Positions 1 through 64,000 of a stretch of 64,000 nucleotides of DNA are shown one piece after another. Each line of letters starts with the position of its first letter. The stretch's first letter is position 1. Origin of the DNA: Aeoliella mucimassa (GTDB taxonomy: Bacteria > Planctomycetota > Planctomycetia > Pirellulales > Lacipirellulaceae); contig NZ_CP036278.1 of the NCBI RefSeq assembly GCF_007748035.1, positions 1,488,001 through 1,552,000 on the forward strand, written 5' to 3'. The translations under genes were made by a program, and so were the position numbers. The notes under the pieces were generated by a model. The model made no database searches. It had not been told where the DNA came from and saw nothing but the letters and a program-made list of their open reading frames with translations.

Positions 1-282
1 GCTGGTCGGCACGTTGTTGCTGGAAGCCACGCCATTGGGGGTGATGCCCTGCATGGTCGCTTCGCTGCCGTCGTGATTGACGGTCACGGCCGAGGTAATA
101 TTGATGGTGCCTTCCGACCAAATAAGGATGTTATCCCCATCGGTATCAAAAGCTGCGCCAGGCAATGCCGAGGCGGGCTGGGCGACGGCTTCGATGTCGC
201 CCGAAAGGGTGAATCCGCCGAAGGCCGAGGCAGGCACCAGCAGTGCGGCGGCAACTGCCAGTGTGGGTAGGTAGGTTCTCAT
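1..282 (-). CDS. PEP-CTERM-like secreted protein, array copy 1 (3' part outside window)
   Basis: The gene reads leftwards and is cut by the window start, so about 94 N-terminal residues are visible and no stop is seen. It begins MRTYLPTLAVAAALLVPASA, a clear Sec signal peptide (short basic n-region, alanine/leucine core, AxA-type cleavage site). The mature part is nearly identical to the N-terminal part of the next copy (stop at 627), including the stretch around NHDGSEATMQGI. By that homology it should continue through a beta-rich domain to a PEP-CTERM-like anchor, but this end cannot be seen here. The ATG at 280-282 starts exactly at the signal peptide. The function of the mature domain is unknown; it is probably exported and surface-associated. 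Confidence 0.8.
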   Translation of the reverse strand, partial: MRTYLPTLAVAAALLVPASAFGGFTLSGDIEAVAQPASALPGAAFDTDGDNILIWSEGTINITSAVTVNHDGSEATMQGITPNGVASSNNVPTS

Positions 283-561
283 GGTGTGTGTTTCTTTCCC
301 CTGGAAGTGCTAGGCATAGTGTTTCTGCCTAGCGTGTGAATCATCAGAAGCAGTATCAAAAGCAAAGCTATCATATGCAAAGTGTGTGCCAGAAGGCGAT
401 CTGGCGACGGTGCAGGTCTTGTTGCGACAAGGAAGAATGGGCGGTATAGGAGGAAATGGGGGTGCGAGTCACTTGGGATTGAGCGGGGGCAGGTATCTGC
501 CTGCTGGTTCTGGCAATTAGCACTAGCAAATTATCAAATAGGAAAATCTGCATTGGCCACG
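283..561. other. Leader region of array copy 1
   Basis: This gap lies between the start of copy 1 and the terminator of copy 2. It holds the conserved leader motif at 528-538 (listed separately) and no convincing gene. Short open frames here lack a ribosome binding site and are not conserved in the sister gaps. The distance from motif to start codon, about 246 bp, suggests a long 5' untranslated region if the motif is a promoter. Confidence 0.5.
528..538 (-). promoter_or_regulatory. Array leader motif, copy 1
   Basis: On the minus strand this reads TTTGATAATTT. Related motifs (TTYGATAAWT) occur upstream of all six array genes and lie 230-340 bp before each start. The GATAAT core resembles a -10 hexamer, but no clear -35 is seen 17 bp further up, so promoter and operator roles are both open. 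Confidence 0.45.
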
Positions 562-602
562 AAAAAAGGCCGCTGGAGAGGAATCTCCAGCGGCCTTTTT
601 TA
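562..602 (-). terminator. Rho-independent terminator of array copy 2
   Basis: A perfect 12-bp stem (568-579 with 584-595, loop GGAA) is flanked by A and T runs on both sides, so it can work in either direction. It begins about 30 bp after the stop codon of the gene ending at 627 and is most simply its terminator. Confidence 0.85.
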
Positions 603-626
603 ATTGTTGGCGATGTCTCTCGTCGC

Positions 627-1268
627 TTACTTACGTGAGCGGCGGTACAGCACGCAGCCGATGCCAGCCAGTCCAGCCCAGCTGAGGATGGTGGTCATCT
701 CAGGAACGGCGGTCAGCACACGAATGTTATCGATGGCAACACCATTGACGCCGATAACGTCTAGGACCAGTGTGTAGCCACCGTTGGTTACTTGAATGAA
801 GTCACCACCTTCAAGGCCGCGGTCGCCGCTGTTCCAGTAGGTGGTTCCCGACAGGTCGGTAGCAAGCAGGGCAGGGTTCTCGAAGGCAATGCCGAGGATC
901 GGGGTATCGAAGGTGATCGTAGCCGACTTGTAGGTCAGCGAGCCGGGAGTGTCGAAGTGAATCATGTAGCTCTGGTACTCACCCGAGACGCTGGTCGGCA
1001 CGTTGTTGCTCGAGCCGACGCCATTAGGAGCAATGCCCTGCATGGTGGCTTCGCTACCGTCGTGGTTCACGGTCACGGCCGTGGTGATATCAATCACGCC
1101 TTCCGACCAAATGAGGATGTTGTCGTTCGTGCTGTAAGTAGCACCTGGAGTGGCATCGGTGGGCTGAGCGATCGCTTCGATGTCGCCCGAAAGGGTGAAA
1201 CCGCCGAAGGCCGAGGCAGGCACCAGCAGTGCGGCGGCAACTGCCAGTGTGGATAGGTAGGTTCTCAT
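627..1268 (-). CDS. PEP-CTERM-like secreted protein, array copy 2
   Basis: A 213-residue exported protein. The signal peptide MRTYLSTLAVAAALLVPASA is followed by a beta-rich domain of no recognised family. The C-terminus has the order of a PEP-CTERM sorting signal: VPEMTTILSWAGLAGIG, a hydrophobic stretch, then YRRSRK. The canonical Pro-Glu-Pro is Pro-Glu-Met here. In known PEP-CTERM systems exosortase cleaves this signal and the protein goes to the surface or extracellular matrix; that role is inferred. A longer in-frame start at 1328 is rejected because it would place 20 charged residues before the signal peptide. GGGGAAAG lies about 10 bp before the ATG. Closest relative in the window: copy 1. 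Confidence 0.85.
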   Translation of the reverse strand: MRTYLSTLAVAAALLVPASAFGGFTLSGDIEAIAQPTDATPGATYSTNDNILIWSEGVIDITTAVTVNHDGSEATMQGIAPNGVGSSNNVPTSVSGEYQSYMIHFDTPGSLTYKSATITFDTPILGIAFENPALLATDLSGTTYWNSGDRGLEGGDFIQVTNGGYTLVLDVIGVNGVAIDNIRVLTAVPEMTTILSWAGLAGIGCVLYRRSRK

Positions 1269-1519
1269 GTTGTGTGTCTCTTTCCCCTGTGGGTGCCGGT
1301 TAGGCAGATTGATAAATCGATGCACCATGGCAATCTAGAAAACTAAGTGCAAAAGTCGCGCCAGAGGAGGGAGGTATGGAGCTGCCGGAGTGAGGTTTTT
1401 GCGGCAAAGTGAAATTCGCCGGTAAAATAGGGGGCTTCGCTGTTTCGGTAGGATTGGGAAATCTCGCAATAGGCTAGGCGACTGGCCTGGGACTTCTGAT
1501 TCTGGCGAAAAACAACTGC

Positions 1520-1530
1520 AATTTATCAAA
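1520..1530 (-). promoter_or_regulatory. Array leader motif, copy 2
   Basis: Reads TTTGATAAATT on the minus strand, about 252 bp before the start codon at 1268. It occupies nearly the same place as in copy 1. The region between it and the gene (1269-1519) has no convincing gene of its own. Confidence 0.45.
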
Positions 1531-1555
1531 CGGAGAAACAACGGCTGGTGAACGC

Positions 1556-1586
1556 AAAAAGCCGCTGAAGCGAAGGCTCCAGCGGC
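1556..1586 (-). terminator. Rho-independent terminator of array copy 3
   Basis: An 11-bp stem with one mismatch (1561-1571 with 1576-1586, loop GAAG) is followed on the minus strand by a run of five T. It lies about 40 bp past the stop codon at 1625. Confidence 0.8.
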
Positions 1587-1624
1587 TTGATGTTGTTCTC
1601 GTTCGCCGAATCGCAGTTAGGCGA

Positions 1625-2248
1625 TTACTTACGCGAGCGGCGGTATAGCACGCAGCCGATGCCAGCCAGTCCGGCCCAACTGAGGATGGTAGTCATCTCA
1701 GGCACGGCAGTCAGCACGCGGAACGGGTCGGTGCCATTCGTCAGGCGGCCTTTGGCGACTACCGTGATGGTGTCCCCTTGGATCGTAATGCTGTCGTCCC
1801 CGTTGTAGTTGCCTTCGGGGGCAATCGCATCGAAAGAACCAGCGGTGACGTAGGTGCTGCTGTTATCGAGCAGGTAGGTGTAGCCCTGGCTCAGGAAGCC
1901 GCTCGAGGTCTGAATGCCAATGATGGGGTTATCGAACGTAATGGTCAGCGTATACGACATCTGGGTGGTGTCACCCGACTGCGATACATTGAACATGTAG
2001 CTGCTGAACGGGGTGCCAGCGTCTACCACACCAGTCAGGGCGGGCACATCTACCGGCATATCGACATTTAGCGCGCCAGTGCCTTCGAACACGTCGCTCT
2101 TGGTGACGTCGTCAACTGCGATGCTGTTGATCGTCAGCGTGCCAGTGCCACTGGTGGTGACAGAAGGGGAAATACTGAATGCCGAGAAGGCGGTGCCGGG
2201 CAGGATGGCAAGCGCCAGAGCGGCAATCCAAGACAGGTGGGTTTTCAT
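1625..2248 (-). CDS. PEP-CTERM-like secreted protein, array copy 3
   Basis: A 207-residue protein starting MKTHLSWIAALALAILPGTA, a signal peptide ending near TAFSA. The mature domain (about residues 22-172) has the repeated phrases LTITFDNPIIGIQTSSGFLS and ITVVAKGRL, suggesting a beta sandwich. No enzyme motif is visible. The last 35 residues, FRVLTAVPEMTTILSWAGLA onwards, nearly match every other array member and end YRRSRK. The start at 2248 is used because it is the first Met before the signal peptide core; an upstream start at 2260 is possible. Copy 4 is its closest relative. Function unknown; exported surface protein inferred. Confidence 0.85.
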   Translation of the reverse strand: MKTHLSWIAALALAILPGTAFSAFSISPSVTTSGTGTLTINSIAVDDVTKSDVFEGTGALNVDMPVDVPALTGVVDAGTPFSSYMFNVSQSGDTTQMSYTLTITFDNPIIGIQTSSGFLSQGYTYLLDNSSTYVTAGSFDAIAPEGNYNGDDSITIQGDTITVVAKGRLTNGTDPFRVLTAVPEMTTILSWAGLAGIGCVLYRRSRK

Positions 2249-2476
2249 CGGTGGGCTCACTTCAAGGTGGGTATCTCGGTCTATTGCCGATTAATTTGGT
2301 TAGTTCCACTGTAATTCAAGGCAATTGCTGTACCAAGCGTCTATTTTCAAAAACGATGAGCGGCAAAGCGGGGAATGGGTGAAAAGCACATAATTAATAG
2401 GGTGATTTGCGGTTTTCGTATTCCCGAACCTCCGTTAAGAAGTCGAGTTGTAAACCTGCTTTGGCGGGGCGATTCT

Positions 2477-2487
2477 AATTTATCGAA
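2477..2487 (-). promoter_or_regulatory. Array leader motif, copy 3
   Basis: Reads TTCGATAAATT on the minus strand, about 229 bp before the start at 2248. The rest of 2249-2476 shows no convincing gene. Confidence 0.4.
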
Positions 2488-2512
2488 TTGATAGATAGTG
2501 CGCAGCAAAGAA

Positions 2513-2540
2513 GGCCGTAGAATACGATGATCCTACGGCC
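2513..2540 (-). terminator. Probable terminator of array copy 4
   Basis: An 8-bp perfect stem GGCCGTAG/CTACGGCC (2513-2520 with 2533-2540, 12-base loop) is followed on the minus strand by TTCTTTGC. It lies 40 bp after the stop codon at 2580, the same place as in the other copies. The T run is weaker than in copies 2 and 3. Confidence 0.65.
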
Positions 2541-2579
2541 CTCGAAGTGAATAGCAGGTTATCGGTCAGGCGATGGAAA

Positions 2580-3200
2580 TTAGGCCTGTTTGCGGCGGCG
2601 ATACAGCACGCAGCCGATGCCAGCCAACCCAGCCCAACTGAGGATGGTGGACATCTCGGGCACAGCGGTCAGTACGCGGAACGGGTCGCTACCGTAGGTC
2701 AAACGGCCAGTGACGGTGACCGTGTCGCCATCGATGCTGATCGACTCGGTTTCATTGAAATTACCTTCAGGTGCAATTGCGTCGAACGAACCGTCGGTCA
2801 CGTAGGTGTTGCCGGCGTCGAGCAGGTAGGTAAAGCCTTGGCTCAGGAAGCCGCTCGAGGTCTGGATGCCAATGATGGGATTATCGAACGTAATGGTCAG
2901 CGTGTAGAACAGCTGAGCGTCGTCGCCCGATTGGCTCAGGTTGAACATATAGCTGTTGAACTCAGTGCCAGCGGCAACGCTTCCAGGTGCAGCCGGTACG
3001 TCGACTGGCATGTCGACATTGAGCGTCCCGGTGCCTTCGTAAACATCGCCCTCGACAACATCGTCGACAGCCACGTTGTTGACAGTGAGCGAGCCATTGC
3101 CATTGGTGGTGACCGAAGACGAAATACTGAATGCCGAAAAAGCGGTGCCAGGCAGGATGGCAAACGCTAACGCGGCAATCAAAGACAGTTTGGTTTTCAT
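2580..3200 (-). CDS. PEP-CTERM-like secreted protein, array copy 4
   Basis: A 206-residue protein and the sister of copy 3: the signal peptide MKTKLSLIAALAFAILPGTA and most of the mature domain match it, including the ITFDNPIIGIQTSSGFLSQG segment. The C-terminus is the shared VPEMSTILSWAGLAGIG stretch followed by YRRRKQA. The ATG at 3198-3200 is chosen over an adjacent in-frame TTG. No catalytic motif is visible. The close similarity to copy 3 and the short spacing (331 bp) indicate a fairly recent tandem duplication. Confidence 0.85.
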   Translation of the reverse strand: MKTKLSLIAALAFAILPGTAFSAFSISSSVTTNGNGSLTVNNVAVDDVVEGDVYEGTGTLNVDMPVDVPAAPGSVAAGTEFNSYMFNLSQSGDDAQLFYTLTITFDNPIIGIQTSSGFLSQGFTYLLDAGNTYVTDGSFDAIAPEGNFNETESISIDGDTVTVTGRLTYGSDPFRVLTAVPEMSTILSWAGLAGIGCVLYRRRKQA

Positions 3201-3433
3201 CAAATGTTGCTCTCTTCTTAAGGTGGGAATATGGCTTTGTTTTCTACCGGTACCGACTACTGCTACTAGTGCATAGTAATTACCCCGCAGGTGCTGTCCA
3301 TTGGTTTTTGCGGGAAATGGCTTCTTTGGTCGATTTTGGAAAAACGCTTGTTTTTAAGTGTTTTGTGGTTGTTGGTAGGCGGTCGAACGGGGAGATTTCG
3401 GCAGCTTGCGGCGGTTGGCGGACAGAGGAGTCT

Positions 3434-3444
3434 TGTTTATCGAA
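3434..3444 (-). promoter_or_regulatory. Array leader motif, copy 4
   Basis: Reads TTCGATAAACA on the minus strand, about 234 bp before the start at 3200. It is the most divergent of the six copies at its 3' side. Confidence 0.35.
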
Positions 3445-3467
3445 GTGGTAAGCACCGCGCAGCAAAG

Positions 3468-3499
3468 AAGGCCGCAGAATCGGTTGACTCTGCGGCCTT
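3468..3499 (-). terminator. Rho-independent terminator of array copy 5
   Basis: A perfect 11-bp stem AAGGCCGCAGA/TCTGCGGCCTT (3468-3478 with 3489-3499) is followed on the minus strand by CTTTGC. It lies about 40 bp past the stop codon at 3538. Confidence 0.75.
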
Positions 3500-3537
3500 C
3501 TAAGTGTTTTACAGCTTCTCAGCTAAGGTGCCGAAAC

Positions 3538-4134
3538 CTAGGCTTGCTTACGGCGGCGATAAAGCACGCAGCCGATGCCAGCCAGGGCCGACCAGCTAAG
3601 GTTGGTCGACATCTCAGGTACAGCGGTCAGGATACGGAAGGGATCCGTTCCGGTGCTCACCAAACCAGTAGCAATTGTAATGGTATTGCCGTCGATCGTG
3701 ATCGAATCGCCGCCGCTGCCCGTGTTGAATGCACCAATCGGTTGGATGGCATCGAACGAAGGCGAGGCGTCCAGCAGGCTGTAACCGGTGGCAAGCTTGC
3801 CGCTGGCGAACTGAATACCCAGAATTGGCTGATCGAAAGTAATGGTCAGCGTGTAGCCAAGTGCGGTCGAGTTCACCGGTGACTTCGACACATTGAACAT
3901 GTAGCTACTGAATTCGGTGAATTCACTCACTTGACCAGGTGCTGGTACGTCGATGGGCATATCGTCCATCAGCGCTCCCGATCCTTCGAAGACGGTGTCG
4001 ACAGTGACATCGTCGACGGCAACCCCATTGATCTGCAGGGTTCCCGATCCAGTGGTGGTTGCCGACACGCTGAATGCGGCTTCGCTGTGCGAAGCAAGCA
4101 TCACGAGCAGTGCTGCAGCTAAAAGTGTACGCAT
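3538..4134 (-). CDS. PEP-CTERM-like secreted protein, array copy 5
   Basis: A 198-residue protein starting MRTLLAAALLVMLASHSEAA, a signal peptide with a leucine/alanine core. An upstream in-frame extension to 4203 is rejected: GGAGCTTAAC sits just before the ATG at 4134, and the extension would bury the signal peptide. The mature domain shares LTITFDQPILGIQFASG with the other copies but carries a glycine/serine insertion before the last strand. It ends in the array-wide VPEMSTNLSWSALAGIG segment and YRRRKQA. Copy 6 is the closest relative. Function unknown; exported surface protein inferred. Confidence 0.85.
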   Translation of the reverse strand: MRTLLAAALLVMLASHSEAAFSVSATTTGSGTLQINGVAVDDVTVDTVFEGSGALMDDMPIDVPAPGQVSEFTEFSSYMFNVSKSPVNSTALGYTLTITFDQPILGIQFASGKLATGYSLLDASPSFDAIQPIGAFNTGSGGDSITIDGNTITIATGLVSTGTDPFRILTAVPEMSTNLSWSALAGIGCVLYRRRKQA

Positions 4135-4469
4135 GTAGTTAAGCTCCTTAATCCGCCAGGATTCAATCCAAGCCACGGGTAAAACAATATATCCTTGGCG
4201 CACTCCTGTTGTGTACCAGAGAGCTAATCAGTGCAAGTGCTGCGCCACTTAAGCGAGATAGCTAAGAAAGGTTTGCGGAATTGCTTGGATTTAATTACCC
4301 GCTCCATCGGGGGGCTGAAATTCGCAGAATTGCGGCATCCCGACGCTGCTGAGTTGTTTATCTGATCGCCTTCTTGAATGTCGTCCTACTGAGCGAATGG
4401 GCGGAGTGGGGTGTCTGCGGCGTGTGGGATCCATCCGTATTGTGCGAAAATGATTGCAACGCAGATTGG

Positions 4470-4480
4470 TAATTATCAAA
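4470..4480 (-). promoter_or_regulatory. Array leader motif, copy 5
   Basis: Reads TTTGATAATTA on the minus strand, about 336 bp before the start at 4134. ATTAC-type repeats flank it here and in copy 6. The leader 4135-4469 holds no convincing gene. Confidence 0.45.
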
Positions 4481-4625
4481 TGAGTAATCTTGTGCAGCGA
4501 GATTCGTCTGGAACCAGCACCCGATCTCCATGGCCGAGAGACTGCTGGTGATGCCAGGCGGAGCAGCATGGAAAGCCCAATAGGCATCACTGTGAAGTGT
4601 TTGAATATCGATCAGCGCAGCAAAA

Positions 4626-4657
4626 AAGGTCGCAGGATACGTGGATCCTGCGACCTT
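4626..4657 (-). terminator. Rho-independent terminator of array copy 6
   Basis: A perfect 13-bp stem AAGGTCGCAGGAT/ATCCTGCGACCTT (4626-4638 with 4645-4657, loop ACGTGG) is followed on the minus strand by a T run. It lies 37 bp past the stop codon at 4694. Confidence 0.85.
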
Positions 4658-4693
4658 CTTGTTAGTAGCAGCTCTTCGACTGGAAGCCGAAGC

Positions 4694-5284
4694 TTAGGCT
4701 TGCTTGCGGCGGCGGTATAGCACGCAGCCGACGCCAGCCAAGGCCGACCAGCTAAGGATGGTCGACATCTCGGGCACCGCGGTCAGTACGCGGAAGGGAT
4801 CAAATCCACCCCTCAGAACACCCTCAGCGATGGTGATCTTGTTGCCAGAGATCGTGATCGAGTCATCTGGGTTGATACTGCCATTCGCCACGATTGGGGT
4901 AAACGGGCTCCCAGCCTGATTCATCAGCGTGTAACCGTCAGCGAGCGTGTTGTTCACGAACTGAATGCCGAGAATCGGTTGATCGAAGGTCAGGGTCAGC
5001 TCGTAGTTGAGAGTACCATTATTGGGCGATTTTGAGAGGTTGAACATGTAGCTCTCAAACTCGGTGCCAGCGGCAACCGTGGCGACAGCTCCCGGGATAT
5101 CGAGCGGCATATCGTCGCCGAGCGAACCAGAACCTTCGAAAACATCGTAGGTGGCACCGTTAGCAACGGCCGTGCCATTGATTTCTAGGGTGCCATTGCC
5201 AGTGGTGGATGCAGACACAGTGAATCCAGCTTCGCTCTGCGAAGCCAACATCACCAATAGTGCTGCAGCTAGTAGTGTTCGCAT
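4694..5284 (-). CDS. PEP-CTERM-like secreted protein, array copy 6
   Basis: A 196-residue protein, first in the direction of transcription. The signal peptide MRTLLAAALLVMLASQSEAG is nearly identical to copy 5. The mature domain keeps LTLTFDQPILGIQFVNNTLA and ends FRVLTAVPEMSTILSWSALA, hydrophobic stretch, YRRRKQA. GGAGC lies a few bases before the ATG. No catalytic residues are recognisable. As in the other copies, the anchor shows Pro-Glu-Met instead of Pro-Glu-Pro; whether an exosortase accepts it cannot be judged from sequence. Confidence 0.85.
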   Translation of the reverse strand: MRTLLAAALLVMLASQSEAGFTVSASTTGNGTLEINGTAVANGATYDVFEGSGSLGDDMPLDIPGAVATVAAGTEFESYMFNLSKSPNNGTLNYELTLTFDQPILGIQFVNNTLADGYTLMNQAGSPFTPIVANGSINPDDSITISGNKITIAEGVLRGGFDPFRVLTAVPEMSTILSWSALAGVGCVLYRRRKQA

Positions 5285-5900
5285 CTAAATAAGCTCCTTT
5301 ACACCCAGGGATTTCGAATAACGCATGTGGATAAACAAGAATCCTTGGCGGCCCCTGATACAGCCCCCGCTGATGATATCCGCAAGTGGCGCGCCACTCC
5401 CCCGATTAGGTGATGCGGAAGATGAGAGAAAGTGGACTTTCAGGTACTGATTAGTTCGGAATGCCGTGTTTTATAGAGTGCGGGATGCTGAAAATATGTT
5501 GGTGTGGAGTTCGTGCGTTCTTGGCCAGTCCACTCAAAATCAAGGAGTGGGAGAAATGGGGCGTTTGGGGTGAGTGGCTTCGCGGGAATTGACTGATAGC
5601 TAAGGCTGTAATTATCGAATGGGTAATTGTTGCTCGTGCTTACTTGAGCCAAATGGGGTGCCCGGATCGGTGCCTGAGCAATGGTTGAATCGATATCGCA
5701 GCGACAGATGAGGCATCGTGAACTTGCTCGGCGGAGTGCTTTGAGGTCTGGGGGGAGATTCCCAAGGCCGTCTTATGCCATGCCTCGCAAACCTGGCTTG
5801 CGAAGAGCCTTCGCGCGTCGTCAGGTTCACTTTTGGTGAAGGACCCGCGAAAAGCTTAGCGAACTGGAGTTCGTCACTGACCGCCGTATCGCAAGCCAGT
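5285..5900. other. Gene-free stretch upstream of the array
   Basis: 616 bp without a convincing gene. It holds the copy 6 leader motif at 5609-5619 and a G-rich stretch around 5550, similar to stretches in the other array leaders. The part from 5640 to 5900 shows nothing recognisable; open frames there lack coding signs. Confidence 0.5.
5609..5619 (-). promoter_or_regulatory. Array leader motif, copy 6
   Basis: Reads TTCGATAATTA on the minus strand, about 325 bp before the start at 5284, close to the spacing in copy 5. Confidence 0.45.
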
Positions 5901-6119
5901 TCAGGGCGACTCTTGGGCTTGCAGCAATTTCGGCTTGGCTGTGGGGTTTGCGGCCGATAGTTCTCGCCGCGCTTCGTCGTACGTAAGGTCGTTCTCGGCC
6001 GCGTAACGAACCGCTGCCTTCTGCTCCTCTTCGGACACCCCAACACCAACATTGCGGTACTTAGGCCCAGCGCATCCCACCATGGCTATGAAGCAGCAAA
6101 GAGAGAGTGCAAATCTCAT
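5901..6119 (-). CDS. Small lipoprotein of unknown function
   Basis: A 72-residue frame starting MRFALSLCCFIAMVGCAGPK. It has a basic n-region, a hydrophobic core and a lipobox-like VGC with cleavage expected before the Cys at about residue 16. The mature part is short and charged: SEEEQKAAVRYAAENDLTYD then EARRELSAANPTAKPK, probably helical. No family is recognised. It stands alone between the array leader and a dispersed repeat. The signal peptide is the main reason to call it real; a chance frame cannot be excluded. Confidence 0.6.
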   Translation of the reverse strand: MRFALSLCCFIAMVGCAGPKYRNVGVGVSEEEQKAAVRYAAENDLTYDEARRELSAANPTAKPKLLQAQESP

Positions 6120-6288
6120 TGGTTTCTCACGATCAAAAGCGAGTTTTTGCGAGAACGCACCCTACATCATGGTGCGACCTCCCGCAATACGAGCGTCGCG
6201 TGGCGATGGTGCTTCACTTGGATCGCAAGGCTAGCAGAACCAGTTCCTTGCCGAAGCGGGGGAGTTTGTTTTCTCAATGGTTTTCATT
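6120..6288. other. Intergenic stretch, nothing recognised
   Basis: Upstream of the small lipoprotein and before the dispersed repeat. It presumably carries the lipoprotein promoter; no specific site can be supported. Confidence 0.4.
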
Positions 6289-6837
6289 GGAAATTGGCCA
6301 CTTGTAGTGATCAAATGAATATGTGTTGTTGGCTGCCGGCTATCGGCTATGAGCTGTTGGCTTTTCAGTGAAAGGAGGTGATTGCGATGTGATGCTTGCT
6401 TATGAGATCGAAGTACTAGTAACTCGCAGGCGAATGGCTGCATGCGTGGGCGTTCGCTGCTGCGCGGTTTTAATGCGATGGTGGGGCTGCGTCGCTGGAA
6501 GCTTTATTGGCTCTGGGCTTTAGGCTGTAAGCAGTAGGCTAGATCTTTCAGTCGCTGGGAGCTCCTTCAAGATGACATTTCTACATCCAACTCCCAACAT
6601 CCAACTTCCAACTCAAAATAGTTTCCCATGGGTGGGAATCTATTTTGGGCAACTATCGCGGAGGTGTTGATGTAAATCTATACATATACACGACTTGGGA
6701 TGGATTCCCACCGCGAAAGTAGATTCCCACTCGATGCGTTCTGGGAAATGGGAATCTATTCGGGCGTGAAAACCACTGGTTTTGTAGCGTGGGCGAAGAT
6801 TCAATTTTCCCATCGGTGGGAAAATTGGGAATCTATT
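6289..6837. repeat. Dispersed 550-bp repeat, copy A
   Basis: This stretch matches 54853-55398 along its length. The left part is patchy: shared GGAAATTGGCCA, CGGCT-rich runs, GGCTTTAGGCTGTAAGC and TCGCTGGRAGCTCC. The right 223 bp (6615-6837) are highly conserved and contain three inverted repeats: AAAATAGTTTCCCA with its near-complement (about 6615-6646), AGATTCCCA paired with TGGGAATCT (about 6721-6757), and CAATTTTCCCA with TGGGAAAATTG (about 6802-6827). All share the core TTCCCA/TGGGAA. A minus-strand frame ending HLHQHLRDSCPK-like residues is open in both copies. No transposase is present. The repeat could be a non-autonomous mobile element or a structured RNA. Confidence 0.8.
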
Positions 6838-6983
6838 CGCGAGCGAGCATTGCCGGAGCAGGGGGGCAAAAAAGTAGGCGGGGGGCAATTTCGCAGCTGC
6901 TGCCCGCAAGCTGGGAATTACCCCCCGCACTGATAGCTCAGCTGCAGGATGGGAGCCGGTTCGCTCCCTGTTTGGGGATGCTG

Positions 6984-7415
6984 TTAGCGTGACTTCAAAT
7001 CGTACTTGAGCGACTCGGCGTTGTCCGCAGGAATCGACAGCGTGAGGGTCGACTGCACGTTGTATCTGCGAGGAATCAGTTGCCGCGTTTCTTCGGTCTG
7101 CTTGCCGGCGAAGTCGGGGTCTTCGATCATCCGCCCGGTCTTTTCCGAGGCGGTGATTTCCACGCGATAGTTCCCCGCGATGGGTCCCGATTCCACGGGG
7201 CACGAGAAGGCTCCCTGCTCGATCGAGATCGCGGGCAAGCCGCTGCCGGAGTCCATCGGCACCAGGTTCATCGTGCCATGGTCGAGCGGCTTGTCGTCAA
7301 GCGTTACCGTGCCGGCCAGGGGGTAGGTGTCGGGAGTGGGTTCGGAACAACCAACTAGGCTGGCAAGCCCGAGCAGAAGCGTAAGCGTTACGAAAGAAAT
7401 GGATCGAGTGGACAT
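6984..7415 (-). CDS. Lipoprotein with carboxypeptidase-regulatory-like domain
   Basis: A 143-residue protein starting MSTRSISFVTLTLLLGLASL followed by VGCSEPTP, a typical lipobox with the lipidated Cys near residue 23. The mature part, YPLAGTVTLDDKPLDHGTMN through GNYRVEITASEKTG, has the pattern of the small transthyretin/carboxypeptidase-regulatory-like lipoproteins common in planctomycetes. The ATG at 7415 directly precedes the signal peptide; a longer frame to 7457 is unlikely. It lies 54 bp downstream of the DUF1559 gene on the same strand, an arrangement often seen in this phylum, so the two are probably cotranscribed. Specific function unknown. Confidence 0.85.
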   Translation of the reverse strand: MSTRSISFVTLTLLLGLASLVGCSEPTPDTYPLAGTVTLDDKPLDHGTMNLVPMDSGSGLPAISIEQGAFSCPVESGPIAGNYRVEITASEKTGRMIEDPDFAGKQTEETRQLIPRRYNVQSTLTLSIPADNAESLKYDLKSR

Positions 7416-7469
7416 ACCGGAAGCGTCGAAGGGGGCGAAGAAATGAAGGTCACGCAATACAAACCGACT

Positions 7470-8477
7470 CTACGGACGGCCTGGTCGACCGGGGCGAGTC
7501 GTTTCGGGCGGCGAGTACTCCGCCCCCACTTCTTCGCCGGCGATGCTGGTCATGTTGCGCCAGAGGTTCAACTCGACATCGTCCTGGATAAACGTGGCCG
7601 ATCCATCGCACATCGCGACCTGCACCCCGCCGGGATGGCGGCTTCGCGACACGATGTACTGCTCGAAACGCGAACTACCGTACGGCGTGGTGCTGCCGGT
7701 GTTGTTCGACTCGATGCAGGGGAACTCGGGGCGATCGTGGCAGCGGCTATTGTCGGGCGACGAGTCGTTCGGGCCGAACTTCGCGGTGATCTGATGGCAT
7801 CCCGATTCGCAGTTCCACAAGCGTCCCCGGCGGTCGACCAGCGACTCGCTCGAGTCGAGCGAAGAAACTTGCCACATTTCGAGAAACGCGAACGTGTGGG
7901 TGGTTCCGTCGGTGATCTGGCGGAGCTTGGCTCCGAACTCCAGGAAGAACGGCGCCTGCTTGCCTTGCAGCATGAAGGTGTTTTGGCCCCAGTTCACGCC
8001 GTAGTTGCCTTTGTAGCCCGAGAATTGCAGGTTGTTACCTTGCAGAATCTGCTGGGCTTCGTCGCTTGGGCAGTGGAAAATCGGGTAGTAGCGACGCAGC
8101 ACTTCCTGCACCGCTGCCGACTGAGCCTGCACGGGGATGTCGTAGTCGTAGATGTCGTCGATACTGTCCTGCTCGATGTAAGGGAACAGGTAGTTGAAGA
8201 ACGACGTGCATGGTTTGTTTTGTATGTCGTAACCCCAGATCCCGGTTTCGGGGTCGATGCCTTGGCCCCCTTGGGGAAGCTGGCGATGGGTTTGCTCGTA
8301 GTTGAGCATCGACAGCGCGAGTTGCTTCAAGTTGTTGCGGCAAGCAGTACGCCGTGCCGCTTCGCGAGCCGACTGCACGGCCGGCAGCAGCATGGCAACC
8401 AGAATGCCGATAATGGCGATCACCACCAGCAGTTCCACCAGGGTAAAAGCCGATCGCTTGATGGACGTTTGTTTCAT
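7470..8477 (-). CDS. DUF1559 pilin-like protein
   Basis: 335 residues. The N-terminus [20 protein letters not shown] is a type IV prepilin/pseudopilin methylation and membrane segment, followed by [15 protein letters not shown], the hallmark of the planctomycete DUF1559 (SBP_bac_10) family. The C-terminus has the family H-x9-DG signature: [20 protein letters not shown]. Such proteins are thought to be processed by a prepilin peptidase and assembled in or near the envelope; their exact role is unknown. It follows the FecR-LamG gene by about 117 bp and precedes the lipoprotein gene, all on minus. Length is normal for the family. Confidence 0.95.
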
Positions 8478-8594
8478 GACTCGTGTAACACTCCGCTACG
8501 AGTAGGTTCGGTAAGTGAATTCTCGGACCCGTGCTCGCGCACAACCCCCTCGGGAATCTCACTTCACCCCACTAAATTAAGCGCCTGTAGGATG

Positions 8595-10631
8595 TCAATC
8601 TTTCGAATCGCGCCAGTGCACCAGTGGCCCGACGTCTTCGCGTTGACGAACTTTGACTTGCTGCGGATGGTGGTCCGCGAGGTCCTCGACCTTTGCACTC
8701 ACTTCGATCGAGAATTTTTGCCCCAGATAACGACTCACTTGATTCAACTGATCGCCGTTGAGAGCTTGGTTGTAAATCAGGATTTCGGCCATATCGCCGT
8801 GGAAAAACGCAGGATACGCGGGCGAGCGGCCAATCACTTTTTGCGATACATACGCGCGGCCGAGAGGAGCAGTGTCGACCCCTTGCAGCTCGCCGTTGAT
8901 GAAGATGCCGGCTCGATTTCGCGACGGGTGGTAGGCGTAGGTCAGCACCACTGCTTCGTCGACTTGCACCAACCGCCGGGTGGCCACCGAACCAAGGTGC
9001 AAACCACCGTTGCTGCTGCTCGGCGGCGTCGCATAGACCCGACCCCAGTACATGCCGGGGAACAAGCGGTCGCAGATCTGCAGCGAGTGGATTTGATGCG
9101 GTTCGCGGCGCGGGGTATTGGGCTGGTGGACCGGTCCGTTGTAGTTGATCAGCTGACGCGAGGTTTTGACCGACTCGCCATGCGTGGTTGGCGGGGCGAA
9201 GTCGCTAGCCGAACGGAACACGAAAAACAGGGTTTGGTCGGGCGTCGACAGCAGCGGCTCGGTCGTGATGTAGTCGTTCTCGCCATCGAAGTGCACCGAA
9301 GGGCGGTGGCCAATGCCGTCTTCAACCAGCGTGGGCCGAGCCTCGGGCTCGTGCTGCCAGGCGTCTTCGTTGGTGTCGCCATCGTTTGCGGCTCGGTCGG
9401 GCCAAGCGAGGATGTGTCCCTCGTCGTCGGTCACCATCCGCGACTCGGCGGTGAGCCAGAGTGCCAGATTGCGGGTGATCGGCAGCGTGGCCGTGGGTGC
9501 CGCAGCGGAGGCCAGATTGTTATTCGTGGGCCCAGCAAATCGCGTGGTGCTCGCTATCCCGTAGTCGAGCGATGTCCGACGAGGCGAAGCAACCACCGAG
9601 TTGCCAGCCAGTACATGGACTTCTTTGCTGGTTCCGCCGGGGTTCCAGAAGACGACCTCGCCGGAGTGCACGTGCACCGAGACTTCGCGGTTGTCTTTCA
9701 CCTGCATGCTGAAGTCGGCGGTCAGACTGACGATTTCGTTCTTCTCCGTGCGTACCGCGAAGCCGCTCGCCTGGTTCGAGATGTTGGCCGACACTTTGCC
9801 CGCTTCGAGTCGACAGGCCGAAGGCGACTCGACAACCAGCTCGGCCGGACCAACGAGGTCGACCTTGCCACCCGCGGCAAGGTGCAGCTCGATCCAGCCT
9901 TGCTCAATCGCGAGGCGGCTACCAGGGAGCAGGGTGTCGCCCTCGACAAACTCCTGAGCACCAGCCGCCCAGCGGGCATCACGGATGTTCGCGATCGAAG
10001 CGACCGGCTTCGACGATTCGTCGTCGGTCGCCAAACTGTCATGCGTGGTCGGTGTGTCGCCGGTCCCGGCGATCGTATCGGGTGCGGAGTCACCAGCAGC
10101 GGCAGAATTGCCAGTATTTGGCTGGTTTTCCGCTATTTGTGGCGTGTTGTCTGCTGGTGGATCGATCGTGTCGGGAATGCTGTTGTCTGGGCTGTCGGAG
10201 ATTGGCTCGGTGGGGGGAGTCGTCGTGGATTGGTCGTCGTTCGACTCCACGGCAACAGTTGCCGAGTCGCGCGAACCGTTGCTTGCGACGAACGCCCAGG
10301 TGGTAACGGCCAGCAGCAATGCTGCAGCGATCGCCCAGGGGAGGGTGGTCCGTCGCCAGTCGTGTTTGGGCGTTTTCGATGGAGCTTCGCAGGTGAGCGT
10401 CCCGAGCTGGGCCGCCGAGATTTGTTCCATCGCCACGCGCGAAGCCATGCTGTCGCGGGCTTCGAGCATCAGTTCCGCATGCAGCCGGCAGTAATCCAGA
10501 TACAACCGCCGCGCATGGGGATCGCTAGCCAGGCGGTCTTCGAGCCGCTGGGCGTCTTCGGCCGAGATCGTACCCGCGATGCGCTGGTCGATCCATTGCC
10601 AAACGGGATCTTGGTAACCGGGGCGATTCAT
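8595..10631 (-). CDS. FecR-domain and LamG-domain transmembrane protein (candidate anti-sigma partner)
   Basis: 678 residues. Residues 1-90 form an acidic helical cytoplasmic region (WQWIDQRIAGTISAEDAQRL, as in planctomycete FecR-type anti-sigma proteins). One membrane segment follows at about 95-115 (WAIAAALLLAVTTWAFVAS), then a Ser/Thr/Pro/Asp-rich linker. The FecR-like beta domain at about 210-345 includes LAAGGKVDLVGPAELVVESP and VHSGEVVFWNPGG, and a LamG/concanavalin-like domain occupies about 380-640. The ATG shares one base with the stop of the upstream sigma factor gene (TGATG), implying translational coupling. By family knowledge it may hold the sigma factor at the membrane and sense an outside carbohydrate or surface signal; that is inference. 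Confidence 0.9.
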   Translation of the reverse strand: MNRPGYQDPVWQWIDQRIAGTISAEDAQRLEDRLASDPHARRLYLDYCRLHAELMLEARDSMASRVAMEQISAAQLGTLTCEAPSKTPKHDWRRTTLPWAIAAALLLAVTTWAFVASNGSRDSATVAVESNDDQSTTTPPTEPISDSPDNSIPDTIDPPADNTPQIAENQPNTGNSAAAGDSAPDTIAGTGDTPTTHDSLATDDESSKPVASIANIRDARWAAGAQEFVEGDTLLPGSRLAIEQGWIELHLAAGGKVDLVGPAELVVESPSACRLEAGKVSANISNQASGFAVRTEKNEIVSLTADFSMQVKDNREVSVHVHSGEVVFWNPGGTSKEVHVLAGNSVVASPRRTSLDYGIASTTRFAGPTNNNLASAAAPTATLPITRNLALWLTAESRMVTDDEGHILAWPDRAANDGDTNEDAWQHEPEARPTLVEDGIGHRPSVHFDGENDYITTEPLLSTPDQTLFFVFRSASDFAPPTTHGESVKTSRQLINYNGPVHQPNTPRREPHQIHSLQICDRLFPGMYWGRVYATPPSSSNGGLHLGSVATRRLVQVDEAVVLTYAYHPSRNRAGIFINGELQGVDTAPLGRAYVSQKVIGRSPAYPAFFHGDMAEILIYNQALNGDQLNQVSRYLGQKFSIEVSAKVEDLADHHPQQVKVRQREDVGPLVHWRDSKD

Positions 10632-11203
10632 CAGGCTCCATTCCTGGCTTGTTGGCTATCTACACATTTGAGCAAAGCCATGCGAATGCGACGCAGGGAG
10701 TTGCAAATGCTCTGCGACGACCGTTTCAGCAGCTTGGCCATTTCGAGCACCGGAGTTCGCTCTTCGTACGACATTCGCACTAATTCACGATCGGCACCTT
10801 TGAGCTTCGACAAACAGTGCTGCAGGTTCGCCAGGCGGTCGCCGGACTCTTCCAGCCCGGCGGTTGCTTCCAGTTGCGAGTCGGAAAGCATGGCTACCAG
10901 ATCGTCGCTAAAGAGCAGCTTCGACCTCGAGTTTGCTCGGCGGTACATCTGCACTTCGTAGTAAGCGACCTTCAAGGCCCAAGCGGTGAAATTGCTGTCC
11001 TTCTCAAATTCATCGAACTTACGCCAGAGCGCCATGACGGTCTGTTGATACACGTCTTGAGCGTCGGTCGCGTTGGAGATAATCGCAAATATGTACCCGA
11101 AGATCTGACCTTGCCGCGCGGCTAGGAGTTCCATGAACTCGGCCGCCCGATCGCCGTCGGAGTCGGGTGCACTGCTTGGGTCGTAAGGATTGATCACTCG
11201 CAC
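10631..11203 (-). CDS. ECF RNA polymerase sigma factor, planctomycete/verrucomicrobial type
   Basis: 190 residues. Region 2 is visible as ARQGQIFGYIFAIISNATDA then QDVYQQTVMALWRKFDEFEK with AWALKVAYYEV, and region 4 as LKGADRELVRMSYEERTPVL followed by the helix-turn-helix KRSSQSICNSLRRIRMALLK. This matches the Rhodopirellula/Verrucomicrobium sigma-70 subfamily. It would direct RNA polymerase to a specific promoter set. It overlaps the FecR-LamG gene by one base, so the pair is almost certainly one transcript. The divergent neighbour at 11567 also encodes LamG-type surface proteins and is a plausible target, but no promoter motif could be identified. Confidence 0.95.
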   Translation of the reverse strand: MRVINPYDPSSAPDSDGDRAAEFMELLAARQGQIFGYIFAIISNATDAQDVYQQTVMALWRKFDEFEKDSNFTAWALKVAYYEVQMYRRANSRSKLLFSDDLVAMLSDSQLEATAGLEESGDRLANLQHCLSKLKGADRELVRMSYEERTPVLEMAKLLKRSSQSICNSLRRIRMALLKCVDSQQARNGA

Positions 11204-11566
11204 ATACCTCGTAACCCGCCTGAGATAGTAAGCCGGTTAGTTAACTGCCGAAGTCTTGAGAGATACATCCAGAAAAGTTGAGAAATGACAAAACGGTTGG
11301 CTCCAACCCTCGCGGAGGATGCGATTGGGCAATTTGTAAGAAAAAAACGATTTCTTCAGTTTACTTTTGCCAGCACCGGCAGTGAATACTTAGCCGCTCA
11401 ACCCGCAGGGATGGAGTAGCGGAGTCGAGTGGTGCTTCTCGATTGGCAAGGCTGGCCAGCTTGGACGTGAATACCTCGGGCGGGGTGAGGCGGGCGTATT
11501 CGATCGCAACGTCGTTTGAATACCAGTGCATTATTCATTTCATATTGATTAGCAGAGGATAGCTAT
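11204..11566. other. Divergent intergenic region
   Basis: 363 bp between the sigma factor gene and the LamG/PEP-CTERM frame. It must hold promoters for both directions. No confident -35/-10 pair, operator or hairpin is visible. GAGGATAGCT just before 11567 is a plausible ribosome binding site. Confidence 0.5.
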
Positions 11567-14500
11567 ATGTTGGTTGCGTACCGACTTGCGCTGCGGATTG
11601 CCGTGGTGGTGGGGCTGGGATTACTGAGCGTAGGCCTCGCGGGCAGCGACTGCCGTGCGGTAGAGATCGCCCGTTATGCCATGAACGAGGGAACCGGCGG
11701 CGAAACCGCTTCGTCGGCTGGCGGCTCGGCAGGCGACGCAACACTATTTGGCGACATCCAATGGGTCACCAACCTGCTCGCCCCAGCCAGCGGTAACTCT
11801 GCTGCTTTACAGTTTCCCTCTGGCGGCATCGACAACTACTTGCTGAGCGACACGCTCGAAGGGGTGACCGATAGCTTGCCGCGAACGATTAGTGCCTGGG
11901 TGCGAACCACCAGCGACGGCAACCTGACGATCGCCGACTCGGGTACCGAAGCGCTGAACAGCCGATTTACGTTTCGCACGAATAACACATCCAGCCAGGG
12001 AGTGATGGGTGCCTTGCGACTCGAGGTCTCCGGAGGCTACGCGGTGGCCAACACGCCGGTGAACGATGGCCAATGGCATCACGTTGCGGTAACGGTTCCC
12101 GATGCGGGAAGCGTGGACGACATCAAGTTGTACGTCGATGGTCAACTCGATGGCGACGCGAGCACCACCCCCTTCAGCGGGGTGCTCGACACCACGATCG
12201 CAACAACCAATGGGCTGGTCCGCATCGGCCAGCGCGTGAACGGGCAATTCCCCTTCGAGGGAGTGATCGATGAAGTGCGGTTGTGGAACGAAGAGCTTAG
12301 CAGCTCCTCGATTGCTTCGCAGGTTCCGAGCACGCTGCCCACCTTTGGGTTTGTGGTCGACGCGGTGACCGGCAACATCTCGCTACACAATGAGTATGGT
12401 TCGACAGTCAACGAGATCGTCGGCTACACGTTGCACTCTGACGCGGGCAACCTAAGCACCGCAAATTGGTTGAGCGTTGCCGAGAACTACGATGCCGACA
12501 GCGGTAGCTCCAGCTTCGATGGAAACGACACTTGGTTCGAAATCACCGACACCAGCCAGCCTACTTCTTCGGATCTTAGCGAGTTCACGATCAATGGCGA
12601 TGGCGGATCGCTCGCCAGCGGCGGAACCCCGCTCAATCTGGGGAATGTGTGGTCACCGCTTCCTTACGAGGCCGTTGGCGACATCACCGCGGAAATCATT
12701 TTCCACAACGGCGAGCGTCAAGCGATCGGCGTCAGTTATATAAACACCGGCACCGCCTTCCCGCAGGGCGACCTTGACCTCAGTGGCGATGTTGATGCGG
12801 CCGACTGGGAGATCTTCCGCTCGAACTTGCTTTCGCAGTTTCCCACGCTTACCAAACGCGAAGCTTATCTGCTGGGCGATATCGATCTCGATGGCGACAA
12901 CGACCGGAGCGACTTCGACTTGTTTGAGGCTCTCTACGACACCGCTCGCGGCCCTGGTGCGCTCCAATCGCTGATCTCTGGCACCGCTGCAGTTCCCGAG
13001 CCTTCCACGTGGATGCTCGCGTTACTTGGTGGCTTGCTGCTGTTGGGGGCAAGTAAATGGCGTTCGTCGCAAAATCTTACGTATGCACGTATTAATCATG
13101 AGGAAACGAAGACCGTGAAGAGGTATCCGCGTTCTATTATCAAAACCATGGTGGCCCTTTTGATCTTGGTGAGCACTGCTGCCGAGGTTTCGGCCGTTGA
13201 ACTACTGCATTACTGGGATTTCGAAGGCTCCTACGAAGACAAGGCCGGTCTGGCCGACGGCACCGCGGGAGCCGAGGTGGTGAGCGTTACCGGGCATAAC
13301 GGTAACACGGCCGCTTACTTCCCTGCCGCGCTCGCCAGTGGCGAAGCCTTCGATGCGACCGGTTACGTCGATATCGATAGCACCAAAACCACGAATACCG
13401 GCAATGCTGCTTTCTCGTTTAGCTACTGGTTCAAACTGGCGGTAGACGACACGACGGATGCCCGCGGAATTTTCGACTTCAGCGGCAACGGAGGCGACGG
13501 TCCTCAGTCGCTGTGGATACAGACCGGGACGAATGAAAATAAGCTCGCCTTCCGTGTCGATGGTGTCGGCAGCGGCAACGCGTTGGCATTGGTCGACCTG
13601 CCGCTAGAGGACGATCAATGGCACTTCTTGGCTGCCACGTTCGATCCTACTGGCAACCTCGAAGTCCATGTCGACGGAGCCGGGGTCGATGCGAGTGCAC
13701 TGGCCACCGGGGTCGGCACGGTTGATTGGAGTCCTGATCAGTACTTGGGAGCGTTCAACGTTGCCACGGTTGCCTCGCGGGGGATGAATGGCAGTCTCGA
13801 CGACATGGCCATTTACAGCGGGGTGCTGACCTCCGACGAGATCGCAGGACTCTACACCTCGGCCCTCACGCCCGATGCTTTCTTGCCCGAGCCGATTGGC
13901 ATCGAAGTAAATACCACTACTGGAGTGGTCAAGCTGAGTTACTCGGGCATCAATCCGATCGACTTCGATTATTACGAGATCGTTAGCGAGGGGAGCGAAT
14001 CGCTCGACGTTTCGAAGTGGTCGAGTCTGGAAGATCAAGACCTCACAGGTTTCCCCGCTGGCGATGGCAGTGGAAATGGATGGGAGTCCGCTGGTGGTAG
14101 CAGCGACGCAGCGCTCGGCGAAGTTTACCTCGACGGTTTCTCGACCTTCACCAGCAGCACGACTCCGATCAGCTTGGGCTCGATTTTCCGCACTGACATG
14201 CCACAGGATCTGAGCTTCATCTATCGCGACGCTAGCGGCGTTTACGTCGAAGGCGACGTGACCTATGTTAGCACTCCTGCGATGGCTGGCGACTTTAATG
14301 GCGACGGCATGGTGAATCTCGCCGACTACACGGTCTGGCGCGACAATCTGGGCTCGTCCGACGAGTCGGCCTTCGCCCCGGGCACGGGAAACGGTGGCGG
14401 CATCGATGCTTCGGACTACCAAGCTTGGAAATCCAACTTCGGGGCGACCAGCGGATCGCTTTCGGCCGTCGAGGCGGCCAATGTCCCGGAGCCCGCAACG

Positions 14501-15829
14501 ATCATGGTGGTGTTTCTCGCGATGGCCGCATTCGGCGTGCGTCGCTCGGCTCGCGCGGTCGCGTCGCTCGTGCTGCTACTCGGCTGCGCGACCGCTGTTC
14601 AGGCAGAAGTCACCACCGACCGTCTCTATTCGTTCGGCGATGACACCTCGCAGGAGTCGCCAGGCAATGGGGTGACCATTACTTCGGTTGCCGATAGCTG
14701 GTTCGACCCCGCACTGAATGGGGCCGATAATCCGAGCCTCGACTACGAAGACTCGCCGATGGGCGGGTACGGCGGGGCGAGCTACACCACGTCGGTTGCT
14801 CCGGCGACCTCGCCGCAGAGCACTGCTCGAGGATTCAGCAACAACTATGCAGCAGACTTTGATGGAACCACAGGGTACTTTCGTGGTGGTTTTCTCGGCA
14901 ATCCGGAAGCCTCGAATGCTTCGGCCGACTACGTGCTCAGCATCAGCTACGGCGATGGCCCTTTGAATTATAAAGGCATCCAAGCCCGCGGGTTTCAATT
15001 GTGGGTGAATCCCGATGTCGCAGGCGGCTCGACTCAAACCGTAGTTCGCGATACCACGAGCCATGGACTGGCCATAGGGACAACCGGCAATTGGGTCATG
15101 CGATACGCTTCGACCAATTACGACTCCGGCGTGTCCGCGGCTGTGAACGACTGGTCGCACGTCATGGTGGTCGCGGCCGAGCGGTCGGGGGGAAGCACCG
15201 CGGCACCGGCTTTTAATGCCGTGATGTACGTCGATGGCATTGCGGTCACCGCGACCTCCGGCACTTACGGCGCGGCCAACACCACGTTGGAGGGGGAAGG
15301 GGGCGACCTGACGGTCGGCGCCAACATGGACTCAACTGGCAACCCCATTGAGTTCTTCGATGGTTCGATCGACGAGATGGAGATGTTTGTCGCCGGCACT
15401 TCGCAGAAGACCACGTTCACCGACTTCTTTGGTACCGATACCGAATTACCCCGCGTGCAGTATGGTTCGTTCGATCCGGCGGTCGACAACGACTACATTG
15501 CTGCGGAGATTGCAACGTTTGGCGATATCACCGGCGACGGGGCAGTGACCAGTGCCGACATCAATCAATTCATGGCTGGTTGGCTTAGCGAAAATCGTGT
15601 GAATAGCATCCTGGTCGGCGATCTGAACAGCTATGCCAACGGCGACTTGAACTTCGATGGCATCGTCGACCTCGGCGACGCGGTCGAGTTCAACGGCATC
15701 GCGGTAGCCGCCGGACTGGCCGGGCTCGACTTTTCTCAGCTCGGCAGCACTGCGGTACCCGAGCCAACGACGCTCGCCACACTATTGCTCGGCGTTGCTC
15801 TTAGCGCAGGCATTCGACGTTACAGGTGA
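11567..15829 (+). CDS. Triple signal peptide-LamG-dockerin-PEP-CTERM frame (three units in one 1420-residue ORF)
   Basis: One uninterrupted frame contains three complete surface-protein units. Unit 1 (1 to about 510): signal peptide, LamG domain, dockerin-like calcium loops (GDLDLSGDVDAADWE, GDIDLDGDNDRSDFD), VPEPSTWMLALLGG at 476 and a KWR basic end. Unit 2 (about 517-990): GTG codon at 13115 preceded by GAGGAAACGAAGACC, signal peptide ending AAEVSA, LamG, dockerin-like GDFNGDGMVNLADYTVW, VPEPATIMVV at 973. Unit 3 (991-1420): GTG codon at 14537, where GVRRSAR serves both as the basic end of unit 2 and the n-region of a new signal peptide ending AVQA; then LamG, dockerin-like repeats and VPEPTTLATLLLGVAL plus RRYR. 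It may be translated as a polyprotein or from internal GTG starts; a lost stop codon or base error is also possible. Confidence 0.8.
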   Translation: MLVAYRLALRIAVVVGLGLLSVGLAGSDCRAVEIARYAMNEGTGGETASSAGGSAGDATLFGDIQWVTNLLAPASGNSAALQFPSGGIDNYLLSDTLEGVTDSLPRTISAWVRTTSDGNLTIADSGTEALNSRFTFRTNNTSSQGVMGALRLEVSGGYAVANTPVNDGQWHHVAVTVPDAGSVDDIKLYVDGQLDGDASTTPFSGVLDTTIATTNGLVRIGQRVNGQFPFEGVIDEVRLWNEELSSSSIASQVPSTLPTFGFVVDAVTGNISLHNEYGSTVNEIVGYTLHSDAGNLSTANWLSVAENYDADSGSSSFDGNDTWFEITDTSQPTSSDLSEFTINGDGGSLASGGTPLNLGNVWSPLPYEAVGDITAEIIFHNGERQAIGVSYINTGTAFPQGDLDLSGDVDAADWEIFRSNLLSQFPTLTKREAYLLGDIDLDGDNDRSDFDLFEALYDTARGPGALQSLISGTAAVPEPSTWMLALLGGLLLLGASKWRSSQNLTYARINHEETKTVKRYPRSIIKTMVALLILVSTAAEVSAVELLHYWDFEGSYEDKAGLADGTAGAEVVSVTGHNGNTAAYFPAALASGEAFDATGYVDIDSTKTTNTGNAAFSFSYWFKLAVDDTTDARGIFDFSGNGGDGPQSLWIQTGTNENKLAFRVDGVGSGNALALVDLPLEDDQWHFLAATFDPTGNLEVHVDGAGVDASALATGVGTVDWSPDQYLGAFNVATVASRGMNGSLDDMAIYSGVLTSDEIAGLYTSALTPDAFLPEPIGIEVNTTTGVVKLSYSGINPIDFDYYEIVSEGSESLDVSKWSSLEDQDLTGFPAGDGSGNGWESAGGSSDAALGEVYLDGFSTFTSSTTPISLGSIFRTDMPQDLSFIYRDASGVYVEGDVTYVSTPAMAGDFNGDGMVNLADYTVWRDNLGSSDESAFAPGTGNGGGIDASDYQAWKSNFGATSGSLSAVEAANVPEPATIMVVFLAMAAFGVRRSARAVASLVLLLGCATAVQAEVTTDRLYSFGDDTSQESPGNGVTITSVADSWFDPALNGADNPSLDYEDSPMGGYGGASYTTSVAPATSPQSTARGFSNNYAADFDGTTGYFRGGFLGNPEASNASADYVLSISYGDGPLNYKGIQARGFQLWVNPDVAGGSTQTVVRDTTSHGLAIGTTGNWVMRYASTNYDSGVSAAVNDWSHVMVVAAERSGGSTAAPAFNAVMYVDGIAVTATSGTYGAANTTLEGEGGDLTVGANMDSTGNPIEFFDGSIDEMEMFVAGTSQKTTFTDFFGTDTELPRVQYGSFDPAVDNDYIAAEIATFGDITGDGAVTSADINQFMAGWLSENRVNSILVGDLNSYANGDLNFDGIVDLGDAVEFNGIAVAAGLAGLDFSQLGSTAVPEPTTLATLLLGVALSAGIRRYR

Positions 15830-15869
15830 TTTATTCTTTTGGTGATCTATTCTTGGGAGAAACTGACTA

Positions 15870-16697
15870 ATGAGACTTCAACAACTATGCGTTGGAAGTG
15901 CTGTCCTGGCGCTTCTTGTGTTCGCCTCGACCGCTTCCGCGGCCCAAATTCTGCATTACTGGGACTTCGAAACCAGCTACGCCGATAAGGTTGGCGCGGC
16001 CGACGGAACCGCTGGATCCGAAGTCACGACCAGCGTCGGACACGATGGAGCCACTGCTGCTACGTTCCCCGGTTCGCTCGCCGGCGGCGGTGCTTTCACG
16101 GAAGAGGGCTTCGTCGACACGACTGGTGCCGACGTCATTGGTGCCTACGCCTTTACCTATTGGTTCAAGATCGCCGACGACGGTACCACGAACCCCCGCG
16201 GCCTGTTCGACTTCAGCGGCAACGGCGGCGATGGCCCGCAGTCGCTCTACATTGGCAATAGCGACACGCTGGCTTTCCGCATGGATGGCGCCGGTGGTGG
16301 TGGGGCTGCTACGTACGCTCCTGAAGGTGGTCTGGAAGACGACCAGTGGCACTTTGTTGCTGCCAACTACGATCCCACAACCGGTATTGAACTCTATGTC
16401 GATGGTTCCACGGTGGTTGGCTCGCTCGATGCCAGCTTTGGTGACGCTGTGGGTGGTTGGGATGCCGATCAGTACCTGGGAGCGTTCAACGTGAACTACA
16501 CCACGCAGGTTGCTCGTGGGCTCGATGGATCGCTCGACGATGTTGCCATCTACAGCGGCACGCTCACCCCCGCCCAGATCCAGGGCATCTACGAAGGCTC
16601 GTTGCTCCCGACTCAGGTGCCAGAGCCATCGACCGCTTTGATGTTGTTGGGTGGATTGACTACCCTGTTGGCTGTTGGTGTTCGTCGCCGGGCTTAG
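15870..16697 (+). CDS. LamG-domain PEP-CTERM surface protein
   Basis: 275 residues. Signal peptide MRLQQLCVGSAVLALLVFAS to TASAA, one LamG domain (about 25-235), then VPEPSTALMLLGGLTTLLAV and a VRRRA end, a canonical PEP-CTERM signal. It is a close paralogue of unit 2 of the upstream frame: both have LLHYWDFE/ILHYWDFE starts, GLFDFSGNGGDGPQSL and ADQYLGAFNV. It lacks the dockerin region. It starts 41 bp after the previous stop with GGGAGAAAC before the ATG, so cotranscription is likely. LamG domains often bind sugars; the ligand here is unknown. Confidence 0.92.
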   Translation: MRLQQLCVGSAVLALLVFASTASAAQILHYWDFETSYADKVGAADGTAGSEVTTSVGHDGATAATFPGSLAGGGAFTEEGFVDTTGADVIGAYAFTYWFKIADDGTTNPRGLFDFSGNGGDGPQSLYIGNSDTLAFRMDGAGGGGAATYAPEGGLEDDQWHFVAANYDPTTGIELYVDGSTVVGSLDASFGDAVGGWDADQYLGAFNVNYTTQVARGLDGSLDDVAIYSGTLTPAQIQGIYEGSLLPTQVPEPSTALMLLGGLTTLLAVGVRRRA

Positions 16698-16719
16698 CAG
16701 ATTTGTTAGGAATGGCAGT

Positions 16720-16752
16720 TGCCGGACGAGGAGCACGTCTACTCGTCCGGCA
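16720..16752 (+). terminator. Strong hairpin between LamG gene and sulfatase gene
   Basis: A perfect 11-bp stem TGCCGGACGAG/CTCGTCCGGCA (16720-16730 with 16742-16752) lies 23 bp after the stop at 16697. It is not followed by a T run, so it may be an attenuator, a transcript-stabilising hairpin or a weak terminator. Confidence 0.5.
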
Positions 16753-16813
16753 GCTTACTTACAGAGATTACGGAACAGAGTTGCGATTCACTTCCCGCGG
16801 AATTGTAGGCGAT

Positions 16814-18634
16814 ATGAAAAGTAGTATGGAAATCGGTTTTCGAGGTCGAGAGCAGCGTTTGGCGCTTGTATGTTTGTTGGCCTGCCTGGCATTGGGTTGC
16901 TTGAGGGTCGAGCCAATTTATGCCCAAGCACAGCCCAATATTGTAATGATTTATGCCGACGATATGGGCTACGGCGACCTCAGCGGCTTTGGGGCTACCG
17001 ACCTGTCGACGCCGAATATCGATAGTCTTGCCTCGACCGGTGTGAAGTTCACGAACTTCTACAACTCGTCGTCCGCCTGCAGCACTTCGCGGGCTTCGTT
17101 ACTCACCGGGTCGTATCACCCGCGTACGAGTGTGCAAACCGTGTTTAGTCCGGGAAGCACGCAAGGTTTGAATCCCGACGAAATCACCATGGCAGAAATG
17201 CTGAACGGTGCGGGCTACCAGTCGGCCATGGTCGGTAAATGGCATCTCGGCCACACCACGAACATGATGCCCTGGCAGCAGGGCTTCGACCGGTTCTACG
17301 GCATTCCCGTATCGCACGACTACAACAACGGCGGCCCGAACTTTCCCGACGGAGTTCCCACCTACGTCAAGGAACCAGGCCAGAACTACTACGTCGAACG
17401 AGTGGTGAACGAAAACAATCTTGAGCAAGTCGCCCAGTACACGGGCCGCTTCTCGAACAAAGCCGCTCAGTACATTCGCGAACGCGATACCTCGAAGCCA
17501 ATGTTCCTGTACGTAGCCCAGCCGATGCCGCATGTTACGTTGGCCGTGACCGACGAGTACGCTGGCACTTCCGAGCGTGGGCTCTATGGCGACGTGATGC
17601 AGGAACTCGATGCCGGCGTGGGGACTATTCTGCAGACGCTTGAAGACGAAGGCATCCGCGACAACACCATCGTGGTGTTTGCTGCCGACAATGGACCATG
17701 GTTGGTCTACGGAAATCACTCCGGCGAGACCGGCGACCTGCGCGAAGGTAAGCGAACCACCTTCGACGGGGGAGTCCGCACCCCAGCGGTGATCTCCTGG
17801 CCCGAGGGAATCGATCCCGGGCAAGTGGTCGACACCCCAGCCGCGGTGATGGATCTGTTTCCGACGTTTGCCGCCATCAGCGGAGCAACCGTTCCAACCG
17901 ATCGCAAGATCGATGGCGTCGACATCCGCTCGCTCTTCATGGAAGACACTGGCACTACTTACGACGAAGAACGTCCGCTAGCGTTCTACGATTGGGATAG
18001 CCGAAGTCTCCATGCGGTACGTAGCGGGCAGTGGAAGTTAGTGTTCCCGCATTCGTACGAAACGGTCGACGAGGCTGGCATGGACGGCGATCGTGGCACC
18101 TACGATTGGGTGAACGAACCGTTGGCTTTGTACGACATGGTGAACGATCCCGGCGAAACGAATAACCTTATTAGCAGTAACCCAATGGTTTACGCGGAAC
18201 TGCTGAGCATGGCGAATGACTTTCGCGCGGATCTTGGCGATAGCCTTACCAGCACGCCGGCCGGCCCGAACGTCCGCCCGATTGGCACCGGAACTCTACT
18301 GCCATCGCTCACGATCTATGGCGATTTGAATCACGACGGCGTGGTCGATTTGAGCGACTGGTCGCTGTTTCGTCCAAATATTCTGAAGGACGTATCCGAT
18401 CTCGATTCGGCACAAGCTTACCTAATGGGCGACTTTGATCTCGACGGACGCATCGGCATAGCCGACTTTGCCGCGTTCAAAAATCAATTCGAGCAACACA
18501 ATGGTGCAGGTAGCTTCGCTTCGCTTACTCAGGGGGTACCTGAACCTCGCACAGTGGCTTCGGTTTCGGTTGCCATCATCTCGTTGGCCGTGCTTTATCG
18601 ATTTGAATTCGTACAAAGCAGGCGAAATGGGTGA
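16814..18634 (+). CDS. Secreted sulfatase with dockerin-like region and PEP-CTERM anchor
   Basis: 606 residues from the ATG at 16814 (a longer frame from 16457 only reads through the preceding gene). A signal or lipoprotein-like leader (LALVCLLACLALGCLRVEP) is followed by the sulfatase fold: NIVMIYADDMGYGDLSGFG metal-binding start, the catalytic Cys region SACSTSRASLLTG, MVGKWHLGH and FAADNGPW. The Cys would be converted to formylglycine; the motif reads C-S-T-S-R, with Thr where Pro or Ala is usual. Near the C-terminus come two dockerin-like calcium loops (GDLNHDGVVDLSDWS, GDFDLDGRIGIADFA), then VPEPRTVASVSVAII and an RR end. Likely role: surface desulfation of polysaccharides; the substrate is unknown. 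Confidence 0.92.
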   Translation: MKSSMEIGFRGREQRLALVCLLACLALGCLRVEPIYAQAQPNIVMIYADDMGYGDLSGFGATDLSTPNIDSLASTGVKFTNFYNSSSACSTSRASLLTGSYHPRTSVQTVFSPGSTQGLNPDEITMAEMLNGAGYQSAMVGKWHLGHTTNMMPWQQGFDRFYGIPVSHDYNNGGPNFPDGVPTYVKEPGQNYYVERVVNENNLEQVAQYTGRFSNKAAQYIRERDTSKPMFLYVAQPMPHVTLAVTDEYAGTSERGLYGDVMQELDAGVGTILQTLEDEGIRDNTIVVFAADNGPWLVYGNHSGETGDLREGKRTTFDGGVRTPAVISWPEGIDPGQVVDTPAAVMDLFPTFAAISGATVPTDRKIDGVDIRSLFMEDTGTTYDEERPLAFYDWDSRSLHAVRSGQWKLVFPHSYETVDEAGMDGDRGTYDWVNEPLALYDMVNDPGETNNLISSNPMVYAELLSMANDFRADLGDSLTSTPAGPNVRPIGTGTLLPSLTIYGDLNHDGVVDLSDWSLFRPNILKDVSDLDSAQAYLMGDFDLDGRIGIADFAAFKNQFEQHNGAGSFASLTQGVPEPRTVASVSVAIISLAVLYRFEFVQSRRNG

Positions 18635-18861
18635 AATGCTGAGAATCTAACCATTTTATATGTCAGTTTGAGCTACTTCGGGACATGTACTTTATTGCAT
18701 TGTCTGTAGATAGCGATCTCTCCAGCTCGTTGTTGAAGTAAACCGTTGCGATTGATGGCAATTCGATCGTCCAGTCGCTATCTTGAATCGCGGAAGCCTC
18801 ATTACGCCCGAGTAACCCGGTGGGCATCTCACGAGGCGAACTTCGATACGGGAGAGATGTT

Positions 18862-20148
18862 ATGCGACGTGAGTCCGCAAAGCTCAACAGGCGGCGTTTC
18901 GTAAAGAACACCCTAGCGGCCGCAGGCGCCGCGATCGTGGCCCCCACGATCATTCCGAGTTCCGCACTAGGACGCGACGGAGCCGTGCCCCCTAGCGAGC
19001 GCATTACCGTCGGCGGTATCGGCATCGGCAATCGTGGTACCTACGATTTGAACTGCTTCCTGCAGCAACCCGATGTGCAATTCAAAGCGGTTTGCGATGT
19101 CAAGGCGAATCGCCGCGAAGCGGTGAAAGCGATGGCCGATCAGAAATACGGCAACAGCGACTGCGACATGTATCGCGACTTCCGCGACTTGCTCGAGCGC
19201 GACGACATCGACGCGGTGTTGATCGCCACCGGTCCGAACTGGCACTGCACTGCTGCCAGCTACGCGGCCAAAGCTGGCAAAGACATGTACTGTGAGAAGC
19301 CCGTTACTAAGAACATCGTGCAAAGTCTGACGCTACGCGATACGATCAATCGCACCGGGCGCGTCTTCCAGGCCGGTACCCAACGACGGAACCTGCCGCA
19401 CTTCGCGTTCGCCTGCATGTTGGCTCGCACCGGTAAGCTCGGCAAGTTGCGTCGAGTGTACGCTCACCCTGCTGGCATGCATGCCATGACCAGCGGTTGG
19501 CTTCCCCCGCAACCCGCGCCCGATCCGAATGTGGTGGACTGGGACATGTACCTCGGCCCCGCGGCCTGGCGTCCATTCAACGAAGCACTGCTCGACGGTT
19601 TTAACTTCGAAAAGGGTGGTGGTCTCGTCGGCGGTGGCGTGCTCGAGTGGGGCTCGCACTGCGTGGACCTCTGCCAGTGGGCGGTCGACGATTGTCCCCC
19701 ACCGGTGGAATACGACGCTCCCGAAAATGGGCAGTTGGTCGCCCGCTATGAAAATGGCGTGGAACTGATCTTCCGTGAAACTGGGTGGATTCCACTCGGA
19801 TCGTGCCCGGTGCGTTTCGAAGGAGACGACGGTTGGGTCGAAGCGGGCGACAGCGGCAAGCTGGTACTCAGCTCGCCCGAACTGCTTGCTGGTCGCAAGG
19901 TCGAGGAGATCGGCGGCTACCCCGCTACGTTCCACGTTCGAGATTTCCTTGATAGCGTGAAGTCGCGTAGCTTGCCAAAGTGCAACGCCGAAGCGATGTG
20001 CAACGCCCATATCGCTTGCCACGCGGCCAACATCGCACTGTTCCTGGATCGTCAGGTGAAGCTCGATAACTCGACACATATGTTTGTCGACGACGCGGAG
20101 GCGAATCGCTTGCGTAGCGAAGCACTCCGCGAACCTTGGCGGCTGTAA
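18862..20148 (+). CDS. Tat-exported Gfo/Idh/MocA family oxidoreductase
   Basis: 428 residues. The N-terminus NRRRFVKNTLAAAGAAIVAP is a twin-arginine signal. A Rossmann NAD(P)-binding start (ITVGGIGIGNRGTYD), FKAVCDVKANRREA and MYCEKPVTKN (the EKP motif) identify the family. The C-terminal domain includes WGSHCVDLCQWAVDD, with the His/Asp pair expected in the active site. Start 18862 is preferred to 18820 because GGGAGAG precedes it and the Tat motif follows closely. Members oxidise or epimerise sugars using a bound nicotinamide cofactor. It is followed by the HEAT-repeat gene on the same strand, about 94 bp away. Confidence 0.92.
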   Translation: MRRESAKLNRRRFVKNTLAAAGAAIVAPTIIPSSALGRDGAVPPSERITVGGIGIGNRGTYDLNCFLQQPDVQFKAVCDVKANRREAVKAMADQKYGNSDCDMYRDFRDLLERDDIDAVLIATGPNWHCTAASYAAKAGKDMYCEKPVTKNIVQSLTLRDTINRTGRVFQAGTQRRNLPHFAFACMLARTGKLGKLRRVYAHPAGMHAMTSGWLPPQPAPDPNVVDWDMYLGPAAWRPFNEALLDGFNFEKGGGLVGGGVLEWGSHCVDLCQWAVDDCPPPVEYDAPENGQLVARYENGVELIFRETGWIPLGSCPVRFEGDDGWVEAGDSGKLVLSSPELLAGRKVEEIGGYPATFHVRDFLDSVKSRSLPKCNAEAMCNAHIACHAANIALFLDRQVKLDNSTHMFVDDAEANRLRSEALREPWRL

Positions 20149-20242
20149 TCCCCACTGACACGGTCTATCTAACCAGGGATATCGGCTTGCCATGGCGGGT
20201 GGTTCCCTGTTCTCGATCATTCATCTCACTTGGTTCATTCCC

Positions 20243-22084
20243 ATGTTGAATATTCACAAACAGTTGCGTTTGTCGGCATGCGTCGCTTTGGGCATGGCGG
20301 TGCTGCTGGCTGCTAGCTCGGCCTACGCCGAAAAGAGCGAAGCCGAACTACTGGCCAAGCTCAACTCCGATGCTCCCGCGGCCGAGAAAGCCGTGACCTG
20401 CAAGTACCTGGCTATCTACGGCACCACGGAATCGGTGCCCACGTTAGGCAAGCTGCTCGTCGATCCAGAATTGGCCTCCTGGGCTCGCATTGCTCTGGAA
20501 GCAATTCCAGGCCCCGAAGCCAACAAGGCGCTTCGCGATGCGACCGGTCTCGTCGAAGGGCGTTTGCTCGTTGGCACGATCAACTCGATTGGCGTGCGAC
20601 GCGATGCCGAATCGACAGAAACACTCGCCGCATTACTCAAGAACAGCGACGACAACGTCGCTGCGGCTGCCGCCGTGGCATTGGGACGCATTGCAGGGAG
20701 CGACGCCGCGCAGGCGCTGACTCCCATGATTGCTGCCAAATCCGAAACCGTTCGCTCTGCAGTTGCTGAGGGATGCATCCTCTGTGCGGAGCAATGCTTG
20801 GCGAACCAGAACACCGCCGAAGCGATCAAGCTATACGATCTAGTTCGTCAGGCCGAAGTGCCGAAGCCTCGAATGCTCGAAGCAACACGGGGAGCCATCT
20901 TGGCCCGCGGGCAGTTGGGCGTTCCGTTGCTTGTCACGCAGCTTCGTTCGGACGATCGCGACCTGTTCCGTTTGGGACTCACCACGGCTCGTCAGCTGTC
21001 GGGCAGAGGAGTCGATCAGGCTCTCGTGGCCGAGTTGGCGAATACCACTCCTGAGCGAGCAGCGCTGCTTGTGCAGGTGTTGACCGATCGGCCCAAGCAA
21101 GCGGTGCTGCCAGCCATCATGGCGGCCGCCGAACAGAGTGCCAAACCGGTACGATTGGCAGCCATTAGTGCCCTTGGGCAAATCGGCGACTCCAGTTGCT
21201 TGGACTTGTTATTCGAGTTTGCCACGAGCGACGATGCGGAAGAATCGCAGCTGGCTAAAAAGTCGCTGGCCACGATTCCTGGCAGCGATGTTGATACCTA
21301 TCTATTGTCGGTCGTCAACTCCGGCGAGGGCAAAGCCTATCCCGTGGCCATCGCACTGGTCGGCGAGCGTCGTATCGACGCGACTGGCTTGTTGAAGCCC
21401 GCACTTGAGAGCGCGAAGCCATCAATTCGCCAGGCAGCACTCGTTGCCCTTGGCGAAGTGGTACAGGCCGAAAATCTTTCGCTGCTGGTCGATAAGGTGC
21501 TGGGCGACAAGCACAGCGAAGACCTGCCAGTGGCGATTCAGGCGCTCAAGACCGCCAGCGTTCGCATGCCCGACCGCGAGGCCTGTGCTGCCGAGTTGTC
21601 GGCCGCAGTGGAGAAGGCCTCGTCGATCGAACTCAAGAGCAAGTTGCTTGAGATCGTTGCTGCGGTCAGCGGTACCAAAGCCCTCGCAACGGTCGGCGAT
21701 GCCGCGGTTAGCGACGAAAAAGCGTTGCAGGACGTTGGCACTCGCCTGCTCGGCAAGTGGTCTACGGCCGATGCCGCTCCAGTGCTGCTCAAGGTAGCAA
21801 CCAGCGACAACGTAGCCGGCAACTACCAGGTTCGTGCACTGCGTGGTTACATTCGCATTGCTCGTCAGTTGCCAATGGATATTGCCAAGCGAAGCGAAAT
21901 GTGCCGCCAGGCTTGGCAGGCAGCGACTCGCACGAATGAGCAACAAATGGTGCTCGAAGTGCTCGAACGCTACCCGAGCCAAGCCAATTTGGAACTGGCC
22001 AACGAGGCACAGGACATTCCTGAGCTAAAGGAGCAAGCAACCAAAGTATCCAACGAGATTTCCAATAAACTCAAAAGTTCCTAA
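20243..22084 (+). CDS. Secreted HEAT-repeat protein
   Basis: 613 residues. The signal peptide MLNIHKQLRLSACVALGMAV to SSAYAE is followed by a long run of alpha-helical HEAT/PBS-lyase-like repeats, for example VPTLGKLLVDPELASWARIA, AAAAVALGRIAGSDAAQALT and VRLAAISALGQIGDSSCLDL. No catalytic motif is seen. Such proteins are usually scaffolds. The neighbouring oxidoreductase and sugar genes suggest an envelope role in carbohydrate use, which is inference. The ATG at 20243 directly precedes the signal peptide; an upstream start at 20192 would add 17 residues with no benefit. Confidence 0.88.
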   Translation: MLNIHKQLRLSACVALGMAVLLAASSAYAEKSEAELLAKLNSDAPAAEKAVTCKYLAIYGTTESVPTLGKLLVDPELASWARIALEAIPGPEANKALRDATGLVEGRLLVGTINSIGVRRDAESTETLAALLKNSDDNVAAAAAVALGRIAGSDAAQALTPMIAAKSETVRSAVAEGCILCAEQCLANQNTAEAIKLYDLVRQAEVPKPRMLEATRGAILARGQLGVPLLVTQLRSDDRDLFRLGLTTARQLSGRGVDQALVAELANTTPERAALLVQVLTDRPKQAVLPAIMAAAEQSAKPVRLAAISALGQIGDSSCLDLLFEFATSDDAEESQLAKKSLATIPGSDVDTYLLSVVNSGEGKAYPVAIALVGERRIDATGLLKPALESAKPSIRQAALVALGEVVQAENLSLLVDKVLGDKHSEDLPVAIQALKTASVRMPDREACAAELSAAVEKASSIELKSKLLEIVAAVSGTKALATVGDAAVSDEKALQDVGTRLLGKWSTADAAPVLLKVATSDNVAGNYQVRALRGYIRIARQLPMDIAKRSEMCRQAWQAATRTNEQQMVLEVLERYPSQANLELANEAQDIPELKEQATKVSNEISNKLKSS

Positions 22085-22107
22085 GCAATTGCTCCTGTGC
22101 TGTGCGG

Positions 22108-23259
22108 TTACACGGCCGAAGTCCAACCTTCCTGTGGATAGGTATAAACTTGCGAATTGGCTTGCGACTGCAACTCGCCAACGCGACGCGCAGCCGCGGC
22201 CACCGCATCGGTCGTAGGTAGGTAGTCGAATCGCAACCCCACATCGAGCGTTTCGCCCGGATCAAGCATGACGACCCGCCCGTGTTGGGCTTCGTAAGGT
22301 TTGGGATTGGGGAAGTTCGTAGCGGGTTCCAAACCGACGACGTACCCATCGGCCGATGGCACGGGGTTCTTCCACAATGCGAAGCAGGGTAGCGAGTTGG
22401 TTGGGTACCTGCAAGCAACTCCCTGAGTCGCCGCCTGATTGTGCAGCACCACTTCGGTTTCGGAGGATTCGGACGACAGCAAGTCCATGAAGTAAACCTG
22501 TTCGCTCAGCCCGGGGGTCGGAGCTGGCATCGTTTCCCAGACTCCTACCCCTTCGGCGGCATTCGCATCACGAGGCACCAGCGTTTTCACGGGAGCAATC
22601 ACCTTGGATCCGGCATCGAGTATCGGTTGGCCGACATTCATGTGGTACAGCAACTGACAAGTGGCCGGCATGCCCGAGATGTTTTCAATTTGATCTTGTA
22701 GCGTAAATCCCTTTTCTCCCAGGCGGGTGGTTAGCGTGGTTCGCAGTCGTAGTTTGGTGAAGTGGAAACGTGTTTCCTGCACGATTGCCGAAACGCGTAG
22801 CAACTGCTGTTCGGGGTCGATCGAAAGAATGACCTCGCTGGCAGGGCGATTCGCAATTTTGCCATGCAATCCATACTGCAGTGTGCCTTGCTCGTCGAAC
22901 ACGGGAGCCCCGTTACTCTCTAGTCCACAGCGCACGATCAACTCGTCGAACCCATCGAGCCAACCAAGTCCACTTGGATCGGATAGGTTGACGAACTTGG
23001 GATGCACGGGACCCGCTACCGGCGATTTCCAACCGATGTCGACTCCATCGCAGGTCATTTTCCACACCCCCATGCCTCGCGTGGGAAGTAGATCGATTTG
23101 CAAAGGACCATTGCGGAGCGTTAGTAGGTCGACACCGTCCTGTAATCCACCATAGAGTCGACGCAGCGAAGCCGACAGTTCGGCAAGGCCTTCGACCGCG
23201 AAGTCCTGGTACTGGATTGGGGTGTCGGAAGCGTATACACTCCAGTTACTACTCGCCAT
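22108..23259 (-). CDS. DUF4432 aldose-epimerase-like protein
   Basis: 383 residues. The sequence DLLTLRNGPLQIDLLPTRGM then GVWKMTCDGVDIGWKSPVAG and WLDGFDELIVRCGLESNGAP fits DUF4432, a family related to galactose mutarotase (beta-sandwich aldose 1-epimerases). YGLHGKIANRPA supplies a conserved His, and FALWKNPVPSADGYVVGLEP resembles the C-terminal part of the fold. It probably acts on the anomeric carbon of a sugar in the cytoplasm; there is no signal peptide. Start 23259 is chosen for the AGGCGAGG site just upstream. It diverges from the cupin gene across about 97 bp, so the two may share control. Confidence 0.85.
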   Translation of the reverse strand: MASSNWSVYASDTPIQYQDFAVEGLAELSASLRRLYGGLQDGVDLLTLRNGPLQIDLLPTRGMGVWKMTCDGVDIGWKSPVAGPVHPKFVNLSDPSGLGWLDGFDELIVRCGLESNGAPVFDEQGTLQYGLHGKIANRPASEVILSIDPEQQLLRVSAIVQETRFHFTKLRLRTTLTTRLGEKGFTLQDQIENISGMPATCQLLYHMNVGQPILDAGSKVIAPVKTLVPRDANAAEGVGVWETMPAPTPGLSEQVYFMDLLSSESSETEVVLHNQAATQGVACRYPTNSLPCFALWKNPVPSADGYVVGLEPATNFPNPKPYEAQHGRVVMLDPGETLDVGLRFDYLPTTDAVAAAARRVGELQSQANSQVYTYPQEGWTSAV

Positions 23260-23356
23260 GGTTACCTCGCCTTTTCGACTTTGGGGTTTTGCCGCGTCAC
23301 CTACCTGATTTACCGCGGCCATTGCTTTCTAATTCTCTTCCCAGGTTCCACCTATC

Positions 23357-24595
23357 ATGATGCAGAACATTGTATCCAGCGACAACGTGCAAGCCATCCT
23401 CGATCGTGCTCTCGATGCAGGCGAAGGGCTGCTTCGACTGTCGCCTAACTGGGTGCCACGCAGTTTCCTTCATCCAGGCAAACGGATTCGCCTCGACCCT
23501 CGCGATTATTATTCGTACGGAGCCGAACGCGGTGGCATTGATGAACGCTGGTTTGCCAGCACCACCGACGCGGCCAACGAAGGACGCGTGTGGTACGAAG
23601 GGCAGAGCTTCGTGCTCTTCGAAGGGCAGCATTTTCTACTGAAAGACGCAGTAGCCGAAGCCGGTGCGCGGATGATCGGTCAGGCAATGTGGGAAGGTTA
23701 CCAACGCTGGCCAGTTTACTCGAAGTTTTTCGACAACATGGGCCCGATTCCTCACCACATGCATCAAAGCTTTGAGGATGCCAAGCTGGTGGGGCAGGAA
23801 GGCAAGCCGGAAAGCTACTATTTTCCGCCACAATATAACAACTGCGACAACAACTTCCCTTACACCTTCATGGGACTCGAGCCAGGCACTACGAAAGATC
23901 AAGTGCGGAAGTGCTTGGAGAATTGGAACAACGGCGAGAACGGCATCCTCGACCTCTCCAAGGCGTATCGCTTGAAGCGAGGATCTGGTTGGTTGATCCC
24001 ACCCGGAGTGCTGCACGCTCCCGGTTCACTTTGTACCTACGAGCCACAGTGGGGTAGCGACGTGTTCGGCATGTATCAGAACATCGTCGAAGGGCGCTAC
24101 GTGCCATGGTCGCTCTTGGTGAAAGACATGCCGGAGGAGAAGCACCAGGACCTCGATTTCATCGTCGACGAACTTGATTGGGAGCGGAACGTCGACCCCA
24201 ATTTCAAAGAGAGCAATTACCTGGAACCCATCACGGCCAACTCCGGCGATGGCTGGCGAGACGACTGGATCGTGTACGGACGAGTCGACGGCGCTCAGCT
24301 CTTTAGCGCCAAGCGATTGACCCTCGAACCTGGTGCTAAGTGTGTGTTGAACGACCCTGGCGCCAGTGGGTGGATTACCGTGCAAGGCAAGGGACGCATG
24401 GGCACCCTGGCTCTACAGACTCCCACGATGATCAAGTTCGGTGCCGAAACCGAAGACGAGATCTTCATCACGCACGAGGCCGCCAATCGAGGCATAGAGA
24501 TCGAAAACACCGGCAGCGAGCCGCTCGAAGGACTGCGTTACTTTGGTCCCAATACGTTCGATTCCGTGCCAGCTGTTGGCGACTACAAGGCTTAA
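23357..24595 (+). CDS. Cupin-fold sugar isomerase-like protein
   Basis: 412 residues, no signal peptide. Two candidate metal-site stretches are visible: [15 protein letters not shown] (HxH type) and [18 protein letters not shown], both typical of phosphomannose-isomerase-like RmlC cupins. A second cupin-like half follows ([32 protein letters not shown]). The most likely role is isomerisation of a sugar or sugar acid in the pathway encoded by this gene set; the substrate is unknown. The downstream isomerase gene begins 29 bp later, indicating an operon. Confidence 0.82.
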
Positions 24596-24624
24596 ACTCG
24601 CTTGGTTTATATCAGGAGGAAACG

Positions 24625-25656
24625 ATGAGTCACGCTCATCCAAAGCTGCACAATGCGATGTGGCCTGGGCTGGTTGGTAAAGGAGACGAGCCCGGGCTGG
24701 AGCCCCCCATTGGTTTGCAGCAAATGCTAGATTTCACTACCGCTGCGGAAGTGGATGGCCAGAAGTTTGATGGCATCGACTGCTTTTTGCTCAATCCCCA
24801 TACCGATCCAAACTCGTCGGACGACGAGCTTCGCAAGGTAGCCGACGAGATTCAGTCGCGAGGTCTGGCGATTGGCTCGATAGTCGCTCCCGTATGGCCC
24901 GGCACGGTCGGCGACTCCGCCATGGGCGACGAAACCGCCCGGAGTAAGTTCGTCGAATCGATTCGCCTGGCTTGTCGCGCGGCGAAGGTGTTCAACGAGC
25001 ATGGCGTGAGAAAGTACGGGGTGATTCGCATCGACTCGGCCGAGTTCGGCGTTGAGAAATGGCGCGAAGATCCAGTCGCAAACACACGCCGTATCGCCGA
25101 CACGTTTCGCGAAGCGGCCAAAGTAGCGGCCGACTACGGGGAACGACTCGCGGCCGAGGGCGAGATATGCTGGGCCGGCATGCATAGCTGGCAGGACATG
25201 CTCAACCTGCTGGAAGAAGTTGGGATGCCAGAAACGCTTGGATTCCAAGCCGACCTGGCACACACCTATCTCTTTCTGATGGGCTACAACGCTCCAGAGT
25301 ATGCATTGCTGCAGGACGGTTACAGCGAGCAGGAGTTCTACGAAGCCTACGGGCAAATGGTGTCGAAGCTACGCCCATGGACTATCGATTTGCACATCGC
25401 CCAGAACGATGGCGAAGTGTTTGGTGCCGGCTCGCACGACAAGACCGGCAAGCACTGCCAGGCCGACGACCCGCGCGGCAAGCTCGACATCGTGCGTTGC
25501 GCCAGTTACTGGCTCGAGGGAGCAGCCGATCGCGGCATTCAGCATATTTGCTGGGATGGGTGCATGTTCCCTAACCAAGTGCTCGAAACACCAAGTACTT
25601 GGAATAATATTCTCGAAACCATGATTCAAGTTCGCCAAGCTCACGGGTGGGATTAA
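24625..25656 (+). CDS. Sugar isomerase/epimerase, xylose-isomerase-like TIM barrel
   Basis: 343 residues starting [20 protein letters not shown], chosen because a textbook AGGAGGA lies at 24614-24620. A longer frame from 24340 overlaps the cupin gene and is rejected. The fold is AP-endonuclease-2/xylose-isomerase-like: [15 protein letters not shown] early strand, [27 protein letters not shown] and [12 protein letters not shown] carry the Glu/His/Asp residues expected to bind a divalent metal. It sits between the cupin and the second Gfo/Idh/MocA gene, with only 2 bp to the latter. The three are almost certainly one operon. Confidence 0.88.
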
Positions 25657-25658
25657 CC

Positions 25659-26801
25659 ATGACAAAACCTCTTCGTATCGGACTCATTGGCTGCGGCTTC
25701 ATGGGGCGGGCCCACTCGAATGCCTATAATCGGGTGAGTAACTTCTTCGACCTCGAGTACACACCGGTGCTTCAAGCTGCTTGTGCACGGAACGCCGAGT
25801 CGGCCGAGGCGTTCGCTAAGACCTGGGGGTATGCTTCGTTCGAGACCGACTGGCGGACGCTCGTGCAGCGCGACGATATCGACGCGATCGACATCTGCGT
25901 GCCGAACCATTTGCATCGCGAAATGGCCATCGCCGTGGCCGAGGCCGGCAAGATCGTGTTGTGCGAGAAACCACTCGCATTGAACACCGCCGATGGCCAG
26001 GCCATGTGCGAAGCCGTGGAGAAGGCCGGCGTGCCGAACATGGTGTGGTACAACTACCGCCGCGTGCCTGCGGTCACACTCGCCCATCAGCTGATTCAGG
26101 AAGGTAAGCTCGGCCGAGTGTTTCACTATCGGGCCAATTTCTTGCAAGACTGGACGATCGCCGACGACTTGCCACAGGGGGGAACCGCTCTCTGGCGACT
26201 CGATGCCAGCTCCGCAGGATCCGGCGTTACCGGCGACCTACTTGCTCACTGCATCGACACCGCACTTTGGCTCAACGGTGCCATTCGCAACGTGAGCGCC
26301 ATGACCGAGACCTTCGTCAAAGAGCGGCATCATAATCTGACCGGCAAAATGGAACCGGTGAAGATCGACGATGCGTCTGCATTTTTATGTCACTTTGAAA
26401 ATGGCTCGCTAGGGCTGTTCGAATCAACTCGCTATGCACGCGGGCACAAAGCGTTGTATACGTTCGAAATCAATGGCGAGCATGCTTCGATTAAGTGGGA
26501 CTTACACGATCTGCATCGCCTGGAGTACTTCGACCATCGCGACGAAAGCAAGCTGCGGGGCTGGCGATCGATTCATGTCACCGACCACGGCGGAGAGCAT
26601 CCCTACATGGATCGGTGGTGGGTGCCCGGCCTGCAGATCGGTTACGAGCACAGCTTTGTACATCAAGTGGCCGACTTCCTCGAAGGACTGGCGACCGGCA
26701 CCCCAGTCGGTCCGACGTTCCGCGATGCACTGCAAACCCAGCAGGTCTGCGACGCGGTGCTCGCAAGTGCTGAGTGCGGAAGCTGGAAGAACGTAGAATA
26801 G
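25659..26801 (+). CDS. Cytoplasmic Gfo/Idh/MocA family dehydrogenase
   Basis: 380 residues without a signal peptide. It starts [20 protein letters not shown], a GxGxxG NAD(P)-binding loop, with [20 protein letters not shown] and [15 protein letters not shown] (EKP motif). The C-terminal domain has [20 protein letters not shown], with the active-site Asp/His pattern of inositol-dehydrogenase-like enzymes. It starts 2 bp after the isomerase stop. With the cupin, the isomerase and the downstream DUF1080 gene it fits a route in which a sugar is oxidised to a keto form and then rearranged; the sugar is unknown. Confidence 0.92.
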
Positions 26802-26908
26802 TTGTGATTTGTCTGCAAAGTGTTGACCCGGCGCACTGGGTGAGCGATGGTAAAGTGCAGTAAATCGATCCCTTTATTCATTGAAGTGTCTCAACGGAGT
26901 TCTACCTC

Positions 26909-27658
26909 ATGCAATCACGATTCTCTTGGGCCGTTGTTGTACTCGCGTCCGTGCTATTCCTAGCGGCCGGCCAACTGGGTTGGGCGGAAGAAACCGACAA
27001 GAGCGAAGAAGGGTTTGTGCCGATCTTCGATGGCAAGACCTTGGATGGTTGGGATGGAGATTCTGAGATTTGGAAAGTGGAAGAAGAGTCGATCTCGGGA
27101 ACTACTACCAAAGAAAACCCACTCAAGGCGAATCAGTTTATCATCTTCAAGGACGAAGTCGATAACTTCGTGCTGCGACTTGAGTTCTGCATTGCCGACG
27201 AGGGAGTTGGCAACTCAGGCATTCAGTATCGTTCGAAGCATCATCCTGAGGTCGGCAAATGGGTCGTGCGTGGTTACCAGGCTGACATCGAACGCACCAA
27301 TCAATACATGGGCATTCTTTACGAAGAAGGTGGCCGAGGCATCCTGGCGCTACCGGGCGAGGATGTCGAGCTTTCCGATGGCGGCAAGCAAGTCGCAAAG
27401 AAAGTAGTCGGCGAACTGGGGACTCGCGAGGAGCTATTCAAAGACGTAAAGGCCGGCCAGTGGCAGAAGTACGAAATCGTGGCCGATGGCAATCACCTGA
27501 TCCACAAGATCAACGGCCGCGAGATCGTGAACATCGTCGATAACGACACTCCTCGTGCTTCGCAAAGTGGTGTGCTGGCATTCCAGGTGCATGTCGGTGA
27601 GCCGATGAACGTCATGTTCCGCAACATTCGTCTGAAGAAACTCGGCGACGACAAGTAA
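26909..27658 (+). CDS. Secreted DUF1080 (3-keto-disaccharide hydrolase-like) protein
   Basis: 249 residues. Signal peptide MQSRFSWAVVVLASVLFLAA to GWAE, then one DUF1080 domain: FVPIFDGKTLDGWDGDSEIW, VEEESISGTT, FVLRLEFCIADEGVGNSGIQ YRSK and the closing FRNIRLKKLG. This concanavalin-like family was renamed 3-keto-disaccharide hydrolase after a characterised member. In this setting it could cleave a 3-keto-glycoside made by a Gfo/Idh/MocA enzyme outside the cytoplasm. It lies 107 bp after the dehydrogenase gene on the same strand. Confidence 0.9.
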   Translation: MQSRFSWAVVVLASVLFLAAGQLGWAEETDKSEEGFVPIFDGKTLDGWDGDSEIWKVEEESISGTTTKENPLKANQFIIFKDEVDNFVLRLEFCIADEGVGNSGIQYRSKHHPEVGKWVVRGYQADIERTNQYMGILYEEGGRGILALPGEDVELSDGGKQVAKKVVGELGTREELFKDVKAGQWQKYEIVADGNHLIHKINGREIVNIVDNDTPRASQSGVLAFQVHVGEPMNVMFRNIRLKKLGDDK

Positions 27659-27703
27659 CGCGGCGATTGTTAGACCAATGGGTCACCCACTTGTTAGCGG
27701 TCC

Positions 27704-27724
27704 CCCCTCCCTAAGCGGGAGGGG
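27704..27724. terminator. Hairpin shared by convergent genes, covering a stop codon
   Basis: A perfect 8-bp stem CCCCTCCC/GGGAGGGG (27704-27711 with 27717-27724, loop TAAGC) lies between the converging DUF1080 and DUF1552 genes. It includes the DUF1552 TAG stop at 27711-27713. There is no long T run, so termination strength is uncertain. Confidence 0.5.
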
Positions 27725-29093
27725 CGGCCGATGTGGGGAATAGTTGATGCGAGTCGCAAGCGAATGGGCCGGTGCTATCCGCAAATGAAGCGGTGGGACA
27801 TCCGACCGTATTGAGCATGCTGACAAATAGATTCGACATCGGTGTCTCTTCGGCCATCTTCAAGTAATGGCCATGATTCATGCCCATCGACTTGCCGCCA
27901 GCGAGCACCAATGGGTAGTTCACTGCGTTGTGTGTTGTACTGCAGGCACTTCCATACAGCACCATGGTGCTATCAATGAGTGGTCCCCGAGCATCGTGGG
28001 TCTCGTTGAGCCGCGTGAGGAAGTAGGCGAACTGTTCGGCGAGCCAACGGTCGTAGCTGCCCCATTCTTCCCAGTGCCCATCAGCCTGATCGTGGCTAAT
28101 TGCGTGGTGGCCCTTTTTGATGCCAAGGGCCAGCTTCGGGAAGTTCTCACCGAAGCCCATGCCATCTTCGCGGGCCATCATATAGGTCAGCACCCGAGTC
28201 ATGTCGGTCTGCAAAGCGAGCACCATCAGGTCGAACATGGTCCGCAGGTAGGCCGTGGGGTCGACAGCCGGATTGCAGTCGAAGTTAATCTGTGTACCGT
28301 CGACCTTCGGCAGTGGAGTGTCGAGCCAACGATCGTTGCGAAGAATTTGCTCCTCGACTGAGCTTAGCGAGGTCATGTACTCCTCGAGCCGTTGGCGATC
28401 GGCCTTGCCCAATTTGCGTTCGAGCGATTCGGTGTCTTCCATCACCAGATCAACAATCTTCTTGCGTTGAGCCAGCGATTGTCGGCGTTCGTCCGAGGAG
28501 GAACCACCAGCCGGGGCGAAGTATCGCTCGAAGATCGCTCGCTGGCGATTTTCGGAGGGGATTGGTCGGCCGCCGTCACCGAAGCTGAGCGTCGATACAC
28601 GCGACTTGTAGCCGATGCCGCCGTCGGTGGAGAGGATTAGCGACGGGTAACGGGTGTCCTTGGTGAAATGGCGAGCGGCAACCTGATCGACGGAAATTTG
28701 GTTCTGATAAACCGAGCCACGCAGGTCGCCACCGGTCAGCCATGTGTCGGCTGCTAGATGCCCGAGCACGCTCCGGCTATTGGGATGGCTGAAGCCACCG
28801 AGGATCGACATCTTGTCGCGGAGTGGATTGAGCGATTCGAGCACTCGGGTGTTTTTGTAATCAGCCCCGCTGCCCATCGGAAACCAGCTCCACTCCTGGT
28901 GGGCGGGATTCGACTCTGGCGGCAAGCTCGCACCGTTGGGGAAATATACAAAGCACATCCGCTTGATATCGGCCGCTGGCGGCGCGGATACAGTGTTTGC
29001 GAGTCCCATGGCCTCGAGGTATGGCAATGCACAAGCGACTCCCACGCCTCGCAGCATCGTGCGGCGGTCGATCTTCCAGCTTTGTCGACTCAT
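27711..29093 (-). CDS. DUF1552 exported protein
   Basis: 460 residues starting MSRQSWKIDRRTMLRGVGVA, with an Arg-Arg export signal and hydrophobic core, followed by MCFVYFPNGASLPPESNPAH, VLGHLAADTWLTGG and SVDQVAARHFTKDTRYPSL, all typical of DUF1552. MVLYGSACSTTHNAVNYPLV is the usual C-terminal motif. The biochemical role is not established; it resembles the DUF1501 sulfatase-like group. It follows the DUF1592 gene by 42 bp on the same strand, and GGGAGAA precedes the ATG. This pairing is characteristic of planctomycetes. Confidence 0.93.
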   Translation of the reverse strand: MSRQSWKIDRRTMLRGVGVACALPYLEAMGLANTVSAPPAADIKRMCFVYFPNGASLPPESNPAHQEWSWFPMGSGADYKNTRVLESLNPLRDKMSILGGFSHPNSRSVLGHLAADTWLTGGDLRGSVYQNQISVDQVAARHFTKDTRYPSLILSTDGGIGYKSRVSTLSFGDGGRPIPSENRQRAIFERYFAPAGGSSSDERRQSLAQRKKIVDLVMEDTESLERKLGKADRQRLEEYMTSLSSVEEQILRNDRWLDTPLPKVDGTQINFDCNPAVDPTAYLRTMFDLMVLALQTDMTRVLTYMMAREDGMGFGENFPKLALGIKKGHHAISHDQADGHWEEWGSYDRWLAEQFAYFLTRLNETHDARGPLIDSTMVLYGSACSTTHNAVNYPLVLAGGKSMGMNHGHYLKMAEETPMSNLFVSMLNTVGCPTASFADSTGPFACDSHQLFPTSAAPPA

Positions 29094-29135
29094 GTGATTG
29101 TTCTCCCTAGCAACGGCAAGGTTGCATCAGTCCTT

Positions 29136-31877
29136 TTATTCGCCTGAATTGGATACGATACTCGTCTCGACGCCCAGGAACGCGGGGCTTTCAACAATCG
29201 CTCGAATCGCGGTTTGCACGCGATACTCATCGGCCACTACCCGATCGACAATCGCATCGATCTGAGGCTCATCGGCGTAGTTCGTATCGCGACCCAGAGC
29301 ATAGGCCATCAGGTGATCGACTACCGATTTAGTGACCGCATCGGGCTGCTTTTCGAGCAGGTAGGTTTTCAGTTCGTCGATGCCATTCACCACCGTACCA
29401 TCGGGAAGTTCCGATCGTGAATCGATGGGGCGGCCTTTCGCTTTCAGTTGGTAGCGACCCACTGCGTCGTAGTTCTCGAACGCGACGCCATAGGGATCGA
29501 TCTTGCGATGGCAATCCACACACGATGGTTTGTTGCGATGCAATTCCAGTTGCTCTTTGAGGGTCAGGTTCTGGAATCCAGGTGTCTCGGGATCGAGTTG
29601 GGGTACGTTCGGTGGGGGAGGGGGAGGGGGGGTGCCGAGGATCTTATCCTTCAGCCAGACCGCTCGCTTGATTGGATGGGCCTGCGTGCCATCGGAGTGC
29701 CCGCACAAGAACGCTCCTTGCGAGAGCAGCCCGCCACGATGCATGTCGGGCGTGATCGACACCGGCCGGAACTCCCCGCCTGTGACTCCTTCGATACCAT
29801 AGAACTCGGCTAGGTTCTGGTTGAGCATGGCAAAGTCGGAATCGACAAACGTAAGCAAGCTCAGGTTGTTTTCGATCACATGTTGGACGAAGTACTTGGT
29901 TTCGAGGGCCATGTCGCGTTTGACAAATCGCGTGTAGTCGCGGTAGGCACCGATGTTTACGTTCATACCGGAATGGCGATCGAGCCGAAGCCATTCGGTG
30001 GTGAATGAGTCGATGAACCGCTCGAACCGCTTGTCGGCGATCATCCGCTCCACCTGCAGACCGAGGTTTTCACGCAATGTGCCTTGTTCGGCTAGTTGGT
30101 AGAGTTCTTCGTCCGGAGGGGAGTTCCACAGGAAATAGGCTAGCTTCTCGGCCAACGAAACATCGGCAGCAACCTGGTCGAGAGGAGTATCAAGATATAG
30201 GAAGTGAGGCGAGCAAAGCGCGGCAATCAGTACTTCCTTGACTCCTTGATGGTAGTTGTCGTAGTCCCCGCGAATGGCTTGCCAGAACTCAAAATAGCGA
30301 TCGAGTTCCACGTCGGTAAGATCTCGACGAAATGCCTTGGAGATGAATCGATTGAGCACCTCGCGGGTGTAAGCATCAACGTCGGTTTCTTTCAGTGGTG
30401 AGTCGAAGAAGATGCCCGTATGGCTGGCCGGCGGCCAGACCTCGTAGTAGGGGGCTTCGAACTCAATCGAACGAACCACAATCGGAACCCCACTTTCGGA
30501 GTTCGATTTCACGAGGTGATCGTTCCAAATGCCGAGGATCATAATGTTGGCAAGATCACCGGTATCGTTCAGATCGATCACCGGTATCGGCAGGTTCTCG
30601 AGGTAACCACGGAATTCGTATGTCGCAGGCTGTCCTGGTTCGGCTGACACCACGTGAGGTTCCGTGAGTTCGGTGTACTCCATGCCATCGTCGGTACGAT
30701 TCCCCACAAACGCTCGAATCGCAGCGGTGCGTGGTTCTTCGGTAGTCGGTTCCGCTGTTTCTCCTTCCGCAGTTTCTGCCTCTGCGGATTCTTCTTCAAT
30801 CGCGGCGAGCGAGGCCACCACGCGGGCGATAATCGGGCCTTCGCTTGGGTAGCACTTGCGAAGCAGCAGCTTCATGTTTGGCGAAGGTCCTTGCCACGAC
30901 TTCGGCGGCAACTCGGTATGCGGCAATGCCGAATAGAGCAGCAACCCATCATCGACCACACGGTAGCGATTACCATCGGAGCCACGCATGCCGATGCCGA
31001 TATCAGACTCGATGGTCCGTAATGCAGCGGTTTCCTCTTCGGTAGTCCCGCTTCTGGGATGCCCTTGGTCGTCGAGTATTTCGGCTCGAACGTGCTCTCT
31101 GGGAATCGGTGCCGACTGGTAGCCACCAATCACCGCGGCATGGTGTCCTTTGCCGACATCGGTGCCCAAAGTGACTCGATAGTGATGCGATTCCGGCCGC
31201 TCGCCTGTGACGATTGCCTTGTCGAGCGCTTTGCGAGCGATGGACTGAAAGTACTCCACATGCAACGGAGAAGTCACCAAGGCCTCGCCGCTGTTGGTAA
31301 AACCCATTTTCGACTTGGCTTCGTTCGGCAGGTCCTGCTCAAAAGCGATCGGGAGATGTAGTAACTCACCTAATGTATAGGCGTACTGTTCGCGGGTTAG
31401 GCGTCGCAGGTTCGCGTTGACTACTGGTTTGGAAAACTTACGCGACAACTCGATCGAGCTGGTCATCCATTCCACCATCACGCGACGTTCTTCGTCGGTG
31501 GGCTGGGCGTCGTAGTCGGGGGGCATGTCGCCTTGGTTGATCATGTCGAGCGCGAAATCCCAATGTTCGGCATCCGACCCATCAATCATATTTGGATTGA
31601 GATCATCAATCTGAAAGCCAGCTTCTTGGGTATCGGCCCCATGGCAACCATAGCAGTACTGCTCCAGCAGCGGCTGAGCTTTGTTTTGGTATGAATCGAG
31701 CATCTGCTTCGTTGCATCCTCTTTCGAGGAGCTGGCCGAAGAATCAACCGGATCGACAACCGGTGCTTCCTCAGCATGGGCCACCAGCACTAAGGCCGAT
31801 ACGAACAAAACCGAAGCGGAAAGCACGCGGGCGTCGAAGCGACGTTTCGTCAGGGCGCGTGACTCACGCTGATTCAT
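29136..31877 (-). CDS. DUF1592-type cytochrome c-like exported protein (PSD/DUF1587/1592/1588/1585)
   Basis: 913 residues. Signal peptide region SASVLFVSALVLVAHA. A heme-binding CYGCHG motif at about residue 73 fits a planctomycete cytochrome c domain. Further along: LRRLTREQYAYTLGELLHLP (DUF1587), EVLNRFISKAFRRDLTDVEL and LIAALCSPHFLYLD (DUF1595/1592), LDRHSGMNVNIGAY, GGLLSQGAFLCGHSDGTQAH PIKR with PPPPPPNVPQL (DUF1588), and a C-terminal CVDCHRKIDPYG second heme-like motif with DUF1585. The enzymatic role is unproved; the family is periplasmic and cotranscribed with DUF1552. Start 31877 is used rather than 31931 because it directly precedes the export signal. Confidence 0.93.
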   Translation of the reverse strand: MNQRESRALTKRRFDARVLSASVLFVSALVLVAHAEEAPVVDPVDSSASSSKEDATKQMLDSYQNKAQPLLEQYCYGCHGADTQEAGFQIDDLNPNMIDGSDAEHWDFALDMINQGDMPPDYDAQPTDEERRVMVEWMTSSIELSRKFSKPVVNANLRRLTREQYAYTLGELLHLPIAFEQDLPNEAKSKMGFTNSGEALVTSPLHVEYFQSIARKALDKAIVTGERPESHHYRVTLGTDVGKGHHAAVIGGYQSAPIPREHVRAEILDDQGHPRSGTTEEETAALRTIESDIGIGMRGSDGNRYRVVDDGLLLYSALPHTELPPKSWQGPSPNMKLLLRKCYPSEGPIIARVVASLAAIEEESAEAETAEGETAEPTTEEPRTAAIRAFVGNRTDDGMEYTELTEPHVVSAEPGQPATYEFRGYLENLPIPVIDLNDTGDLANIMILGIWNDHLVKSNSESGVPIVVRSIEFEAPYYEVWPPASHTGIFFDSPLKETDVDAYTREVLNRFISKAFRRDLTDVELDRYFEFWQAIRGDYDNYHQGVKEVLIAALCSPHFLYLDTPLDQVAADVSLAEKLAYFLWNSPPDEELYQLAEQGTLRENLGLQVERMIADKRFERFIDSFTTEWLRLDRHSGMNVNIGAYRDYTRFVKRDMALETKYFVQHVIENNLSLLTFVDSDFAMLNQNLAEFYGIEGVTGGEFRPVSITPDMHRGGLLSQGAFLCGHSDGTQAHPIKRAVWLKDKILGTPPPPPPPNVPQLDPETPGFQNLTLKEQLELHRNKPSCVDCHRKIDPYGVAFENYDAVGRYQLKAKGRPIDSRSELPDGTVVNGIDELKTYLLEKQPDAVTKSVVDHLMAYALGRDTNYADEPQIDAIVDRVVADEYRVQTAIRAIVESPAFLGVETSIVSNSGE

Positions 31878-32242
31878 AGTGACAACCTGGGTAGGGTGAA
31901 TGGCGTCGCGGTTGGGTGGGCGACTGGCCACGATTGGCCAAGTCGAAACCGCGAGTGACAGGGAGTAGTGTCGAACGGAGTGGGCTGTATTCGCTCGTCA
32001 CATTGTAAGTGGTTGTCCGATACAGGTGTCAAGCAGAATTAGGCCTTCTGACGAAAGATAGTCGAAATTATCGACGTCATCGTTTTCGACTTTGATAATC
32101 GGGGGAAACAGCGCACCCCCCTGAAGAGAGGAGTTACAAGAAACCAAAAAATGGTTGCCGCATTCCTACACTTTTGGCGCAATGAAGTTACGCATTTGAG
32201 TCATGCGAATGGAGGCCGCTTACTAGAACCTACGCGCTTCGA
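31878..32242. other. Intergenic stretch, nothing recognised
   Basis: 365 bp between the DUF1592 start and the kinase-tubulin stop. It is AT-richer than the surrounding genes and presumably contains the DUF1592 promoter. No hairpin with a T run or conserved site was found. Confidence 0.45.
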
Positions 32243-34645
32243 TTAACGTCGAATCGTTGCGTCTTCACCAACGGCTGCGGCAGAACTTGGTTCAAGATCG
32301 AATGCATCGTTGGGGGAAGCATCCGTGGAGAATACCTCTTTCGATGCAAAGTCGCCTGCACTCGAAGGATCGTGCGAACGAAGCAGGTCCTGCCATTCGA
32401 TATCTTCGCGGGCGTGGACGCGCAGCGCAGCGTCGGCGATATCGGGATAGAACTCTGCCAGGCGAGCAGCAACCTGCAGCGGCTCGATGCCCAAGGCCAT
32501 TGCACCTACTACGTCGGTCATGGTAGTTGATTCGTAGCTGCCCATTTCGGCAACCTGGCTGGCCACGGCGCGGGCCAGCGGGGAGCTCTTCGACCCAATT
32601 TCAAAAGTTGCTCGCTTGTACTTGGGAGCCGGCAAACTTTGGCTAAGCCGCTCAAAGAGTTCTTCTGGGGTGTCGCACAGGTCCACGAAGCTGAACGCGC
32701 AAGATTTCAGGTGGAAACCTGTTTTCTGGTCAACCGCTTGGCAATTGGCGAAGACGGAAGTCGCAACGGGATTCGAGGCTTCCAGTACGATTTGTTCGGC
32801 GATCGACACAAGGGTCGTGTTCTTCCGATTGCCGCGCTGGCTCGAGGGGATGATCATCCAGTAGACCGATTGGAAAGGAGCCTTGTCGCTCTCAAACCGC
32901 TCAGCAGGACCTGTCGGCGATGCAGCTCCGCTGTTGCCATTTTGCTGGGAGTGGGTCAGTTCGGTCAGAAGCGAATATGCATTTACCAGTGGCAGCGAAT
33001 CGGTAGTACCAGCAACCCGCTCAGGTGTCACCAGCATGGCATCCACTCGAATTGAGATACCCAGGTCGCCGGCGAGCGACTTTGCTGCGTTGCCCAGGTC
33101 GATCAGGATGCCGCTGCCGGTACCGCCGCCGGTGCTAGCTATCACGACCACCCGTAACTGCTTGGCATCAGGATTCGATTGCATCAAGGCAAACAAGCTG
33201 GCATACATCCGGCTGAGTATTTGCTCCGCATGGTCCACCGCAGCAATGCGACCCAGAGGACGATAGCCGCGGGTTTCTAGTGAACGCGGAATGTTGTACA
33301 GCCAGCGACGACTCAGCCAGCGGAGTAGCTGTTGAGAGTCGTCGCGATACTCCTTGGGACGCTTCAGCGGCATGTGAATCATGTTATCCGGCGAAAGCGA
33401 TCCGGCACCTTCAAGGTAGGCGGCTTGCTTCAGCGTCTCGCGATCGGTATCGATCGCCAGAAAATTAATCGGCAATGGATTGGGCGAATCTTCCCCATCG
33501 ATTGTGGCCACCAGCGCCCGGGTAGCATTCATGGCATTCAGGCCCAGACCACCGGCACCCACTACCAGAGTTGGTATCGCTACCGCAGAGGCTTCATTGA
33601 TTTCAGGGAGTGAGATGTCCTTCACCCCTTCGTCGTGCGATAGGTTAGCGAGCTCGTCTCGGGACCAGGACGACGAAGCCGTGTCGTTGGCCGGGGCGGG
33701 ATGGGTTTCTACTACTGGAGCGACGACAGGTGATGTAGGTACTGCGGTATTCGATGGCTTGACGATCGACGAAGTCGCGCCAGGACGCGCGGCAGCGGAT
33801 TGCCGGGTGGGGACGTGCGCAGCTTCGGAGGTTAGTGCAGCCACGAACTCCCGGCACGAGTTGTAACGTTGCTCCGGGCGTTTTGCGAGCGCCTTGGCTA
33901 CCACGCGACGATCCGATTCGGCCAGGCTGTGCAGGATCGGTTCGGCTTGTGTGTGTTGCTTCGCGAGTTGGGCGGGAGTACGGCCAGGGAATGGCAACTG
34001 GCCTGTGAGCATCTGTTGATAGACGATCGCCAGGCTGTATTGATCACTGCGAGGCGAGGGAGCATCGTCAAACACTTCCGGCGCAGAGTATCGCGGGGTC
34101 ATGCCACCCATCATCGAGTTCATCGACCGCGTTGCGAGTTCCTTCACCAGGCCGAAGTCGCCCACTTTTACGTGCTCGCCAACCACTAGCAGGTTTTCGG
34201 GCTTGATGTCCAAGTGTTGCAGCTTGTGCCGTTCTACCAGGCAGTCAAGCGCTTCAGCAGCATCCCGAAGATAAACAAGTAATTCGTCTCGAGGAATGCC
34301 TATGCGACCCGATTCCTGATTCTTGCGGAAGCAGGCGTCGAGGCTCATGTCGGCTAGTTCGGTGACGATGATCAACCGACCGTCGACAATCTCAAATCGT
34401 TCCAGCGAAATAACGAATGGGTGACGAACCGAACGGATGCGTTCGAGGCTCTTTAATTCACGCTCGGCAAGCTCTTCATCGCAAAGGCCGAACACAATCT
34501 TCACCGCCTTCTCGACACCGCCAGGGGCTGTGGCCCGCCAGACTTCGCCGTAGCCGCCGGAGCCAATGCGTTCAGTTGCTACGTAGCCATCCGGTAGTTG
34601 GACGCTAGGAGCAATGGTGGTCGTCGTTTCGGGGGCCGCTTCCAT
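32243..34645 (-). CDS. Ser/Thr protein kinase fused to a tubulin/FtsZ-like domain
   Basis: 800 residues from the ATG at 34645. Kinase domain at about 20-275: Gly loop GSGGYGEVW (28-36), catalytic Lys49 in AVKIVF, HLDIKPEN (His144, Asp146; Leu replaces the usual Arg of HRD), DFG at 163-165 and SAPEVF. A Ser/Pro/Ala-rich linker (275-350) leads to a second domain starting PTLVVGAGGLGLNAMNATRA, then INFLAIDTDRETLKQ and VVVIASTGGGTGSGILID (504-512), the GGGTGSG nucleotide loop of tubulin/FtsZ proteins. This fits the bacterial tubulin-like family (Pfam Tubulin_2). No membrane segment is seen. The FHA gene ends 67 bp upstream on the same strand, so the FHA protein is a likely phosphothreonine-reading partner. 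Confidence 0.88.
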   Translation of the reverse strand: MEAAPETTTTIAPSVQLPDGYVATERIGSGGYGEVWRATAPGGVEKAVKIVFGLCDEELAERELKSLERIRSVRHPFVISLERFEIVDGRLIIVTELADMSLDACFRKNQESGRIGIPRDELLVYLRDAAEALDCLVERHKLQHLDIKPENLLVVGEHVKVGDFGLVKELATRSMNSMMGGMTPRYSAPEVFDDAPSPRSDQYSLAIVYQQMLTGQLPFPGRTPAQLAKQHTQAEPILHSLAESDRRVVAKALAKRPEQRYNSCREFVAALTSEAAHVPTRQSAAARPGATSSIVKPSNTAVPTSPVVAPVVETHPAPANDTASSSWSRDELANLSHDEGVKDISLPEINEASAVAIPTLVVGAGGLGLNAMNATRALVATIDGEDSPNPLPINFLAIDTDRETLKQAAYLEGAGSLSPDNMIHMPLKRPKEYRDDSQQLLRWLSRRWLYNIPRSLETRGYRPLGRIAAVDHAEQILSRMYASLFALMQSNPDAKQLRVVVIASTGGGTGSGILIDLGNAAKSLAGDLGISIRVDAMLVTPERVAGTTDSLPLVNAYSLLTELTHSQQNGNSGAASPTGPAERFESDKAPFQSVYWMIIPSSQRGNRKNTTLVSIAEQIVLEASNPVATSVFANCQAVDQKTGFHLKSCAFSFVDLCDTPEELFERLSQSLPAPKYKRATFEIGSKSSPLARAVASQVAEMGSYESTTMTDVVGAMALGIEPLQVAARLAEFYPDIADAALRVHAREDIEWQDLLRSHDPSSAGDFASKEVFSTDASPNDAFDLEPSSAAAVGEDATIRR

Positions 34646-34712
34646 ATCAACCGCTCTGCTAAATCGTAACGAAGAGAAGTGTTGTCGCTGGGCAATCGTT
34701 GGCTTGCCTACG

Positions 34713-35837
34713 CTACGAACTGAGCGCGGCCAGCATCGGGGCGTGGGCAGACGAGGCCGACTCGCTCTGCACCACAGAAATACCCAGATCACGACAGGCG
34801 ATTTGGTCCTTCTCTGAAATTCCAAGTGGTAAAACAACTCGTATGCCTTGGGCAACGCAAGCCGCATTCACAATCTCGAGCCGCTGCAAGCGACGCGATT
34901 GATCGGCAATATCTCGGACCACTTGCGAGGCTAACACAAGATAGTCGGGAGGGGCGGTATCCATCGACTCGATGCAACCACCGCCGCCAGCGAAGTCGTG
35001 GAACACGATAGTGTGACCCAGTTCGCGGAGCGAATGCAGGATGCGGTGCGAGTCAGGAGCCGACGAGACCCAATCCCACGACATGCCGATTCCCAGTCCT
35101 TGCGACGGTTTGAGCGAAACCGCCACTTCGTCGAGTGCGTCGGCGGTATGCGGATTGAGGGATTCGCGGTGCGTGATATTCAGCAATAGATTGCCTGGTT
35201 GGCCGAGCGAAGCAAAATGCTCGGCTGCCAGATGCCAGCCCATCAGCTCGAGTCGCGAAGCAACGCGAGTCGGCAGCTTGGCATCGCCCTGAACCATCGA
35301 CTCGTCGACGGGCGGCAATATCCTGGCGGCTGTCATCAATGCAGCACCACTTGATGGATCGGTAAAGTAGCTCCAGCCAATCGGAATAGCTTGCAGCAAT
35401 AACGCTTCGTTCATGCTGCGCACCGCGGCCAGTTCAGGCGTAGTGCCGGGCAGCACGATCGACGGCTTCTTGCGCGGCAGCGGCTTGGTAAGCGTGCGTT
35501 GCAAACGTCCCAGCGAGGTGCATACGAACGTAAGTTCCACGTCGGCGATGCTTAGCGTGTCGCCATCGACTATTGGCGATTCACGAACGGAGCGCCCATT
35601 GAGCGCCGTTCCGTTAGTACTTCCCAGATCTCGCACACAGTACCCTGTTGGGGCACGCACGATCTCGGCGTGCTCTCGCGAAACCGATGTGGAGTTGATT
35701 TGGAACGATGCAGAGGCCGACCGACCAATCACAAATGGAAATTGGTCGATGTCTACGGTTTGAAGCTTGGTGCTGTCGAGTGGGTAGTACTCGAATCGCG
35801 GCCGTGCATCTTCAGCGGGTGGTGATGACGAAAACAC
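34713..35837 (-). CDS. FHA domain protein with degenerate EAL-like domain
   Basis: About 374 residues. FHA domain at roughly 28-105: FPFVIGRSASASFQINSTSV, SREHAEIVR and VRDLGSTNGTALNGR contain the phosphothreonine-binding Gly-Arg, Ser-x-x-His and Asn-Gly residues. The rest follows the EAL phosphodiesterase layout (AIPIGWSYFTDPSSGAALM, LGHTIVFHDFAGGGGCIESM, PPDYLVLASQVV, QGIRVVLPLGISEKDQI), but the EAL triad reads TAA and most metal ligands are absent, so it should bind rather than cut a nucleotide, if anything. Start: GTG at 35837 has GAGG 9 bases upstream; a TTG at 35846 is the alternative. It precedes the kinase-tubulin gene in one likely operon. Confidence 0.78.
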   Translation of the reverse strand: MFSSSPPAEDARPRFEYYPLDSTKLQTVDIDQFPFVIGRSASASFQINSTSVSREHAEIVRAPTGYCVRDLGSTNGTALNGRSVRESPIVDGDTLSIADVELTFVCTSLGRLQRTLTKPLPRKKPSIVLPGTTPELAAVRSMNEALLLQAIPIGWSYFTDPSSGAALMTAARILPPVDESMVQGDAKLPTRVASRLELMGWHLAAEHFASLGQPGNLLLNITHRESLNPHTADALDEVAVSLKPSQGLGIGMSWDWVSSAPDSHRILHSLRELGHTIVFHDFAGGGGCIESMDTAPPDYLVLASQVVRDIADQSRRLQRLEIVNAACVAQGIRVVLPLGISEKDQIACRDLGISVVQSESASSAHAPMLAALSS

Positions 35838-36025
35838 CTGATACAACCTCTGATATAGATTTGGGGCAAGTGGACGGGAAGGCGCAGTAATCCAACGGCG
35901 CGGGGCTTCCCGGCTACGAAAACTCTAGCTTATTAGAACTCGTTGGGCGTGGTAGCCAGATGTAAATGCTAGACTCTAGTGTTGTGCATGAGCGAAGAAC
36001 CTGAACCCTGGGGAGCCGCCTTCTC

Positions 36026-37411
36026 GTGAGCACCGCTACTACTGATTTGCGTGTCACAATCGTTTCAGCCGATCGAGAGTTGCTTTCCGACTTGTCGTGG
36101 ACGCTTTCGATCTTTGGTTACCACGTGACCGCTACCTGCGATTTCAGCGACGAAAGCCCTTGCCGTCGTGAACAAAAGCCTGGATTGTTGCTGGTGGATA
36201 CCCGCGACAATCCGGAGTTGGCTGACTTGCTGACGCAGCCAACGTCGCCTAGTTACGTCTATCGCATCGCCATCGAAACCGCCGAAGCAACCGAAAAGGT
36301 ACTGCTAAAGGGGGCCGACGACGTAGTTGGTTACCCCGTAAATACAGGTGAGTTGCTAACCCGTATGCGAGCCGGTGTCCGACGTTTGGAATTTGAGAAC
36401 CGCCTGCTTCGTTATGCGAAGTGCGATCCCGATACCGGTATCCTGACCCGGAACGCCCTCGTACAAACCCTACAATCGGCCAACGCGTCGCATCCCCCCC
36501 AATCATGCGTGGCTTTCGGTATTGACTATAGCGATCAGCTTCGTGAACAATACGGAGTGCACGCGATTCGGCATCTGCGATCGACTTTGGCCCGCTGCAT
36601 CGAACGGCGGTTAACCAACACCGAAACGTGCGGTGTGCTTGGTGATTACAGCATGCTGGTCGCGCTCGACCGTACGAAGGACGCCGCCCGCGAGTTTGCC
36701 AAAGCCATTACCGGCGATTTCTCGATCAGTGATACGTTGGTTCGCGAAATTCGGTCAGTGCCCACCATTTCGGCCGCTGTGGTCGAATGGAACAGCGAGG
36801 CTCCGGCCACCGAGTTGCTTGATCGTTGCGAATCGACCCTCGAGCAGGTGCACTATTTTGGTGGCGATCACATTGCGATGGCTTCCGAGGTACAGCAACG
36901 CATCGCCGAATGGCGGAGCGATCTCGACGAAGGGGTACCGTTTGAGAATGTGGTAGCCCAGGATCTGATGGAGTTGTTCCCTGCGATTCTCACCTGCGAG
37001 GAAGCTGCCCAGAACTTCGAAGCCGCGTTGCCAACCCCCGACTTGCAGCTACCTTGCATGCCGGTGGTGGACGAGGAGGGCAAACTGGTTCGGGCGCTAC
37101 AGTTCTCGAGCTTTTATCATCCCACCGACTCCTCCGGAGCGAACAAACTGCACACGGTGGAATATAATCAGCCGCTAAGCGACTTGTTCGAAGCCTTTAA
37201 TTCGAGCGAAAGCGATTACTTGGTAGTCGTCGACGATCAATTCCGTCCGCTCGGCTATCTGACCTGCGAAGGTTTAGCCAGCCTGGTGCTCGATCAAGTG
37301 AATGCGTCGCGTTACGCTGCCGAAGATAACAGCGATCGACACACTGCATCGCTCGTCGTGCCAGTGGTACCGATGCGTCCCAATGCCCACGCCAAGGCCA
37401 CGGCAACCTAA
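36026..37411 (+). CDS. Receiver domain with degenerate GGDEF and CBS-like C-terminus
   Basis: 461 residues, GTG start with GGGGAG upstream. Residues 1-120 form a receiver-like domain (LRVTIVSADRELLSDLSWTL, LLLVDTRDN, KGADDVVGYPVNTGELLTRM). Next is a GGDEF-like domain opening CDPDTGILTRNALVQTL, but the signature is reduced to VLGDYSMLVAL, so cyclase activity is unlikely. The last 130 residues contain two CBS-like halves (MPVVDEEGKLVRALQF, DYLVVVDDQFRPLGYLTCEG). The conserved receiver Asp may be the Asp of VDTRD. It diverges from the FHA-EAL gene across 188 bp. Its partners are probably in the same locus. Confidence 0.75.
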   Translation: MSTATTDLRVTIVSADRELLSDLSWTLSIFGYHVTATCDFSDESPCRREQKPGLLLVDTRDNPELADLLTQPTSPSYVYRIAIETAEATEKVLLKGADDVVGYPVNTGELLTRMRAGVRRLEFENRLLRYAKCDPDTGILTRNALVQTLQSANASHPPQSCVAFGIDYSDQLREQYGVHAIRHLRSTLARCIERRLTNTETCGVLGDYSMLVALDRTKDAAREFAKAITGDFSISDTLVREIRSVPTISAAVVEWNSEAPATELLDRCESTLEQVHYFGGDHIAMASEVQQRIAEWRSDLDEGVPFENVVAQDLMELFPAILTCEEAAQNFEAALPTPDLQLPCMPVVDEEGKLVRALQFSSFYHPTDSSGANKLHTVEYNQPLSDLFEAFNSSESDYLVVVDDQFRPLGYLTCEGLASLVLDQVNASRYAAEDNSDRHTASLVVPVVPMRPNAHAKATAT

Positions 37412-37639
37412 GACAAGTTGCCGCGGTTGCATTGTGAGCGTGGTGAGCTAACTCGAAGAGCTTGCGACCGGGGTGCGCCTATGCCCTGCGCGAGAACACA
37501 CTCGTTGCAGGTGAATAGTCCTATTAGCTAGAGCGTTTTCAAAGTTGCCACTCCGGCGGATAACTTGCTGAACCGCCGGAACAACGACTGCCACGCAATT
37601 AGGTGGATCTGCAGCTTGCACTAGCGGGCAGTTATTTGC

Positions 37640-39583
37640 TTACTCGGTACCAGCCATGGCGGTGAAGTAATTGTTAACCGCGTGGTCGAGAATCTCTGGG
37701 GTTGCGACCGGGGGGATCTCGTTGTATTCGCAGTAGTGCAACGCTTGGTCGAGCAGGTCGCGGGCCTGGCACCGACGCAGAGGCCGATTGCACGACTCGT
37801 AGTGTCGCGCCAGCAAGTACTCCAGTGCATCGGGAGGGCAGGAGACCTTCAGCTTCTTCGAGAAGATGCCGAACAGCTTGACGAACTCTTCCCGTGATGG
37901 GGCACCGACCTCGATCTTGAACGGAATACGTCGCAAGAACGCGTCGTCGGCCAAATCGTGGGGTTCAAGGTTGGTAGAGAAGATAATCAGTTGCTCAAAT
38001 GGCACTTGTATCTTTTTGCCATTCGCCAGGCTCAGGTAGTCGATGCGGTTTTCGAGCGGAACAATCCACCGGTTCAATAATTCGGTGGGGTTCACGCGTT
38101 GCCGGCCAAAGTCGTCGATCAGCAAGCTACCGCAGTTACTCTTTAGCTGCAGGGACGCTTCACTAATATGGCTTACCGGATCGTGCTTGAGTTCCAGGCT
38201 ATCCATCGTGAGTTCACCACCGACAACGACCGTGGGGCGGCGGATTCGCACCCATCGTTGATCGTGTTCGTGGGTTTTCAGCAAGTTCGATAGTTGCGAA
38301 CCAACCCGTTCGTGGCAAGCTGCGTCGTAGAGCTTGATAATCTGGCCATCTTCGATAATGGCGTACGGGATCAGAATGTTCTGTCCGAAGCACCGAGTAA
38401 TACGCTGGGCGACGGTGGTCTTGCCGTTGCCAGGCGGACCGTAAATGAACATGCCTTTGCCAGCGCTAATCGCTGGGCCGAGTTGGGCGAGCATCTCGGG
38501 TTCGACGTTAATGTCCGAGAACGCTTCTTCTAACTGAGGGCGTTTTGGCTTCTCGGAGCGAATCGTCTGGGCTTCGACCGAATCGACATAGTCTTCCAGT
38601 GGCACAGGAGCCGGGCCAGTGTAGGCCGAGTCTTGCATCGCCAACCTTGCCCGCTCGCGACCTTTGTCGGTCAGCTGATAAACATAGTCACCAAGCATGG
38701 CCGAGCCAGTTGGTGCAATGTGTTGCCGATTACGAAGCACGGTGAAACGGTCTTCGAGAATCGGCAGCGGCAAGCAAATTAACTCGGCAACTTGACGACC
38801 GGTCATCGAGCCAGCGTTTTGCACTACTTTCAGGATCAAGTCTTCGATTACCGCACCGCTCAAACCGGTTTCTTCCAGCGAGCGAGGTTCAGGCGGCAAG
38901 AATCCATTGTCTAGGCCCAACGCTGCGACCAAGCTCTTGTCGGTCGTCTTGGCTTTACCACCAAAATCGGGAGGGGTCGCCGAGGGGCCAGGAGTCGGTG
39001 CGGACGGAATGGCCGAAGGGGCCAGCGTAGTCGATGGGGAAGGGCCTGCCATCGGAACCGGTGGATCGAAATCTGGATCGGGCGCGGCAACTGGCGGCAT
39101 CGTCGGCGACTCGCTAACCGCTTCCTCACTGCGGGGAATGGTGCAGTCTTCCACCGCTTCCAACGGGGAAGCCGCTGGCGGCGGTTCCGTTGCAGGGCGG
39201 CCAATCGGAGAGGTCATTTGAATGTTGCCAACCGGCGCTACTTCAGCAGCAGTCGGTCGGGCGGCGGTCATCGCCAGTTCTTCTTCCTGTTTCGCGGTGA
39301 GGTTGCGGCTGAGCTGCCAACCAAAGTTGGTAAGCTCAAATCGCTTGGGCCCGCCAGCCTGTCGCACCAGTTGCATTTCAATCAGGTGCGGAATGGCCTC
39401 CAGGCACTGCATGGCGTACGTGGGATTCGCAGGATCGAAAAGCTTGTCGTTGCCAGAACGGATCGCAGGCCCGCGTGTATCGGATCGGTTCGCGATTTCG
39501 AACGCGCCGCGATTCTTGGCAGCCATTTGAACGATTGCCTGTTCCTCGGCAAGCAGGTTTTCTGCGTGTTCTAGCGTGTGCAT
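37640..39583 (-). CDS. AAA+ ATPase with N-terminal winged-helix-like region
   Basis: About 647 residues from the ATG at 39583; an ATG at 39646 would add 21 residues, and neither has a good ribosome binding site. An N-terminal helical region (MHTLEHAENLLAEEQAIVQM) and a Pro-rich linker (about 130-235) precede a winged-helix-like segment (LILKVVQNAGSMTGRQVAEL to YVYQLTDKGRERARL). The AAA+ core follows: Walker A MFIYGPPGNGKTTVAQ, Walker B GSLLIDDFGRQRV, sensor LIIFSTNLEPHDL and DDAFLRRIPFKIEV. It should couple ATP hydrolysis to remodelling of a partner. Partner unknown. Confidence 0.85.
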   Translation of the reverse strand: MHTLEHAENLLAEEQAIVQMAAKNRGAFEIANRSDTRGPAIRSGNDKLFDPANPTYAMQCLEAIPHLIEMQLVRQAGGPKRFELTNFGWQLSRNLTAKQEEELAMTAARPTAAEVAPVGNIQMTSPIGRPATEPPPAASPLEAVEDCTIPRSEEAVSESPTMPPVAAPDPDFDPPVPMAGPSPSTTLAPSAIPSAPTPGPSATPPDFGGKAKTTDKSLVAALGLDNGFLPPEPRSLEETGLSGAVIEDLILKVVQNAGSMTGRQVAELICLPLPILEDRFTVLRNRQHIAPTGSAMLGDYVYQLTDKGRERARLAMQDSAYTGPAPVPLEDYVDSVEAQTIRSEKPKRPQLEEAFSDINVEPEMLAQLGPAISAGKGMFIYGPPGNGKTTVAQRITRCFGQNILIPYAIIEDGQIIKLYDAACHERVGSQLSNLLKTHEHDQRWVRIRRPTVVVGGELTMDSLELKHDPVSHISEASLQLKSNCGSLLIDDFGRQRVNPTELLNRWIVPLENRIDYLSLANGKKIQVPFEQLIIFSTNLEPHDLADDAFLRRIPFKIEVGAPSREEFVKLFGIFSKKLKVSCPPDALEYLLARHYESCNRPLRRCQARDLLDQALHYCEYNEIPPVATPEILDHAVNNYFTAMAGTE

Positions 39584-39768
39584 GGGGGGCGAGTCTCGCG
39601 TAAGTGCTGAGCCAAAAAAGACCTCAGCCAAAGCGTACCTCACCATTGTCTATTCGACCTGAGGTCGACACACAGAGTCGGCTGAAGAGGCGTGGTATAA
39701 CTGGCCAACCAATACAATCGCGCCAGTCGTTACCGTTTGCACTCAGGCACTATTCGCAGTTCCGAGAC

Positions 39769-40545
39769 CTAGTTGGCGGAGATTGGAGCCACCAGGGCTT
39801 CCATCAATAGGTCGGTGTTGACCGGCTTTGGGAACCAATCGTTGACTCCCTTCGAGCCAATTTCCAGGCCGTTTTCTTCGGGCGAAGTGCCGCTTACCGC
39901 AAACACGTAAGCTTGTTGATGTTGCAGATTGGCCCGGATCTGGCGAACTGTCGCAGCACCATCGCACCTCGGCATATGCATATCGACCAGGATCGCCCGT
40001 GGAGTATCGTGTCTATTTAGGTACTCCAGGGCTGCTTCCCCGTCCGGCACGGTGGCAACCGAAAACCCTTTGATGCGGAGGAGGTTGGCCAACAACTCAC
40101 GTTCGTTGTCCTGATCCTCTACAAGCAGCACCGTACGAGTGTCTTCGGTGGTCAGGCGGTTGCTGGTAGACGGATCGGGGCGGCGAAGCACGCGATTTTC
40201 GTCTAGTCGTCGAAGCGATTGCTGAATCTCGTGAAATGTATCCTGAGCGTCGTCGACCAGATTCATCCGCAGTTGTTCTCGTAGCAAATGCACGCCCACC
40301 GATACCGCATGCAGCTCGTTACGAATCGAGTGTCGCACTTCTCTAGGCAACCGCAGAAACTCTTCCCGCACCAACTGCGTATTTACTGCTTGGGAGGGAT
40401 CTACCTCATCGCGGACGATACGGATTTGCGGCGGCGCGTCGATACCCACTTTGGCCGAGCCCGATTGAATTCGGATAAAATGAATCGTGATTCCGATTTC
40501 AGGAAACGAGATTTTCTCATTCGCTCGACGGGAGAAAACTAACAT
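39769..40545 (-). CDS. CsrA-like RNA-binding domain fused to a response-regulator receiver
   Basis: 258 residues. Residues 1-49 match CsrA: MLVFSRRANEKISFPEIGIT, KVGIDAPPQIRIVRDEV, including the Arg45 equivalent used for RNA binding. A helical linker (about 55-118, with EVRHSIRNELHAVSVGVHLL resembling a dimerisation/His-box helix) leads to a receiver domain at about 135-255: TVLLVEDQDNERELLANLLR, AILVDMHMPRCDGA with phosphoacceptor Asp188, and WFPKPVNT with Lys240. This predicts phosphorylation-controlled binding to mRNA leaders. The ATG is preceded by a weak site. It is followed after about 185 bp by the AAA+ gene on the same strand. Confidence 0.88.
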   Translation of the reverse strand: MLVFSRRANEKISFPEIGITIHFIRIQSGSAKVGIDAPPQIRIVRDEVDPSQAVNTQLVREEFLRLPREVRHSIRNELHAVSVGVHLLREQLRMNLVDDAQDTFHEIQQSLRRLDENRVLRRPDPSTSNRLTTEDTRTVLLVEDQDNERELLANLLRIKGFSVATVPDGEAALEYLNRHDTPRAILVDMHMPRCDGAATVRQIRANLQHQQAYVFAVSGTSPEENGLEIGSKGVNDWFPKPVNTDLLMEALVAPISAN

Positions 40546-40727
40546 GAGCGAACTTCTTTCTGATCAACGCGCGACTCGACAGCGTTGATGCATTGAAGGC
40601 CATTGAACACAAAAGAACTGTGCACTAATGAACCTGGGTATCCGGGCACGGTTTGCGATGCGATCACTCGTGATCACAGTGTAGAGCGTTTGTGATAGCT
40701 GTCAAATGGAAATCACGCGTCGATACA

Positions 40728-41390
40728 CTAGTTGCTCGGTGGGCGATTGCTGGTGCTAAACGATGATTGTGGCTCGTCGGAAAGGTACGAGGAGATCGCC
40801 ACTAGCACTTCGTTTGGATCCAGCGGCTTCACGAGATGTATATCGAAGCCAGCGGTCAAGGCTTGTTGACGATCGCTCTCGCGTCCGTAGCTCCTGAGCC
40901 AGCGAATCAAGGAATTGATAGATGGAGCTCCCGCGATATCCTAGTTGGGCGTCTGTTATCTTGTTCCATCACCTGAGTGGCTGCTCTGATGATAGACGTG
41001 AATCCTCGGATAGAAAATTACGATAGAGGAACATGGCGCCGATGTCGGTGGAACGGGACAGGTTGGCGAGTTCGACAGAGTGTTGAGTCAACTCATTGAT
41101 CTTTCGCCGGATATATGGCGTTGACTTTACACGGTTCTTTGACCGCAGTAAGCAGCGACTATTTCGTGAACTTTAAGATCTATGATGCGCTGCGTGACTT
41201 GATCGCCTGGATGGAATAACGCGAAGGAGGGGGAAGCACTGCAAGGATTCAATGTGCTTCATCTGGCACTGATCAGGACTAGCGATCACATCGAGCACAC
41301 CGATTACGATAGCCCGACCGCGGATATCAGCAGCCAGCGATGAGAAGAAGATATCGATTGGCAGATTGAGACCACCAGTGAGCACCTAGT
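40728..41390 (-). pseudogene. Remnant of a CheB/CheR-PAS-receiver hybrid
   Basis: Pieces of one long signalling protein remain in order on the minus strand but in broken frames. At about 41385-41280: LPIDIFFSSLAADIRGRAIV, a CheB methylesterase segment. At about 41150-40985: RRKINELTQHSVELANLSRS followed by TDIGAMFL, the coiled-coil/PAS junction of CheB/CheR hybrids, running into stop. At about 40890-40760: DRQQALTAGFDIHLVKPLDP, the end of a receiver domain. The segments between are missing, so most of the gene has been deleted. No functional product is expected. Its boundaries are approximate. Confidence 0.65.
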
Positions 41391-41839
41391 TGGTAAGTAC
41401 TAGGTGGCCATTCGAACCTATTCAATTCTTCTTTAGTGGCATATTATCGATTGTATTTGCCTCGGCCATAACCGAATCGCGAACTCGATAATACTTATCG
41501 GATTAAGCCCGGCCAGCCGTTCGTCGATCGTGCTCTTAGAGTCCGGCGACAATCGCTGGCTGGCGGAATGGTTGCCTAGGAAAGGGTTGCCGTAAGTCGG
41601 AAGTTGGTGCTGCGTGACGTCACTGTCGGGCGCGTCGAAAGACGACACCAGGAATTCATTCCCCACAACATTCGAGAACGCAATATCTAACCGATTCTAT
41701 TTGCTAGGCCCAACCCCAGTTTTCCATGTTTTGTGGCCAGCCGGTCCAGACTCCCCACCCGCTGTGGCAGGCGGGCCGCTCTTATGCGAGAATAAACCGC
41801 ACTGCGTCGATGGGCTTTTGCAATCAGGGAGATAGATAC
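41391..41839. other. Intergenic stretch upstream of the GNAT gene
   Basis: Nothing convincing. A minus-strand open frame at 41433-41666 has no recognisable family and may be further decayed material from the hybrid pseudogene. The GNAT operon promoter should be within this stretch; no clear motif is visible. Confidence 0.35.
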
Positions 41840-42955
41840 GTGACGGTCGAGGTTCGGCAGGTCTCCGACAGTCGGCAAGCGATTGCCGATTTCATCGCGG
41901 TGAGTAACAGCGTGTACGCCGGCGATCGGCACTACACCAAGCCCACTCGCAAATCGGTGGAGCGTAGCCTCACACGGCCCGAGTTTGCCGGCCGCCAGCG
42001 GTGCTTCCTGGCCGAACGCCAAGGCAAGTTCGTTGGCCGACTCGTCGCCCGGTTGCCAGCGGAAGATTCACAGGCCGTTGGAGAGTCATCGGTATTGCCG
42101 GCGACCATCGGCGACTTCGAATCGCATAACGATCCGCAAGCGGCTGTCGCCATGTTGCTGGCGGCGGTTCGCTGGCTCCGCGAACAAGGTGCGACCGAAA
42201 TCATCGGGCCGATGGAGGGCGACACCTGGCATCGCTATCGCTTGGTCACGGGGCCGTTCGACGATCCTCCGTTTCTGATGGAGCCCTACAACCCAGCTTA
42301 CTACCCTGCGTTATGGCAGCAAGCGGGATTCGCACCGTTCGAAACCTATCACTCGAAGAAGCTCGAAGATGTTCGCACGGCCCTCGAGCGATTTGAGCCC
42401 ATTCACCAGCGAGCGGTGAATCGCGGGTTTGTGCTTGAGCCGTTTCGTGTTGACCAGTTCGAGAGCGAACTCGAGCGACTCTATCGTTTGTCGCTTGCCA
42501 TCTTCGCTGCCAACAAGTTGTACTCACCAATTTCGGCCGACGAGTTCTTCAAGCTATACGAATCGGCCCGCTCGCTGCTCGATCGCCGACTGGTTTGGTT
42601 CGCCTGCTCGCCTGAGGGAGAAGACGTGGGGTTCGTATTTGCGGTGCACGACTACCACGACGCGGCTGTCGCCATGCGAGGGCAGGACGGTTGGTTGGCG
42701 AAGCTGCGGTTCGTGATGCACAAACGCCGAGCCAAGGCGATCAATATCAAGTCTCTAGGCGTGGTGCCTGGTCAGCGGCATTCCGGATTGGGGGTCGCCC
42801 TGGTCGCGCAGGTGTATCGTGAGATGCTCGGCATGGGCTTCCAGCGGGCGAATCTCTGTTTGATTCACGACGACAATCCCTCGAGCCGGCTCGACGCGGG
42901 GCTCGGTACCATGCTTCGCCATTACACTTTGTACAAATTCGAAGGGGCCATTTAA
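41840..42955 (+). CDS. GNAT-family N-acetyltransferase-like protein
   Basis: 371 residues. The GTG at 41840 is chosen because AGGGAG ends 8 bases before it; upstream ATGs lengthen the protein without adding a domain. N-terminal VEVRQVSDSRQAIADFIAVS and later INIKSLGVVPGQRHSGLGVA then LVAQVYREMLGMGFQRANLC fit a GNAT fold with an acetyl-CoA loop near Q/RxxGxG/A, here PGQRHSGLGV. The family resembles large acyltransferase-like proteins adjacent to lipid genes. Its stop touches the next start (no gap), so it opens an operon with the AMP-ligase, UbiA-like and dikinase-like genes. The acyl substrate is unknown. Confidence 0.82.
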   Translation: MTVEVRQVSDSRQAIADFIAVSNSVYAGDRHYTKPTRKSVERSLTRPEFAGRQRCFLAERQGKFVGRLVARLPAEDSQAVGESSVLPATIGDFESHNDPQAAVAMLLAAVRWLREQGATEIIGPMEGDTWHRYRLVTGPFDDPPFLMEPYNPAYYPALWQQAGFAPFETYHSKKLEDVRTALERFEPIHQRAVNRGFVLEPFRVDQFESELERLYRLSLAIFAANKLYSPISADEFFKLYESARSLLDRRLVWFACSPEGEDVGFVFAVHDYHDAAVAMRGQDGWLAKLRFVMHKRRAKAINIKSLGVVPGQRHSGLGVALVAQVYREMLGMGFQRANLCLIHDDNPSSRLDAGLGTMLRHYTLYKFEGAI

Positions 42956-44626
42956 GTGCAGGACGACAAGGCCAACGTGGTGAGCCTGCTGAAAGCAGCC
43001 GCGGAACGCAACGCCGACCGACAGGCGATTGTCATGGGCGACGGGGCCGACTCTACCCAGCGGATCACGTTTGGCGACCTCTGGAGTCGTGTCGATCGCG
43101 TCGGGGCTGGACTCTCCAAATTGGGCATCGAACAGGGCGATCGCGCGGTGATCATGATTCCCATGTCGATCGACCTCTACACGTTGTTGTTGGCGGTGCT
43201 CAAGATCGGGGCCGCAGCCGTGTTTGTCGACCCTTGGATCTCCCGGCAACAGATCGCCCGCTTCGCAGCCTTCTCGGAGCCCAAGGCCTATTTCGGCATT
43301 GGCAAAGCTCATTTGCTGCGGTGGATGGATTCGCAGCTTCGCCAGATTCCCCTCACGGTCACTACCGGCAATCGTTGGGGTGGATGGGCGGCTCGTCACT
43401 CGCTGGAGGAACTCCTAAGCACCGCAGGCGATGGTCGCATCGCCGGTGTCGAGGGAGACGATTCGGCACTTATTACGTTCACCACCGGGTCAAGTGGCGA
43501 GCCGAAAGGGGCTAATCGTACGCACGGCTACCTGCTGGCGCAGCACGCCGCGTTGCAGCATGAGTTTCCATACCACGATTCCGACATTGACCTGACAATG
43601 TTCCCCGTGTTCGCGCTCAACAATCTGGCGAAGGGCATCCCGACGATTGTTCCCGAAATCGACTTTCGCAAGGTGGCCGAAGCCGATGGCGGGGCGCTGG
43701 TGAATCAGATCGCACGTGAGCAAGTTGCCACCATCACCGGCTCGCCGCCGTTGATCGATCGTATGTGCAAAGCTCTAGTAGGAAGCAGTCCGCCGAGCTC
43801 GCTCCGCCGGATCCTGGTCGGTGGGGCACCGGTTAGCGATGCTCAGCTGACGTTCTGGCAGCAGCGACTGCCGAACGTCGAAATCGTGGTGGTCTACGGC
43901 TCGACCGAAGCTGAGCCGGTCGCCCATATCCCTGCTGCCGAACGCTTAGAAATCGCGAGCAACCCAGTCGCCAGCCATGATGGATATTGCGTCGGCAAGC
44001 CGACCGATTTGTTGCAGTCGAAAGTCATTCGAATTGTCGACTCGCCGGTCCAACTCAACGAAAACGACTGGAGCGACTGGCAAGTACCTGCTGGAGAGGT
44101 GGGCGAGCTGGTGGTAACCGGCGAGCACGTAGGCCGCGACTATTTTCGCAACCCCCAGGCGGTCGCGGCGAACAAAATCGTCGATCGCCATGGAACCATT
44201 TGGCATCGGATGGGCGACACCGGTTACTTCGATCACCTGGGGCGTTTCTGGTTGGTCGGTCGGGTGCATTCCACGATTCGCCGCGACGGGGTGTTGGTGC
44301 ATCCCCAAGTGGTCGAGCAAATTGCTGCAGGCGATCCCGTGGAACAGGTGGCCGCCTTGGGAATCGAAGATGCGGTGCATGACGAGCGGCTGGTAGTGGT
44401 TGCGAGCATTTCGCGGGCTACCGACGCTGCTGCCCGCACAATTGCCGATCGGCTTGCCAAGCGGGGTGTTGAGTGGGACGAGATCGCCTTGACCGAAGGG
44501 CGTTTGCCCGTCGATCCGCGACATAACTCAAAAATCGACTATGCCCGACTGCGCACGGAGCTAGAGTCGAGCAGGGCCAGCCGCGACTTTGTCCGGTGGA
44601 AGCCGAAAGACTTGCGAAATACGTAG
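42956..44626 (+). CDS. AMP-binding ligase (OleC/acyl-CoA synthetase-like)
   Basis: 556 residues, GTG start immediately after the preceding stop. The ANL-superfamily motifs are clear: LITFTTGSSGEPKGANRTHG (P-loop), VYGSTEAEPVAH, a GDTGYFDHLGRFWLVGRVHS hinge region and an ending RHNSKIDYARL with the catalytic Lys. The enzyme adenylates a carboxylic acid. The GSSGEPKGANRTHG variant and overall length recall OleC-type and related ligases, but no beta-lactone activity can be claimed. Its place between a GNAT and a UbiA-like gene suggests activation of an acyl group for a lipid or prenyl acceptor. Confidence 0.9.
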   Translation: MQDDKANVVSLLKAAAERNADRQAIVMGDGADSTQRITFGDLWSRVDRVGAGLSKLGIEQGDRAVIMIPMSIDLYTLLLAVLKIGAAAVFVDPWISRQQIARFAAFSEPKAYFGIGKAHLLRWMDSQLRQIPLTVTTGNRWGGWAARHSLEELLSTAGDGRIAGVEGDDSALITFTTGSSGEPKGANRTHGYLLAQHAALQHEFPYHDSDIDLTMFPVFALNNLAKGIPTIVPEIDFRKVAEADGGALVNQIAREQVATITGSPPLIDRMCKALVGSSPPSSLRRILVGGAPVSDAQLTFWQQRLPNVEIVVVYGSTEAEPVAHIPAAERLEIASNPVASHDGYCVGKPTDLLQSKVIRIVDSPVQLNENDWSDWQVPAGEVGELVVTGEHVGRDYFRNPQAVAANKIVDRHGTIWHRMGDTGYFDHLGRFWLVGRVHSTIRRDGVLVHPQVVEQIAAGDPVEQVAALGIEDAVHDERLVVVASISRATDAAARTIADRLAKRGVEWDEIALTEGRLPVDPRHNSKIDYARLRTELESSRASRDFVRWKPKDLRNT

Positions 44627-44650
44627 CTAGACTCAAGGGGGAATGATCAC

Positions 44651-45619
44651 GTGTCGGATCGCGAACTTACCGCGGAAACTCCCTTTTGGCGGCGATTGCT
44701 CGCCTACGCCGACGAGCGATTTCCGCTTGTTGGGCATGGGGTGCTGATCGTCAGCTACTATTCCTCGAACTCGCTGCTCGCTCAGGTGCTCACCAGTCGC
44801 GACGAATCGCTGCACTACAACCGCAGTTCGTTGATGGGAGCGATCGTGCTGTTCTGCTTTTTCTTCCATTTACGAGTGTTCGACGAGCACAAGGACTATG
44901 CCGACGATTGCCAGTATCATCCCGAACGGGTGCTGCAGCGGGGGCTGGTGACTCTTCGCCAACTCACGTTGCTCGGTATCGCTGCGATTGGCATCGAACT
45001 CGTGCTGGCCGGGCTATGGCAACCGCTCGGCAAGCCAGCCGCGCTGGTGGCAGTGAGCGTGGCGCTCGGCTATTCGCTGTTGATGCTGAAGGAGTTCTTC
45101 TGCAGCCGCTGGCTCGGCGAACGATTCATCTGGTACGCGGTGTCGCACATGCTGATCATGCCGCTACTGGCGATGATTCCCTTCAGCTTTTCGACGGGAG
45201 AGTACCTGTGGAACGCGCCGCCATGGTTTTGGTGGTACGCGTTCGTGGGATTCTTTGTGACGTTCAACTGGGAGATCTCGCGAAAGATCCGCGCCCCCGA
45301 GGCCGAGATCGAGGGAGTCGATACCTACAGCAGCCTGTTTGGTCCCCGCGTGGCCGCAACCACGGTGCTGGTGATTCGCGTAATCGACACCGGCATGGTG
45401 GCCGCGGTGGGATATCATTTGCAACTTAGTATGTGGTTCTACCTGGCGTTGATCGTCATGTTTCTTGCCACACTCACCAGCTACGTGGCCTTCATTCGCC
45501 AGATGACCGCCAAGGCGGCCAAGCACCTCGAGCGAGTCGCCGGGCTGTACATCATTGCCTTCGACCTGGCCTTGGCGATCGAATTGATTCGTAAGTTCGG
45601 AGTAACCTTCACGTGGTAA
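44651..45619 (+). CDS. UbiA-like prenyltransferase membrane protein
   Basis: 322 residues with about eight hydrophobic segments. The first Asp-rich motif is RVFDEHKDYADDCQYHPERV, and a second is EISRKIRAPEAEIEGVDTYS, matching the two prenyl-diphosphate/Mg sites of UbiA proteins in position and charge. GTG start, GGGGGAATG upstream. It would transfer a prenyl chain to an acceptor in the membrane. The first motif lacks the usual leading Asn. The next gene's GTG overlaps its last seven bases, showing tight coupling. Confidence 0.82.
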   Translation: MSDRELTAETPFWRRLLAYADERFPLVGHGVLIVSYYSSNSLLAQVLTSRDESLHYNRSSLMGAIVLFCFFFHLRVFDEHKDYADDCQYHPERVLQRGLVTLRQLTLLGIAAIGIELVLAGLWQPLGKPAALVAVSVALGYSLLMLKEFFCSRWLGERFIWYAVSHMLIMPLLAMIPFSFSTGEYLWNAPPWFWWYAFVGFFVTFNWEISRKIRAPEAEIEGVDTYSSLFGPRVAATTVLVIRVIDTGMVAAVGYHLQLSMWFYLALIVMFLATLTSYVAFIRQMTAKAAKHLERVAGLYIIAFDLALAIELIRKFGVTFTW

Positions 45620-48378
45620 ACTCGCCCGATTCCTCACCATTGCTTGTCACTCCCCAATTGCCAACCACCGACGTACTGCTGGTGGGAGGCAAAGGACTTC
45701 GCCTGCTCGACCTAACCGCTGCTGGTTTTCAGGTCCCCTCATTCGTGGTAGTGCCCGCCAGCGCAGCAGCCAATGCGTTGGAAGCCGATACTCAACTCGC
45801 ATCGCTGCTCGATGAGCTGCAAAAACTGACGCCTGAGAGTCAGCAGCTGGCTGAACTGGCTGAGCGGATTCGACAGCGGATTGTCGAGTTACCGCTGCCA
45901 AGTGAGTTGGAGCAAGCGTTGGACAAATCCGTCGAGTCGATGGCACCGAGTCACTTGGCGGTTCGTTCGTCGGCGGTCGACGAGGATGCTGCCGATTTGT
46001 CGTTCGCCGGTTTGCACGACTCGTTCCTATTCCAGCAGGGCGTCGAGCAGGTGCGTCAGGCGGTAAAACGTGTGTGGGCGTCGGCTTACAACGAGCGGGC
46101 GCTGGCCTACCGGTTAGGGCACGCGGGGCAGCGGGGGATCCGCGTGGTACCGATGGCGGTGGTCGTGCAGCAGATGATCGACGCCCGCACCAGCGGGGTC
46201 GCATTTACCTGTCATCCCGCGACGTACGACACGTCGAAAGTCGTGGTCTCGAGCCTGTGGGGAGCGGGCGAGGGACTCGTAAGCGAAGGGCTCGACGCCG
46301 ATACGTTTGTGGTCGACAAACAAACCAACGCGATCACCAGCGAGCTGGCCGAGAAGCCGGAACGCATGGTGCTCGATGCCGCGACCAACGCTGGGCTGCG
46401 CCGCGAGCCGACGCCGAGTGAACTTCGCACGCACGCGAGTCTTACCGAGAGCGAAATCGGGCACGTTACGCAGTTGGCGATCGATCTAGAGAACCGCTAT
46501 CGCCAGCCGCAAGACCTGGAGTTTTGCTTCGATCACGCGGGGGAACTCTACCTGCTGCAAGCCCGACCCGTGGCCGGCGTGCCGGAGTATGGCCCTGCGG
46601 CGGGGCATCCACTGTTGTGGGACAACTCGAATATCATCGAAAGCTACAGCGGTGTCACCAGTCCAATGACGTTCAGCTTCATTCGTCGGGCGTACACGAT
46701 CGTGTATCACTGCTTCGCCGAGGTGATGGGCATCTCGCAAGACGTGGTCCGCCAGAATCGCGGTACGTTCGAGAATATGCTGGGGCTGCTTCGCGGCCGC
46801 GTGTACTACAACCTGAAAAACTGGTATCGGCTCATCCGCTTGTTCCCTGGCTACCAATACAACAGCCGGGCGATGGAGTCGATGATGGGCGTGAAAGAGG
46901 CCTTTACGCTCGACGAGCCAGAGCCCGAAGCGAGCTTCTTCAATAAGTGGTTCGTCGAGTTTCCCAAGCTCATCGCGCTGCTCGTGCGTTCGACATGGAA
47001 CTTCGCCCGCATTAAGACGATCGTCGGGCGGTTCGAAAGTAACTTTCACGAGCACTACGATCGCTGGCGGAAGATGGACTTCGAGAGCTTGCCGCCGCAC
47101 GAGTTGATGAAACTCTACTACGAGATGGAGTCGGCCCTGCTTTGGAATTGGAAGGCGCCGATCATCAACGACTTCTACGTGATGATCTACTTTGGGCTGT
47201 TGCGGAAGCTCTCGAAAAACTGGTGCAAGGACGAGTCCGACTCGCTGGGCAACGACCTGGTATGCGGCGAGCCTGGCATCGAGAGCGCCGAGCCGGCCAA
47301 GTTCCTGCTCCGCCTTGCCCAGCAGTCCAGCGGCAACCCAGAGCTCCGCGAGATGATCCTCCACGACCCCGTCGAGTCGCTCCCCGCCCGCGTGGCCAGC
47401 CGCGACGATTGCCAGGCGTTCGAGGCTGAGATGCAGCGGTATCTCGACCTGTATGGCTTCCGCTGCATGAATGAGCTGAAGCTCGAAGAGTACTCGCTGC
47501 GCGATCGTCCGCACGTGGTCTATCAGATGCTCCGCAATTACCTGGCCCTCGACGATCCGGCCGCACTCGATGTCGCAGCGATGCATCGTCGCGAGCAGCA
47601 AATCCGTAGCACCGCCGAACAACGCGCGGCCGAGTCGCTGAAAGGCAAACCGATCAAGCGGTGGTTGTTCACGCGGGTGCTCAAACGGGCGCGGCTGGGG
47701 GTGAAGAACCGCGAGAACATGCGTTTCGCCCGCACCCGCATCTACGGGGTGGTCCGCGAGCTACTGCGGGCGATGGGGGGCCGTTTGGCCGAGGAGCAGC
47801 TGCTTGAGAATCGCGAGGATGTCTTCTACCTGACGCTCGACGAAGTGTGGGACTACGTGAAGGGGACCGCGGTCACCACGGACCTGGCCGAGCTGGCCGG
47901 GCTTCGCCGACGCGAGTTCGATCGCTACCGCGACGAGCTGCCAGCCCCCGACGAACGGTTCACCACCCATGGCATGGTGTACCATCGCAACGAGTTCCGC
48001 CAGCCCGAAGACCTCGCGACCACCAGCGACGATAGCCAACTGCGGGGCATCGGTGTCTGCGCCGGCGAAGTCACCGCCGAGGTGAAAGTGATCGCCAACC
48101 CTTCGGACAACGTGCAGCTCGCCCGTGAAATCCTGGTTGCAGAGCGAACCGATCCGGGCTGGGTTCCACTCTATCCAGCGGTCTCCGGCATCCTCATCGA
48201 ACGCGGCAGCGTGCTCTCCCACTCCGCAGTGGTGGCCCGCGAGATGGGAATCCCCACCGTCGTCGGCATCCGCGGCCTGCTACATCGAGTCAAGTCGGGC
48301 GACACCGTGCACATGAACGGGAAGTCGGGCGTCGTCGAGGTGATCGACACGGGGAGCGACTCGGCAACTCAGTCGTAG
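45613..48378 (+). CDS. PEP-synthase/rifampicin-phosphotransferase-like dikinase
   Basis: 921 residues, GTG start inside the end of the UbiA-like gene. N-terminal ATP-grasp domain (about 20-320): LVGGKGLRLLDLTAAGFQVP, HLAVRSSAVDEDAADLSFAG, VAFTCHPATY, DLEFCFDHAGELYLLQARPV. The middle region (about 330-780) differs from PEP synthase and is probably the substrate domain. The C-terminal swivelling domain has GILIERGSVLSHSAVVAREM GIPTVVG, whose His (LSHSA) would carry phosphate. This is the order of rifampicin phosphotransferase: ATP domain, acceptor domain, His domain. It likely phosphorylates a hydroxyl group on a pathway intermediate. No antibiotic link is visible. Confidence 0.85.
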   Translation: MVNSPDSSPLLVTPQLPTTDVLLVGGKGLRLLDLTAAGFQVPSFVVVPASAAANALEADTQLASLLDELQKLTPESQQLAELAERIRQRIVELPLPSELEQALDKSVESMAPSHLAVRSSAVDEDAADLSFAGLHDSFLFQQGVEQVRQAVKRVWASAYNERALAYRLGHAGQRGIRVVPMAVVVQQMIDARTSGVAFTCHPATYDTSKVVVSSLWGAGEGLVSEGLDADTFVVDKQTNAITSELAEKPERMVLDAATNAGLRREPTPSELRTHASLTESEIGHVTQLAIDLENRYRQPQDLEFCFDHAGELYLLQARPVAGVPEYGPAAGHPLLWDNSNIIESYSGVTSPMTFSFIRRAYTIVYHCFAEVMGISQDVVRQNRGTFENMLGLLRGRVYYNLKNWYRLIRLFPGYQYNSRAMESMMGVKEAFTLDEPEPEASFFNKWFVEFPKLIALLVRSTWNFARIKTIVGRFESNFHEHYDRWRKMDFESLPPHELMKLYYEMESALLWNWKAPIINDFYVMIYFGLLRKLSKNWCKDESDSLGNDLVCGEPGIESAEPAKFLLRLAQQSSGNPELREMILHDPVESLPARVASRDDCQAFEAEMQRYLDLYGFRCMNELKLEEYSLRDRPHVVYQMLRNYLALDDPAALDVAAMHRREQQIRSTAEQRAAESLKGKPIKRWLFTRVLKRARLGVKNRENMRFARTRIYGVVRELLRAMGGRLAEEQLLENREDVFYLTLDEVWDYVKGTAVTTDLAELAGLRRREFDRYRDELPAPDERFTTHGMVYHRNEFRQPEDLATTSDDSQLRGIGVCAGEVTAEVKVIANPSDNVQLAREILVAERTDPGWVPLYPAVSGILIERGSVLSHSAVVAREMGIPTVVGIRGLLHRVKSGDTVHMNGKSGVVEVIDTGSDSATQS

Positions 48379-48482
48379 GTGGTAGTAAAGTCATCTCGCG
48401 AGAGATCGCTGCAGGATCGGGGGCGGGCTCGCTGGGGGACGGGAGTTGTAAAGAACCATGATGCGTTTCTTGGAGAATCCCA

Positions 48483-49208
48483 TCATGTCTCTTTCAAGGA
48501 AGTGTTACTCAGTGGATACCCGACTGTATTTGAATTGAATCTACGCTCTAGCGTGCAGTGCATCACTAGAGCGATAAAGAAACCGGCTAGAAGCATTTGT
48601 GTAGAGGGTTCGGGAACTACTGTGCCATTGAGGGTAAATCGGAAATTGACAAGACCTTCTCGTCCACCGGTGTTTCGCAAGTCATACCATTCTGTACCCA
48701 ATTGCCGTCCGATATATGCAGGAATAGCTACTTCGGTATTATTTAGCACCGCGGCCCCTCGTCCTTCGGCTTCAAACAGGCCGCTTCCAAACACCAATGC
48801 GTACCAGCCTGGCGCAAGGTTGAGCTCCAAGTCGCCATAAACGTCATCCGACAACAGGGGCACGGTGATGAGTGTGGTGCCAAGCACGTCTGGCGTGGAG
48901 AGGTCGTTTGAATTGGGAAAATCGGTCGGCCCTTCTAACGCGACGATGGCACCGAAGACGGTGTCTGCTTCGCTGTAGGGCCCAACGAAGTGACCTCCGA
49001 TCGAAGTCGTCACAACATTCTGCGTCAACTCGAATCGTACTCCTTGGAACACATAGGGATTTATGTTTGCCCCTGGCACGATCTGCGAACTCACGTCCTC
49101 CCGCGGAATCCCCGTGGTACCCAATGTCGCGCTCTCATAAATGATGGCAGCGGTAACGTTTGAGCTAGTGATCAACAGAACGACTGTCAGTAGGTATTGA
49201 TATTTCAT
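48483..49208 (-). CDS. PEP-CTERM surface protein between convergent operons
   Basis: 241 residues from the ATG at 49208 (a 49247 start adds only charged residues before the signal peptide). Signal peptide MKYQYLLTVVLLITSSNVTA, then a beta-rich domain (YVFQGVRFELTQNVVTTSIG, LELNLAPGWYALVFGSGLFE) resembling other planctomycete PEP-CTERM proteins, and VPEPSTQMLLAGFFIALVMH followed by ERRF. The C-terminus carries about 20 unusual residues after the basic end. Base composition is AT-richer than its neighbours on either side. It has no obvious functional link to the lipid operons and may be an insertion. Confidence 0.85.
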   Translation of the reverse strand: MKYQYLLTVVLLITSSNVTAAIIYESATLGTTGIPREDVSSQIVPGANINPYVFQGVRFELTQNVVTTSIGGHFVGPYSEADTVFGAIVALEGPTDFPNSNDLSTPDVLGTTLITVPLLSDDVYGDLELNLAPGWYALVFGSGLFEAEGRGAAVLNNTEVAIPAYIGRQLGTEWYDLRNTGGREGLVNFRFTLNGTVVPEPSTQMLLAGFFIALVMHCTLERRFNSNTVGYPLSNTSLKET

Positions 49209-49398
49209 TCCTATTTTCTTCCATGGGTTCTCAGGAATTACCCCCACTATCCAACGAACTTCACCTGTTTTAACAAGACGGTTTCAAGGAGACAATTCCG
49301 ATGAACTGTGTTGCCAGCATCGCAGGTCCGTATTGGGGATAGGATAGTGTAAAAATGCCGGTGTGCGGAATCGCGTCAACTCGCGATTCACCAACTCC

Positions 49399-50772
49399 CT
49401 AGCGTGGGCTCAACAGCGGAATGAGCCCGCTGGCTTGCATTGCCGCGCACGCGGCCATGGCGAGGGCGATTGAGAGATGTCGCCGGGCGACTAGCGCGGG
49501 GCGCTGCGTGTGCGGGGCGTAGCCCATGAAGAGTCGGTCGTGCCAGATGCAGGCGATCGCGGCAATCGCTAGCAGTAAGACAGCGAACTGCAGCGTCATG
49601 CCGATTTCGCGGATCCACAGTGGAACTGCGATGGCGCCCGTCGCCAGCAGCGAGATGCCAGCGCACCACACGGCCATCGGCACCCCTCCGGTCCGTCGCC
49701 GGCGAATCTCGCCATGCCAGAGGTTTTGCACCAGCACCATCAGGCACCCTCCCACGAACGCAGCGTACAGCAAGTCGTACGCGTACGTGCGATCGGCAAT
49801 TGCGCACAAATCGCCAGCGGCCGCCACCAGCACCACAGGCAATACCATGTGCAGCATGGCCCGCGCCCGCAGCGGCCAAGTTGGCGGCAGCCAGATGCAG
49901 ACGAGCGAGCTAACGACCACCGCGCTCAACAGCGGCAATGCCCAATCGAACGAAGCCAACGCCCAGCAGCCGTAGACCGCGAGCATCAGCGTCAGGGTCG
50001 CCCCCACGTTGAGCGCCCGCGAAAACATGCCGAGCACTCCGACGATCAGGCAGGCGGACGAGAGACTCAGCACCTGGTAGTAGGCTTCGTTTTCGGCCGC
50101 GCCGGTGAGTCGCGAGAGCACCATGTAGGTGCCAAGCGGTACCCACAGGTTGTCGCGCCCGTGACGCGAGATCGCTTCGAACAGTGTTACCAGAATCGCG
50201 GTGACTACCGCAATCGGCAACCGATCGTAGAACGATGGCAATGTCGCTTCGTTGCTGAGCACCAGTGGCAATCCAATCGCCACGAGCGCGGCCAGAAAGA
50301 ACGTGAGCGAGCCTTCGAGCGATCGCTTTTCGTCGTCGACCTCGTACAGAATCCGCCCGTACCGCTTGCCAACCAGCGCGGCTAGGGCGTCGGCCACGGC
50401 CAGCGCGAGCAGCGATGCGGCGTAGAGCCAGGGACGCTCGTGGGCGAGCCAGAAGAGTGTGAAGACCATGGCCGGATAGTACTCGACTCCGCGCGATTTG
50501 CGCTCGACGCCATGCAAACAGCGGAGCATGCCAAGCGAGCGACTTGCCACGAACAGCACCGTGAGTCCTATCGCGAGCACCCCCACGGTCCAAGGCGAAC
50601 GAAGCAACCAGGGAAAGCTCAGGCAGATCAGCCCACCCACTAGATGCACCAGCTTGCGAGGGCGCTCCGGTGCGGGGCTGGCGAGTACGGTCCAGGCTTC
50701 GGCAATCACCAGAAGCAACACGAAAGCCCCGCCGAGCAGCGCCGCAGGAAGTAGGTCGGCCTGCCAGTCCAT
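49399..50772 (-). CDS. Phytol/dolichol kinase-like membrane protein with extra C-terminal membrane region
   Basis: 457 residues, strongly hydrophobic throughout. N-terminal half: RPRKLVHLVGGLICLSFPWL and ALAVADALAALVGKRYGRIL YEVDDEKRSLEGSLTFF, which fit CTP-dependent phytol/dolichol kinases (the ADAxAxxxG and KSxEGS motifs). The C-terminal half (about 230-457) contains ALNVGATLTLMLAVYGCWAL then ASFDWALPLLS, reminiscent of DUF92/VTE6 proteins, but the assignment is weak. It may phosphorylate a prenyl alcohol. Its ATG overlaps the DUF3419 stop by one base (TGATG), showing coupling. Confidence 0.78.
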   Translation of the reverse strand: MDWQADLLPAALLGGAFVLLLVIAEAWTVLASPAPERPRKLVHLVGGLICLSFPWLLRSPWTVGVLAIGLTVLFVASRSLGMLRCLHGVERKSRGVEYYPAMVFTLFWLAHERPWLYAASLLALAVADALAALVGKRYGRILYEVDDEKRSLEGSLTFFLAALVAIGLPLVLSNEATLPSFYDRLPIAVVTAILVTLFEAISRHGRDNLWVPLGTYMVLSRLTGAAENEAYYQVLSLSSACLIVGVLGMFSRALNVGATLTLMLAVYGCWALASFDWALPLLSAVVVSSLVCIWLPPTWPLRARAMLHMVLPVVLVAAAGDLCAIADRTYAYDLLYAAFVGGCLMVLVQNLWHGEIRRRRTGGVPMAVWCAGISLLATGAIAVPLWIREIGMTLQFAVLLLAIAAIACIWHDRLFMGYAPHTQRPALVARRHLSIALAMAACAAMQASGLIPLLSPR

Positions 50773-51866
50773 CAAATGGCTTCCTCTACGACGAATCGAC
50801 TGTAGAAGAACGCGCGGTCGCGAGCAAACAACTCACTCGCCAGCTCGTTGCGAGGTTCCCAGCGATCGGCCAGCGATTCGGGCCGAGTCCGCGGGGCGAG
50901 CATGTTCCAGTAGGCCATCCTGCCATGAGGACGGCACTTGTCGCGGAGCAGCGAGAAAATCTGCTCGCACAGTTGGTCGTCGAGGTATTCGAAAATGTCC
51001 GACAGGTTAAAACCATCGAAACCCGCGTCGCCATGTTGTTCGGCCGCTTGCTGGATGGTGCCATCGACTAGCATGAGCCGATCGAGCCCTTCGCGCACCT
51101 TGTCGAAATTCTCTCGTCGCAAGTAGCGGGGCAGGGCGGTGCGGTAGTTGCCGAACAGGATGTAATCGAGATACGGATTGTCGTGCGTCGTGAGTTCGGT
51201 AAGGGCGTACTCCGCCCGGGCGAGGATGCGATCGGCCACGCTCCCTTCGACGTAACGAAAGAACTCGGGATCGCGCCCCAAGCGGCCCATCACGGTGCGA
51301 CTGAAGAACACGCGAAACATCCACCGCCAACGCCAGGTGTTCCACTGTCGGTCGTAAAACGTCCGTCGACCGCTGGCGTCTTTCTCTTCCACCAACGCTT
51401 CCACGCGGCGGCGGCTATGCACCCACGGCAGCACCCGCTCGCGGAAGAGATGAAAGTACCGTTCGAACTTGCCAACGTGCGAGATGCCCCGCTCGATCCA
51501 CTCGGGGTGCGCCTGCCAGTAGGCTTGCACTTCGGTGGGAAGCTGCGGCTTCAAGCGATCGAACGTCGCCAGGCGGGAGTCGTCGTCGTGGATGCCGAGG
51601 AAGCGCAGCAGTGGTTCGTAGTCCAACTCGCGAAACGCTGCGCGGCGCAGCTCAACGCAGGCGAGTTGCGCGCTACTGAGATCGGCCGCTACCACTTCGG
51701 CCCCTTCGGCCAGCAGCGCCAGGGCGTTGTCGCCGGCCGACGCGATCGACAGCATCCGCGCACCCGGGCGTGGGTTCAGTGCCGTGCAGAGGATGTCGGC
51801 ATCTTCCCAACAATTGGCGTAACGCACGCCCGAAAAGTCGACTCGCTCATTCAGTTGCTTGGGCAT
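50772..51866 (-). CDS. btaA-like: DUF3419 (BtaA-like) aminocarboxypropyl transferase
   Basis: 364 residues. VDFSGVRYANCWEDADILCT and MLSIASAGDNALALLAEGAE match DUF3419/BtaA: the WED motif and an AdoMet-binding GxN loop, then VVAADLSSAQLACVELRRAA. BtaA uses S-adenosylmethionine to add a 3-amino-3-carboxypropyl group to diacylglycerol in betaine-lipid synthesis; here the acceptor is unknown and no BtaB-like methyltransferase is nearby. The ATG at 51866 is used; an upstream TTG at 51872 adds two residues. It lies between HMG-CoA reductase and the phytol-kinase-like gene on one strand. Confidence 0.88.
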   Translation of the reverse strand: MPKQLNERVDFSGVRYANCWEDADILCTALNPRPGARMLSIASAGDNALALLAEGAEVVAADLSSAQLACVELRRAAFRELDYEPLLRFLGIHDDDSRLATFDRLKPQLPTEVQAYWQAHPEWIERGISHVGKFERYFHLFRERVLPWVHSRRRVEALVEEKDASGRRTFYDRQWNTWRWRWMFRVFFSRTVMGRLGRDPEFFRYVEGSVADRILARAEYALTELTTHDNPYLDYILFGNYRTALPRYLRRENFDKVREGLDRLMLVDGTIQQAAEQHGDAGFDGFNLSDIFEYLDDQLCEQIFSLLRDKCRPHGRMAYWNMLAPRTRPESLADRWEPRNELASELFARDRAFFYSRFVVEEAI

Positions 51867-51939
51867 CTTCAATTCAATTCAAACTAACACGGGAAGGTAC
51901 CGTTGTTCCAAGTCGAGGGCGAAGCGGACATCGCGGGCC

Positions 51940-53223
51940 CTACGACTTCTTTTTTCGACCATAACTCGCGTGGGCCTGAGCAAAGTCGCCGGCCGACATC
52001 GAACCAATGATCGAAACTTCGCCGCTCAGCACTGTTGCAGCGATAATCTCGGCCAGTTTCGGGGCGGTGCCTTCGCCCACACAGCCGAGCATCTGCAGGC
52101 ACTCCCGCGCGGTCGGCAGGTGGGTGCCACCCCCCACGGTACCACAAATCACGTTCGGAAGCGTGACCGAAACGTACAGTTCCCCGTCGTCGGTCAGGTC
52201 CATCCGCGTCGCCCCAACGCTGGCCTCGGCTACGCAAGCTACGTCCTGCCCGCAAGCGATAAAGATGGCAGCCAGCGCGTTTGCGTAATGGCCATGCACG
52301 CCGATCGAGCCGCTTTGGATGCCCCCCAGCACCGAAATCTGCCAGTAGCGGAACATCGCCTCCGGCGTGGTGTGCAGGTACCGCCGCACCAGTGGTTCGG
52401 GCAGCACGCACTCGGCGATGGTCTTCTTGCCGCGGGCGGACAAAAACGCGAGCATCGTCGCTTTCTTGTCGCCCGATAAGTTGCCTTCGATGTACCACCG
52501 CGTTGGTGTCACGCTGTTGCGCTCAAGTATCGTGCGGCACACGGCTTCGGTCGCCAGCGTTACCATGTTCTGCCCGCTCGCATCGCCTGGGAAGAACTCG
52601 AGGATGAGATATAGCTCCTTGCCCAGCAGCGATGGTCGTAGATTCAGCAGCCGACAATGCCGCGAGGTGCTCTCGACCGCCTGCTTCAACTCGTCGATCT
52701 GCTGCAGCACTTGCGCGAGGAACGCACCTGCGGTGGCCGCCCGGTCGAACACAAAGCAGGGGCTGCGAATCACCGACTCGGTCAGGCACGACGCGGTGCA
52801 GCCACCGGCTTGATTCACGACCTGCGCGCCGCGCTGGTAGGAGGCCACTAGCGCCCCTTCGGTGGTGGCCATCGGCACGTAGAAGTCGCCAGACGCGAAG
52901 GCCCCATTCACCCGCAGCGGTCCAACGATGCCGACCGGCACCTGGGCCAGGCCCACGTAGTTTTCGATGTTGCCTTCGAGCGTTTCAGGATCCATCCGGT
53001 CGTCGGACCCGCAAAGCTGATCGATCGCAATGCCTTGCTCGCGTAGGATGGTCCGTCGAGCCTCGATGGCCTCGGGAGTCTTGGCCGCCGAGTGACGAAA
53101 CCGCGGCGGCAATGGCTGCTCTTCTGGCAACCGAGGACGATGCCGCTCGCGAAGCGCCTCGGCGTCGCCATCGGCCAGCAGCCGCTGAAGAATGAGCAAA
53201 GATTGTTCGCTGTTCTGAGCCAT
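51940..53223 (-). CDS. Class I-like HMG-CoA reductase
   Basis: 427 residues. Motifs of 3-hydroxy-3-methylglutaryl-CoA reductase are clear: ENYVGLAQVPVGIVGPLRVN, MATTEGALVASYQRGAQVVN (catalytic Glu), GNLSGDKKATMLAF (Lys of DKK), PGDASGQNMVTLATEAVCR (Asp), VICGTVGGGTHLPT (NADPH loop) and a C-terminal His in AQAHASYG. The enzyme reduces HMG-CoA to mevalonate with two NADPH. No HMG-CoA synthase or mevalonate kinase is in the window, so whether it feeds isoprenoid synthesis or reduces another acyl-CoA is unknown. GAGGGGAC lies just upstream of the ATG. Confidence 0.93.
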   Translation of the reverse strand: MAQNSEQSLLILQRLLADGDAEALRERHRPRLPEEQPLPPRFRHSAAKTPEAIEARRTILREQGIAIDQLCGSDDRMDPETLEGNIENYVGLAQVPVGIVGPLRVNGAFASGDFYVPMATTEGALVASYQRGAQVVNQAGGCTASCLTESVIRSPCFVFDRAATAGAFLAQVLQQIDELKQAVESTSRHCRLLNLRPSLLGKELYLILEFFPGDASGQNMVTLATEAVCRTILERNSVTPTRWYIEGNLSGDKKATMLAFLSARGKKTIAECVLPEPLVRRYLHTTPEAMFRYWQISVLGGIQSGSIGVHGHYANALAAIFIACGQDVACVAEASVGATRMDLTDDGELYVSVTLPNVICGTVGGGTHLPTARECLQMLGCVGEGTAPKLAEIIAATVLSGEVSIIGSMSAGDFAQAHASYGRKKKS

Positions 53224-54573
<1,350 letters not shown>

Positions 54574-54852
54574 GAGAGGGAAGGGCAGAGCCGGCATGCC
54601 AGGGTAGGGCTTTGGCTCGCGGAGCTTGCCGGCGCCCAACCCTTCGCTGGGGGACGATTCCCATTCAGGGAATGGGGAGAGCTGGGGGCGGCGTTGTTGC
54701 TAGTGGTGACTGTTTAGCTCAATAAAGTATTTTCGATTCTCGCGCCGTTCTCCGGTGTTGCCCTCCCCGGGCCTGATAGCCCGACCCGTCCCGCAAGCGG
54801 GAGGGTGAAATTCTTACGGCAATGCGGTTCATTAAGTTTCCAACTTTTCGCT
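54574..54852. other. Downstream region of the esterase gene
   Basis: No gene is seen. It has a 7-bp hairpin CCCATTC/GAATGGG at 54660-54676 and a shorter CCCGC/GCGGG hairpin near 54793. Neither has a T run, so terminator function is uncertain. The dispersed repeat follows directly. Confidence 0.4.
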
Positions 54853-55398
54853 GGAAATTGGCCACATGAAGTGTTCTAATGGACAGGTATGTCTTTGGCT
54901 GTCGGCTTTCAGCTGTCGGCTATTGGCTCTTGTGATGATTGGAGGTTTGCGTGAGGTGATGGTTGCTGTGAACTCGAACGTTTAACGATACGCAGGCGAT
55001 GTTTCGTCTGCGGGGGCGTTCGCTGCTGCGCGGTTGTCAAAGCTTTGGGCTTTAGGCTGTAAGCGGTAGGCTGAGATCTTTCGGTCGCTGGAAGCTCCCT
55101 CAAGATGACATCCGCAACTCAGAAATCATAAATCCCAACTCCCCTGTCCCCCGAATCCTGTTTCCTGACTCCTCCCAAAATAGTTTCCCACCGGTGGGAA
55201 TCTATTTTGGGCAACTATCGCGGAGGTGTTGATGCAACTTGTTACCTATCAACGACTTGCGATAAGTGCGCAGTGGGAAAATAGATTCCCATCGGATGCG
55301 TTTTGGGAAATGGGAATCTATTCGCAGTCGAAAACCACTGGTTTTATAGAGTACGCGCAGATTCAATTTTCCCATCGGTGGGAAAATTGGGAATCTAT
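54853..55398. repeat. Dispersed 550-bp repeat, copy B
   Basis: This matches copy A at 6289-6837. The right part (55177-55398) is highly conserved and keeps three palindromes: AAAATAGTTTCCCA and its near-complement (about 55177-55208), AGATTCCCA with TGGGAATCT, and CAATTTTCCCA with TGGGAAAATTG (about 55365-55388). It ends 9 bp before the stop codon of the zinc alcohol dehydrogenase, so on the minus strand the repeat is a 3' trailer of that gene. Copy A also lies downstream of a minus-strand gene. A frame of about 60 residues ending HQHLRDSCPK is open in both copies. Confidence 0.8.
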
Positions 55399-55407
55399 CT
55401 GCTCGGG

Positions 55408-56517
55408 TCAATCGAACACGATGGCGACTCGCCCGAGGCCGTTTTGTTCGGCGGCGGCGATCGCCTGGTCGATATCTTCGAGCTTGAACTGGCGGCTCGT
55501 CAGTTCGTCGAATGGAAAGCGGTCGATCGTTTGCGACACAAAGTCGACCGCTTGCTGCAGATGGCGGAAGTCGTAGTTGTGCACCCCCCGAATGGTGAGC
55601 AGGTTCCACAGGATGGTCGACAGGTCGAGCGAGGTGGTTGCTTCGGGGAACGAGCAGCCGAGTTCAACGAACCGCCCCCCTTTGCGGAGCGAAGCGAGCC
55701 CCGCCGGTACGACCGCTGGCACGCCGGCGACTTCCATCGCGCAGTCGACGCCGAACCCGCCGGTTAGCTCGCGAACCCAGTTGGCGATTTGCTCGTCGGT
55801 GAGCGAGGCGACGTTAATGCAGTCGGTCGCTCCGAACCGGCGGACGAACTCCAGTCGCTCGGAATGGATGTCGGTCACGATGATCCGCTCGGCGCCGGCA
55901 AAGCTGGCCATCGCTGCAGCGTAACAACCGAGACCACCCGCACCTTGAATCAGCACATGCTCGCCAGGCTTCAGCTCCGCAGCGTCCCAGCCGGCCACGA
56001 CGGTCGCCGCAGCACAGTTGAGCGGCGCGGCCACGGTGTCGGGAATGTTGTCGGGCAGCTTCAGCAGGCTGGTGCCGGCCGAGATGTGACAGTACTCCGC
56101 AAAGCCACCTTGCAGGTGCGGCGGCTGGTCGCAGGCGTCGTGCCCGTACTTTTGCAGCTCCAGGCACTTCATCGGCAACTGGTGCTCACGGCAGTAGTAG
56201 CACTCGCCGCACGAGCTGTGCAAGGTCCAGGTCACTCGGTCGCCAGGGGCGAGCGGCTGACCAGCCGAGTCGTGGGTAACGTCCTCGGCCAGAGCGGCGA
56301 TTTCGCCCACGATTTCGTGGCCCAAAATCGCCGGCGTAGGGCCGGGCCGGCGCCCGCGCCAGGTGTGTAGATCGGAGCGACAAATAGTGCAGCAAGTAAC
56401 ACGAACCAATGCCCCGCCGGTGACCGGCGGAAGAAGTGGATATGCTTTGATTTCGAGCTCGCGACCCGGAGCGGTCATCACGGCCGCGCGGACGGTAGTT
56501 GGCAAACTAGCGATCAA
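55408..56517 (-). CDS. Zinc-binding alcohol dehydrogenase
   Basis: About 369 residues. Medium-chain dehydrogenase motifs: CCTICRSDLHTWRG (catalytic Zn), GHEIVGEIAALAEDV, CGECYYCREHQLPMKCLEL (structural Zn Cys set), AAATVVAGWDAAELKPGEHV and IQGAGGLGCYAAAMASFAGA, the NAD-binding loop. The start is uncertain: TTG at 56517 has GAGGG six bases upstream and overlaps the stop of the preceding HAD gene (TTGA); an ATG at 56478 and a TTG at 56523 are alternatives. Coupling to a phosphonatase-like HAD suggests that the alcohol or aldehyde belongs to an organophosphonate pathway; this is inference. Confidence 0.88.
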   Translation of the reverse strand: MIASLPTTVRAAVMTAPGRELEIKAYPLLPPVTGGALVRVTCCTICRSDLHTWRGRRPGPTPAILGHEIVGEIAALAEDVTHDSAGQPLAPGDRVTWTLHSSCGECYYCREHQLPMKCLELQKYGHDACDQPPHLQGGFAEYCHISAGTSLLKLPDNIPDTVAAPLNCAAATVVAGWDAAELKPGEHVLIQGAGGLGCYAAAMASFAGAERIIVTDIHSERLEFVRRFGATDCINVASLTDEQIANWVRELTGGFGVDCAMEVAGVPAVVPAGLASLRKGGRFVELGCSFPEATTSLDLSTILWNLLTIRGVHNYDFRHLQQAVDFVSQTIDRFPFDELTSRQFKLEDIDQAIAAAEQNGLGRVAIVFD

Positions 56518-57248
56518 ACCCAACCCTCGCTTTCGAACAACTGTGGCAACATCGCAACACTAGGAAGGAGATGCGTATGACGATGAACTCCCAGCGTGAC
56601 CGCATCGAGCGGTCCGGAGAGCACGCCGATTACCGCGCGGCAACCGGCGTTGGTGCCTTCCATCATGTCGGCGGGCTGATCGCCTACCTTCACAACGTCG
56701 TGCACACTGGTAATGCCAAGCTGTTCCATGGCTCGAAAAATCATGTACGGCGTAGGACGCCCACGCTCGCCGGGGATGTCCTGTACGTCGAGGGCAACAT
56801 CGACCAGACCGTCGCGAAGCCACCCGAGCCGGTGCATGATGGCTTCGTTAATTTGTTTGTGAAATCCAGTATCGGTGGCCACTTTGATATCGTGGTCGTG
56901 GAGCCAGCGAAACGTGTCGCTCGCTCCGGGGACTTCCTGAATATCGTTGCTGTAAAGTTCGAGCATGTATCGCTCGTACAGGTGAAACGCTTCTTCGGCC
57001 AGCGCCGCATCGGCATCGGAGACCTGCAGGGTGCCAAGCTGCTCGAGCGAGGCAATGTCGCCCCGCCAGCGGGCGATCAGCATCTTGTAGAGGTCACGCT
57101 TGTTGGTGCCGATGTTCTTGCCGATTTCCTCCAGCGAAACATCGATGCCGACATCGACCGCCGCCCGGTGCAGGCACTTGGCCACGTAATTCTCATCGCG
57201 CACCGTGGTTCCAGCGAGGTCAAACATCACCATGCGAACGGCGGACAC
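56514..57248 (-). CDS. Phosphonatase-like HAD hydrolase
   Basis: 244 residues from the GTG at 57248 (GGAG six bases upstream). MVMFDLAGTTVRDENYV holds the HAD nucleophile Asp and following acid site residues, with Ala in place of the usual second Asp. GTNKRDLYKMLIARWRGD occupies the cap region. ATDTGFHKQINEAIMHRLGW is motif II, and ERGRPTPYMIFRAM with VVKVGDQPADMMEG covers motifs III/IV. This is the PhnX-like subfamily, related to phosphonoacetaldehyde hydrolase. The Lys that forms the Schiff base in true PhnX is not evident, so the substrate may differ. It overlaps the alcohol dehydrogenase start. Confidence 0.85.
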   Translation of the reverse strand: MSAVRMVMFDLAGTTVRDENYVAKCLHRAAVDVGIDVSLEEIGKNIGTNKRDLYKMLIARWRGDIASLEQLGTLQVSDADAALAEEAFHLYERYMLELYSNDIQEVPGASDTFRWLHDHDIKVATDTGFHKQINEAIMHRLGWLRDGLVDVALDVQDIPGERGRPTPYMIFRAMEQLGITSVHDVVKVGDQPADMMEGTNAGCRAVIGVLSGPLDAVTLGVHRHTHLLPSVAMLPQLFESEGWV

Positions 57249-57632
57249 AGGAGACTCCAAGGCAAAAGAAAACAGGTGTGCGTGATTCTTACTCACGTAG
57301 GATACCGACTGGTCGCATCTGGGGGAATGGGGTAAATCGCCGCCGATCCACCGAGAATGCAGGAAACTATCGCGAAGGATTCTGATGCTAATCACAACCA
57401 TGAAGATTCGGTGAAGAGCGGTTTGGTTTCCGGCCGGTTGAAGGAGAAAAGTACCAATTATCTTGTTCGTTTTACTGAAAAGTGCGCAGGGTGCCGGGCA
57501 TCTTCACGCCTTCTTAATGGGGGAGTGTTACATCAGTAGATTCGCGCGTGGGCTGCTCGACGAGTGGAGCACGCCAAGTTCGGCACCAGCTACTGCAAAC
57601 CGCTATACTGCGACTCGCCCGAATCGTGTGTC
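57249..57632. other. Divergent region before the MFS gene
   Basis: 384 bp between the HAD gene and the DUF5690-like gene. The in-frame GTG at 57564 gives a longer MFS protein, but without a good ribosome binding site. No other element was recognised. Confidence 0.4.
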
Positions 57633-59039
57633 GTGACTGTTGATCCCCCTGACTGGGAGTGGAACTTGGACAATCCGTATGCTGCATCCGAGGCTGTCGA
57701 CGCGTCTGACGCAGGTGCTACGGGTATGTCGAAATGGTTGTCGGGGTTGCCGTCGCCGGTGTTCTCGGCCTACTGCATCGTGGCCGCGTTCACGACGTAT
57801 TTCTGCATGTACGCGTTTCGCAAGCCGTTTACGGCCGGCGAATTCGAAGAGCCGCTGAGTCTTGAATACTACGGCGTCGCTTACAAAACGGTTCTCGTCG
57901 CCGCTCAGGTGTCGGGTTATACGATCTCGAAGTTCGTCGGCATCAAGGTGATATCCGAGATGCCGCCGGGCCGGCGGGCGGTGTTCATCCTCGGCTTGAT
58001 CGGCGTGGCCGAGCTCGCTTTGCTACTGTTCGGCATGACTCCGGTTCCCTGGAACTTCGTGTTCCTGTTCCTCAATGGCTTGCCGCTCGGCATGGTGTTC
58101 GGACTGGTGCTCTCCTTCTTGGAAGGTCGCCAGGTAACCGAAGCGTTGAGTGCTGGCTTGTGTGCCAGCTTTATTCTGGCCTCCGGCGTCGTGAAGTCGG
58201 TCGGGCGAATGCTGATCGTCGATTTCGGCGTTTCCGAGTATTGGATGCCTGCTTTGACTGGCTTGTTGTTTGTACCGCCGCTGTTCTTGGGCGTATGGAT
58301 GCTGAGCCGTATCCCCGCTCCGAATCAGAACGATGTGAGCGAACGATCGGAGCGGCAACCTATGACTGGTAAAGACCGCATCGATCTGTTCCTGCGACAC
58401 GCTTTCGGGCTGAGTGCGATTGTCGTTGTCTATTCGTTGTTAACTGTGATTCGCAGCTTCCGCGACGACTTTGCCGTGGAACTATGGTCCGAACTCGGCA
58501 CCGAGGGCGAGCCAAGCATCTTTGCTCGCTCGGAGTTGTTGGTGATGTTTGGAGTGATCTTCATTAACGGCAGCGCCGTGTTCATTCGTAACAACCGCAC
58601 CGCGTTACTCGGATCGTATTCATTGATCTGCGGAGGCTTCGTGCTGGTGCTGGCCAGTCTTGCGGGGCACTCGGCCGGGGTGCTCGACCCGTTCACTTTT
58701 ATGGTGTTGTTGGGGCTGGGGGCCTACGTTCCTTACGTGGCAATCCATACCACGGTGTTCGAGCGATTGCTCGCTGCGTTTCACGAACGCGGCAACATTG
58801 GTTACCTGATGTACCTGGCCGACGCGACCGGCTACCTGGTCTACGTCGGTGTGATGATTTTGAAGAACTACCTACCCAAAGGCATCAATTTTCTGCCTTT
58901 GTTCGTGAATACCACGTTTTGGATGAGTTGCGTATCGCTCGGATTAGGAGCGATGCTTCTAGTGCATTACGGTCGGCGCATTCCCCGCGATCAAAGCCCC
59001 GTACCGATCGCCGATGAACCTTTGCCCGAAACGGTTTGA
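57633..59039 (+). CDS. MFS-like transporter, DUF5690 type
   Basis: About 468 residues (GTG 57633) with about twelve membrane segments. The N-terminus contains NPYAASEA, often seen at the start of planctomycete membrane proteins, and the first segment YCIVAAFTTYFCMYAFRKPF is typical of DUF5690, an MFS-like family. SKFVGIKVISEM and LPLGMVFGLVLSFLEGRQVT are later conserved parts. Alternative starts are the GTG at 57564 and the ATG at 57726. DUF5690 genes are often found beside phosphonatase-like genes, which fits the divergent neighbour. It may import a phosphonate or related solute. Substrate unknown. Confidence 0.82.
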   Translation: MTVDPPDWEWNLDNPYAASEAVDASDAGATGMSKWLSGLPSPVFSAYCIVAAFTTYFCMYAFRKPFTAGEFEEPLSLEYYGVAYKTVLVAAQVSGYTISKFVGIKVISEMPPGRRAVFILGLIGVAELALLLFGMTPVPWNFVFLFLNGLPLGMVFGLVLSFLEGRQVTEALSAGLCASFILASGVVKSVGRMLIVDFGVSEYWMPALTGLLFVPPLFLGVWMLSRIPAPNQNDVSERSERQPMTGKDRIDLFLRHAFGLSAIVVVYSLLTVIRSFRDDFAVELWSELGTEGEPSIFARSELLVMFGVIFINGSAVFIRNNRTALLGSYSLICGGFVLVLASLAGHSAGVLDPFTFMVLLGLGAYVPYVAIHTTVFERLLAAFHERGNIGYLMYLADATGYLVYVGVMILKNYLPKGINFLPLFVNTTFWMSCVSLGLGAMLLVHYGRRIPRDQSPVPIADEPLPETV

Positions 59040-59129
59040 TTGCCCATCATCCAAAGCAAGCTGGCGAAAACGTCAGCGGTTCAGCCTCCCTCCCCACCGA
59101 CCCACCTACTGCATTCAAGGCGAACTTCT

Positions 59130-61703
59130 ATGAAACCACGTTTGATCACCCTCTCAGTAGCCATCGTCTGTCTATGGCTTAGTGCTGCACTTCAGGCGGC
59201 AGAGCTAGTAAAGTTAAACGAACAAAACTGGGACGCGACGGTTCCGGCTGGTAAGGAAGTCGATGCCATCTACGGCGATCGTGCACTTGTGAGCGACCGA
59301 GTGGTCGCCATCGTGGCCGACGCAAAGAAGTCGCGGAACGCCAACCTGACGATCCGAGGCGTGGCGGGGACGGTAATCGACTTCACCGAACGGGGCGATC
59401 AGAACGATCAGCTTAGCTGCTTCTATCCTCATGCGGGATCCTACGACATCACCGGCCCGGTCGAATGGCCTGCCGACCTGCCCGCGACCGAAGGCTCGGC
59501 CAAAGTGGCTTACCAATTGACTCCCCCCGAGGATGCCACAGCGACGATGTCGCCCTGCACGCTGGTCGTTGGCTACGAACTCGAAGAAGGCAAGAACTAT
59601 CTCACCATCCGTTCGCTGATTACCAATCCCACCGACGAGACCGTCTCGTTCCAATTGGCCGACGGCATCCGGGCCGATGGTGACTTCAAGTTTGGTGTCC
59701 ACCAACCGCTGAACGTCTGGTGGTGTCAGGATGAGTACTGGCAGCAAGCCTACGGCGTGATTCCAGTCGATAGCGTCTGGAAGATGGCCGACAAGAAAAC
59801 CACTAAGCGGAAGCCACGGCTCATTCAGTATCGCAGCGATTCGAACAAAGCTATGGAAATCGCCGCTGGTAAGAGCGTGGTGCTCGAGCGTCGGCTCTAT
59901 GCAGCGCCCGACACCATGGCCCTATTGGCCAAGATTGCCGCCGATCAAGGCCAACCGACCGCGACGGTCACGGTGAAAGTGACCGACCCCGATGGCCCCG
60001 TGGCTGGCGCCACGGTCAAAGCGATTGTCGATAGCAAAGTGGTCGCGACGGCCAAGACCGACGATACCGGCTCGCTGGTGGCCAAGGTGCCGGTGGGTAG
60101 CTACCGCTGGGTGATCGAGTCGCTCGGCCGCAAACAGCAGGATCTGAACACCGATCTCGAAGCAGACGGGGAAGTGACGATCGAATCGAAGCTGTCGCAA
60201 CTTGGCCACGTAGCTGGCTCGGTGACCGACGGCGAAGGACAGGCGATTCCCTGTCGCGTGGCGTTGTACGGTCTCAACGTCGAGGATCCCAATTTCGGTC
60301 CCGATAGCGCGGTGCATGGTGTTCGCAATCTCTGGCACACCGCCGACGGAACGTTCGACGTGGCCGTGTTGCCGGGTGAGTATCGCCTGGTGCTTAGCTA
60401 TGGCCCCGAGTACGACGCAGTGATCAAGAACATCGAAGTCGCAGCGGGCGAGGCCACCGAGGTTGCTGAGCAACTGGTGCATTCGGTCGACACCACCGGT
60501 TGGCTCAGCTCGGAACTGCACAGCCATTCGTCCCCCTCGGGCGACAACACCGCCAGCCAGCGCGGGCGGGTGCTAAACCTGCTGGTTGATCAGTTGGAGT
60601 TCATTCCCTGCACCGAGCATCAACGCGTTTCGACTTATGTTGCTCACCTCGAGCACTTCAACGCCATGCAGCGGGTGCTGACCTGCAGCGGGATTGAGAT
60701 GACCGGCTCACCGCTTCCGATTAACCACCAAAATGCATTCCCGTTGGTCGAGCGTCCACGCACCCAAAACGGCGGTGGCCCGACTCGTCACGTGAATCCC
60801 GAAGTGCAAATCGAGCGATTGGCCATGTGGGACTCGCAGAGCGACAAAGTGGTGCAGATCAATCACCCTAACATCGGCCAGATGGTCGGCGACAAGAATC
60901 TCGATGGCACGCCCGACGAAGGCTTCCGCAAGATGTTTGGCTTTGCCGACGTGATCGAAGTACATCCGATGGGAGCCATCTTCGAACCACTAACTGTCGG
61001 CGACGATGGCAAAGCTGGCCGTGGTAACACGGTGAAAAACTGGTTGCAGCTGATGAACCTCGGTTACCGTATTCCCGGCGTGGTGAACACCGATGCTCAC
61101 TACAACTACTACGGCAGTGGCTGGCGACGCAACTATGTCCGTTCGACTACCGACAATCCGGCCGAGGCCGACTTGATGGAAGTGTGCCATGCCCTCGAGA
61201 AGGGCCAGGTTGTGATGACGAATGGTCCCTTCATGGAAGTCACGGCGACTTCAGGCGACTCGACCGTTGGCCCGGGCGAAGATCTGCTGGCCAGCGATGG
61301 AGAGCCAGTGCTCCACATCAAAGTGCAGTGCGCGAACTGGTTGGATGTGAACCGCATTCAAATCGTGGTGAATGGCCAGTTGGTACCGGAGTTCAACTTC
61401 ACACGGGCCGACAATGCCGAAGGCTTTGGCAACGAGACCGTGAAGTACGAAAGCGACCTGAAGCTTCCGCTTTCGGAAGATGCTCATGTGGTGGTGGTTG
61501 CCGCTGCCGAAGGGCGTCAGCTCGGCTGGGTCTACGGTCCCAAGCAAGGCAAGACCATGCCGATTGCGATCAGCAACCCGATCTTCGTCGACATCGAAGG
61601 CGATGGATTCAAGCCGAACGGCGATACGCTCGGCATCGCGCTTCCCGTGGAAGCCGATCACCAGCCGACTCACGGCCACGACCATCCCCACCCCCACCAC
61701 TAA
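59130..61703 (+). CDS. Secreted CehA/McbA-type PHP metallohydrolase
   Basis: 857 residues from the ATG at 59130, after AAGGCGA. Signal peptide MKPRLITLSVAIVCLWLSAA to LQAAE. A middle region (about 290-470) has two Ig-like carboxypeptidase-regulatory folds (VTDPDGPVAGATVKAIVDSK, GHVAGSVTDGEGQAIPCRVA). The PHP-like metal site is spread over WLSSELHSHSSPSGDN, EFIPCTEHQRV, QINHPNIGQMVGD and VVNTDAHYNYYGSGW, the pattern of CehA/McbA family hydrolases. The end HGHDHPHPHH is His-rich and may bind metal. Family members cleave carbamate or phosphoester bonds; substrate unknown. It follows the transporter by 90 bp and precedes an LTD-phosphoesterase gene by 24 bp. Confidence 0.87.
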   Translation: MKPRLITLSVAIVCLWLSAALQAAELVKLNEQNWDATVPAGKEVDAIYGDRALVSDRVVAIVADAKKSRNANLTIRGVAGTVIDFTERGDQNDQLSCFYPHAGSYDITGPVEWPADLPATEGSAKVAYQLTPPEDATATMSPCTLVVGYELEEGKNYLTIRSLITNPTDETVSFQLADGIRADGDFKFGVHQPLNVWWCQDEYWQQAYGVIPVDSVWKMADKKTTKRKPRLIQYRSDSNKAMEIAAGKSVVLERRLYAAPDTMALLAKIAADQGQPTATVTVKVTDPDGPVAGATVKAIVDSKVVATAKTDDTGSLVAKVPVGSYRWVIESLGRKQQDLNTDLEADGEVTIESKLSQLGHVAGSVTDGEGQAIPCRVALYGLNVEDPNFGPDSAVHGVRNLWHTADGTFDVAVLPGEYRLVLSYGPEYDAVIKNIEVAAGEATEVAEQLVHSVDTTGWLSSELHSHSSPSGDNTASQRGRVLNLLVDQLEFIPCTEHQRVSTYVAHLEHFNAMQRVLTCSGIEMTGSPLPINHQNAFPLVERPRTQNGGGPTRHVNPEVQIERLAMWDSQSDKVVQINHPNIGQMVGDKNLDGTPDEGFRKMFGFADVIEVHPMGAIFEPLTVGDDGKAGRGNTVKNWLQLMNLGYRIPGVVNTDAHYNYYGSGWRRNYVRSTTDNPAEADLMEVCHALEKGQVVMTNGPFMEVTATSGDSTVGPGEDLLASDGEPVLHIKVQCANWLDVNRIQIVVNGQLVPEFNFTRADNAEGFGNETVKYESDLKLPLSEDAHVVVVAAAEGRQLGWVYGPKQGKTMPIAISNPIFVDIEGDGFKPNGDTLGIALPVEADHQPTHGHDHPHPHH

Positions 61704-61727
61704 GAGTTCCCAGAGAAGAGACACCCT

Positions 61728-63689
61728 ATGCGGCTGGAGAGAGTTTGTGTGAAGAGTTGCTCCCACTGGCAACTCGTGAGTGGGAGCATGGCAGCCATCG
61801 CTGCGTTACTATGTTTGCTTGGCCATACTGCCTTAGGGGATATCGTGATCTCGGAGATCATGTATAACCCCGATGGTAGCGATCGCGATAATACCGCTGG
61901 ATTCAATCGCGAGTGGGTCGAGGTGTACAACAGCGGATCCCAAGCGGTGAACCTCGGTGGTTGGCAGTTTGCCGATCTGTACGACAACGACTACGCCAGC
62001 CTGGTGCCGGAAAACACGATTCTACAGCCTGGCAGCGCACTGGTGCTGGTGGGCGACGCGGCGACGTTCGATGCCCAATGGGGCACGGGATTGCCGAGGG
62101 TGGAGCTGAGCAATTTTCCGTCGCTCAGTAACACGCCGACCAACGGCAACGAACGACTCGCGTTCTACAACCCGGTAACGAACCAGGGCGACACGGTTAC
62201 CTACGACGATACCAACGGTTGGCCGACCGACAGCCCCGATGGGTCGAGCATCATGCTGCAACCCGAGTACCTGCATCCCGCGCACAACAACGCGGGCGGC
62301 GCCTGGTTGCCTTCGATGTGGGGCGTATACGGTGCCGAGTATCGTACCTCGCCCGAAGGGACCCAAGATCGGGCCTCGCCGGGCTTCGTCGATCGGGTAC
62401 CTCAAACAGCGTTCGAGCCCTCGCCCGACGCAGCCTGGTCGATGGTGGTGATGCCCGACTCGCAGAACTACGTGAAGAACTCGGCCGACGTGCACATCTT
62501 GCGAGAGATGAACGAGTGGATTCGCGACCAGCGCGATGCGTTCAACATCCAGCTGGTGATGCACGAAGGGGACATTGTCAACAATAACAACACCAGCACG
62601 CCGACCAGCGGCAACCAAACCGGCGATCAGCAATGGCAAAACGCCAAGGCCGCGATGAGCGTGCTCGACGGAGTGGTGCCTTACGTCTTCTCGCCAGGAA
62701 ATCACGATTACGGAACCACCAGCGCCCAAACCCGCGAGACACAGTTTAACGACTACTTTAGGGAGACCGATAATCCGCTGGTCGACCCCGCTCAGGGGGG
62801 CATCCTGGTCGACACCCTGATACCGGGGCAACTCGACAGCGCGTATTTTGAGTTCACCGCGCCGGATGGTCGTGAGATGCTAATTCTCACGCTCGAGTGG
62901 GGACCTCGTCAGTACGTAGTGAATGCAGCGAACCGGGTGATGTCGGATCCCAAGTACGCGGATCATACTGCGATTATGATGACGCATGCCTACATGTATC
63001 ACGACGAGACTCGCTACGATTGGAGCCGTAATCAGGACTCCGATCCTAACAACAACCAGGGCGGCAATCCTTACTCGTACGGCACGGCCAACGACACGAA
63101 CGATGGCCAGGATCTGTGGGAAGAGCTGGTGAGTCAGCACGATCAGTTCGAGATGGTGCTCAGCGGGCATGTGGGTGGCGACGGTGTTGGGTACCAGGTC
63201 GATCCCGGCAGCGACGGCCAACTCGTGCATCAGATGCTGTTCAACTCGCAATTCGAAACCAATGCAGGCAACGGTTGGATTCGGATGGTTGAGTTCCTCG
63301 ACGACGGTAAGACCGTACGCATTCGCACTTACTCTCCGCTGCACGACTTGCAAAAGACCGACTCGGCCAATTCGTTTACGTTCGAAATCACTCCGCTCCC
63401 CACGATCTTGTCGGGCGACTTTAACGACGATGGTATCGTCGACCTGGCCGACTACACGCTCTGGCGCGACAGTCTCGGTGCCCCGGCCGGCACGTTGCTG
63501 AACGATCGCTCCGGCGAGGTAATCGGCACCGCACAGTACCAGCTGTGGAAGGACAATTTCGGCCGCACCTCGGCCGACCACGTGCAATCGGGCGCTACGC
63601 AGGTTCCGGAGCCGGCTTCGCTGGTCTGGTATGTCGTGCTGATTTCAGCAACCGTAGCTGGCCGATTCGCCCGCCGAGGCGATCACTGA
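61728..63689 (+). CDS. Lamin-tail-domain metallophosphoesterase with dockerin-like region and PEP-CTERM
   Basis: 653 residues. Signal peptide region MAAIAALLCLLGHTALG, a lamin-tail-like beta domain (about 38-195: IVISEIMYNPDGSDRDNTAG, EWVEVYNSGSQAVNLGGWQF), then a calcineurin-like phosphoesterase (about 235-550: MVVMPDSQNYVKNSADVH, MHEGDIVNNNN, FSPGNHDYG, MMTHAYMYHDE, LSGHVGGDG), giving the expected Asp/Asn/His metal ligands. Dockerin-like loops (GDFNDDGIVDLADYTLWRD) precede VPEPASLVWYVVLISATVAG and an RRGDH end. Likely extracellular or surface phosphatase. AGAAGAGACACC precedes the ATG; cotranscription with the PHP gene is likely. Confidence 0.9.
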   Translation: MRLERVCVKSCSHWQLVSGSMAAIAALLCLLGHTALGDIVISEIMYNPDGSDRDNTAGFNREWVEVYNSGSQAVNLGGWQFADLYDNDYASLVPENTILQPGSALVLVGDAATFDAQWGTGLPRVELSNFPSLSNTPTNGNERLAFYNPVTNQGDTVTYDDTNGWPTDSPDGSSIMLQPEYLHPAHNNAGGAWLPSMWGVYGAEYRTSPEGTQDRASPGFVDRVPQTAFEPSPDAAWSMVVMPDSQNYVKNSADVHILREMNEWIRDQRDAFNIQLVMHEGDIVNNNNTSTPTSGNQTGDQQWQNAKAAMSVLDGVVPYVFSPGNHDYGTTSAQTRETQFNDYFRETDNPLVDPAQGGILVDTLIPGQLDSAYFEFTAPDGREMLILTLEWGPRQYVVNAANRVMSDPKYADHTAIMMTHAYMYHDETRYDWSRNQDSDPNNNQGGNPYSYGTANDTNDGQDLWEELVSQHDQFEMVLSGHVGGDGVGYQVDPGSDGQLVHQMLFNSQFETNAGNGWIRMVEFLDDGKTVRIRTYSPLHDLQKTDSANSFTFEITPLPTILSGDFNDDGIVDLADYTLWRDSLGAPAGTLLNDRSGEVIGTAQYQLWKDNFGRTSADHVQSGATQVPEPASLVWYVVLISATVAGRFARRGDH

Positions 63690-63903
63690 GTTCAAGCTAT
63701 AGAAGTCGCTAAACCTGCGGCTCCACGCGACACTTTCCCCTCCTGATTGTTTTTACAGGAGGACAACGGGCGCTGTTGCGGGTAAACTATTTTTAGAAAT
63801 ACACGGCGGCGTGTAGGTGAGCATTCGATGCTTCGCTGCTCGCGGAAGCTGGCCGGAACTCCGGGCGCTTCGCTTTTCAATAGCTTGGAAGATGGTTGAA
63901 ACA
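63690..63903. other. Intergenic stretch with a hairpin
   Basis: Contains a 7-bp stem CCTCCTG/CAGGAGG (63739-63745 with 63756-63762) whose loop holds TTTTTA. It could terminate the preceding gene weakly. No gene is seen. Confidence 0.35.
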
Positions 63904-64000
63904 ATGCGCAAGGCTCTGCAAGTTGGTTTACTGGTACTCATGGTCGCAACGATGCGATCGGCCTCGGCGGCCCCGGCCGGCGACACTCCCCACGCGAGTC
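63904..64000 (+). CDS. Secreted protein, start only (runs out of window)
   Basis: The last 97 bases open with ATG and encode MRKALQVGLLVLMVATMRSA then SAAPAGDTPHAS, a clear signal peptide with an ASA-type cleavage site. The frame is open to the edge. The mature protein is not visible, so no family can be given. Confidence 0.6.
   Translation, partial: MRKALQVGLLVLMVATMRSASAAPAGDTPHAS

Follow-up and report, generated by a model that had tools for sequence, protein, structure and literature searches.

A putative co-inherited gene module around a kinase-tubulin fusion in Planctomycetota

What a bacterial protein that joins a Ser/Thr kinase to a tubulin-like domain in one chain might do, and in whose company, is the question raised by a gene in the stretch of Aeoliella mucimassa DNA analysed here (64,000 nucleotides, hereafter the window). 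From the letters alone, the first-pass annotation had proposed that a single 800-residue chain carries a complete kinase followed by a domain of the tubulin superfamily, leaving the strand unstated. The Pfam search that it suggested bears this out: Pkinase (106.2 bits, cut-off 31.7, E 2.5e-30) and Tubulin_2 (94.7 bits, cut-off 27, E 8.8e-27) both score above their cut-offs, the tubulin-superfamily score falling at residues 360-634. The gene lies on the minus strand, the plus strand of 32243-34645 being interrupted by stops throughout. The features of the locus, in window coordinates, are as follows.

32243..34645, minus strand: kinase-tubulin fusion protein (P0001), 800 residues; AlphaFold mean pLDDT 82.8
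33860..34585, minus strand: Ser/Thr kinase domain, residues 21-262, by Pfam
34208..34216, minus strand: HLD replacing HRD, residues 144-146
32744..33568, minus strand: Tubulin_2 domain (PF13809), residues 360-634
33110..33130, minus strand: T4-type loop GGGTGSG (GGxTGxG type), residues 506-512, from the sequence
32384..32500, minus strand: conserved C-terminal stretch, residues 716-754 (R742, R746, D748, W751), of nearly invariant columns
34713..35846, minus strand: FHA-EAL protein, 377 residues, ending 67 bases upstream of the fusion's start; Pfam matches above cut-offs
36026..37411, plus strand: receiver-like/GGDEF-like/CBS-like protein, 461 residues, transcribed away from the FHA-EAL gene, with a 179-base spacer between them
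37640..39646, minus strand: AAA+-like ATPase, 668 residues, of a cassette-specific clade; AAA profile 17.1 bits, below the cut-off of 21.2

The AAA, GGDEF and CBS labels in this list denote sub-threshold Pfam matches together with visible motifs. A longer open reading frame is possible for the fusion (874 residues, from an ATG at 34867), but its first codons would overlap the upstream gene, and the first invariant alignment columns stand at residue 20 of the 800-residue form.

The fusion itself is not a discovery, since it was described in 2010 and repeated later, and the novelty first claimed for it falls away. Four FtsZ-like proteins of planctomycetes with an extra kinase domain at the N terminus were reported by Makarova and Koonin (2010, PMC2875224), the feature was restated in 2023 (PMC9871819), and in 2024 a tubulin-like domain was named as the commonest domain exclusive to cytoplasmic Ser/Thr kinases in Planctomycetota (PMC11032199). 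The planctomycete FtsZl1 proteins of the 2010 paper have, as far as its available text goes, the same architecture as the window protein, a kinase followed by Tubulin_2/FtsZl1, while the available part of the 2024 paper mentions no gene cassette around such kinases.

By its residues the kinase domain is catalytically complete: Lys49, Glu63, Asp146, Asn151, Asp163 and Thr183 are kept in all 81 sequences counted (80 named loci and the window), and Lys49, Asp146 and Asp163 stand at the positions first given for them. The HLD triplet reported by the first-pass annotation is equally real and places the kinase half, as judged from its motif, among the non-RD kind. It had been taken for an oddity of this protein, which it is not, since the triplet is found in 45 of 45 homologues in one count and Leu145 in 81/81 of the larger set; such invariance argues for a trait of the family's working. 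A stand-alone kinase of 430 residues at another locus (L120, 9432-10724, plus strand) falls near the kinase subfamily of the fusion (phmmer 2.1e-41); its genome (G167) has no Tubulin_2 match, and no AAA or FHA-EAL match lies within the 20 kb of that locus.

The tubulin half is more divergent. The Tubulin_2 profile matches all 39 homologous tubulin halves scanned, while PF00091 stays below its cut-off of 33 on the window protein, at 17.5 bits for the whole chain and 21.0 for the tubulin half alone. When a profile of this half, built from 38 loci, was compared with the PDB, 43 of the 44 chains at E values up to 10 were FtsZ, CetZ-type or TubZ, proteins of the tubulin superfamily, each match being weak and none individually significant (best E 0.023, to the CetZ-type chain 3zid). 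Direct alignment with E. coli FtsZ by hhalign covered 41 columns at 12.9% probability, and a fold search of the whole kinase-tubulin model in a viral library gave kinases or nameless rows among its best 50, with no structural match to the tubulin half. In the AlphaFold model, the strands and helices of residues 359-741 follow what reads as an FtsZ-type order, in which a GTPase domain leads through a core helix to a second mixed sheet. Assignment to the tubulin superfamily is supported by Pfam, by weak but uniform PDB profile matches and by this succession of strands and helices. The GGGTGSG loop that had been noted is present, at residues 506-512 rather than 504-512. A clear NxDxxD-like stretch, the form expected of the catalytic T7 loop, was not seen by eye C-terminal to the helix at 602-624 in the sequences inspected. 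Residues 445-472, around SRRWLYNIPRSL...RPLGR, are among the best conserved of this half, and R446, R447, W448, N451, P453, R462 and P463 are invariant in 51/51 kinase-tubulin sequences, the alignment used for conserved columns drawing on 50 of the 80 named loci.

At 800 residues the window protein is short against the approximately 1,050-1,200 of most relatives, as are its nearest relatives (792 residues in L126, 765 in L127); all three are without much of the long stretch that, in most relatives, leads from the tubulin core to the conserved C-terminal segment. A recent truncation is made less likely by the short form being common to three lineages, all of which retain the segment at 716-754. 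Across 50 relatives, mean identity is 0.355 over residues 716-754 against 0.094 over residues 651-715. In the model, made with 51 sequences, pLDDT falls below 50 at residues 1-13, 174-177, 281-324 and 766-800.

The host genome (6.6 Mb, a single contig, 96.29% complete) contains one Tubulin_2 match and no PF00091 match, so that FtsZ is absent from it; 13 of 14 controls were positive. One might suppose that this lone tubulin takes over cell division in place of FtsZ. We regard that as very improbable, and have rejected it because Tubulin_2 is patchily distributed: it occurs in 37 of 59 relatives, in 2 of the 7 genomes of genus g270 and, across the phylum, in 22 of 392 genomes (19 of these over the cut-off), and a division protein should not be so readily lost.

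The larger point, which the first-pass annotation missed, is that the fusion has conserved partner genes. The fusion recurs beyond chance, both domains being present in 45 of 46 fetched homologues, and de novo clustering of neighbours at the 46 loci returned the kinase-tubulin protein 46 times, the FHA-EAL protein 41, the AAA+-like ATPase 39 and the receiver/GGDEF-like/CBS protein 26, with only 6 occurrences for the fifth-best family; the counts are lower bounds, since some contigs are short. One locus (L113) was dropped from the fused set as a weak match, and another (L121), in which the fusion is truncated at a contig start, lies outside the 46. At least one partner adjoins the fusion in 77 of the 80 named loci, or in 76 if L151 is set aside, whose sole partner is a normal GGDEF protein; L151, L176 and L182, all with normal GGDEF proteins, were left out of the GGDEF count. 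Other neighbours are not conserved across the 46 loci, neither the secreted-protein genes downstream (27711-31931) nor the gene at 39769-40545 (minus strand), whose product joins a CsrA domain (residues 1-48) to a response-regulator receiver (139-251). The latter has relatives at E up to 1e-15 in 19 of 59 genomes, most of the matches extending across both domains, and two copies in the host genome. At locus L092 (4646-7165, minus strand) the tubulin protein of the cassette lacks a kinase and sits right beside its AAA gene, and no kinase ORF was found anywhere in the 17 kb of that locus; either natural loss of the kinase or an assembly effect would account for this.

The partners are arranged in three principal ways, the window being counted in the tally: AAA, fusion and FHA-EAL in succession (order A, 11 loci); FHA-EAL followed by the fusion and, in most cases, joined by a GGDEF-like gene transcribed divergently (order B, that of the window, 32 loci); and FHA-EAL facing away from AAA and fusion (order C, 31 loci), with 7 loci arranged otherwise. 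The GGDEF-like gene is linked to the fusion in order B only. Order A forms one clade (support 1.0), and orders B and C are scattered on the tree, some of their placements being weakly supported; their presence in several places implies that gene order changed more than once, and three orders on one tree imply that the partners stay together though their order changes. In each of three genomes (G396, G405 and G409) an order A cassette, whose fusion is long, coexists with an order B cassette, whose fusion is short. On our best reading, which draws on these sequence comparisons, the kinase-tubulin fusion is the core of a module whose genes are inherited together in planctomycetes, and the window holds one form of it.

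The AAA+-like ATPase, in which a P-loop and an IDDFGRQR stretch are strongly conserved across 39 sequences, comes and goes with the fusion. Proteins of cassette type (over 355 bits) were found in 35 of 37 Tubulin_2-positive and 0 of 22 negative genomes (Fisher 3e-14, uncorrected for relatedness). The positive genomes without one are G402, where the AAA match is a fragment of 146 residues, and G442, which has an unfused Tubulin_2 protein with no kinase match and no cassette partner. Because the 355-bit line was drawn after the scores were known, a tree of AAA sequences was built as a check, leaving out the G402 fragment. Of the 47 sequences from cassettes or of cassette type, it gathered 46 into one clade (support 0.956), which holds none of the 20 sequences from fusion-less genomes and none of the 11 paralogues; a second copy in G434 exceeds 355 bits yet falls outside. 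The AAA gene and the fusion lie on different contigs in five genomes (G429, G433, G435, G438 and G445), and the AAA protein is still within the clade. An AAA-like paralogue is nearly universal, some match being present in 56 of 59 relatives, and its neighbours at two loci (L206, at 9517-11025, and L208) gave no functional clue.

These partners bear on two older proposals for tubulin-like proteins of this kind. Ten other planctomycete Tubulin_2 loci (L107 and L111-L119) are unfused, one of them (L116) having a kinase in a separate ORF, and AAA or FHA-EAL partners occur in none of the ten, which indicates that the fused and unfused kinds differ in setting. A role in remodelling membranes or in vesicle machinery was proposed in 2010 for FtsZl1 proteins at large, on the strength of operons that also hold vWA, GTPase and OmpA genes; the main text of that paper (PMC2875224) lists vWA, GTPase, kinase and OmpA partners. 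The same role for the present cassette seems to us improbable, since its recurring partners are different ones, FHA-EAL, AAA-like and GGDEF-like, and the vWA and GTPase neighbours of most FtsZl1 operons, a context feature outside the Pfam definition, do not recur. The chances are slimmer that the cassette is a defence or conflict module resembling the tubulin-including NTPase systems of Kaur et al. 2020. GTPase-centred systems that contain tubulins are described in the available part of that work (PMC7159879), and PADLOC kinase models match the kinase half here (best mad6, 5.3e-43). Those matches are limited to the kinase part, however: the NCBIfam MAD6 equivalog scores 78 bits against a cut-off of 460, the FHA-EAL and GGDEF-like proteins are without a PADLOC match, and vWA, GTPase or HSP70 partners do not recur at the 46 loci.

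The FHA-EAL protein (FHA 61.7 bits, EAL 34.5 bits) has an intact FHA domain, with G41, R42, S56, H59, N78 and G79 invariant in 34/34 sequences of an alignment that used 33 loci. In the model of the window protein (pLDDT 85.7), the EAL half matches solved EAL domains, with TM scores by target up to 0.77. Set beside c-di-GMP phosphodiesterases, which it resembles in fold, this family divides by gene order: all eight EAL catalytic residues are present in 8 of 10 proteins of order A and 31 of 31 of order C (39/41 together), against 1 of 32 in order B, and the window protein keeps 3 of the 8. These residues suggest that in orders A and C the FHA-EAL protein is a working c-di-GMP phosphodiesterase; in order B, the lineage of the window, its site has decayed. 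The receiver-like protein of the window scores below cut-off for GGDEF (18.2 bits; 23.8 required) and CBS (23.8; 24 required), with receiver-family matches below theirs too, and its GG[DE]EF motif reads LGDYS; the motif is lost in 27 of 28 cassette members with the order B gene, L135 keeping GGEEF. The phosphodiesterase-like site has thus decayed where a second decayed protein of c-di-GMP type is present. The T4 loop runs the opposite way, being canonical in 24 of 32 fusions of order B, 7 of 11 of order A and 6 of 31 of order C. The two patterns run along lineages, and a small number of events may lie behind them. As far as searches of the literature go, covering titles and the openings of abstracts, neither the cassette nor the EAL/T4 pattern has been described.

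The loop also opens the main rival to an assembling tubulin. With the T4 loop canonical in just 40 of the 81 sequences, the window's included, and so seldom in order C, GTP binding may have been lost in many members, and the tubulin half, without polymerising, could govern kinase activity as a GTP/GDP switch or as a dimerisation domain, in an ordinary signalling relay. The first-pass annotation had offered polymerisation under the control of phosphorylation or a kinase under the control of GTP, either of which may apply. The kinase half is far better conserved relative to the window (mean identity 0.62, against 0.39 and 0.20 for the tubulin half), and FHA and receiver-like partners are signalling parts. 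A dedicated ATPase is nonetheless retained alongside the fusion, and the model keeps the full two-domain order of tubulin-like helices and strands, so that we hold a mere switch to be somewhat unlikely.

Tubulin-driven assembly is the reading we prefer, and to the whole chain of steps, from assembly of the kinase through FHA docking and ATPase remodelling to a changed input in the window's lineage, we give a probability of about 0.42. The tubulin domain would bind GTP and assemble, gathering kinase domains that would phosphorylate one another and the linker at residues 272-355; the FHA protein would dock on the phosphothreonines so made, and the AAA+-like ATPase would extract subunits or remodel the assembly. 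With a docked partner that looks like an active phosphodiesterase in two of the three orders, the assembly would in orders A and C set or read c-di-GMP levels. In the window's order, the decayed EAL domain would serve as an adaptor instead of a c-di-GMP enzyme, and the input probably differs and comes from the receiver/GGDEF-like/CBS protein, whose CBS pair may bind an adenine nucleotide. Most of this we infer; what the sequences themselves carry is the architecture, the kinase and FHA residues, the co-inheritance and, in order B, a decayed EAL site. A bolder version is doubtful: a cytoskeletal signalling machine in which a kinase-bearing tubulin polymer, with its own AAA+ disassembly ATPase, is coupled in its polymer state to a second messenger by a c-di-GMP phosphodiesterase docked on phosphothreonine. 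Were it true, the fusion would be the only tubulin in bacteria without FtsZ, and the window would hold a derived version with a new receiver/CBS input.

Though on record since 2010, the kinase-tubulin fusion has had no function attached to it, and its partner set makes of this curiosity a testable system, with fixed partners, an ATPase that appears and disappears with the fusion, and a phosphodiesterase site that is intact or dead by lineage. If the tubulin half polymerises, it would be a tubulin with a built-in kinase, in bacteria that lack FtsZ.
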